From contig JAJHRE010000006.1 of the NCBI GenBank assembly GCA_020832985.1, forward strand, positions 1 to 41,060: 41,060 nt of DNA, read 5' to 3'. Shown piece after piece: positions 1-41,060 of the stretch (position 1 is the first letter of the stretch; each line of letters starts with the position of its first letter). The position numbers and the translations under genes were made by a program. This DNA comes from Desulfurococcaceae archaeon. Lineage in GTDB: Archaea; Thermoproteota; Thermoprotei_A; Sulfolobales; NBVN01. The notes beneath the pieces were generated by a model. It did no database searches and was not told where the DNA came from. It saw nothing but the letters and a program-made list of their open reading frames with translations.

Positions 1-240
1 AACGTGATTAGGAAGCAAACACCTATAAACTTAACATATGAGAAACACCTATGGTTTGAGAAGGAAGTCAGAAGTGTTGCAAACATAACTAGAAATGATG
101 TGAGGGAATTACTTGAAATCATTAAGAAGAAACCAGTAGAGATACATGTTGAGGAGTATAGATTAGATCAAGTAAATGAAGTCTTAAGAAAGTTAAAAGC
201 AGCGAAAATCAAAGGATCTGCAGTCTTAAGAATCAGTTAA
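1..240 (+). CDS. Zinc-dependent alcohol dehydrogenase, C-terminal part (5' end outside window)
   Basis: YEKHLWFEKEVRSVANITRNDVRELLEI...VEEYRLDQVNEVLRKLKAAKIKGSAVLRI matches the typical MDR alcohol dehydrogenase C-terminus; frame open to window edge. Confidence 0.75.
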   Translation, partial: NVIRKQTPINLTYEKHLWFEKEVRSVANITRNDVRELLEIIKKKPVEIHVEEYRLDQVNEVLRKLKAAKIKGSAVLRIS

Positions 241-419
241 CACTCTTAATGACTAAACCTCATAAAAGTAATCCTTACTTAAGTCCTTACCGAATATGAA
301 GGCATTAATAAATTCAATCTTGACTGTAGTGAGTAACTCACGTAATTAAATGGGGATACTATATGAGTACTATCCAACCTAGTGGAGATTAAACAAACAG
401 TTTGGTTATAGTTATAATT

Positions 420-660
420 ACTATTACTACTACGCAATCATTAACTCACAGAGTAACATCAGCACTACAACTAGCTATATCCACTACAGCCACCGTAGTT
501 AAGTCTATACCTATAACTACGACTGTAGTGAAGACTGAGATAGTAACGAATTACATCCCAGTAACTAATACCGTAATATGAGGTGGTTAAAGGTAGTGAG
601 GTGTTGTAATGGTAGGTACAAACTACTAGTAGTAGGTGTGGTAGTAGGGAGGAGGTTATT
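420..660 (+). pseudogene. Thr/Val-rich stalk plus hydrophobic tail relic of a surface or substrate-binding protein
   Basis: Low-complexity frame VVKSIPITTTVVKTEIVTN followed in another frame by KLLVVGVVVGRR; several frame breaks. Confidence 0.25.
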
Positions 661-811
661 TAGAGATGGGAGTTGATGTGTGAGGTTCTTAAACGTTAAT
701 ATCTTCACGTAATTCCTAGATTTACGGTCAGTTGTATAAGCTTTACATAACTGTTTTACGTAAGATATACTTATATTTCTCATCTTACAGAATTATTTTA
801 TAGGGGCTTAA

Positions 812-1039
812 ATGTCTAGTATCATATGTGTTAGAATTCCTCGAGAATTAAAGGAGAGGATAGGGAGGGTTAGTAATGTTAATTGGAGTGAGTTGATAAG
901 GAAGTTCATAGAGGAAACTATATCTCATTTAGAGGTTGAGGAATTGCTTAGGAGGATTGAGAAAGACCTTGAAGATGTTCCAGTACTCCCAGCAGGTACG
1001 GTAGCTAGGTGGATAAGAGTTGACAGGGATAGTCATTGA
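812..1039 (+). CDS. vapB: VapB-type ribbon-helix-helix antitoxin
   Basis: Short protein with RHH-like N-terminus (IICVRIPRELKERI...WSELIRKFIEETI) and basic tail; PIN-like start immediately downstream. Confidence 0.65.
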   Translation: MSSIICVRIPRELKERIGRVSNVNWSELIRKFIEETISHLEVEELLRRIEKDLEDVPVLPAGTVARWIRVDRDSH

Positions 1040-1193
1040 CTCAAGCATATCTTTATCATGTAGAGCACCTCTAACAACCGGGTTATCAAGAGACAACACG
1101 TTGTACCGTATGAGGGTATTTAAAGAGAATGTAAAGAGAATAAGTTTCATAAACTCCTCCACTTCTGCTGAGAACCTTAAATCAAATGCATAG
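1020..1193 (+). pseudogene. VapC (PIN) toxin remnant
   Basis: Frame overlapping the vapB end reads (TTG start) LTGIVIDSSI..., a PIN N-terminus, then loses similarity and stops after about 57 aa. Confidence 0.45.
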
Positions 1194-1419
1194 CCACGAT
1201 TTTAAGATCCTCAATTAGTTCATACCATTGCACAACTCTGTGAACACCCAGAGGGCGTAGATATTCAAAACTTTCTGATATGCTTTTTGGAGCATACATT
1301 TCAAGTTTCTTAACTCCCTCACGCAAAAATTCTTCTCCAAAAACATTTAGTAAAAAATTGCCTAAGGACTCTATAAACATTTGCTGATTTTTAATATTAT
1401 GCCAATTAATAGGAGACAT
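1177..1419 (-). CDS. Hypothetical protein
   Basis: 80-aa ORF with ATG, protein-like composition; no family recognised. Confidence 0.4.
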   Translation of the reverse strand: MSPINWHNIKNQQMFIESLGNFLLNVFGEEFLREGVKKLEMYAPKSISESFEYLRPLGVHRVVQWYELIEDLKIVAMHLI

Positions 1420-1636
1420 TATTCACATACACTATATGTGGATATAATCATCATATTTATATTTATTACATCTAGCATGTTGGTATTTAAACTACGTACT
1501 TATTCATAGTTTTAACCTTCTTGAGGAGCTCCCCCACTAACTTAAACAACTCCATTAATCTTAGGATTATAGAGCTTGATGGTTATGCTGTTTGGGTAAT
1601 CCTTATATAGGTTTACCTAGCTTATAGTTATAGTGA

Positions 1637-1873
1637 TTGGAAGTGGGGTACGTAACTATTTCAGCTAAGATACCTAGGAGGTTGAAGGAATTACTAGATA
1701 AGTATGGTATTAAGCCGGGGCCTGTTATTAGGAGGGCTCTTGAGGAGGAGGTTAAGAAGCATATACTAGCTGAGCTCGAGGAGAAAGCTAAAGGGTTTTC
1801 TGAGAAACTATCCCATATAAGTGATGATGAGGAGGTAGTATCCTTGATACATGAGGATAGAGAGAAAAGGTAG
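1637..1873 (+). CDS. vapB: VapB-type antitoxin, solo
   Basis: VTISAKIPRRLKELLDKYGIKPGPVIRRALEEEVKK...LIHEDREKR typical archaeal VapB; no PIN ORF follows. Confidence 0.75.
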   Translation: MEVGYVTISAKIPRRLKELLDKYGIKPGPVIRRALEEEVKKHILAELEEKAKGFSEKLSHISDDEEVVSLIHEDREKR

Positions 1874-2008
1874 TTTTAAAGTCACATTAATGTAGTTATC
1901 AACCTTTTAAAGAGAATGCTTGAAGCTGTTGCTCACAAATTCACAGTAGACCTATGCTATTTATAAATCCTTTAATACCATATTAGAAAGAATGCTTTTT
2001 ACTGCATC

Positions 2009-2069
2009 GTTAAGTTACTTGAACTTAACTCTTTAACGTAGACTTAGGCATCTTAATATCTAAGTCTAC
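2009..2069. repeat. Two consecutive perfect inverted repeats
   Basis: GTTAAGTT-ACTTG-AACTTAAC (2009-2029) and GTAGACTTAG-12nt-CTAAGTCTAC (2038-2069) in the gap between convergent genes. Confidence 0.75.
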
Positions 2070-2182
2070 TGAAATTAAAAATCTCGGTAGTAGAAGTTAA
2101 GCATGTAATAGCTAATTATAGATGATATTTAAAATCGTAGTTGTTCTTTAAGAGTGATATGTATATCACTAGTTGTAAGTTG

Positions 2183-2578
2183 TTAGAGCATTAGTGGTAG
2201 CCCCTTAATTAGTCTTCCTGTTACTGGGTCTACTCTAAAACCCATCTGCTCTAAGGCTACAACACCTATTAGAGGTGAGGTCCCTTTAGGTCTTTTAATT
2301 ATTGGTGATAAGGCTAGTCTATCCTCTATGAATATTACTGCATAACCGTAAAGTTCGATCTTTACAGTACCATCAGCGGTCTCAGCTTCATGTTCACTTA
2401 GTTTAAAAAGTCCTAACTCCTTAATAACATCCTCAGGTAATGCAGGGAATGTTGCTCCCGTATCTACTAAGGCATTAACATCAATTCTCCTAACATCCTC
2501 CAACTTTAACTCACCCCTTAAAAACCTAGCATAGTCAAGACCATTAACAAACCTCGCCTTCACGTATATATGACCCAC
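2183..2578 (-). CDS. Clan AA (retropepsin-like) aspartyl protease family protein
   Basis: VNALVDTGATFPALPEDVIKELGL (DTGA catalytic motif), SPLIGVVALEQMGFRVDPVTGRL C-terminus. Confidence 0.8.
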   Translation of the reverse strand: MGHIYVKARFVNGLDYARFLRGELKLEDVRRIDVNALVDTGATFPALPEDVIKELGLFKLSEHEAETADGTVKIELYGYAVIFIEDRLALSPIIKRPKGTSPLIGVVALEQMGFRVDPVTGRLIKGLPLML

Positions 2579-2654
2579 TATAAGATACCTCCGATAGATA
2601 GGAAGCTTAAAAAAGTTTAAACTATTTATTTAATCTCATACTCACTAGTATACA

Positions 2655-3038
2655 GTGAAATACCTCGAGGGGTTCCTACAGAACTTGACGGGGAGTATAA
2701 TTGCTGTCATATATAATATGGTAGTTGGTATTGTAGGGAGGGATGTAGTACGTGATGTTAAGACATATAATGACCCTGATTACGGTTTTGTGATTAGGTT
2801 TGATGTTGATTTAGATGCTAAAGAAACTCTAGAATTATGGTTAAGGATTGCTAAGATGTTTCCATATACTAGATATGGTGTTATCATAGGGTTTAGATGG
2901 ATGGGAAAGGACAATGTATCTGAAGATGAGCTTGTTAGCTATATAGTTAAGATAATGGTTGTAGCTGGTCTTAGACCATTAGCTAGGAAACCTTTGAATA
3001 TTATGGAAGAGCTTGCTGAGGAGCGGGATAAGAGGTAA
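2655..3038 (+). CDS. Conserved hypothetical, possible non-RHH antitoxin of downstream PIN gene
   Basis: 127-aa ORF, GTG start; C-terminus EELAEERDKR like VapB tails; stop overlaps PIN start (TAATG). Confidence 0.6.
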   Translation: MKYLEGFLQNLTGSIIAVIYNMVVGIVGRDVVRDVKTYNDPDYGFVIRFDVDLDAKETLELWLRIAKMFPYTRYGVIIGFRWMGKDNVSEDELVSYIVKIMVVAGLRPLARKPLNIMEELAEERDKR

Positions 3039-3214
3039 TGGCTTATCTCGACACAAATGTCATTATTGGTTACTGCTTCCTACAGGATGCTAATCATCGA
3101 AACGCTGTTCGTGTTATAAAGCGATTACAGGGATTAGATGTAGAGAGGTTTTATTGCTCACCTTCCACACTTATGAACTCACTCCTACATATCGAGAAAT
3201 ATAGATGTACTTGA
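3038..3214 (+). pseudogene. PIN-domain protein, truncated
   Basis: MAYLDTNVIIGYCFLQDANHRNAVRVIKRL...FYCSPSTLMNSLLHIEKYRCT*; PIN N-terminal Asp motif, stops at 58 aa. Confidence 0.6.
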
Positions 3215-3442
3215 ACTATCTCCAGAACTACAAGTCTACCATACTTACCGTAGATGTAGATACTAATATGGGATAGTTTCATTAGGATGGTAATCAAAAG
3301 TTATTTCCATCAACAACAGCAGCAAAAACATTAGCTCATCAACCATTACGAAAACCTCCACTAAGATCCTCAACTTATCACAAGATGGTTAAACACGTCA
3401 TAGTCTGTACTCTTATAAAACTTCATAACAATATTATATTAG

Positions 3443-3844
3443 GTGAATGAGATGGTGGTGATAGTAAAGGAGAGGAAGGAGGATAGAATGATAATAGCTG
3501 GAAGAAACGTTGATGATATAGTAAATATGATACGTGAGTTAGAGGAATTAGAAAGAAGTATAGATGAAGTACCGATAGGAAGTATTGATAAAGCTATGAA
3601 GGATATACTTAAATACAGAGATATTATTGAGGAACTTCATTATGAAGAAACTAGGAGGATCATAGAATTAGCAGAGAAGGCTTCAAAAACGTCTAGTGTA
3701 GAGAAGAAACGAAGTGCGTTTAAAGAGATTGTTGAGTCTTTAAAGGATATGCTTAGTAAATTGAAAGAATCAAGAGCTATTGAGTCAGTAACAACTGCAA
3801 TTGAAGTCTTCAAACTGATAGTGGAGATACTTCAATTAATCTAA
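3443..3844 (+). CDS. Hypothetical charged helical protein
   Basis: 133-aa ORF, long helical/coiled composition. Confidence 0.5.
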   Translation: MNEMVVIVKERKEDRMIIAGRNVDDIVNMIRELEELERSIDEVPIGSIDKAMKDILKYRDIIEELHYEETRRIIELAEKASKTSSVEKKRSAFKEIVESLKDMLSKLKESRAIESVTTAIEVFKLIVEILQLI

Positions 3845-4158
3845 TTTTAACTTTATCATCGCTCATATATGATAGGATTGTTGTAAAGTCTTCTACAGTC
3901 TCTCTTAACGCCTGCTAACCCATTATCAACTAGTGATTTAGAGTATGTACAATATCGTTGTAAAGCTTTTCCTCTCTTAATGAATTCCTTAATAATATTT
4001 ATTTTAAGTTTGAATTCCTTCTAACTTAATCCAACTTAATCCTTCACCATCTCTACAGCTTCATCACCACTTACTGGGTCTGCAACTATTACCTCTAGTA
4101 ATCCATCAGATAATCATGCCTAATCAGACTTCTTCTTCATTTTCTTCATTAGTATATA

Positions 4159-4206
4159 GTGAAACACCTTAAAGGAAGATTCTTACAGAACTCATCGAGT
4201 GTTTGA
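4159..4206 (+). pseudogene. Relic second copy of the 5' end of the 2655-3038 gene
   Basis: agtatatagtGTGaaacaccttaaaggaagattcttacagaac parallels agtatacaGTGaaatacctcgaggggttcctacagaac at 2648; VKHLKGRFLQN vs VKYLEGFLQN. Confidence 0.5.
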
Positions 4207-4217
4207 AAGAGTGTTAC

Positions 4218-4736
4218 TTATGGGTCTTCTTCTAGTTGTTTAAGTTTATTTTCATAATCTTTGAAGTCATTCTCACCTTGAAGTCTACTCACATCAATAT
4301 CTTTTGCCCACTTACTTAAGTAGTCCTTACTATAGTCTCTAACATTCTTTAACCTCCTAAGTTCGTGTTCAGGGTCTTGCCTACACTTAACCCTATCCCC
4401 TCCAAGTCCTATACATAGCCAAGACTCATGTTTTAAGTCAACATAAACGGTATCGATACGGATATTATCTGGGATCCTCTTGAAAATCTCCTCTATACAA
4501 CTCTTTACCTTATTAGGATTACTCTCAGTATCTATAATGATTAGGGCCTTAGCATCCTCACGATCAATTCTAGCAATAATCTTACCTCTTAACCCAGGAT
4601 TACACTTACCTGTAGGTAGTCTCTCAATTTTAGGATTGAAATCATTACCTAATACTCCAATATCTTTAAGCTTCTCCACTATAATTCTGTGAAATTGTAC
4701 ACCGTACGTATCCTCAACAAATACTAGTTTCCTCAT
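4218..4736 (-). CDS. TOPRIM-like/DUF4276-like small protein
   Basis: RKLVFVEDTYGVQF (N-terminal Glu), ALIIIDTES (DxE), KHESWLCIGLGG (resembles the E-x-W-L motif); downstream of an ATPase on the same strand. Confidence 0.5.
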   Translation of the reverse strand: MRKLVFVEDTYGVQFHRIIVEKLKDIGVLGNDFNPKIERLPTGKCNPGLRGKIIARIDREDAKALIIIDTESNPNKVKSCIEEIFKRIPDNIRIDTVYVDLKHESWLCIGLGGDRVKCRQDPEHELRRLKNVRDYSKDYLSKWAKDIDVSRLQGENDFKDYENKLKQLEEDP

Positions 4737-4753
4737 TAGAGAACCCGTTAGGA

Positions 4754-6223
4754 CTACTTCACAGTCCTACCGTAGAGTATGTATTCAGAGTGTGATACCC
4801 CAAGCTCTAATAACTTCTTCCTAACAGCTTCAACATCCTCAATATATTCAATATTTGTAGATCCGTCAGAACCTCTAGAAACAATAACTACTCTATCGAG
4901 GTCAACTAAATCAATAATAGCTGGTGAGTGGGTAGCTACTACTACAGGTATCTCAAGATTATTTAAGAAGTCAAAGACCTTCTGGATAGCCTCAACATGA
5001 AGACTATTCTCAACCTCATCAATTAAGAGTATAGATGGTTTAAGCTCAACAGCAGTAGCAATAGCTAAAACCTTAATAATACCATCAGCAACATTAGGTG
5101 GTGGGAGTTCTACAGAACCCTCCCTAACAACAAAGAAAACCCTATTAGCAACACTTCTAAACTCTAATGAAATATCACCGAATACCTCCCTCAAAAACTC
5201 CTCAACTACATCAACCCTCCTCTCAGCAGCAAGCCTATAAAGTATCTGAGGTAAATTACGAACTCTAACATCTAAACGCTCACTAACACCGAAAGCTTGA
5301 GGCTCACTAATAGCCCCAATATCAGGATGCTTAAGTAAAACAACCTTTCCAAGAATACTTTCAAGATGTCTAATTATGTCGTAGAGCTCTAGTAGATCAG
5401 TAGAATAACCTTTAAATTCTGTGGGATTACATGGTTCGTAAAGTACTATGAGTGGTATGGCGCCTACATGCGTAGCCCCCCTAATGAATGGTAATAATAT
5501 GTTCAATGACATACCTTTATCTATGAAATCCTCAGAGAGGATAGAGTAAGGCAAGGATGTAAATGGAAAGTCAATGAGTACTCTATACATAAATCTAGGC
5601 TCTCTAATAGGTATTGAGTAGAGTTGTAAAAATTCATCCTTCGATTCTTGAGAAAGTTTCTTTAATTCCATTAGCCTATCTATAGCTCGTTTTAGTGAGT
5701 CTTGAGAGATGGGTTGTAATTCCTTACCATATTCACTCAAAACTTCTAAATACTTGTCGAGGTGTTCCCTATTTATGAATACGTCAAGGCTATTCTTAGT
5801 AAATATTAGTTTTGATGTTCTGAAATCGAGGGTTAGTTGAGCTGGTTCAATACTACTTCTATCGGGGGTTATTGTGAAGGCTATGCTTGTTTTAATGTGG
5901 TGTTTAACGTATTTATCCTCGAATCTCGTAGTGACTCTGAGTAGTATGTCGTAACGTATTGGGTTCTCTATATTCTTCATGAAGAATATGTCTTCAGGAC
6001 TCCAATAATGTGGTAGGTGTGGTGTGTATGGGATTTTCAGTAGTTCTTCTCTCGATATAGCTCTTGATAAGAAGTATATTGCTTCGAGAATATTTGTCTT
6101 ACCAGCCCTATTCGGCCCTACAAGAAGGTTTATACCTGGTTTAAGTCTTAATGTTATCCTCCTTATACTTTTGAAGTTCTCAATAACTATCTCCTCAGGA
6201 AATACCTTAATCTCTTCAACCAC
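4754..6223 (-). CDS. RecF/OLD-like AAA ATPase
   Basis: Walker A LLVGPNRAGKTN, Walker B SILLIDEVENSLH, VVVATHSPAIIDLVD. Confidence 0.85.
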   Translation of the reverse strand: MVEEIKVFPEEIVIENFKSIRRITLRLKPGINLLVGPNRAGKTNILEAIYFLSRAISREELLKIPYTPHLPHYWSPEDIFFMKNIENPIRYDILLRVTTRFEDKYVKHHIKTSIAFTITPDRSSIEPAQLTLDFRTSKLIFTKNSLDVFINREHLDKYLEVLSEYGKELQPISQDSLKRAIDRLMELKKLSQESKDEFLQLYSIPIREPRFMYRVLIDFPFTSLPYSILSEDFIDKGMSLNILLPFIRGATHVGAIPLIVLYEPCNPTEFKGYSTDLLELYDIIRHLESILGKVVLLKHPDIGAISEPQAFGVSERLDVRVRNLPQILYRLAAERRVDVVEEFLREVFGDISLEFRSVANRVFFVVREGSVELPPPNVADGIIKVLAIATAVELKPSILLIDEVENSLHVEAIQKVFDFLNNLEIPVVVATHSPAIIDLVDLDRVVIVSRGSDGSTNIEYIEDVEAVRKKLLELGVSHSEYILYGRTVK

Positions 6224-6304
6224 TCTAACACCTACCTACGCTACCTACAGTACTTAGGATTAAATACATTTAAACCTACTGTAACTGTAAGACATATTTA
6301 ATAG

Positions 6305-6365
6305 TTTAACCTCGTAAATAACTAAACCTGCTAGGACATAGAATCTTACCTGTAGTAGGGTCTAC
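6305..6365 (-). pseudogene. Aspartyl protease C-terminal relic
   Basis: Minus-strand EVDPTTGKIL, cf. RVDPVTGRLI of the readable copies. Confidence 0.45.
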
Positions 6366-6490
6366 CTCTTAAAGAGTTCATAAACTTTTGTGTAAATTTT
6401 CATAGCTGAAAGAATTGAATTAAGCTTCAGCTATACACTTATTAGCGTAGCTAGCACTCTATTTCTTTAAAGTGCTACGGAGGTAGAGGG

Positions 6491-6901
6491 TTAAATCCTC
6501 TTTATCAGCTTCTCTACATCTTCTATTAGCTTCTCAACTTTTCTAAGTTCTTCTTCAACTTCTTCATGTGTTAGAATACCGCTGTAGAAGTCATCGTTAT
6601 GTAGTGTGCTTCTCCTAGCCTCAACCCTATCATATATCCTTAACTCTATAACTTCATGTATCTTCTTCGATAAATCCCTAAGCTTCCTCCTCCTATCAAC
6701 ATGGGTCTTAGCCTCCTCAGAACCGTAGCTGAGGAGTAGGGCATCAACAGCTTTAACTGTTGCTAACCAACCCTTCTCGCACGCATCCCTAATCCTCAAC
6801 ATATCCTCATTCTTAACACCCTCTCTAAGCTCTTCAAAAGCCTTAGACAGTACCCTTCTAGCCTCCTCAAGAATACTGAAAACTTCCAAAACCCCTAACA
6901 C
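6491..6901 (-). CDS. PaREP1/HEPN-like protein
   Basis: Helical; RRSTLHNDDFYSG with R-x-H context typical of HEPN/PaREP1 relatives. Confidence 0.6.
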   Translation of the reverse strand: MLGVLEVFSILEEARRVLSKAFEELREGVKNEDMLRIRDACEKGWLATVKAVDALLLSYGSEEAKTHVDRRRKLRDLSKKIHEVIELRIYDRVEARRSTLHNDDFYSGILTHEEVEEELRKVEKLIEDVEKLIKRI

Positions 6902-6964
6902 CCGGGTTCAAACCTACATACCTATTAATAAGCTTTAGGCAATCAACATGAAAAGCATGTACCC

Positions 6965-7131
6965 TCACTCACAACCCCAATAACTCCGTGATACACTCCA
7001 AGCTCTCTGAACAAGGTTTTTACCAATCACAGGTAGCTGAAGTCCTTCAACAACCCTCTTAAGGATTACAGTGTCTGTAGCTCCTGTATCAACAAGAACT
7101 CTAACAGATACACTCCTACTGTAACAGATTC
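6965..7131 (-). pseudogene. Aspartyl protease N-terminal relic
   Basis: Minus strand reads SVSVRVLVDTGATDTVILKRVVEGLQLPVIGKNLV..., near-identical to the 13669-13968 protein, then breaks. Confidence 0.7.
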
Positions 7132-7243
7132 TAAGAAGATACGTAAATTAGCAAGTTTAAGGGGTTCGGAGAGCATATCTAAGATTGTTGGTAGTGTTTT
7201 AAGGGTCTTCACAGTATCCTTAAGCTATCCAGAGACTCCACTA

Positions 7244-7417
7244 ATGTTTAATTGGTTTGAAATAACGGTCTCACCAGATATTAATGCCCCTACTAAACGT
7301 ATTGCGATTTCCATCATTGCACGTGCTGATAACTCTAACAAAGCTATTGAGCTTTTGAAGAATATACCGGAGATTTTAGGAGTAGTTAGGGAGGTTCTGG
7401 AGGAGGTGAGGTTATGA
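7244..7417 (+). CDS. Hypothetical protein, start uncertain
   Basis: Frame MFNWFEITVSPDINAPTKRIAISIIARADNSNKAIELLKNIPEILGVVREVLEEVRL* overlaps next ORF by ATGA; frame open further upstream. Confidence 0.35.
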   Translation: MFNWFEITVSPDINAPTKRIAISIIARADNSNKAIELLKNIPEILGVVREVLEEVRL

Positions 7418-7961
7418 GTCAAGTAGCGACTGTTATATTAAAACAATGTGAAACATATAGAAGTTCTACTATAACCTACCCTATAGTACTTTACCAAGGT
7501 GTTGAAAGAGCTGTGATAGAGGATATTAGAAGTACTTTAAGACCTATAACAACGACTATCACACCACCCCTACATTACCTACACCATCACAATACCGAGA
7601 AGATGTTGAGGTAATTAGGGGTCTCTGTGATATCTATGATGAAGAGACTTTAACGAGTTTAACCTCTAAATTAGAGGTCTTGACAGGGGTTAGAGGTCTT
7701 TTAACTGAGGTTCATCATTACTTGAGTGGGTTAGGGCTTCAAAGACTTGAAGACTACGTTATAGAGTTATCTACGTGGGTAGATATAGAGTTTGATGATT
7801 GGCGGAAACCTCAGATAATTGTTAAATTACTTAATAGTGGTTTAAGGAAACTTAATGAGAAAGGCTTAGACGGCTTTAAACTCCTAAATAACATACTCGA
7901 CCTAGCATTAAAAACCACTTCTCGAGAGGTCTTAGCAGAGATCCTAATAATGGTTGAGTAA
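7414..7961 (+). pseudogene. Hypothetical protein split by a frameshift
   Basis: ORFs 7414-7614 and 7680-7961; the second frame is open upstream (YREDVEVIRGLCDIYDEETLTSLTSKLEVLTGVRGLL...), indicating one ancestral gene. Confidence 0.5.
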
Positions 7962-8040
7962 CGTTGCAAGACTCTACATTTAACCCTGTAGATCTTACAA
8001 TCTCGCAACCTTTCTAAGTCAGCACTTCCTTCAAACATAG

Positions 8041-8421
8041 TCAAACCTAACACAAGCAACTATTAGGACATGTATCAGTAGAGCTTACTACGCATCATTT
8101 CTCTTAATTCGGGACCTCATACTAATGAGGTACAAAGATGAGATACCAAAGACTTTAAGACAAGTACTTAAGTCTAGTAAAGCTCATAAGATCATAGCTA
8201 GAACACTCGAACTTACAGATACTAAAACTGCTCAATTCTTTGAGATTTTAAGGACTTTAAGGAATAGAGCAGATTACGAAACAGGTATAGTCTTAAATGA
8301 TAGAGACTTAAACAAAGCCTTAAACCTAGCGAGAGAATTGATTAGTTCCGTAAACAATATCGTTAATACTATCACACCTAAAACATTATATCAAGTACTC
8401 CAAGACCTACAACAACTATAA
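8041..8421 (+). pseudogene. HEPN-domain protein with 5' end lost (ORF 8125-8421)
   Basis: In-frame ATIRTCISRAYYASFLLIRDLI upstream of the listed ATG plus FEILRTLRNRADYETG; no start codon upstream before a TAG. Confidence 0.55.
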
Positions 8422-8628
8422 TAAGAATAATAAGAATGTATATAACACCTCCAATAGCATCTAAAATCTTGAAATAGTCCTACTCTTAACTAACCCTTAT
8501 AGACCTACACTACCTGAGAATTTTAGTTCTTTTAAAATCTTTACCACAAAACTTACTTTACACCTAATCGTGAATACCGACCCCGCCCTAAAGAATGGCT
8601 TTATAGTTTTGGTAGTAAGTTTTTAACT

Positions 8629-8896
8629 TTGAGTATCTTTTGGAGCTTAGAAGGTGTTGATATGTGTTCTGTTGAATTATCTGAAGAGGTTTTAAGATGT
8701 GTTGAGATTGCTGAGAAGTTCTTAGTTGAGTGTAGGGAGCTTATCGATAAAGACCCTATCCAAGCATCTGAGAAGTTATATGAAGCTGCTGAGGAAGTTG
8801 TTAAAACTCTCGCAGTAGTTCTTAACCTACCGGAGGCTAGGAAAGCTATCGAATCTAGTGGTTGGTGGTCGAAACTACTTGAGAAAGCAGTTCAGG
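8629..8896 (+). pseudogene. PaREP1 family protein, 5' half (interrupted by IS)
   Basis: RCVEIAEKFLVECRELIDKDPIQASEKLYEAAEEVVKTLAVVLN...WWSKLLEKAVQ; continues at 10397. Confidence 0.7.
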
Positions 8897-8934
8897 GCTG
8901 TTTCGGTCTTCATAATCATTTGCAACATTCATGT

Positions 8935-10005
8935 TCATTGATGTCTAAGGCCTCTTAGGGCTATTAGGTATGCTGATGCTGCGTGACGGTCTAGCCTATA
9001 TTTTCTCATCACATCATAATGCTCTCGGGAGTTTGTTGTTCCCTTCGGGTCTACGAGGAATACTCTGAATCCATATTTTAATGCCATTACAACACTGTAC
9101 TGTATTAATTGCTTCTTAGCGAATCGGGTTATCTTCCTATTAGCTATCTTGCTTCTTGTAAACCTCTTTCTTTTGACTGAGAGGAGGTTTTCGAAGACAA
9201 CGATACTAACGCTATGTCTATAGCAATACTCCAGCAGCCTCGCCAGTGCATTAAGTCTCAACGCCTTCGCCTTCCCTCTTGGAAACCCATGGGAGGTCGC
9301 TTCGGGAAACCATGCCGTTCTAGTATCTAGTATTCTTCCATGCTCATCAATAATCACTAGGTTTACCCTGTCGCTGTTCAAGTCGAAGGCGGCAATAAGC
9401 TCTCCCCTAGCCTCCCCCTTCTTGAAGTATTTGAGGTAGAGCTGAATCGGGATTGAGAGGTGTAAGTATATGATACCCTCTCTGAAGACTATTCTAGCTG
9501 TATAGCTCAGCTTCTTCTGCTTTGCAAGGTCTACTAGCTCCCTGAGTAGTGGGAGGTATTTCTCCCCGAACTCGGCTCGTAGCGTTATCCACGAGCTGTC
9601 ATATGGGTATTTGACTTTGACTAAGCATGTATCCTCTAGTCTCACATTTCTATTTCCAAGTCTTGAGGACTCGCCTTCGCTGATGATGAAGAGCTTCCTC
9701 ACCTCTATGTGTAGTGGATTACCACCATTGAATATGCATCCTTCCACCATTGCCTTAGCCGCATTGTACGCTGAGTCAGCGTATGCTTTGTTTAGCATTC
9801 TCCTGAGCTCTCTGAGAATTCTGTCTTCTTCTAATCCCTTAACGATCATTCTAGTGGCTACATGAACAGCTCTCCTGAAATCCCATGCAAGCCTCACTAA
9901 ACGCATATAGTCCTCACTCGAGACTGGGTATACCCTACCAGTAATAGTCACGTAATTTACTATCGAGGACGCATCTACAACACTACTTGTCTGGCACCGT
10001 GACAC
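8935..10005 (-). CDS. tnpB: TnpB/OrfB-family RuvC-like nuclease lacking a recognisable Zn-ribbon
   Basis: RuvC motifs AAFDLNSDRVNLVIID, VVFENLLS, YRLDRHAASAYLIALRG; no CxxC between RuvC-II and -III; GTG start. Confidence 0.8.
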   Translation of the reverse strand: MSRCQTSSVVDASSIVNYVTITGRVYPVSSEDYMRLVRLAWDFRRAVHVATRMIVKGLEEDRILRELRRMLNKAYADSAYNAAKAMVEGCIFNGGNPLHIEVRKLFIISEGESSRLGNRNVRLEDTCLVKVKYPYDSSWITLRAEFGEKYLPLLRELVDLAKQKKLSYTARIVFREGIIYLHLSIPIQLYLKYFKKGEARGELIAAFDLNSDRVNLVIIDEHGRILDTRTAWFPEATSHGFPRGKAKALRLNALARLLEYCYRHSVSIVVFENLLSVKRKRFTRSKIANRKITRFAKKQLIQYSVVMALKYGFRVFLVDPKGTTNSREHYDVMRKYRLDRHAASAYLIALRGLRHQ

Positions 10006-10129
10006 GGACTACCACCAACCTCCTATGTAGATGCCTCATCTTCTCACTCAGCTCCTTAGGTATGTAGATACAGAGAAGTCCGTGACTAGTCTTTGAAATC
10101 CTGGCATGAAACACATACTCCTCCGGCAT
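9983..10129 (-). CDS. Small IS-associated protein, possibly AbrB-like
   Basis: MPEEYVFHARISKTSHGLLCIYIPKELSEKMRHLHRRLVVVRVTVPDK*; overlaps tnpB start by 23 nt. Confidence 0.6.
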   Translation of the reverse strand: MPEEYVFHARISKTSHGLLCIYIPKELSEKMRHLHRRLVVVRVTVPDK

Positions 10130-10156
10130 ATTCCTTCCTCAACAGAATACTACAGA

Positions 10157-10173
10157 AAAGCTTATAAAGCTTT
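10157..10173. promoter_or_regulatory. Symmetric bidirectional TATA-like promoter
   Basis: AAAGCTT-ATA-AAGCTTT; TATA-like in both directions, about 30 nt from the small ORF ATG and about 25-30 nt from the start of the GC-rich segment. Confidence 0.45.
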
Positions 10174-10190
10174 CCATAGTTATTAATTAT

Positions 10191-10345
10191 AGAGTAGGGA
10201 TGAACTCTGTGAGCTAGGTGAGGGGGACTTTTGAGGCCGTCTTCGGCGGAGGGAGTAGGGGATGAACCACTAGGTGACTAGTGACGACCACTCCCGTAGT
10301 ACGGGGCGGCCTCAGAAGAAGCCGTTGAGAAGTAGATGGTGGGGA
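10191..10345 (+). ncRNA. Candidate structured RNA of the TnpB element (strand tentative)
   Basis: GC-rich in AT-rich DNA; nested stems TGAGGCCG/CGGCCTCA (10232-39/10307-14), GGGAGT/ACTCCC (10251-56/10290-95), CACTAG-GTGA-CTAGTG (10268-83) with a GNRA-type loop on +. Confidence 0.45.
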
Positions 10346-10389
10346 GCCTGAAATCAGTGAATATAAATGGCTATGAATCACCATCTACT
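10331..10389. repeat. 11-bp perfect inverted repeat near the element end
   Basis: AGTAGATGGTG (10331-10341) / CACCATCTACT (10379-10389). Confidence 0.7.
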
Positions 10390-10396
10390 GAGAAAC

Positions 10397-10570
10397 GGTA
10401 TAGCTAAAACCCTCGGTGTTAAGGAGTTCATCCTCTGGTGGGATAGTGCATACAAGCTACATGTAGATGGTTTCCACGAAGCTAAGTTAGGTAGTGAAGA
10501 TGTTAAGGAGAGGTATGAATATATAGAGAATATGGTTAACCTAGCTAAGAAGATTATAGGGAAGACATGA
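10397..10570 (+). pseudogene. PaREP1 family protein, 3' half
   Basis: GIAKTLGVKEFILWWDSAYKLHVDGFHEAKLGSEDVKERYEYIENMVNLAKKII, canonical PaREP1 C-terminal half. Confidence 0.7.
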
Positions 10571-10698
10571 TTAACACCTTACTCTAAACATATAATCATT
10601 TAAATAAGTAAAATCCTGCCTAACAATAATACTGTAGATGAAGATATTAAGAAAAGTTTAAGTACATTACATCACGTTCTTTAGTAGAGGTATAGATT

Positions 10699-11121
10699 AT
10701 GGATAGTACTGTAGATCACCTAGCTATAGCTAAGGTATATCTCAATGAAGCGTTTAAACTCCTCGAACGTGGTGATCCTTTCGATGCTGCTGAGAAGGTT
10801 TGGGCAGCTGTTAAACACGCTACAACAGCTTTAACCATGAGTGTTCTGGGAGAGTCAGTACCTCCGAAGGGTATTTCATGGAGATCGTTCGTTAAGGAAG
10901 CATTCATGAAGGTAGGTCTTAATGAGGAAGAAGCATCTAAGTGGGCTTCATACTTCATAGATGTTAGGAAAGGCCTCCACGGAGACTGTTTCTACGGACT
11001 AACATATGAAGAAGAAGAACATAAACCACTAATAGAGAGGGCTAAGGAGTATATAGACCTCATAGATAATATCTTAAAGAAACTTAAGCACCAGCCAGAA
11101 ACAGACCCTAGACCTACATGA
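10699..11121 (+). CDS. PaREP1/HEPN family protein
   Basis: AKVYLNEAFKLLERGDPFDAAEKVWAAVKHATTAL...VRKGLHGDCFYG. Confidence 0.7.
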   Translation: MDSTVDHLAIAKVYLNEAFKLLERGDPFDAAEKVWAAVKHATTALTMSVLGESVPPKGISWRSFVKEAFMKVGLNEEEASKWASYFIDVRKGLHGDCFYGLTYEEEEHKPLIERAKEYIDLIDNILKKLKHQPETDPRPT

Positions 11122-11190
11122 GCGGGTTAAGGAATGAGCTTGTGAAGAGTGCGTAGGGTTAGCATTGGAAGCGCTTTCAGCAAGTAACCC

Positions 11191-11937
11191 TTACTCCTTC
11201 CTCTGCACTAATTTGTTATAGAACTTGTAGACTACCTGTTTTGCTTGGTCTAGGAGCTTTAAAGCCTCAGTCCAGAAGATGTTGAATGTATCCCTATTTA
11301 AGCCTCCTTCATAGAAGTATCTGTGAAGTACCTCACCAGTTTTTAGAAGATCGTAGAAGAGCTTCCTATACCTCTCCTCAATATTGTAAGTAACATAATT
11401 GTAGAGCTTATCATGATCCCAATGAGCGATGAATGCACCCTTCAGTGATGCATGAAGTTTCATCAGAGCTGTTATAGCTCCCCAAAGCTTTTCAGCAGAT
11501 TGTTGAGGATCTTTATTAACTAGTTCTAGGGCTTCGCTATAGTACTTCTCAAACATGTTCTTATACCTATCAATCCTCTCACTAGGATTTCCCCACACAT
11601 TCTTCAAATCATCGACAACATCCTCATCACTCCAACCAGTAGCTTTCACCAACTCACTCAAATTACTCTTATCAACTTCATCTAGAGGCTTCCCCTCAAC
11701 AAGTTTTTCCGCTAAGGGAACCAGCTCTGGAAACTCGTGGAGGGATTCTGAAGACGCTGTGATGGCGTGATCGACCTTCATCATCCCATAAGAATGTTCG
11801 TAGTGTTTAACACCCTCAACACTACCGTGTCGCGTTAATATAGAGATAATAAGTGTTTCAGACCCTTTAACTAAAGTAGAGCTAGAAGTACTATACGGTT
11901 GAGTAGTTAATAACGTTAAATCAGAGTCTTTGAGCAC
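11191..11937 (-). CDS. PaREP1-domain protein with N-terminal extension
   Basis: YYSEALELVNKDPQQSAEKLWGAITALMKLHASLKG...LFYDLLKTGEVLHRYFYEGGLN. Confidence 0.7.
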   Translation of the reverse strand: MLKDSDLTLLTTQPYSTSSSTLVKGSETLIISILTRHGSVEGVKHYEHSYGMMKVDHAITASSESLHEFPELVPLAEKLVEGKPLDEVDKSNLSELVKATGWSDEDVVDDLKNVWGNPSERIDRYKNMFEKYYSEALELVNKDPQQSAEKLWGAITALMKLHASLKGAFIAHWDHDKLYNYVTYNIEERYRKLFYDLLKTGEVLHRYFYEGGLNRDTFNIFWTEALKLLDQAKQVVYKFYNKLVQRKE

Positions 11938-11982
11938 TGCCGACTCTTCACTAGGCTTATGTGAGTATGGATCTGAACCTGC

Positions 11983-12415
11983 CTACTTCTTTGGTTTCCA
12001 AGACACCTTATATATCCATGAGACCCAGTAGACGGGTTCGTTGAAGGGGGACCTATACAGTGTATTTCTAGAGGCCATAACAGCCTCCGCAACAACTCTA
12101 ACCACGAACTCTCCCCTAGAGCTCTGTACAACCTCCCAGGCTTCTGCAGGTTGTTGTTCAACGATATCTAGTAACTCCCAACCATCTTTTGGAGGTTCTG
12201 GAGGAATCAGAGGCTTATCTGCGGTAAGCTTCTTAACCTCCTCGGGGACGCTCTCAACAGCTACCCCACCAATAACCTTGACATCGAAGCTCACATCACC
12301 GAAAGGTGAAAAACCCGGACTCCCTAACATCAACAACCAGGATCTTAAGCTTCAGGACAGCTCCATCGGAAAGCTTGATCCTCCCAACACCAACAGGACT
12401 AGGAGCCACGCCCAC
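11983..12415 (-). pseudogene. Conserved hypothetical split by a homopolymer frameshift
   Basis: GTG-initiated frame MGVAPSPVGVGRIKLSDGAVLKLKILVVDVRESGF continues as SPFGDVSFDVKVIGGV... only after losing one T in the T5 run (A5 on + at 12309-12313). Confidence 0.55.
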
Positions 12416-12666
12416 AACTCATCACTCTCCAGAACTAGACTTTCTAAGCCGTGATATAAGTTTTCACAGAGATCTTCGAGGACTTTCTTAGTAACATTAA
12501 TGTTTTTCGTAGATCTCTTCCTCAATATAGCGTGGTAAATAGCATAAAGCTTTTGGAACCTGCTACTATGGTCTTCTCCTTAATGTTGAGGTTCTCAGCC
12601 ATGTAAAGGAATGTAGGGGTCTACGCAATTATCTGGGTTTTGAAGAAGAGCGGAGTTCACAACGTT

Positions 12667-13083
12667 TTACTCGTTAATCGGGTCGTGGCTGAGTAGAGTG
12701 TCCAGTGGTGTTACGTTAATGTATTTCTGTGCCTTACTCATTAGCTTTCTATCTTCTGTCACTAGTGTTAACCCGTATTTCTGGGCTAGGACTATGTATG
12801 AGGCGTCGTATGCTGTTAACCCGAGTTCTACGGACATCCTTAACACCTCTTTCTCTAGATTTGAAATGTTCAGAATCCTCATGTATCTAATCACATCTAC
12901 AACTATATCAACTAGTTGAAGGACTTTGTCTATGGAGGTGAATTTGAGTAGGTATGCCTCTCTCCATAAGGCATTTACAACCTCATAGATTGTAAGCCAT
13001 TGGATGGAGTTATCTACGAGTACTTCAGGTTTACCGAGTTTAAGGGCTTTAATGAAGGATGAAGCATCAAAGAGACACCTCAA
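12667..13083 (-). CDS. vapC: VapC PIN-domain toxin
   Basis: RCLFDASSFIKALKLGKPEVL...LGLTAYDASYIVLAQKYGLTLVTEDRKL. Confidence 0.85.
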   Translation of the reverse strand: MRCLFDASSFIKALKLGKPEVLVDNSIQWLTIYEVVNALWREAYLLKFTSIDKVLQLVDIVVDVIRYMRILNISNLEKEVLRMSVELGLTAYDASYIVLAQKYGLTLVTEDRKLMSKAQKYINVTPLDTLLSHDPINE

Positions 13084-13089
13084 TAGAAT

Positions 13090-13320
13090 TCACCTACCCT
13101 CCCTATCCTCTCTAACACTCTTCACAACCCTATCAATGTCTATCAGATCTAGAAAGTCCTTGACGTTCTCAAGCCTCCTCCTAATAAGCTCTAGCTCCCT
13201 CCTCTTAACCTCCTCCTCAACAGCCCTCCTAACAACCTCTGCTACGTTTACACCTAGAGCTCTAGCCCTCTCAACAAGATCCCTCCTAACCTTAACAGAT
13301 ACGGTCACGTAAGTCCCCAC
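13090..13320 (-). CDS. vapB: VapB antitoxin
   Basis: VTVSVKVRRDLVERARALGVNVAEVVRRAVEEEVKRRE...SVREDREGR, directly upstream of vapC. Confidence 0.85.
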   Translation of the reverse strand: MGTYVTVSVKVRRDLVERARALGVNVAEVVRRAVEEEVKRRELELIRRRLENVKDFLDLIDIDRVVKSVREDREGR

Positions 13321-13435
13321 AATACACCACTACAAAAGTAGACTACCCATAAAGGTAATAAACCTTACGTTCTACCATGGACTACCACAAAGGTTTACTG
13401 AGCAAGTAGGAGGGATGAGGTAGGCTTTCTAATCA

Positions 13436-13500
13436 CTCAAGGTATCTGTAGCCCTCGTATCAGCAAGAACCTTAACAGATCCCTCAACCCTACCAATCCC
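13436..13500 (-). pseudogene. Aspartyl protease N-terminal relic, catalytic motif altered
   Basis: Minus strand GIGRVEGSVKVLADTRATDT (DTGAT to DTRAT). Confidence 0.55.
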
Positions 13501-13668
13501 TCACTCCAACCTAGATATCCCATCCTCTAAGCTACCGCTACTCATACTAGTCGAACCCTATAAACCCTAGACACATTTAAGATGTGTTTTACTAATTAAC
13601 ATACCTTACCAGAGCTTAAAGCAGACGTCTTTATGTTGAGTATCAAGAGTAAGAACTAAAGTTATTCT

Positions 13669-13968
13669 CTAGAACAGAAGTGCTACACCCTCTTTAAGCC
13701 TGCCTGTTACCGGGTCTACCTCTAGGCGAAGTAGCTCAAGCGCCGTAACACCTATAAGCGTAATACTTATCTCATCTGATATTAGCATTGATATGGTCCT
13801 CCTCCTACCCATGATCTCCACAACACCTATACACTCATCAAGCTCTACAGAACCCCTAGCTGTTAACACAACGCTCTTACCTGTTACAGGTAGCTGGAGC
13901 TCCTCAGCAACCTTCCTAGGGATCACGGTATCCGTAGCCCCAGTATCAACAAGGGCCTTGACAGACAA
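13669..13968 (-). CDS. Clan AA aspartyl protease family protein
   Basis: SVKALVDTGATDTVIPRKVAEELQLPVTGK...GVTALELLRLEVDPVTGRLKEG; homologous frame extends to about 14029 (GELGIGHVWVEAVIANPFTGKSL). Confidence 0.8.
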   Translation of the reverse strand: MSVKALVDTGATDTVIPRKVAEELQLPVTGKSVVLTARGSVELDECIGVVEIMGRRRTISMLISDEISITLIGVTALELLRLEVDPVTGRLKEGVALLF

Positions 13969-14184
13969 GCTCTTACCTGTAAACGGGTTCGCAATAACAG
14001 CCTCGACCCAGACATGTCCTATTCCTAGCTCACCTCACTATCTAGGAATTCTAGTCATTCTTTAAACCTTACCATTTTCAGCACTACTACAAAATTTGTT
14101 CTACCTTAGCAAAGGTTAGGGTTATTAGGGTGGTTTTAACTTCTAATCTGTTCTCTACACTACTTTCTTATCTTGTTTCTCTGT

Positions 14185-15255
14185 CTAGAGTGCAACTGCT
14201 TCTCTACCTATGAGTTCTATTAGCCTGTTAATACAATCGGTGGTCTTACAGAACACTCCAACATTTCCAACACGTACTTTGTTTAACCTCTTCTTCAGCA
14301 CCGCGTACCCAGCCACCATCTCGTCAAGGGTTGGAGATCTCAAGTATAATAACTTGAACTCTGGGAAGAAGGCTAACAACATGACTGGTACGTCCTTATC
14401 CACCCCTGCGAGGAGTTCTGCAAACTTCTCTAACTGGTCTACTTCGACGAGACCTGGTATGTATAGGAGTACTACCTCTAACACGACCCCCATATCATGT
14501 ATCATAGCTGGTAGTTCGAGGACCCACTTATTAGTAGTACCACAGAGGTATCTATAGGTCTCTTCGTAGTAAGCCTTCATATCTAACCATATTGAGTCTA
14601 AGCCAGCTTCGTAGAGAGTCTCAAGATTCCTCGGTGTTAACCCATACCCATTAGTCTCTATATGGACCCACATATCAGGAGCTTCCCTCTTAATCAACTT
14701 AAACACCTTGACGTAGAATACTGGTTGACAGTAGAGGTCACCACCAGTGAATGAGACTATATTCCTAGCTGGTCCATAACCCTGTGGAGACCACATAACC
14801 TTATCTAACGTAAGCTTCCCCGGACAGTAAGGCCCTTTAGACCCTGTCAAGATGCACATACCACAGTGAGCACAGAGGTCTGAAGCATGCCACATAGTCG
14901 CTCTCTCCCTAGACTCCCAAACAGTTACCCTCTCACGATACTTCAAGACCTCCTTAACCAGCTCTTCAGGACTATACCAATACCCTCTCGCTATCTGAGC
15001 GAAGTACCAGCTATGACATTTCAAGCAATTATGGTTACAACTACTCTGATAGATCGAGAGGTAGTCCTCAGGTCTAGAGAGTACTATGTCGTATATGAGT
15101 CTGTAGACCTCATCTCCTCGAACCCTCAACCCAGCCCTACATGGTAGTGTTAAGGCATTACCGACCTCTGTGAGACAACCACATGGTTCATACCCTTGAA
15201 CTCTCAACATGCAACTCAACATCTCCAACTCCCAACCTACATCAACCCTACACAC
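14185..15255 (-). CDS. Radical SAM protein, pyruvate formate-lyase activase-like
   Basis: SSCNHNCLKCHSW (CxxxCxxC), VSFTGGDLYCQP, extra Cys cluster CAHCGMC...YC. Confidence 0.8.
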   Translation of the reverse strand: MCRVDVGWELEMLSCMLRVQGYEPCGCLTEVGNALTLPCRAGLRVRGDEVYRLIYDIVLSRPEDYLSIYQSSCNHNCLKCHSWYFAQIARGYWYSPEELVKEVLKYRERVTVWESRERATMWHASDLCAHCGMCILTGSKGPYCPGKLTLDKVMWSPQGYGPARNIVSFTGGDLYCQPVFYVKVFKLIKREAPDMWVHIETNGYGLTPRNLETLYEAGLDSIWLDMKAYYEETYRYLCGTTNKWVLELPAMIHDMGVVLEVVLLYIPGLVEVDQLEKFAELLAGVDKDVPVMLLAFFPEFKLLYLRSPTLDEMVAGYAVLKKRLNKVRVGNVGVFCKTTDCINRLIELIGREAVAL

Positions 15256-15319
15256 CTTACATTTCTAAGGGTTCTATAGACACTTTAAGCCTATTCAGGG
15301 TAGAGAGAAGACCCATTAT

Positions 15320-15712
15320 TCAACTTATTGTTCTACTTTCTACTCCTAGCTGTTTAGATTTGCTGAGTAATTCTCTGTCTTCAGTTATCAACACCCCTCC
15401 TAACTTCTTGGCTGTATATAGGTATGCTGCATCATATACTGTAAGTCCGTGTTGACGTGCTGTCTCGTATATTTCTCGCATCTCTCTAATATCCGTACTT
15501 AATACCTTAATTTTACTCAAGATCCTCTCAGCATAACTGACAACCCTAGACACCTCTTCATCTCTAAGTAGACCTCTTCTGCTTAAGACTAGGATAGCGT
15601 TGAATGTCTCGTACTTCGCTAGGTCTATAGTGGTAGGGTTTTGTGGAGGTTTTAAACCACGGGTTAAACACATCTTAACAATGCTAGATGCGTCTAAAAC
15701 GTGAATTTGTAT
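15320..15712 (-). CDS. VapC-like PIN protein, start unclear (listed ORF 15320-15673)
   Basis: Upstream in-frame IQIHVLDASSIVK holds the first PIN Asp; YDAAYLYTAKKLGGVLITEDRELLSK. Confidence 0.65.
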   Translation of the reverse strand: MQIHVLDASSIVKMCLTRGLKPPQNPTTIDLAKYETFNAILVLSRRGLLRDEEVSRVVSYAERILSKIKVLSTDIREMREIYETARQHGLTVYDAAYLYTAKKLGGVLITEDRELLSKSKQLGVESRTIS

Positions 15713-15722
15713 GGCCGTAACT

Positions 15723-16262
15723 TCACACCTCTCTCGATAATCTGATACTCCTCATCAACTCGCTGAAGTCTATAGACTTAGCCCTCTCAGCTATACTCCT
15801 CCATAATCTAACGTCTGATAAAACCTCATTATACCAAGCCTTAAACCACCCCTCAAATTCCTCAATATCCTCAAACTTTAATGCGAAATCCACTAGTACC
15901 TCTTTAACATCCTGAAGTAACTCCTCAATCTTACGCTTCTCCTCAACAAAAGGCGTAAGCTCTACCTCTCCAACCTTATGCCTACTGATATAGTGTTCTA
16001 GCAGTCTTTCGAATTCGTCGAGGTTAACCCTTCCATCCCTCACACATTGGTTAATCACGGCATCAACCAGTGAGTAGAAGTCTTGGATTGGTAAGTCAGG
16101 CTTCAACCGTCTTGCTATACTTAACCCTCTCTTAACAACATTAATCATATCAATGGATTTCAGATTATACTTCCCCCGGAGCATCCTCAAAAAATCCTGA
16201 TATCCTGGTAAGGTACTGAGCTTAGCTGGACTAACATCCGACACTACGGAAAGATGTGACAT
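15723..16262 (-). CDS. Hypothetical protein, candidate atypical antitoxin
   Basis: 179-aa helical protein directly upstream of PIN gene; tail AKSIDFSELMRSIRLSREV resembles VapB C-termini. Confidence 0.5.
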   Translation of the reverse strand: MSHLSVVSDVSPAKLSTLPGYQDFLRMLRGKYNLKSIDMINVVKRGLSIARRLKPDLPIQDFYSLVDAVINQCVRDGRVNLDEFERLLEHYISRHKVGEVELTPFVEEKRKIEELLQDVKEVLVDFALKFEDIEEFEGWFKAWYNEVLSDVRLWRSIAERAKSIDFSELMRSIRLSREV

Positions 16263-16405
16263 GCCCTATCCACGTTTCGTATATGACGTCAGAACTTAAA
16301 ACGTTTTCGACTAAACGTGACATAACATGATGACGTATCTCCACGAACGTCTCCTTCTGTCAACGACCCGTTGGATAGAACGAAGGAAGTGTCGAGTGCG
16401 TTTCA

Positions 16406-16446
16406 CCTCTAACGGTACTTGATGATGTTTGTGATTCTGTTAGAGG
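16406..16446. repeat. Inverted repeat
   Basis: CCTCTAAC (16406-16413) / GTTAGAGG (16439-16446). Confidence 0.6.
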
Positions 16447-16455
16447 GGTTGGGCC

Positions 16456-16560
16456 TCAATGTGGGCTCATCAGCTTCACCCACACCTCATGGGCCTCAGT
16501 CGAGCCTAACGCCACAGGACTCCCATCTGAGGGTGTAGGTTCATCACCACTTAGCACATC
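16456..16560 (-). pseudogene. Possible TnpB C-terminal tail relic
   Basis: GC-rich patch; minus frame SGDEPTPSDGSPVALGSTEAHEVWVKLMSPH* has the Gly/Pro-rich tail character of archaeal TnpB proteins; hairpin just beyond the stop. Confidence 0.3.
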
Positions 16561-16578
16561 TCACCGCAGTGCGGGTCA

Positions 16579-16938
16579 TTAGGGGTTTAAACCTCCTAAC
16601 ACTCCTACCTGTGAACGGGTCTCTAGAAAAGCATTGATAACTTCACCCTCACTAGTTTCACAAGGTTCTCTAAGAGGATTATCAAAATACAGCTTCTTAC
16701 TCTTCTCACCAAACTCATAAACAACGTTAAACATGCTCATTTCGGACCCAGAAGTATGCTCAGGTACGAAGACAAAGCCTCTAAAAGTAATCTTAATACT
16801 GTTTCCATTAACCTCTATAAACGTCTTGACCAAGTCGTTCAAGTAGTTAAGCTCACAACCATTAACATATTCCTTAAAGCTACAGGTAAAACTCTTAGAC
16901 TCTTCAAAAGCTTTGAGCAAGCCAACGATAAGATTCAT
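16579..16938 (-). CDS. Hypothetical protein, C-terminus overlaps an aspartyl protease relic
   Basis: 119-aa ORF; alternative frame at its 3' end reads RDPFTGRSVRRFKPLM. Confidence 0.45.
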   Translation of the reverse strand: MNLIVGLLKAFEESKSFTCSFKEYVNGCELNYLNDLVKTFIEVNGNSIKITFRGFVFVPEHTSGSEMSMFNVVYEFGEKSKKLYFDNPLREPCETSEGEVINAFLETRSQVGVLGGLNP

Positions 16939-17099
16939 TAAGAGTTGCCACAGCTAGCTTACAACAATTATTGGAATTATCAACAAACACTTCATAATAT
17001 TCTAACAAAGCTTTGTCCATGCTAGACCCCACCTTGTTATAGTTGCTTAAATTGTAACTATATGGCATTAATAGATTTGTCACTGAGGTGGGTTGTTGT

Positions 17100-18074
17100 T
17101 TAGATCTTGAGCTCTATGAAATGGGGCTTCATGCTGTACTTTAGTTCTGAGTCTCTATGTCTTGGTTTTTCCAGTATGAATAGCTTTTCGTGGTATATTA
17201 ATAGGAAGTCCCTGTCTCTTAGCCTGCTCCAAACTTCTCTAGTTGTTTTCATCTTGTGCTGAACTTTTATCACTTCTTCTTTTAAGACAAAGCCTACGTC
17301 GAGAAGTGTCATCAATGCGTAGTGAGTTATTGGTACGTAGTGCTTCTTGACCCTCGTATCTCCGATTAGTATGCCTAGCACTCCGCCAGGCTTTAACACT
17401 CTGTAAATCTCTTTTGCTACTTGCCTAAAGAGTGTTAGGTACTCCTCTAGGCTTGTAGTTCTAGAGAGGTCCCCCTCAATCCTCTGTTCACCATATTCAA
17501 TAATGTTAAAGTATGGTGGGTGAGTAGCCACCAAGTCTATGGAGTTATCAGGTATCTTATCGAGTTTCCTAGCATCTCCATGGTAAACCTTGTACCAAGC
17601 GCTGCTAGAAACACTAGTTACACTACTACTATTCTTAGCATAGTCAATTAGGCTCTTAGGCTTTTTCTCGTGTAAAGCCTTCATAAGGTAGTAAAGCCTG
17701 TGATGAGTTAAGATAACAGCGTTATAGTTTATGTCTACAGCTATACAGTTTCTACCAAGGAGTAAAGCCTCTATACATGTTGTTCCAGAGCCTACCATAG
17801 GGTCTAGAACAGTTTCACCAGGGTTAGTATACTTCAGCATCAAGGCACGAGGTATTTGAGGAGCCCAATTACCCCTATAATCACCTCTATGAGTAGCCCA
17901 AGAACCTCTCTCAGGAAAACTCCAAACAGTTGTAGAAACATCTGTCAACTCTTCAGGTAGAGGTTCAAGCCTCTTAACCTCTATAGGCTCGAGAGAAATT
18001 ATCTGATCTTCAATAACAATAGTTTTATGCTTAGAAACAAAGTCTAAGTACTCCTCTACAGAAACTTCCCTCAT
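17100..18074 (-). CDS. DNA methyltransferase (N4-C/N6-A amino-MTase)
   Basis: LDPMVGSGTTCIEALLLGRNCIAVDIN (SAM motif I) and DLVATHPPYFN (catalytic xPPY). Confidence 0.85.
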   Translation of the reverse strand: MREVSVEEYLDFVSKHKTIVIEDQIISLEPIEVKRLEPLPEELTDVSTTVWSFPERGSWATHRGDYRGNWAPQIPRALMLKYTNPGETVLDPMVGSGTTCIEALLLGRNCIAVDINYNAVILTHHRLYYLMKALHEKKPKSLIDYAKNSSSVTSVSSSAWYKVYHGDARKLDKIPDNSIDLVATHPPYFNIIEYGEQRIEGDLSRTTSLEEYLTLFRQVAKEIYRVLKPGGVLGILIGDTRVKKHYVPITHYALMTLLDVGFVLKEEVIKVQHKMKTTREVWSRLRDRDFLLIYHEKLFILEKPRHRDSELKYSMKPHFIELKI

Positions 18075-18077
18075 ACT

Positions 18078-18701
18078 TTAAAACCTTATAACACGCCTTA
18101 TTTCAGAAATTGTAAATCCAGCTTCAAGAAGAGCATAAACAGCTAAACTCATTTTAGAGCCTAGGTACTTTGGAGGTGGATAGTTAGTATCCTCTTGAAG
18201 ACCTATCCACTTAAGTGTTGCAAGAAACTTCTTAATTTCGATCTTCAAATCATTGCTCAATGCATTGAAGTAATGATTAATTGTGTTATCAATACTCCAT
18301 CTATCTCTTAAAAGTCTTATTGTTGCATTAATAAGGTATTCATCTATTGTACTGTGTTTTTTCTTCAATTCTGCAAACATTTTACCTAAGTCATCATGCG
18401 TAGGTATTTTTACTTGAGGGCTGAGATTGGGAGAATATCTCCAAACCCTAAAATCGCATTCAGTTTTACTGTCAGGTATAGCTATCAACACCATATAGTC
18501 ATTTATTTTCTCAACTAAAATAAGTCTAGGAGACCTATCTCTACAGACCCCAAGCTTCGCATCTAGCTCGTTCCTCACATTTCCAGGTGGTGGTAGTTTA
18601 TCTATAATACCTACACCATTTATATATCGCTTCTCATTAAGTGCTTTCAGCACTTCATTCTCATTCCAGCTCATACAGTCCCGCTTCTCATATTGATTCA
18701 C
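18078..18701 (-). CDS. Unknown protein co-transcribed with the methyltransferase
   Basis: 207-aa ORF ending 3 nt upstream of the MTase start. Confidence 0.6.
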   Translation of the reverse strand: MNQYEKRDCMSWNENEVLKALNEKRYINGVGIIDKLPPPGNVRNELDAKLGVCRDRSPRLILVEKINDYMVLIAIPDSKTECDFRVWRYSPNLSPQVKIPTHDDLGKMFAELKKKHSTIDEYLINATIRLLRDRWSIDNTINHYFNALSNDLKIEIKKFLATLKWIGLQEDTNYPPPKYLGSKMSLAVYALLEAGFTISEIRRVIRF

Positions 18702-18765
18702 TCTAAACTTTATTATCCTTAGGAGAAATATAAACAGATCGATCGCTCAAGAGAAGGTAATACCA

Positions 18766-19036
18766 TTGACCAATTGGTTGATACCTATAATAGAGGATAA
18801 TTGGGGGATTATTAAGAGGAGAAATATTTACGGAGCTCCTGAAAACAGCGTCGCACTAAATCTTATCAAAAGAGAGGATAACATTATTTTCTATATTGTT
18901 AAGAAGGACTCTAAAAACTTGGAGGCAAAATTGTTGGTATATATAGAACCATTTGTGTGGTGGTAGGTTTAGATATCAGGTAGATCTTGAGGGTAAGAGG
19001 AAGAACTTTATCTTGAGGGTACGTAAGGGTAGGTGA
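18766..19036 (+). pseudogene. EVE-domain protein, frameshifted
   Basis: TNWLIPIIEDNWGIIKRRNIYGAPENSVALNLIKREDNIIFYIVKKDSKNL, then GGKIVGIYRTI in another frame, then RFRYQVDLEGKRKNFILRVRKGR in the third. Confidence 0.6.
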
Positions 19037-19037
19037 T

Positions 19038-19385
19038 ATGGTATTTATTAAAGTAATCTTCGGTAGTTCTGAAGATATGAAAGAACTACCTAGTTCTAGT
19101 GTTCATCTTGTAGTTACTTCACCTCCTTACTTTAACACACCATTCGACTTCCCTAGACTCTTCAACTCTTATGAAGAATTCTTAAAGATGTTAAGGAATG
19201 TAGGGAGAGAGGTCTTTAGAGTACTCCAACCTGTAGACTCTACAATCCATTCGAGAGTAGTTGTTTATAGTATCCGGAGTTTCAAGACCACCCTCAACTC
19301 ATCTCTAAACAAAACCTCTAATAGTAAATTAAAACTTACTGTCATAGCTATAGGGATATTAACTTACTTACATAAACTACAGTAA
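19038..19385 (+). pseudogene. DNA methyltransferase N-terminal fragment
   Basis: IFGSSEDMKELPSSSVHLVVTSPPYFNTPFDFPRLFNSYEEFLKMLRNVGREVFRVLQP then unrelated tail. Confidence 0.7.
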
Positions 19386-19413
19386 TGTTAAGTATAGAGT
19401 ATTAGGGGTAGTT

Positions 19414-20463
19414 ATGGAGATTGTTAAGAGTGTTGATGTGAGAGGGTTTAGAGGTATTAGAGGGTTTAGAGAACCTCTTGAGTTAGGGAGGTTTAACGTA
19501 CTTATCAGTAGGAACTGCAGTGGTAAGACAGTAGTTCTACAAGCACTTTACTTAGTAGCGATGCCTTTCTACGGTTTTAGTATCCCGCCATATGATATGT
19601 CAGCTAGTGACTATATTGAGAAACTTGTTGGAGGTAGAGATCATTTAATCTATGGTTACTCAGGTACAGCAACTATTGATTACAGGTTAGGAGTGGGAGG
19701 GGAGCTTAAGAACGTACCCTACGGTTACAGTCCTCATACATTCGATGTAGGCCGTATAGATAACCTCCAGGTAAGTATATCACCTAACGGTGTAGAGGTT
19801 AAGACTAAGATATCGTCGAAGGAGGTTGAGATTAGCTTAACAGGTGATAACTACGTCCAATTAATTAAGTCATTAAACCCTAGGAGTCCCACCCTAGCCA
19901 TCTACATACCTAATGACAGCAACACTTACGAACTACTGCATAGCTATGTTTGTAAGAATATTGATGGTGTTGTCAGTGATGAACTCCATACTAAAGTATT
20001 TAAATACTTAACAGGAGTCATCTACGACAGATTTACTGAAGTCATCCCTAGACGTAACGAACTTTACGTTAGGAAGGAGGTTAGAGGTACTACATCATCA
20101 TATGTTGGGCTTAAAGACATCGGTGAAGGTGTTAAGAGATTCATACTAACATACCTCACTGTAGAACATCTTAAACCACCACTGATCCTATGGGATGATG
20201 TTGAAGTCTCCCTACACCCAAACCTCTTAGAAACAACCCTGAAATGGCTTGCTGACTCAGGGAGGCAGGTAGTGATAGCCACACAGTATTGATGTTTTAG
20301 AGACTGTGATACGGATCGAACCTAAGGATGCTAGAGTAATACTGTTGAGGAAGGATAATAGTGATGTAGTCCACCATAAACCCTCGAACTCAACATAGTT
20401 AGAGAAATCCTTAATAAAGGACTTAATTTAAGGGTGTTAATTGATACTGTAATACCGTATTGA
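19414..20463 (+). pseudogene. RecF-like AAA ATPase, frameshifted at the 3' end
   Basis: FNVLISRNCSGKTVVLQAL Walker A-like; VVIATQY* where the other frame continues SIDVLETVIRIEPKDARVILLRKDNSDVVHHK; second break before LNIVREILNKGLNLRVLID. Confidence 0.7.
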
Positions 20464-20482
20464 GTTAGTAGTACCACAGTAA

Positions 20483-20765
20483 TTATCGCTTAACTAATGT
20501 ACGTAACCCCCTCAATATCTTATTCATAAGTTCTGAGTTAGGGGTATGTCTTGAGTATAGTTCTAACTCGTAGTTAGTTATGAATGTTCTTACTAATTCG
20601 TAGGCAGGGTTAGTGAATACGTTCTTAACCCTTACTAAGAACTCACATAGTGTTTCTGAAGGCTTAGGTGGTTCTACATACCTACTGATTAAGTCTACGA
20701 ACCTACGGTAAGTTCTAAAGAGTTTAGACTCTCTAAAAGTAATACCTACGTAAGTACAGTGGTAA
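20483..20765 (-). pseudogene. DUF4129-like C-terminal fragment
   Basis: FRTYRRFVDLISRYVEPPKPSETLCEFLVRV resembles DUF4129 C-termini; fused to a truncated ABC ATPase. Confidence 0.4.
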
Positions 20766-21074
20766 TGTGATGTTCTCAAGAGCTGTTAAGTGGGGTATTA
20801 AGTTAAACGTCTGAGGTATTATACCTAACTCCTTAAGCCTTAATGATGATGCTTCAGAATCAGTTAATACTTTAGAATCCCTACCTAAGACTACCAACTC
20901 ACCACGGTCAGCACGTTCTAGTAGGCCTACTAACTTAACTAGGGTTGTCTTACCACTACCAGACCTACCTACAATACCTACGACATCACCTTCATTAACG
21001 ACTAAGTTAATACCTCTTAACACGTAATTACCGTTGTAGGACTTCCAAACATCCTTAAGTAGTACTAATACCAT
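20760..21074 (-). pseudogene. ABC transporter ATPase, LolD/MacB-like, truncated
   Basis: VVGIVGRSGSGKTTLVKLVGLLERADRGELVV...LTALENITLPLYLR; lacks signature and Walker B. Confidence 0.75.
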
Positions 21075-21167
21075 ACATGTAATTTTACCTAGAAGGACTT
21101 AAAATACTGATTCCCTAGGTAGGAAAATTTAATAGTTGGTAAGTGGATTAATTACTGGTTAGTAGGT

Positions 21168-21764
21168 TTGAATGTGTTGAGGGGTATATCACCGGTACTA
21201 ACTACTATGGTGTTAGTAGGTGCTGTATTAGTCATAGGTGTTTCATTCATGTCCTACGTAGTTATACTCAGTAATAGTCAGAGGGTTGAGGCATACATAC
21301 GTAGCTTAGTTGCTGATAAAGCATTAAACACTGTAATGTATTTAGAGAGAGTTGTTGATTACGGTGATAAGGTCTCACTATATGTAGGTATGGTTAACAT
21401 CTTAAATGAGAGTACTACATACTACATAACAACATTTAAAACTGATTACTACGGACTACAGGCTAAAGTGTATAGGTCTTTAACGACATCAGTAAGTTAC
21501 TTCAACGGCAGTAAATTCATTGACTTAAGTCCTACATCCGTAGATTCGGGTAAGGTCTACATAGTTAGTTTATCAGGTGATTACGTACCGTTAAGTATAG
21601 GTACTGTAAATATCTACGGATACATATACAGACATACAGGACTTATAAACGTAACATTTAGTAAGTCATCACTCGATACTGACGACTACGTAGTTATCAT
21701 GTTGTTAGTAGGTGTAGGTGATGAGTACTACGAATTACTACAGTTAAGTGTTAAGGTGGTGTAA
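21168..21764 (+). CDS. Class III signal peptide (pilin-like) secreted protein
   Basis: LRGISPVLTTMVLVGAVLVIGVSFMSYV N-terminus. Confidence 0.6.
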   Translation: MNVLRGISPVLTTMVLVGAVLVIGVSFMSYVVILSNSQRVEAYIRSLVADKALNTVMYLERVVDYGDKVSLYVGMVNILNESTTYYITTFKTDYYGLQAKVYRSLTTSVSYFNGSKFIDLSPTSVDSGKVYIVSLSGDYVPLSIGTVNIYGYIYRHTGLINVTFSKSSLDTDDYVVIMLLVGVGDEYYELLQLSVKVV

Positions 21765-22862
21765 ATGATTAGGTTACGTAGGGGTCAGGCAGAGATAATA
21801 GGTGGGTTGATAGTAGCCTCAGCACTACTACTAATAGTGATACCGTTAGTGATTAACCTAATGACTACGTCGACAACGATAACGACTAAGGGCTACACAA
21901 TACGTTCACAATTCGAGATAAGTAGGTGGTCTGAGAAAATACTAAGTAATAACACATACATAATTAACGTAGGTTCAGTAGATATAGAGGTAGTTAGGGT
22001 ATGGCTTAAGAACGGTACGTTAGTAGAGTATAACCCGTGGGTTAGGATACCGGTAGCATCATCAATACCTATAGAGGTATTAGGAATCACAAACATATCA
22101 GAGGTAGACTCAATAGTAACATCGAGAGGTAGGGTATTCAAACTAGAGGAGATAATACCACCACAAATAACAATACCGATACAATACCCACCACTAGGCT
22201 TAAGGAGTGAGGATATAGTTGGTGGTCAAAGTCTTAAGAATTATAGAATATATGCTAACTACTCATACGACGGATCTAAATGGAATCCTGGATATGCTGG
22301 ATTCTACGTAGATGGTGATGGTTGGTATATCTTCAATACTAGTAGTGGTCGTTGGGAGAAGATCAGTAAAACTAGTGAAATTGAATATACTGACCTAGAT
22401 AGTAATGGAGCTAGGGAACTAGTCGTTCTAGATAGTAACTTTAACGTAGTTAAGAGTTCTAAAGGTGTACCTAGACAACTATATATTAACATGACCTTTA
22501 AGGAGTTATTAAATATAGATAGTAACACATCACTTATAACAGTATTCCTTAAGTCGTTAGTAGGACTTAGTGATCAAGCAGATGTTTACGTATATATCAC
22601 AGTATTCCTAATTAAGAGCGATAATAGTTCAGTTTACATCAGCTCTCCAGCCACTCTATCATATGCTAAGGTAACGGGAGCTGGCTTTATGGTCGTTGTA
22701 TATCAAGGATATATAATATTCCCTGTAACTCAATTCGTAGGTTATTCGAAACTTCAGCAAAATCCAGGTTCTTACGATTTGATGATATCAGTTAGTGCTG
22801 TAACACAAGAGGATGTGGAAGTAAGTAGTAGTATTGAGTATGTAGCGGTAGTTAAGTATTAA
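21765..22862 (+). CDS. Class III signal peptide (pilin-like) secreted protein
   Basis: RLRRGQAEIIGGLIVASALLLIVIPLVINLM; directly adjacent to the previous gene. Confidence 0.6.
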   Translation: MIRLRRGQAEIIGGLIVASALLLIVIPLVINLMTTSTTITTKGYTIRSQFEISRWSEKILSNNTYIINVGSVDIEVVRVWLKNGTLVEYNPWVRIPVASSIPIEVLGITNISEVDSIVTSRGRVFKLEEIIPPQITIPIQYPPLGLRSEDIVGGQSLKNYRIYANYSYDGSKWNPGYAGFYVDGDGWYIFNTSSGRWEKISKTSEIEYTDLDSNGARELVVLDSNFNVVKSSKGVPRQLYINMTFKELLNIDSNTSLITVFLKSLVGLSDQADVYVYITVFLIKSDNSSVYISSPATLSYAKVTGAGFMVVVYQGYIIFPVTQFVGYSKLQQNPGSYDLMISVSAVTQEDVEVSSSIEYVAVVKY

Positions 22863-22927
22863 AGATATTTTAATCCTTGGTTAATCATTACGTAAAATGC
22901 TAACGAATACTTACGTAATTACATTCT

Positions 22928-24025
22928 TTATCGAATTAACCTAGATAAGTAGTTAGTTAATGCGTTGAGGTTATTAGTGAATTCCTTATATGTTGTTAGT
23001 TCTTTCTTTATCCTCTCTATCTCCTTCTCTCTAGGTATGTATGGGTAGTTTCTAGGTTCTTCACTAGGTCTTTCGTTTGCGTATGGTCTGTTACATCCTG
23101 GGCAACCTGATGTTGTGAATGGTAACCCACTCTCTATTACCTCCTCTAACTGTCCTTTAGGTATTCCGAAGTCTACTATCTGTCCTTGTGAGTTGAATTT
23201 CATCCATTCATACCTACTTAACCCAGTGTTTATTAGGTACCTAGCTAGTTGTACCCTCCTATACTGACTTACTGGTGGTCTTACCCAACCCTCAAGTACT
23301 GAACCTTCTTCTGGGTAGAATGAGAATAGGTGTGTTTCAGCTCCTAAGTCATGTACTTGCTGTATCAGTCTTACAGCTTCCTCCTCACTTTCACCTAAAC
23401 CAACTATTAGGTGGATACCTACCCTACCCCTACCCATAACCTCAACAGCTTCTTCAACACCTTCTAAGTACCTACCCCATCTGTGGGGACTTCTAGCACT
23501 CCTACCCCTAAGTAATTCGAATACCTCCTCACTAGCACAGTCAATAGCTATACCTATACGTTCAGTACCTACATCTCTCAACTTCTTCATCCACTCCTTA
23601 GTAAATAATGATGGTGTTATCAGTGCTGAGATGGGTAGTCCAGTAGCTCTGTAGACTCTCCTAATAACCTCAACCTCAGCTTCTAACGCTTTAGGGTTAG
23701 TTATAGTTGCTACACAAACCCTGTAAGGTCTTAAAGAACAACCACTATAGTTGAACTTACCTAACCTCTCAATAATATCGTCTAAACTCCTTAAAGGCCA
23801 TTCAACACGTATTAAAGACCTACATATAGGTGTCTTACTAACCTCCCTAGCCTGACCACAGTATAAGCAATTAGCTTTACACCCATCACTAAAGTGTAGG
23901 AGTAGGTTTATACAGAATGGGTATGCATTCCTGAAGAATTTACCGTTAGTGAAACCTAACACTATATCAGCTGCAGTACTAACCCTAACGTAGTCAGGTG
24001 ATTCATGAGTCAATTGTGTAGACAT
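22928..24025 (-). CDS. Radical SAM protein, LipS1/LipS2-type lipoyl synthase subunit candidate
   Basis: FSDGCKANCLYCGQ (CxxxCxxC), biotin synthase-like; next to second radical SAM and lplA-like gene. Confidence 0.7.
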   Translation of the reverse strand: MSTQLTHESPDYVRVSTAADIVLGFTNGKFFRNAYPFCINLLLHFSDGCKANCLYCGQAREVSKTPICRSLIRVEWPLRSLDDIIERLGKFNYSGCSLRPYRVCVATITNPKALEAEVEVIRRVYRATGLPISALITPSLFTKEWMKKLRDVGTERIGIAIDCASEEVFELLRGRSARSPHRWGRYLEGVEEAVEVMGRGRVGIHLIVGLGESEEEAVRLIQQVHDLGAETHLFSFYPEEGSVLEGWVRPPVSQYRRVQLARYLINTGLSRYEWMKFNSQGQIVDFGIPKGQLEEVIESGLPFTTSGCPGCNRPYANERPSEEPRNYPYIPREKEIERIKKELTTYKEFTNNLNALTNYLSRLIR

Positions 24026-24057
24026 GAATAACTCCTAATTAAACTCATACGGAGTAA

Positions 24058-24948
24058 TTAATACTTAACGTATTCGTATATAGATGCGCAACACTCATGA
24101 ACTACTTTAAACGGTATACCCTTCTCAACTAAGTAGTTAAGTGTTTGAGTCATTGGGAATGCAATACCGTTGAAACCTAATTCAATAGCTCTTAACTCAA
24201 CACTTAAGTACTCCTCAGTCCTAGGCCTCATACAACCAATTGTTAGGGGTATACTACTAAGCCTCTCCCTACCATACCTAAGTACCTCTAATACGTACTC
24301 AGGTTTCGGTGGGTTTAATGACTCGTAAGGAGTTCCTGGATATGGTGTGAATACTACGAATACAGCTGCTTTAGGTGGGTTCCTATAAAGTATATCAATA
24401 GCTTTAAACTCATTACTTGGTAAACCCTTATAAAGCCCTATAATTATGTGTGGAATTACTGTTAATCCGTAGTCCTTAAGTAATTCATAAGTCCTTAAGT
24501 AGGCGTTAACGTCTTGAATACCTATGACCTCCCTCACACTACCTTCATGAACTACTAAGTCTATCAACACAGCATCAACTCCTGAATCCCTAAGCATTTT
24601 AGCCCTAACATCATCTACAGTACCTGAGTGTATGAATACCTTAAGCCCTAACCCCTTCAAATACTTAATAATCCTTAAGTACTTCTCGAAGGGTACCCTA
24701 CCAAACCTATCACAACCACCACTGAGTAAGACACCAGTGACTCCGGAATCCCTCAACCTCGTAGCTAGAGCTACTAATTCGTTAGGTCCTCCAACATGTA
24801 ACATATTATTTAGTAATCTACCGTAGCAGTGCTTACACATTAACTCACAGGTACTACCTGTTAAACTAATTGATGGGAAGTCCCTACCGTAAATACCTAA
24901 TTCAGGGACTTCATAATGTATGTTAGATGTTGCGAATACTACCAGCAA
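24058..24948 (-). CDS. Radical SAM protein, LipS1/LipS2-type lipoyl synthase subunit candidate
   Basis: LTGSTCELMCKHCYG (CxxxCxxC); tandem with 22928-24025. Confidence 0.7.
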   Translation of the reverse strand: MLVVFATSNIHYEVPELGIYGRDFPSISLTGSTCELMCKHCYGRLLNNMLHVGGPNELVALATRLRDSGVTGVLLSGGCDRFGRVPFEKYLRIIKYLKGLGLKVFIHSGTVDDVRAKMLRDSGVDAVLIDLVVHEGSVREVIGIQDVNAYLRTYELLKDYGLTVIPHIIIGLYKGLPSNEFKAIDILYRNPPKAAVFVVFTPYPGTPYESLNPPKPEYVLEVLRYGRERLSSIPLTIGCMRPRTEEYLSVELRAIELGFNGIAFPMTQTLNYLVEKGIPFKVVHECCASIYEYVKY

Positions 24949-24965
24949 GTTATTACCTAATATAG

Positions 24966-26060
24966 GTGTTCAGTAAGTTTTTAAGGTGTAGTGTAAATTT
25001 CCTCAGGGTCTTAATGAGTACTTGGAGATTCTTATTCCATAGGGCTCCTGACGATTACTTACTAGCTACTGAGGAAGTATTAACTAAAGGTGTTGGTCTT
25101 AGGAAATCACCACCTACAGTACGTGTTAATATCTTCGACCCACCAGCAGTACTCATAGGTTTTAACCAGGACGTATATGAGGAGGTTAATGTCGACTTAG
25201 CTAAGGAGTTAGGTTTTAGGGTTAATAGGAGGCCTTCAGGTGGTGGTACGATACTAATGTATGAAGACACACCTGGTTGGGAGTTATGGATTCCTAAGGA
25301 CTATGTAGCTCACTTAGACATAAGCTCTATGTATGAGTACTTAATAAGGATACCTATCAAGGCATTCCATAACTTAGGAGTTACTAAAGCTACGTTCAGA
25401 CCTAAGAACGATATTGAGGTTAACGGACGTAAGATATCTGGGACAGGGATATATACAGAATATGATGGGGTACTATTCTGCGGTACTGTACTACTAGACT
25501 TCAACGTAGAATTAATGCTTAAACTACTGAAACTACCTATTGAGAAGCTAAGTGATAAGGTAGTTAAGAGTTTTGAGGAGAGGTTAACTACAGTTAAACG
25601 TGAGTTAGGTTTTAAACCATCAATAGATGATGTAGTGATAGCGTTTAAGAAAGCTGTTAAGGAGGTATTAAACGTTGATTTAGTTGATGGTGATTTAAAT
25701 GAGTGGGAGTTGATGGAGTTGGAGGAAGTCATTAAGAAGTATAGGAGTGATGAGTGGGTCTACGGATTCAGGAGGGGTTCAGGATTTAATAGGGTATGTA
25801 CTCATAAAACACCTGCAGGGTTATTAAGGATTCATGTTAAGGTGTTCGAAGATGTTTTAGAAAGTATCTTAATAACTGGTGATTTCTTCACATACCCAAA
25901 CACGTTAATATATGATGTTGAGGCTAGGCTTAAGTGGGTACGTATAGATGATGTTGTTGAGGTGTTAGAGAGGTTTGGTAAGGAGGTTAACGGAACGATT
26001 CACGGGTTATCATTTAGGGAGTTAGGTAATTACATAGTGAGTTGTTGTAGGGCTGGTTAA
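24966..26060 (+). CDS. lplA: Lipoate-protein ligase A-like (start may be the Met at 25014)
   Basis: WRFLFHRAPDDYLLATEEVL...VNRRPSGGGTILMYEDTPGWELWIPKD. Confidence 0.85.
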   Translation: MFSKFLRCSVNFLRVLMSTWRFLFHRAPDDYLLATEEVLTKGVGLRKSPPTVRVNIFDPPAVLIGFNQDVYEEVNVDLAKELGFRVNRRPSGGGTILMYEDTPGWELWIPKDYVAHLDISSMYEYLIRIPIKAFHNLGVTKATFRPKNDIEVNGRKISGTGIYTEYDGVLFCGTVLLDFNVELMLKLLKLPIEKLSDKVVKSFEERLTTVKRELGFKPSIDDVVIAFKKAVKEVLNVDLVDGDLNEWELMELEEVIKKYRSDEWVYGFRRGSGFNRVCTHKTPAGLLRIHVKVFEDVLESILITGDFFTYPNTLIYDVEARLKWVRIDDVVEVLERFGKEVNGTIHGLSFRELGNYIVSCCRAG

Positions 26061-26539
26061 TGCAGGATGTAGTGAGTTACGTCATGGTCTTCATAACATC
26101 GTTACTCCCAGTAGCTGAGGTTAGGGGTTCAATACCGTTAGCGTTAATACTGTTTAACGATTTTAGTAAGAAGGTAATTGCTGTAATATTAGCTGTTATC
26201 GGGAACTTACTAGTAGCACCTATAGCGTTATCAATACTTAACTATCTAGACTCTATGATCAGGAATTTAAGGTATGTACCGTCAACTATACGTAGGACGT
26301 ACGTTAAACTACTTGAACGTGCTAGGAGGGAGGGTGTTAAGGTAGAGAGGAAGGGGCTTATAGGGTTGACTATATTCGTAGCAATACCACTACCAGCAAC
26401 TGGTGCTTGGACAGCTTCGTTAATAGTCTTCATCATGGGTTTCAACAAGCTTAAGTCGTTAATAGCTATAGAGTTAGGTGTTCTGATAGCATCAGCTATA
26501 GTACTAGTAGTAGTTGGGTTATTCCAATACGTAATCTAG
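26060..26539 (+). CDS. COG2426-type small membrane protein (putative small multidrug export)
   Basis: LPVAEVRGSIPLALILF...IGLTIFVAIPLPATGAWTASLIVF. Confidence 0.75.
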   Translation: MQDVVSYVMVFITSLLPVAEVRGSIPLALILFNDFSKKVIAVILAVIGNLLVAPIALSILNYLDSMIRNLRYVPSTIRRTYVKLLERARREGVKVERKGLIGLTIFVAIPLPATGAWTASLIVFIMGFNKLKSLIAIELGVLIASAIVLVVVGLFQYVI

Positions 26540-26545
26540 CGTTAA

Positions 26546-27775
26546 CTAAGTGTTAATCCTCCTTAAAACCTCACTAACTAACTTACTCATCGGTATTCCT
26601 AACTCCTCAGACACCCTCTTCAAATCATCGAATTCAGGTTTAACCCTAACGATATTACCTTGATTATCCATACATACCTTAACCCTAACCTTAAACTCCT
26701 TACCCCCACCACCAATACTTAATTCCCTAACCTCCCTCCTAGGAACTACATACCTACTAGTCCTTAAGACCCTAACACCTAATGTGCCTAAACCCTCAAC
26801 TAAGTACTTAGTTAACTCAGGTACTAACTCCTCCCTACATATAACCTTAACTATATGCCCAGGCCTACCCTTCTTAGTAGTTGTAGGTATTATAGCTACG
26901 TCTAAAGCACCTAGACTCAATAACTTCTCCACCACATACCCTAAGACCTCACCGGTGACGTCATCTACGTTAGTCTCAAGTACGTATACATCATCATAGC
27001 TTAACATGTTCAACTCATCTGAAGTACCTAAGATCACTCTAACGATGTTCGGTAGTTCCTTAAACACCTTACTACCACAGCCGTAACCAACTCCTTCAAC
27101 ACTCATTAACGGTAAGTACTTCACAGGCTCGAATAGAGTTACTAGTAATGCAGCACCTGTAGGTGTTGTTAACTCCTCATTAACAGGTCCACCAACTACG
27201 TAGTAATTCCTTAACTTAAGTATCTCTAACGTCACATATGCTGGACTAGGTATTAAGCCATGCTCAACCCTTACTAAACCACCACCTACAGCTACTGGTA
27301 GTGAGTACCTCCTACCCTTAAGTAAGCCTAAGTCATCTAGTATTGTGAGGGTAGCTAATACATCGAATATAGTGTCTACAGAACCTACCTCATGGAGGTG
27401 TACGTCGTAGACTGTTGAGTTATGGATTGATGCCTCAGCCTTAAGTAGGTTAATCAGTACATCCTTAGCTAACTTCATAACATCTTCATTCAAACCTAAG
27501 TCACTACCTACACGTTCGAGGTAGTTGATTAAGTCCTTACCAGTGATATGCTCCCTAACCTCACTTAATGATATCCCCACATACTTAGCCTTAAAACCAC
27601 TAACGGTACGTTCCTCAACAACTACGTTGAATTCTTTAACATGTGGTAACTTACTTAACGACCTTGACAACTCATCCAGTACTGAGGTCTTACCGCTTAA
27701 GTCTACTAAAGCAGCTACTAACATATCACCTGAGACACCAGCTAATGTAGGGTCTACAACTAATACCCTACCCAC
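26546..27775 (-). CDS. larC: Nickel insertion protein LarC
   Basis: DPTLAGVSGDMLVAALVDL...HLHEVGSVDTIFDVLAT...ETNVDDVTGEVLGYV...KKGRPGHIVKVIC. Confidence 0.9.
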   Translation of the reverse strand: MGRVLVVDPTLAGVSGDMLVAALVDLSGKTSVLDELSRSLSKLPHVKEFNVVVEERTVSGFKAKYVGISLSEVREHITGKDLINYLERVGSDLGLNEDVMKLAKDVLINLLKAEASIHNSTVYDVHLHEVGSVDTIFDVLATLTILDDLGLLKGRRYSLPVAVGGGLVRVEHGLIPSPAYVTLEILKLRNYYVVGGPVNEELTTPTGAALLVTLFEPVKYLPLMSVEGVGYGCGSKVFKELPNIVRVILGTSDELNMLSYDDVYVLETNVDDVTGEVLGYVVEKLLSLGALDVAIIPTTTKKGRPGHIVKVICREELVPELTKYLVEGLGTLGVRVLRTSRYVVPRREVRELSIGGGGKEFKVRVKVCMDNQGNIVRVKPEFDDLKRVSEELGIPMSKLVSEVLRRINT

Positions 27776-28553
27776 AGGACTCCCTCACAGAACTAATACG
27801 TCTACATATTAATGTTGTGAATAGTGCTGCACCGACACCGTTATCTATATTAACTACTGCAATACCTAAAGAACATGATTGAAGCATTGACATAAGTGCT
27901 GAAGTCCCAGAACCTCCGAATCCGTAACCATGTGATGTTGGGACAGCAACTACAGGTATGTCTAGTAAGGATGATATTACTGAGGGTAATGCCCCCTCCC
28001 TACCAGCAATGACTACAGCTACATCAGCGTTAAACTCCTTAACCTTCTTAACAGCGTTGATAACTCTTTGAAGTCCTGCAACACCTACGTCATAGATGTT
28101 AAGCACCTCACACCCAAACTCCTTAAGTACTGCTTCAACCTCCTCAGCAACCGGTATGTCGGCAGTACCTGCAGTAACTACAGCAACCCTACACCTCAGT
28201 AACTCACCTCTGAACCCCCTATCCCTAACTACTACTAACCCACACCTACTGTAGGTACTTACTGAGAACTCCTTACCTAACTCCTCAGAAAGTTGTGTTA
28301 GTAGTTCCTTAGGGACTCTAGATATTATCAACCTACCTAACTTAGGTGTTAAACTCTTAGCAATACTTAATAACGTGTTTAAGTCCTTACCCTCACCTAA
28401 GACTACTTCAGGAATACCCCTACGTAACTCCCTACTAATGTCGAAGACTACGTTACCTAAGTCCTCAACAGCTAATAACTTAATTAACCTCTCAGCATCA
28501 TCAATGCTTAACTCACCAGCTAATAACTTCTTAAGTATGGTCCTTAAATCCAA
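27768..28553 (-). CDS. larB: Nickel pincer cofactor biosynthesis LarB
   Basis: VAVVTAGTADIPVAEEVEAVLKEFGCEV...VVIAGREGALPSVISSLLDIPVVAVPTSHGYG. Confidence 0.9.
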   Translation of the reverse strand: MDLRTILKKLLAGELSIDDAERLIKLLAVEDLGNVVFDISRELRRGIPEVVLGEGKDLNTLLSIAKSLTPKLGRLIISRVPKELLTQLSEELGKEFSVSTYSRCGLVVVRDRGFRGELLRCRVAVVTAGTADIPVAEEVEAVLKEFGCEVLNIYDVGVAGLQRVINAVKKVKEFNADVAVVIAGREGALPSVISSLLDIPVVAVPTSHGYGFGGSGTSALMSMLQSCSLGIAVVNIDNGVGAALFTTLICRRISSVRESCG

Positions 28554-28611
28554 CGTTAAAGCACCTAAATATTAATACCTTAATTTAATATAGTGTTTAT
28601 GTGAGGTCTTA

Positions 28612-29124
28612 ATGAGTGTTAAGTACTGGTTAAGACCTATAGGTATGATCCATACATCCTTAAGTGATGATGAGGTCAGGAACTCCTTAACAGGTGTTCC
28701 AGGTGTTATCGAGGTCTTCGAGGAGTTTGCTGGAGGTCTTAAAGGTATTGACGGATTCTCACATTTAATAGTTGTAACGTACCTACATAAAGTAAGTGAT
28801 GAGTTAAGGAATGTCCTTGAGGTTAGACCTAGGAGGTTATTAAGACTTGGTTTAAGTATTGATGAAATACCTACGGTTGGTGTCTTCTGTACAGACTCAC
28901 CACATAGGCCTAACCCAATAGCAATAACTATAGTTAGACTTGTAAGACGTGAAGGTAGGTTCCTCTACGTTGAGGGTTTAGACCTCTTCAACGGTACTCC
29001 AGTCATAGATTTAAGGCCCTACACACCTGATAGAGTCGTAACTAACCCCACACTACCTCAATGGTATGTAGAATTACTTAATAAGGTTAGAATGAGGAGC
29101 AGTAGTAACAACCCACCTATATAA
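28612..29124 (+). CDS. trmO: tRNA methyltransferase TrmO (TsaA/YaeB family)
   Basis: PIGMIHTSL...GIDGFSHLIVVTYLH...GVFCTDSPHRPNPIAITIVRL. Confidence 0.85.
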   Translation: MSVKYWLRPIGMIHTSLSDDEVRNSLTGVPGVIEVFEEFAGGLKGIDGFSHLIVVTYLHKVSDELRNVLEVRPRRLLRLGLSIDEIPTVGVFCTDSPHRPNPIAITIVRLVRREGRFLYVEGLDLFNGTPVIDLRPYTPDRVVTNPTLPQWYVELLNKVRMRSSSNNPPI

Positions 29125-29149
29125 TATAGGATAATTAAAAAGTATTGAT

Positions 29150-30382
29150 TTACTGAGGACTTAACTTATAACCTAAGAACCTACTTATGAATACTGTACA
29201 TGCGTTATCTCCAGAAACGTTTATTGCTGTCCTAATAGCATCTGCTATAGGGTCTATAACTAACATTATACCGACACCTTCTAACGGTAGTCCTACAACT
29301 GATAATACATATGCTAACATTATAGTCCCTCCACCAGGTATTGCTGCAGTAGCTACAGAACCTATCACAGCAGCAAGTATTATTAGTGATATGTGGTAGG
29401 GTGTTAAAGCTATCCCGAATAGTTGGGCTACGAACATAGCACTTAATGCTTGGTAAAGTGCTGTACCATCCATATTCACAGTAGCTCCTATAGGTAATGT
29501 AATCCCGAACAACTCATCAGGTACACCCATCTTCTTAGCAGCCTCCATATTATACGGTAGGGTTACTGCTGAAGACCTAGTAGTGAAGGCTATCAGGAAT
29601 GGTGTTGACTGAGCTTTAAAGTACCTTACAGGGCTTAAACCACCTAAAGCTACGAGTATTGAGTAGATGATGAAGAAGTGGAGTAGTGTGAGGCTGTATT
29701 GAGCTAGTAAGAACTTACCGTAAGCACCTAACATAACAGGTCCATACCTAATCATCAGCCATGCAGCATATGCGAATACAGCTATAGGTGCGTAATACAT
29801 GACAACCCTAACGAATGATATCATGACCTTAGAAGCTAGTGATAGGTATTGAGAGACCTTCCTACCCTCATCACCTAGTAACACTACAGCAACACCTAAC
29901 ACTATAGCGAATATTATCGTAGTCATAGAACCACCAACAGTTAGTAAGGAGTTGAAGTCTGTCTGGAAGAATGATAGTAGTACGTCAACACCTGACGGCG
30001 GTGTAGGTGGTTTATAGTCTTTAGGTGGTTGAAGACCTACTAAAGCTCCTGGAGCGAACACCTGACCTGCTAACACACCCCAGAAAGCAGCTAATGCTGA
30101 AGTCACTATATAAACTATTAAGATTAAGACTAAGACCTTACCTAACTTCTTAGCACTAGCTATAGATGATGTTGCAGCAGCTATGGTGAAGAATATCAGT
30201 AACGGTATTACAACCCTAATTAAACGTACGAATATATCACCTAGAGCTTTAAACCAATCAGCTAGTACTGTCTGGGTATCCTTAGGTAAGGTAACACTTA
30301 CAGTATATCCGAAGAGGATACCTACTACGAAGCCTACAGCTATAGCTATTAAGAGTAGCTTAGCACCCCTACCTACACTCAC
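29150..30382 (-). CDS. DAACS family dicarboxylate/amino acid:cation symporter
   Basis: AFTTRSSAVTLPYNM, LPIGATVNMDGTALYQALSAMFVAQLFG, AAIPGGGTIMLAYVL. Confidence 0.9.
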   Translation of the reverse strand: MSVGRGAKLLLIAIAVGFVVGILFGYTVSVTLPKDTQTVLADWFKALGDIFVRLIRVVIPLLIFFTIAAATSSIASAKKLGKVLVLILIVYIVTSALAAFWGVLAGQVFAPGALVGLQPPKDYKPPTPPSGVDVLLSFFQTDFNSLLTVGGSMTTIIFAIVLGVAVVLLGDEGRKVSQYLSLASKVMISFVRVVMYYAPIAVFAYAAWLMIRYGPVMLGAYGKFLLAQYSLTLLHFFIIYSILVALGGLSPVRYFKAQSTPFLIAFTTRSSAVTLPYNMEAAKKMGVPDELFGITLPIGATVNMDGTALYQALSAMFVAQLFGIALTPYHISLIILAAVIGSVATAAIPGGGTIMLAYVLSVVGLPLEGVGIMLVIDPIADAIRTAINVSGDNACTVFISRFLGYKLSPQ

Positions 30383-30613
30383 GAAACCCTCCTAACATTC
30401 TAAAAGCAGTGTTTAAAAATTTTCATGAAGTTCATGAGCATCTATAAACACTTTATAAACCGAACCTAAGCCTAATTAGAAACATTTACTACGTTAGTAA
30501 TCAGTAAGTTAACTACTGATAAATTACTTCTAAGTAGCTTTAGGGTATGAACCTAATACCTTCATAAACGGTACGTAGTTACGTAAGGGGTTAAGAGCTT
30601 CTAAACACTTTAT

Positions 30614-30757
30614 CTAATCTATGACCTTCAAATCTATGAAGAATGCGTACTCCCATAACACCTCCTTCTTAGGTCTTGACTCAATCTTAGTCAGGTTAAT
30701 ACCCTCTAAAGAATTCTCTATAGGTACTACACCGGAGTCTACCTCCTCACCGCATGT
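30614..30757 (-). pseudogene. pheA: Prephenate dehydratase remnant with internal deletion
   Basis: Minus frame CGEEVDSGVVPIENSLEGINLTKIESRPKKEVLWEYAFFIDLKVID*: the N-terminal PIENS motif is joined directly to the ACT-domain ESRP motif. Confidence 0.7.
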
Positions 30758-30800
30758 TGGAGGTTTCGTCCTTCAGGGTGGGGAGCCATCAGCGTAGTAT
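30758..30800 (+). repeat. IS605/TnpB omega-RNA-like hairpin relic
   Basis: ggaggtttcgtccttcagggtggggagccatca resembles the xCGTCCTTCAGGGyGGGGAG hairpin seen near TnpB element ends; directly beside the pheA relic. Confidence 0.4.
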
Positions 30801-30851
30801 GCGACCTTAACCAACTAATAACCCCTATAAGAACTACTGTGTAGATAACTT

Positions 30852-32843
30852 CTACGTTGTGGTGTGTTTAGTGTTTTGTCCTGGTGGTGTTTTAGTTATG
30901 AGTAGTGCTAAGGCTAGGATTATGATTACGCATATTGATATCAACGTAGTGGTTAGGTCACCTCTGTAGTTGCTGATGTATGGTTGTGTAGTGTTTACCC
31001 TCTCCGTAGTAGTTACTGTCTCAGTAATTACTACTGTTTTAGTGATTGTGGTTACTGTGGTTTCAGTCTGTGTCATGGGTGGTTGCTTACCTACGTACTC
31101 TAGGTTTAGATATGTTGAGAGGAGCATTGATAGTCTTGCCAGCATGTATGTCTGGTATTGAGGGTCTGAAGAATACGCATTAGCTAACTCCATATAGACT
31201 ACAGTATCTACAGGTATTGAAGTGTTTAGAAACTCTAGAGTTGATAGTATAGTGTTGTTTAAGGCTTTAACTGAGTCGTTATAGTTGTTAACGAACGTAG
31301 TAACTAATGTTAAGTACATATAACCTAACGTACTCAGACCTACTGAGAACTTATCTAAGTCATTACCTAATCTATTCATTAAAGAGTACCTCATATACGC
31401 CTCATTAAATATATCTGAGGGTATGGATACACTGCTTGAGAACGCTAGTATGTATGCGTAGATGTTCCGAGTCAGTAACTCTATAGTGAGTACTAAGCCC
31501 TTAATATCATTAACAGATATATATTTACTGGGTTCAGACCCCTTACCAAGTAGTTTAAGCCATAGTCTAGCAGTATATGCTCTAGCATCAGCAAGTGCTA
31601 AGTAGTAAGTGGTTTGTTCTAACCCTTGAGAACTTAAGGAGTTGTTCAAGTATATGTATGCGTCGTAAACCCTCTCCAACACATTAGCTAATACACTGAC
31701 ATCACCTAAACTGATGTTCCTGCTGACGGAGTTGTGGACTTCATCAATTAACTTATGAATTGTTGAGTTGATATCGTATGTAGTACTTCTTAAGTAGCTA
31801 CTATCCACTATAGACTTAAGTATGTAGTAACGCCACTTAACATATATTAGGGCTTGGAAGTATGTTGAAGCAGCTGCGTATAGTAAACCCCTACCCTCAA
31901 AACCCTTAGCAGTAGTTATTAAGTCGTTAATCCTAGACTCTATATTGTTGAGTAGGTTGTTAACGTATGCAGCCTCACTACGACTTAATGACTTCAAGGC
32001 AGTACTCCTTATAGAGTCACCAGCACTTAAGTAATTACTAACTTCATACTTAATACTACTAACCCAGTCCTTAAATATCGGGTCTAACCCTGAACGCATA
32101 CCCTCAACGAGTGCTACAGCCTCACTAGTTACTGGCTTCTTATAGACACCACCACTAAACACTTCAAGAGCTTCGAAGACATTAGCTACTGGTACTACCT
32201 CAACACCTAACCTACGTCCGTAATCTACTAAATCTACAACTACCTGTTCAGTCCTGTAGATAACTACAGAACCCCTACGTTCAGTAACTGTGACGTACTC
32301 AACATCATGTGTCTGCCCGTAAGGTACTAAGAACTTCTTAGCACCTATACCTGCAGCTGCTTCAAGCTTAGCTTTAAGACCTCCTACAGGCCCTACACTA
32401 CCGTCAGGCATTATCATACCAGTCATAACTACATCACTCCTTAACGGTAGGTTGAGTAGGGCTGCTGCGAAGGCTACTGCAGTCACACCACTAGCACTAG
32501 GACCACCAACTATTGGGGAGTCTGAAGTTATTGATGCGTAGTAATCACAGGCTCTGAAGTCTATGCCTGCAACCCTACTAGCTACTAAAGCAGCTACTCT
32601 AGTCGATGCTTGAAGGTCTAACTCACTTAAGGGTAGGGTCTCAACATATACATGACCTGATCCTGGGCAGGTAATCCTAACGTAGAGTTCTGCAGTAACA
32701 CCGACGTAGCTACCGTTAGGTAGTTGAGTAACAGCAACTATAGTTACATGTCTATCCCTACTAATTACTGGGTTATAGGGTTGTGAGTAGGTAGTAGTTG
32801 TTAGTAGTAGCCCTACTACTAAGACTACTACTAACTTACGCAT
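30852..32843 (-). CDS. Secreted, membrane-anchored archaeal Lon-like S16 protease
   Basis: Signal peptide; SDSPIVGGPSASGVTAVAFAAALL (Ser), GPVGGLKAKLEAAAGIGAKKFLVP (Lys); Thr-rich stalk and C-terminal TM. Confidence 0.8.
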   Translation of the reverse strand: MRKLVVVLVVGLLLTTTTYSQPYNPVISRDRHVTIVAVTQLPNGSYVGVTAELYVRITCPGSGHVYVETLPLSELDLQASTRVAALVASRVAGIDFRACDYYASITSDSPIVGGPSASGVTAVAFAAALLNLPLRSDVVMTGMIMPDGSVGPVGGLKAKLEAAAGIGAKKFLVPYGQTHDVEYVTVTERRGSVVIYRTEQVVVDLVDYGRRLGVEVVPVANVFEALEVFSGGVYKKPVTSEAVALVEGMRSGLDPIFKDWVSSIKYEVSNYLSAGDSIRSTALKSLSRSEAAYVNNLLNNIESRINDLITTAKGFEGRGLLYAAASTYFQALIYVKWRYYILKSIVDSSYLRSTTYDINSTIHKLIDEVHNSVSRNISLGDVSVLANVLERVYDAYIYLNNSLSSQGLEQTTYYLALADARAYTARLWLKLLGKGSEPSKYISVNDIKGLVLTIELLTRNIYAYILAFSSSVSIPSDIFNEAYMRYSLMNRLGNDLDKFSVGLSTLGYMYLTLVTTFVNNYNDSVKALNNTILSTLEFLNTSIPVDTVVYMELANAYSSDPQYQTYMLARLSMLLSTYLNLEYVGKQPPMTQTETTVTTITKTVVITETVTTTERVNTTQPYISNYRGDLTTTLISICVIIILALALLITKTPPGQNTKHTTT

Positions 32844-32913
32844 TGATCGAGCCCGAATACTACAGGTTAAAAATAAATAAATGTTTTGGTGTTAATGCTT
32901 AACTAAACCTCAA

Positions 32914-33636
32914 CTAAACCCTAACCTTAGTAATAGCTTCTAAGGTTATCTTACCAGCTCTCTCAACATAACGACGTAATTCCTCAGCTGTTGCGAACCC
33001 TAACTCCTCAACTAATGAATCACTAACTAGTAGTAGGGCACCGGACTTCAACCCCCTCATAAGGCTTAACGTGAATATTGTGGCACACTCCATCTCAACA
33101 GCTACTATACCCCTACTAGTCCATTTCCTAACGAATTCAGGGTCTTCAGCGTAGAAAGCATCACTACTTACTACAGGGCCTATAACATACTTAACACCTG
33201 ACTTACTAACCTCATCAACTATAGCGTTAAGTACTTCGTAATGAGGTGCTGAAGCCATACATATGTTCTCCTTTATGTATTGATAGAAGAGACCTCCTTG
33301 ATTATAAGCTGCAGCTGTAGGTATGACCACATCACCAATACCTAAACCCTTAACCATAGCACCGCAGGTACCTAACCTAACGAATACCTTACCACCCAAC
33401 ATAGCTAATTCCTCAATAACTATAGCTGATGAAGGACCTCCAATACCGTGGGTAGCTACCGTCACCGACGTACCTCTGTAAGTACCGGTATACGTTAGTA
33501 GACCTCTATTACTATTAACCAGTTTAGGATTCTCAAGTAGTGAGGCTACTTGCTCAGTACGTGCTGGATCACCACAAACTATAACCCTCTCAGCTATATC
33601 ACCCTTCTTAGCCCTAATGATTACCGGGCCAACCAT
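32914..33636 (-). CDS. Nucleoside phosphorylase (uridine/purine)
   Basis: VIVCGDPARTEQVA, HGIGGPSSAIVIEELAMLG, RLGTCGAM, VAVEMECATIFTL. Confidence 0.85.
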   Translation of the reverse strand: MVGPVIIRAKKGDIAERVIVCGDPARTEQVASLLENPKLVNSNRGLLTYTGTYRGTSVTVATHGIGGPSSAIVIEELAMLGGKVFVRLGTCGAMVKGLGIGDVVIPTAAAYNQGGLFYQYIKENICMASAPHYEVLNAIVDEVSKSGVKYVIGPVVSSDAFYAEDPEFVRKWTSRGIVAVEMECATIFTLSLMRGLKSGALLLVSDSLVEELGFATAEELRRYVERAGKITLEAITKVRV

Positions 33637-33697
33637 AACTAAACCCGTAAAATTACGTAGGTAAACGTTTTTAATCTCTCATGAAATTCACTAAATC

Positions 33698-34660
33698 GTG
33701 TATGTAGTTGTTAACGTAGGTCAGGTATGTGTTGTTGGTAGGGTTATAGAGGAGGTATTCAATAGGGTTGTGACGTATTTAGAGGACTTCACAGACCCTA
33801 ACTTCTACCCATCAAGAAGTGACGACCCAGAACAAGTCCTAAGGTATTTCTTCTTCATGGTATCAATAGATCATAGGACTTCAAGAGGTACTGTCTTCGA
33901 GGACTACATCAACGGTAAGCTCTACCACGGGGCAGACCTACTGTATAGGTTAGGGAAGTTAAGATATGATGAATCCCCAGACTTCTTCAACCCTAAGAAC
34001 ATGTCTAGGATAACTACTGAAGACGTTATTAAATGGTTGAGGACGTCGAAGAACGTAGTTATATGGGACCCAAGTACTAGAGCTGATTTATTGAGGGATG
34101 CTGCGTTAAAACTGCTTAAGTATTTCAACGGTTCTGTAACTGAATTACTGAGGAGGTCTGAAGGGTATATAAGGCATCCATACAAGAACGGGTTAAGTGA
34201 CTTATTCAAGGTATTTAAAGCTTATTCAGACCCTGTAGAGAAGAAGTTCTTCCTATTCCTTAAGTTCGTTATGAGGAGGGGGTTGTTAGAGGTTAGAGAC
34301 CCTCAAAACGTTGAAGTACCTGTAGATAACCACTTAAGCAGGTTAGCATTACGTCTACGACTTATAGAGTTAGACAGTGGTACGCTTTCTAAGGTCTTAA
34401 ATAGGGTTGAGTTTACTGAGGATGAGGATGTTAGGTTAAGGTTTAAGGTGAGGTATGCGTATAAGTTGATGTGTAGGGTATTCAGTACTAAACCTGATAT
34501 CCTCGATGACTTCTTATGGGTCTTCGGTAGGAAGTACTGTAGTAGGGAGAGGCCTACATGTGAGGTAAGTGGTTCATGCCCTATATCTAAGGTATGTCCT
34601 AGTTTTAAGAATACAGGTGGTTTAGTAGAACATAACTTCACAAACACTTTCTACTACTGA
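33698..34660 (+). CDS. HhH-GPD-like Fe-S protein (putative DNA glycosylase relative)
   Basis: VPVDNHLSRLALRLRLIE and C-terminal Cys cluster CSRERPTCEVSGSCPISKVC. Confidence 0.5.
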   Translation: MYVVVNVGQVCVVGRVIEEVFNRVVTYLEDFTDPNFYPSRSDDPEQVLRYFFFMVSIDHRTSRGTVFEDYINGKLYHGADLLYRLGKLRYDESPDFFNPKNMSRITTEDVIKWLRTSKNVVIWDPSTRADLLRDAALKLLKYFNGSVTELLRRSEGYIRHPYKNGLSDLFKVFKAYSDPVEKKFFLFLKFVMRRGLLEVRDPQNVEVPVDNHLSRLALRLRLIELDSGTLSKVLNRVEFTEDEDVRLRFKVRYAYKLMCRVFSTKPDILDDFLWVFGRKYCSRERPTCEVSGSCPISKVCPSFKNTGGLVEHNFTNTFYY

Positions 34661-34786
34661 TTAAGTCTAATCAAATGATTTTTATAATCATGTATATGTT
34701 ATTAAATCACTGTTTACGTAATTCTTCGTACATTAAGAATTATTCGTATAAGTTTTTAAACCCCTACCTAAATAACTTTAGGATAG

Positions 34787-35731
34787 TTGATGACGCTAGT
34801 ACGATACCTAGTCAGGAGGGTGTACCACTCAATACCTACACTCGTAGGTGCCTTACTCTTTATCTTCATATTAGTCCGTGTACTACCTGGAGATCCAGCT
34901 AGGCTTATAGCAGGGCCTGAAGCTCTTGAGGAAGATGTGCAGAGGATTAGAGAGCAGTTAGGTCTTAATAAACCTATACATACACAATTTATTGATTATG
35001 TAACGGCTGTACTTAAAGGTGATTTCGGTAGATCTATAAAATTCGGTACACCAGTTATTAATGAGATCTTATTTAGACTACCATACACAATAATCCTAGC
35101 ATTAGTAGCTGAGGCTATTGCTATAGCTATAGCATTACCATTAGGTATAATATCTGCTTTAAGACCTAAATCTAAGACCTCCTACATAGCATCTGTGATA
35201 TCATTAATAGGTGCTTCAACACCTGTTTTCTGGATAGCTCTAATACTCATATACATATTCTCAGTTAGTTTGAAATTACTACCTTCAAGTGGTGCTGATA
35301 GTCCTAGACATATAATCTTACCAGCTATAACGTTATCATTAGTCTTAATGGGTAATTTAACTAGGATTACTAGGTCTTCAGTTATTGAGGTGTTAAGCAG
35401 TAATCACGTATTAACAGCTCTTGCTAAAGGACTTAAAGACAGGATAGTGATTACGAGACACGTACTTAAAAATGCTTTAATACCTATAATAACGATAATG
35501 GGTCTTCAAGTAGGTAACTTACTAGGTGGTGCTGTAATTACGGAGACCGTATTTGCATGGCCTGGTATTGGTTCATTACTAATAGACGCTATCTTCTTCA
35601 GAGATTACGTATTAGTTCAAGGTATAATACTCTTCATGGTATTAGTATTCATAATTGTAAACATAGTTGTTGATGTTATCTACGCATATGTAGATCCTAG
35701 GATTAGGGATGTATTATGGAGAATGAGTTAA
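34787..35731 (+). CDS. dppB: Peptide ABC transporter permease
   Basis: RRVYHSIPTLVGALLFIFILVRVLPGDPA..., GAVITETVFAWPGIG. Confidence 0.9.
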   Translation: MMTLVRYLVRRVYHSIPTLVGALLFIFILVRVLPGDPARLIAGPEALEEDVQRIREQLGLNKPIHTQFIDYVTAVLKGDFGRSIKFGTPVINEILFRLPYTIILALVAEAIAIAIALPLGIISALRPKSKTSYIASVISLIGASTPVFWIALILIYIFSVSLKLLPSSGADSPRHIILPAITLSLVLMGNLTRITRSSVIEVLSSNHVLTALAKGLKDRIVITRHVLKNALIPIITIMGLQVGNLLGGAVITETVFAWPGIGSLLIDAIFFRDYVLVQGIILFMVLVFIIVNIVVDVIYAYVDPRIRDVLWRMS

Positions 35732-36612
35732 TACTTAAGAATCTTTCAGAAGCTAGGAAGAAACAGTTAATTGCTATGTGGGAAGTGTTTAAATCTAATA
35801 GGGTTGCATATACATCACTATACGTATTACTAGGTCTTATAGGGTTAGTGATAGTAGGTTTATTCTACACTCCTTACAACCCATACGACTTTGACTTAAG
35901 TAGGGCTAGACAACCACCATCACTTAAACATTTATTAGGGACTGATGAGTTAGGTAGAGACATACTTAGTAGGTTAATGGTTGGTGGTAGGTATACTATA
36001 GGTATATCATTTATTTCAGTATTACTTGGTTCAATAATAGGTAGTACTTTAGGCCTGATATCTGGTTTCTTCGGTGGACGTATAGATACGGTAATTCAAA
36101 GAGTTGTTGATGTGGCATTAGCATTCCCTACAGTATTACTAGCAATTGCTCTCATGGTATCTTTAGGTCCTGGAATTCTTAGCTTGATAGTAGCTATATC
36201 AATAAGTACATTCCCAACATATACTAGGTTGGTAAGGGGTGTCGTTCTTCAAGTAGTTAATGAGGATTACATAGCAGCTGTTAAACTACTTGGTAAGAGT
36301 TCATGGTATATAATGTTTAGGCATGTATTACCTAACGTATTATCACCTATTATCGTACAGACAACTTACTATCTAGGCTTCTCAATACTTCTAGCATCAG
36401 CTCTAGGGTTCTTAGGATTAGGTGTACCTCCACCAATACCTGAGTGGGGTGCTATGATAAGTACTGGTAGGGTATATCTCTTTAGCTCTCCACATATAGT
36501 GGTGTTCCCAGGATTATTCATCATGATAACAGCATTATCCTTTAACTTAATAGGTGATGGTTTAAGAGATGCTTTAGATCCTAAATCAAGGATGTTTCTT
36601 AGGAGGTTCTAA
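35716..36612 (+). CDS. dppC: Peptide ABC transporter permease
   Basis: HLLGTDELGRDILSRLMVGGRYTIGIS, FLGLGVPPPIPEWGAM. Confidence 0.9.
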   Translation: MENELILKNLSEARKKQLIAMWEVFKSNRVAYTSLYVLLGLIGLVIVGLFYTPYNPYDFDLSRARQPPSLKHLLGTDELGRDILSRLMVGGRYTIGISFISVLLGSIIGSTLGLISGFFGGRIDTVIQRVVDVALAFPTVLLAIALMVSLGPGILSLIVAISISTFPTYTRLVRGVVLQVVNEDYIAAVKLLGKSSWYIMFRHVLPNVLSPIIVQTTYYLGFSILLASALGFLGLGVPPPIPEWGAMISTGRVYLFSSPHIVVFPGLFIMITALSFNLIGDGLRDALDPKSRMFLRRF

Positions 36613-36614
36613 TT

Positions 36615-37589
36615 GTGGAGAAGGTGCTTGAGATACTAGGTTTGAGAGTATACTACGAATTACCTCAAGGTACTGTTAAAGCTGTTGATGGTGTAGACCT
36701 AGATGTATTTAAAGGTGAGATTTTAGGAATTGCTGGTGAGAGTGGTTCTGGTAAATCAACACTTGCTCTAACTATAGCTGGGTTATTAAGACCTCCAGCT
36801 AAGGTAATATCTGGGAAAGTATTATTTAGAGGTATTGATATCCTTAGACTAAGTAATGATGAGTTAAGGAGTATTAGGGGTAGGAAGATAGGGATTATAT
36901 TCCAAGACCCAGTTACATACTTAAACCCGATATACACTGTAGGTTTTCAAGTTGGTGAAGTCTTTGAAGCTCATAGAGGTGGTAAAATACTTAAGTATCT
37001 TAATGAAGTCATTAACTTATTCAAAGCTGTTAAGATTGGTGATCCTGAGAGGAGGGTTTACTCATACCCACACCAATTAAGTGGTGGTATGAAACAGAGA
37101 GTGTTAATATCTATGGCAATTGCTGAGAAGCCAGAGTTAATAGTTGCTGACGAACCAACATCAGCTCTAGATGTAACTATTCAAGCAGAAATCGTTGAAC
37201 TACTTAATGAGATTAGGAAGGAGTTAAATACTTCAATAGTCTTCATAACTCATGACCTAGCACTACTGTTAGAGATAGCTGATAGGATTGCAGTCATGTA
37301 TGCTGGTAAGTTAGTTGAGGTTGGGAAGACTTATGAGATCTATAAAGACCCCTTACACCCGTATACTAAGGCATTAATCTCAGTATTGAGGTATGAGAGA
37401 AAGAGGAGGCCTACACCGATTAAGGGCTCAATACCTAGTCTGATAAACCCACCACCAGGTTGTAGATTCCATCCTAGATGTCCGTACGTATTACCTAAGT
37501 GCTCTCAAGTAGATCCTAAATTAGTTAATGTTAATGGTAGGTATGTCTCATGCTTATTAGTTGGTGGTAGTGATGGAGGAGGTAGTTAA
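36615..37589 (+). CDS. dppD: Peptide ABC transporter ATPase
   Basis: GESGSGKSTLALTIAGLL, LSGGMKQRVLI, ADEPTSALDVT. Confidence 0.9.
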   Translation: MEKVLEILGLRVYYELPQGTVKAVDGVDLDVFKGEILGIAGESGSGKSTLALTIAGLLRPPAKVISGKVLFRGIDILRLSNDELRSIRGRKIGIIFQDPVTYLNPIYTVGFQVGEVFEAHRGGKILKYLNEVINLFKAVKIGDPERRVYSYPHQLSGGMKQRVLISMAIAEKPELIVADEPTSALDVTIQAEIVELLNEIRKELNTSIVFITHDLALLLEIADRIAVMYAGKLVEVGKTYEIYKDPLHPYTKALISVLRYERKRRPTPIKGSIPSLINPPPGCRFHPRCPYVLPKCSQVDPKLVNVNGRYVSCLLVGGSDGGGS

Positions 37590-38550
37590 GGTAGTTAATG
37601 TTAGGAAGTACTTCCCACTATACTCTGGACTATTCTCTAAGGTCTATGTAAGAGCTGTTGATGGTGTAGACTTAGAATTACGTAGCGGTGAAGTGCTTGC
37701 ATTAGTTGGTGAGAGTGGTTCTGGTAAGTCAACACTTGGTAGGATAGTAGCAGGTCTGATAAAGCCTGACTCAGGTGAAGTACTCTACAGAGGTCATAAC
37801 ATATTCAGACGTAGTAACTCGTTGAGGGAGGTAAGACATAAGATCCAGGCAGTATTTCAAAATCCTGATAGTAGTTTAAACCCTAGAATGCAGATATTCG
37901 ACATATTGAGAGAAGCTATACTAACTAAAAAGCCTAATCTAAGTAAGTCTGAAGTGTTGAGTGAAGTATTAAGACTATTAAGAGCTGTAGGACTTTCTGA
38001 AGACCACCTACTTAAGTACCCCCACGAACTCTCAGGAGGTGAGAAGCAGAGGGTAGCTATTGCTAGGGCATTAGCTGTAGAACCTGAGGTATTAGTAGCT
38101 GATGAGATAGTATCAGCTTTAGACGTATCCGTCAGAGCTCAAGTAATGAACGTACTAATGGACGTTATAGATATGTTTAAGTTAAGTGTTATATTCATAA
38201 CCCATGATATGGGGTTAGTCTGGAGTATCTCTGATAGAGTTGCTGTCATGTACTTAGGTAAGTTAGTTGAGGTTGGGAAGACTGAAGACATATTCAAGAA
38301 TCCTCAACACCCATACACGAAGATGTTACTAGTATCATCACCTATAATATCATCATCTAATGCGTATAGAGACTTAAGATTTAAACCTATGGGTGAGCCC
38401 CCAAGCCCTATAAACCCACCGAAAGGGTGTAGATTCGTTACTAGATGCCCTATAGCAGTACCTGAATGTAATTCAGTAGAACCTCAACTAATTGAGGTTT
38501 CTGAAGACCATAAAGTTGCTTGTATAAGAGTTAATGAACACGTCAACTAA
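37561..38550 (+). CDS. dppF: Peptide ABC transporter ATPase
   Basis: GESGSGKSTLGRIVAGLI, LSGGEKQRVAIARAL, ADEIVSALDVS. Confidence 0.9.
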   Translation: MVVVMEEVVKVVNVRKYFPLYSGLFSKVYVRAVDGVDLELRSGEVLALVGESGSGKSTLGRIVAGLIKPDSGEVLYRGHNIFRRSNSLREVRHKIQAVFQNPDSSLNPRMQIFDILREAILTKKPNLSKSEVLSEVLRLLRAVGLSEDHLLKYPHELSGGEKQRVAIARALAVEPEVLVADEIVSALDVSVRAQVMNVLMDVIDMFKLSVIFITHDMGLVWSISDRVAVMYLGKLVEVGKTEDIFKNPQHPYTKMLLVSSPIISSSNAYRDLRFKPMGEPPSPINPPKGCRFVTRCPIAVPECNSVEPQLIEVSEDHKVACIRVNEHVN

Positions 38551-38663
38551 TTTTTTACTATTATTGATAAGTACTAGATTAAATTTTATTTGATGGTTAG
38601 GTCATAAGTGAATATTAGTTAAAGGTTTAAAAACCCCTACTCCCTAGTATAGGGGGTACCTCT

Positions 38664-40301
38664 ATGAGGTTAAGTAAAGGTGCTTTAAGTAAGACCGCAG
38701 CTATAATAATAGCTGTTGTCGTCGTGATAGCTGTTATAGGCGGTGTTGCCGTCCTAACTAGACAGCCACAACCATCACCTACACCAACACCTACATCACC
38801 ATCTCCAACTACTGCGACAGTAGTAACAACACCTACCGTAACTAAAAAAGATACTATTAAGGTAGCTATAGGTGTTGACTTAGATACTGTAGATCCTCAT
38901 GCACAGACAACCACTATGGTCTACAACGTGTTAAGGCATTGTTATGAGACTTTAGTATGGTTTGATGAGAAGGGTAATGTAATTCCTTGGCTTGCTGAGA
39001 AGTGGGAGGTATCACCAGATGGTAAGGTATATACGTTCTATATTAGGAAGGGTGTGAAATTCCATGATGGTTCAGAACTTGATGCCTACGTAGTTAAGGC
39101 TAACTTCGATAGGTGGTTAGACCCAACAGTTAGAGTTCCTCAAAGGGGTCAGTTAGGCCCTATAGAGAAGGTTGAAGTAGTTGATAAGTATACCGTTAAG
39201 GTGTATATGAAGACACCATACGCAGTATTCCTTAGGGCGTTAGGGGCATACCTACTCATAACTAGCTCTGGAGTTATTACATCCTTCGGTAATAAGACAA
39301 TCACTGAGGTCATCGGTACAGGCCCGTATAAGTTTGTGGCTTGGGAGAAGGGTAAGAGGATAGTTATTGAGAGGTTTGACGATTACTGGGGTGAGAAACC
39401 TGTGTTGAAGAGGATTGAGTGGTTAGTAATTCCTGAAGCATCTACTAGGTTAGCAGCTTTACTAGCAGGTGATGTTGACTTCGCATTCAACCTACCACCT
39501 ACAGACCTTGAGAGGGTTAAGGGTGATGCTAGGTTTACAGTACTAACACCGACTAGTAATAGGATTATATTCGTAGCTATGATTCCTAGAGGACCTCTAG
39601 CGGATCCTAAGGTTAGGCAAGCACTTAACTACGCAGTTGATGTAGACTCAATAATTAAGAACGTACTCTACGGACTAGGTATTAAGACTAACGCACCACT
39701 ACCACCACACTTCTTCGGATATGCTGATATGCCTCCATACACTTACAACCCTGAGAAGGCTAAGCAATTACTTGCTGAGGCTGGATACCCACAAGGATTT
39801 AAAGTAGTACTTATGCACCCGACAGGTAGGTACTTAATGGATAAGCAGGTTGCTGAAGCTATACAGGCATACCTATCTAAGGTCGGTATCACTGTTGAAT
39901 TAAAGACTATGGACTGGCCTAGCTTCGTAGCAGAACTACTTAAACCTCTAGATCAGAAGACTTTCGATATGGTATTATTGGGTTGGGGTCCTGCAGTAGC
40001 TGATGCACACTTCACACTCTACGGACAATTCCACTCAGCTCAAGCAACTCCTAAAGGGTTAGCAGCAGCACACTACAACAACTCAGAAGTTGATAAGTTA
40101 TTGGAGGCGGCTTTAGCTGAGTTAAACGAGAGTAAGAGGGCTGAGTACTATAAGAAGGCTATAGAGATTATATGGCGTGATGCACCGTGGATATTCCTAT
40201 ACACTCAGAAGTGGTTCTTCGCATCATCAGCAAGTTTAGAAGGTTATAAAGTACATATAGATGGTGAGCAAGTCTACTTCTGGAAAGCATATGTTAAGTA
40301 A
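38664..40301 (+). CDS. Peptide ABC transporter substrate-binding protein
   Basis: N-terminal TM, Pro/Thr linker, WEVSPDGKVYTFYIRKGVKFHDG, SBP_bac_5 type. Confidence 0.9.
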   Translation: MRLSKGALSKTAAIIIAVVVVIAVIGGVAVLTRQPQPSPTPTPTSPSPTTATVVTTPTVTKKDTIKVAIGVDLDTVDPHAQTTTMVYNVLRHCYETLVWFDEKGNVIPWLAEKWEVSPDGKVYTFYIRKGVKFHDGSELDAYVVKANFDRWLDPTVRVPQRGQLGPIEKVEVVDKYTVKVYMKTPYAVFLRALGAYLLITSSGVITSFGNKTITEVIGTGPYKFVAWEKGKRIVIERFDDYWGEKPVLKRIEWLVIPEASTRLAALLAGDVDFAFNLPPTDLERVKGDARFTVLTPTSNRIIFVAMIPRGPLADPKVRQALNYAVDVDSIIKNVLYGLGIKTNAPLPPHFFGYADMPPYTYNPEKAKQLLAEAGYPQGFKVVLMHPTGRYLMDKQVAEAIQAYLSKVGITVELKTMDWPSFVAELLKPLDQKTFDMVLLGWGPAVADAHFTLYGQFHSAQATPKGLAAAHYNNSEVDKLLEAALAELNESKRAEYYKKAIEIIWRDAPWIFLYTQKWFFASSASLEGYKVHIDGEQVYFWKAYVK

Positions 40302-40351
40302 TTTCCTTAAGTAAATATTAACTAAACCAACACTTTTTTCTAAGGATTTCA

Positions 40352-41060
40352 ATGGATCTCTACACGACAAATATGAGTAAGTTGAAGGGGTTGATGAGTT
40401 CTAAAGGACTGGAGTCTCTAATCATATGTGGTCAACCAAATATTACGTACTTCACAGGAGTCCCTAAACCTTCAGGTACGTTAATGTTAGTTGTTGGTGA
40501 TGAGGTGACGTTACTTACCCCATTACTTGATTATGAGAGGGTTTCAAAATCTATAGGTACTCGGGATATTAACGTAGTACCCTATAGTAGGTATGCGGTT
40601 AAGGCTTACGTAGATTATGTTGAGGACTTAACAGGCTATGTTAAGAAGAAGTTATCAGGTGTTAGTAGGTTAGGTATTGATTTAAACTATATCAACTACC
40701 TCATATACGGGTTGGTTAATGCATTAACAGTTGATGTAGTTGATGTAAGTAGTGATATTCAGCTTATGAGGTCTGTTAAGGAGGGGTATGAGGTTGAGTT
40801 TATTCGTAAGGCTTTAAGGATATCTGAGGAGGCTTTGATGAGGACTATTAATGAGTTAAGCTATGGAGTTACTGAGTTAGGTGTTGTAGGGGTTTTAGAG
40901 AAGTTTATGAGGGATTTAGGTGCTGATGGTGTAGCCTTCGACACTATAGTAGCTTCAGGTGTTAATTCAGTCTACCCGCACGCATTACCAGGTAGTGATG
41001 TTATACAGCCTAACACACCTGTAGTTATGGATTTAGGAGCTACCTACAGGTCATACTCAT
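40352..41060 (+). CDS. M24 Xaa-Pro aminopeptidase-like, 3' truncated by window
   Basis: MDLYTTNMSKLKGLMSSKGLESLIICGQPNITYFTG...QLMRSVKEGYEVEFIRKALRISEEAL...AFDTIVASGVNSVYPHALPG. Confidence 0.85.
   Translation, partial: MDLYTTNMSKLKGLMSSKGLESLIICGQPNITYFTGVPKPSGTLMLVVGDEVTLLTPLLDYERVSKSIGTRDINVVPYSRYAVKAYVDYVEDLTGYVKKKLSGVSRLGIDLNYINYLIYGLVNALTVDVVDVSSDIQLMRSVKEGYEVEFIRKALRISEEALMRTINELSYGVTELGVVGVLEKFMRDLGADGVAFDTIVASGVNSVYPHALPGSDVIQPNTPVVMDLGATYRSYS

Follow-up and report, generated by a model that had tools for sequence, protein, structure and literature searches.

A conserved structured RNA divergent from tnpB in an archaeal mobile element: a candidate guide RNA related to Sulfolobus sRNA133

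Described guide RNA systems and the element in the PaREP1 gene

Guide RNAs of the TnpB systems known so far originate at the 3' end of the tnpB mRNA, which couples the expression of protein and guide, and the omega RNAs described to date extend into the coding region of tnpB. In S. islandicus, a sense-overlapping guide transcript has been reported for most IS605-type tnpB genes, but not for the solo IS1341-type genes (PMC11043419). The locus described here shares with the TnpB-omega RNA (reRNA) systems of IS200/IS605 elements (ISDra2, SisTnpB1 and SisTnpB7) a TnpB-superfamily protein with a RuvC D-E-D site, a structured RNA at the element end with the flank as its predicted 3' guide, and insertion immediately 3' of a short motif located at the other end of the element. 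It differs from them in that the RNA is encoded 5' to tnpB, on the opposite strand, and is preceded by a conserved TATA box of its own, in that the motif is GCC or NGG rather than AT-rich, in having neither a zinc finger nor tnpA, and in the k-turn that lies next to the predicted guide in relatives. IscB/HEARO loci are also IS200/IS605-like elements in which the guide RNA is encoded 5' to the nuclease; however, the IscB RNA is on the nuclease strand with a 5' guide, whereas here the RNA is on the opposite strand with a predicted 3' guide and the protein is TnpB/Cas12f-like. Non-coding RNAs of transposon remnants have also been described in a related archaeon, namely the RNA-257 paralogues of S. 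solfataricus, which originate within the distal part of the coding sequence for an ISC1904-family transposase; RNA-257 was rejected as the same RNA, its source being a transposase coding region and not a divergent gene (PMC3674436). Our literature search, with most subscription papers outside its reach and novelty thus not proven, returned no divergent TnpB guide RNA.

The window, i.e., the whole stretch of 41,060 nt analysed, comes from a heat-loving archaeon and contains a mobile element of approximately 1.5 kb (8895-10398) inside a PaREP1 gene on the + strand. The 5' part (8629-8894) and 3' part (10399-10570) of the interrupted gene match positions 3-68 and 70-115 of the PF05942 profile, respectively. 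The limits of the element were taken from the sequence common to stacked copies, which starts and stops sharply at 8895 and 10398/10399, and from empty sites of window-type copies with NGG at the junction. The only ORFs within the element are tnpB and a small ORF, and approximately 210 nt of structured sequence occupies the right end. A second full copy in the genome (a 1.42-Mb draft) is 84% identical to that in the window. Several short copies of approximately 300 bp, in which the left end is joined to the right end without tnpB, retain the right end with its hairpins and RNA as well as the left 45-60 nt or so. They resemble prokaryotic MITEs in carrying both ends of the full element, but they keep the promoter and the complete structured RNA and therefore look like guide-only loci. 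One tnpB-less copy and the second full copy occupy a gatA-like gene (G000:C22 105409-107691; L002 and L004) in opposite orientations. A Y1 transposase gene is absent from the element; one, which might act on the element in trans, is found elsewhere in the genome. Near the element, at 10699-11121, 11191-11937 and 12667-13083, lie further PaREP1 genes and an ORF, toxin-antitoxin-like in character; one of these PaREP1 genes gives a weak HEPN match, and the ORF appears by eye to encode a PIN-domain protein.

The tnpB-like gene (8935-10005, - strand) encodes 356 aa with the RuvC residues D208, E272 and D339 intact. These residues and the motifs DxNxxR, P..T..S and DxH..SAY are conserved in the family alignments, in which no zinc-finger CxxC pairs were found. 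Many TnpBs, but not all, have C-terminal zinc-finger cysteines, and their absence is therefore not decisive. The NCBIfam matches (TIGR01766, 1.4e-5; NF040570, 1.5e-5; TIGR01765, 1.5e-5) are all under the curated cut-offs, and a Pfam search with the protein returned no match. The best fold matches of the AlphaFold model are Cas12f and RuvC; the mean pLDDT is modest (65.7), with most of the RuvC core above 80, and the global TM-scores to Cas12f are low (0.3-0.4). Judged from its sequence and modelled fold, the protein is a distantly related TnpB that has kept the D-E-D site intact and is predicted to be an RNA-guided DNA nuclease. Between tnpB and the shared promoter lies the small ORF (9983-10129, - strand), which encodes an AbrB/MazE-like protein of 48 aa. 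Its homologues (L022, L023, L025, L027, L028, L173 and L174) show conservation down to L028 and the Sulfolobus-type elements described below. The counterpart in L191 matches PF04014 (MazE/AbrB) at 4e-9, and the small ORF of the window gave no Pfam match. The small protein may regulate the shared promoter.

The structured RNA, its strand and its promoter

An earlier note on this DNA had pointed to a GC-rich non-coding segment with nested stems. This segment was located at 10190-10326, where the G + C content is 58% compared to 39% for the window (top 0.1% of 137-nt stretches), and the stems were found within 1-2 nt of where the note had placed them: TGAGGCCG (10232-10239) with CGGCCTCA (10307-10314), GGGAGT (10251-10256) with ACTCCC (10290-10295), and CACTAG-GTGA-CTAGTG (10268-10283). 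All of its motifs were right, but it had missed the leader and a second long hairpin. The complete structured, omega-like RNA spans 10190-10398 on the + strand, the start being approximate. It comprises a leader, AGTAGGGATGAACTC..GTGAGCTAGGTGAGGGGGACT (10193-10231), which is highly conserved in alignments A1 and A2 and includes GATGAACTC-GTGAGC at 10199-10214; a core hairpin (10232-10314) with an outer stem, a bulged-G-like GUA/GA internal loop, the GGGAGT/ACTCCC stem and the GNRA-capped hairpin at 10268-10283; and a terminal hairpin (10321-10398), which contains a k-turn in several relatives. The arms of the terminal hairpin (10321-10341 and 10379-10398) pair up to the element boundary, the hairpin ending exactly there (10398/10399), and in many copies the closing stem likewise falls exactly at the boundary. 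Thus, a conserved structured RNA is present whose scaffold finishes where the element ends.

The predicted fold of 10190-10399 is much more stable than expected on the + strand (-86.0, with shuffled sequences averaging -59.7; z -7.1) and also better than chance on the - strand (z -5.8). In 16 aligned copies, a structure of 39 pairs has 94.3% of its cells paired. Eighteen of the 39 pairs changed on both sides, compared to a mean of 8.5 in shuffled alignments, and none of the 500 shuffles reached this number, although this control overstates the significance because the alignment rows are related to each other. A second control, which keeps the relatedness of the rows by sliding the partners 1-3 columns, destroyed the covariation signal (score 0.278, compared to 0.131 when shuffled). 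Two more RNA subtypes were observed (L006, L007, L008, L013, L047 and L077; L005, L009, L017 and L193-L196), which have the terminal hairpin and the GNRA core in common and differ in their leaders. No tRNA was found in a search of the window, and weak snoRNA matches in the Rfam search were rejected as chance.

The + strand was assigned because several motifs exist only when the RNA is read in that direction. These are the GNRA apical loop, present in all 13 of the A1 sequences possessing the loop and in the majority of the other copies; tandem U-G pairs, recurring in 15 of the 16 aligned sequences; the conserved GUA/GA loop; and a perfect k-turn in eight relatives, with its outer stem reaching the element boundary. 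The earlier remark that the GNRA loop is readable on the + strand only is therefore borne out, and the loop is conserved among relatives. A loose scan, which also caught unrelated sites, gave GCGA 17, GCAA 11, GTAA 5 and GTGA 4 times. An apparent excess of G-U over A-C on the + fold (108 against 30) was dropped as a strand test, since on the pairs common to both folds the numbers are 21 and 25, which leaves the strand undecided.

Upstream of the leader lies a symmetric TATA element, AAAGCTTATAAAGCTTT, at 10157-10173. Most of 53 copies, whether or not they carry tnpB, have a TATA box some 38-42 nt upstream of the leader, at a nearly fixed distance. It is likely a divergent promoter for the RNA (+) and for the small ORF and tnpB (-). 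With regard to the two-way promoter suggested earlier, its rightward half is thus backed by the conserved position of the TATA box, while leftward firing is a proposal. The other TATA-like sequence, AATATAAAT, was found at 10360-10368 as described, inside the variable loop of the terminal hairpin.

In all 21 elements checked that have both parts, the RNA lies upstream of tnpB and divergent from it (the window; the L002 full copy; L022-L025, L027, L028, which is weak, L040, L041, L048, L049 and L054; L173, L174, L177, L179, L184-L186 and L191). The RNA and tnpB do not overlap, and the gap between them is 137-199 nt in the last-named set from L173 to L191. Together with the covariation, the GNRA loops and k-turns and the TATA box, this arrangement upholds the suggestion of a + strand RNA divergent from tnpB. 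In L025, a second RNA copy lies downstream of tnpB on the same strand and resembles a separate short copy. The distance of approximately 40 nt between the tnpB stop (8935) and the left boundary (8895), from which the earlier note had argued against a conventional guide RNA, is correct; by itself it is an insufficient argument, because known omega RNAs reach into the coding sequence. At the tnpB 3' end itself, no structure was found in the window (z 0.0 over 150 nt, +1.2 over 210 nt) or in L174 (z near 0), and L185 gave -2.4 over 150 nt and -1.3 over 210 nt. The tnpB gene is better described as inverted within an otherwise ordinary layout of motif, element and guide.

A covariance model of homologous elements had been put forward as a check on the RNA, and the aligned copies have covarying stems as described above. 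A model built from the leader and core (R1) gave matches at E <= 0.001 in 49 genomes, belonging to 31 genera, out of 214 searched for the order, and in three further genomes in another family of the same class; among the loci are those of Caldivirga sp. MU80 and Desulfurococcaceae archaeon RSNS19. The match in the window (10195-10326, E 4e-32) is to a copy that is part of the training set of R1. Copies of one family, f9, match RF02814, 'Sulfolobus sRNA133', on the RNA strand, for which reason we call them Sulfolobus-type. Against a gathering threshold of 44 bits, L173, L175, L177 and L185 score 88-97 bits and L188 scores 27.5 bits, and the match falls on the counterpart of the core hairpin. 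The window itself matched no Rfam family at the gathering score, RF02814 included, and the window-type and Sulfolobus-type groups are linked through R1, which finds both. The Rfam entry (Sso133) differs from the RNA described here in that its model covers only the core of approximately 73 nt, its search output carries no transposon link, and the window copy goes undetected. Judging from these matches, this RNA, which in Sulfolobus has been catalogued only as the unexplained 'sRNA133', recurs over many archaea. The sRNA133 is reportedly co-precipitated with L7Ae, which we did not use as evidence.

Insertion sites and the candidate TAM

Empty sites were found by searching related genomes with the joined flanks of f9 elements. 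Eight Sulfolobus-type insertions have such sites (L172, L176, L177, L220, L221, L222, L224 and L232), and at all eight the insertion caused neither duplication nor deletion. The junctions read GCC, or ACC, GCG or GCA in some diverged relatives. Nearly all of the 52 left ends in this family begin with GCC, indicating that GCC is a retained target. In the left flanks, G never directly precedes GCC (52 of 52), and of 26 right flanks, 18 begin with T and 7 with C directly past the RNA end. For window-type copies, inspection of the left flanks by eye had given no motif until the empty sites were aligned. The empty sites of L192, L194 and L195 then revealed a junction motif of (N)GG or NGGG, and here too the insertion had neither duplicated nor deleted any sequence; that of L193 is uninformative, the relative being without approximately 28 nt there. 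The corresponding trinucleotide in the window is GGG at 8895-8897 (+), at the tnpB-3' end. No empty allele of the window insertion itself was found; reading GTT CAG GGT ATA GCT across the junction restores an open PaREP1 frame.

Insertion without target duplication and 3' of a short motif is a feature of IS200/IS605 elements. An IS607-like GG cross-over was considered and dropped, as the empty sites keep the motif on one side. Several window-type insertions are accompanied by host deletions (46 nt in gatA, 393 nt in thi4, approximately 220 nt at L075 and approximately 163 nt at L056), and losses of 46-393 nt are not predicted by the simple insertion scheme. The host-gene losses were observed at L006, L002, L075 and L056; the Sulfolobus-type insertions are clean.

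In every case the motif occupies the tnpB-3' end, opposite the RNA end, and the empty site therefore reads motif and then predicted guide on the RNA strand. This is the TAM-target order of TnpB, and it was not built into the search. We regard this adjacency in the empty site as the strongest argument for the extension of the RNA serving as a guide. The GCC/NGG motif is thus a candidate TAM, predicted to be recognised by the protein. Since the RNA stops where the element meets host DNA, it probably carries a host-derived guide, which in the window would be the first 20 nt or so of the PaREP1 3' half (10399-10418, +), a length assumed from other TnpBs. The earlier idea that the RNA runs out of the element and takes the flank as guide is consequently favoured by the geometry of the empty sites, with the guide function itself inferred.

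Proposed mechanism, alternatives and significance

Taken together, these observations make it likely that the segment is a structured RNA gene producing the omega-type guide RNA of the element's own TnpB, with its own promoter and with tnpB inverted. In the source organism, the symmetric TATA box would fire rightward to give a scaffold of approximately 210 nt, whose last stem closes at the element boundary, and read-through would add approximately 20 nt of flanking DNA as guide. The product would have the order 5'-scaffold-guide-3', as required by TnpB and Cas12. Leftward firing of this TATA box may in addition express the small AbrB-like protein and TnpB. The insertion point lies directly 3' of a short motif (NGG for window-type and GCC for Sulfolobus-type copies), at the end away from the RNA, and TnpB, bound to the RNA, would recognise this motif as TAM and cut the empty allele, so that retention or re-entry of the element is favoured. 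The tnpB-less copies of approximately 300 bp may represent guides served in trans.

An alternative hypothesis, which we consider unlikely, is that the element encodes a regulatory RNA without a guide, which for example controls tnpB or a transposase or acts as a decoy for host L7Ae and whose 3' end is formed by processing at the boundary or short of it. Cis-antisense sRNAs of archaea that lie opposite transposase genes have been proposed as transposon regulators (PMC3432209, PMC3674436), the catalogued sRNA133 model is short, and the RNA and tnpB have a promoter region in common. However, the RNA does not overlap tnpB and so is no cis-antisense RNA of it, and a regulatory role predicts neither the closing stem exactly at the boundary in many copies nor an insertion motif precisely at the TAM position. 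It is more doubtful still, and in our view improbable, that the hairpins are kept mainly for mobility, as a single-stranded DNA end read by a Y1 transposase acting in trans. The retention of the structure in tnpB-less copies, the IS200/IS605-like, duplication-free insertion 3' of a short motif and the Y1 gene elsewhere in the genome are in line with this, but a covarying structure that extends over some 210 nt and includes GNRA loops, k-turns and conserved tandem U-G pairs is much more than a transposase hairpin. Nor would a DNA end account for the TATA box at a near-fixed distance or the match of Sulfolobus-type copies to a catalogued sRNA family, and no similar structure exists at the opposite end of the element. 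A role as a DNA end is nonetheless compatible with one as an RNA.

The remaining two hypotheses place the guide RNA elsewhere. A conventional guide RNA at the tnpB 3' end, with the divergent RNA being something else, would agree with the location of characterised omega RNAs, including those of other Sulfolobus TnpBs (PMC10640517, PMC11043419), and with the conservation of the left 45-60 nt in the short copies. Nevertheless, the insertion motif occupies the very side where such a guide would have to be read, and the folding values at the tnpB 3' ends are near zero in the window and L174, with L185 at -2.4, so that we judge this very improbable. Least credible, with hardly any weight left to it, is the minus-strand, IscB-like RNA 5' of the ORF that the earlier note had entertained, with the guide at its 5' end. 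The fold of the - strand and the IscB-like position speak for it; against it, the GNRA loops, k-turns and tandem U-G pairs are on the + strand only, its putative TATA-like AATATAAAT falls in a variable loop, and the match to the Rfam sRNA falls on the opposite strand.

For the guide RNA reading that we prefer, the consequences extend beyond this locus. More tentatively, with a chance that we place somewhat short of even, these elements may constitute a widespread archaeal TnpB lineage with an independently promoted, divergent guide RNA that is identical with sRNA133 and contains a k-turn, with guide-only loci acting in trans; as the guide RNA has a k-turn, the RNP would then include host L7Ae. 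An RNA gene that has a conserved promoter of its own on the strand opposite tnpB, and that is kept where tnpB is missing, would separate the supply of guides from that of the nuclease, as CRISPR systems do. Our analyses thus offer a testable role for the Sulfolobus sRNA133 and for the repeats of approximately 300 bp in archaeal genomes, and they add a TnpB lineage whose candidate TAMs are GC-rich and whose hosts belong to a group with genetically tractable members.
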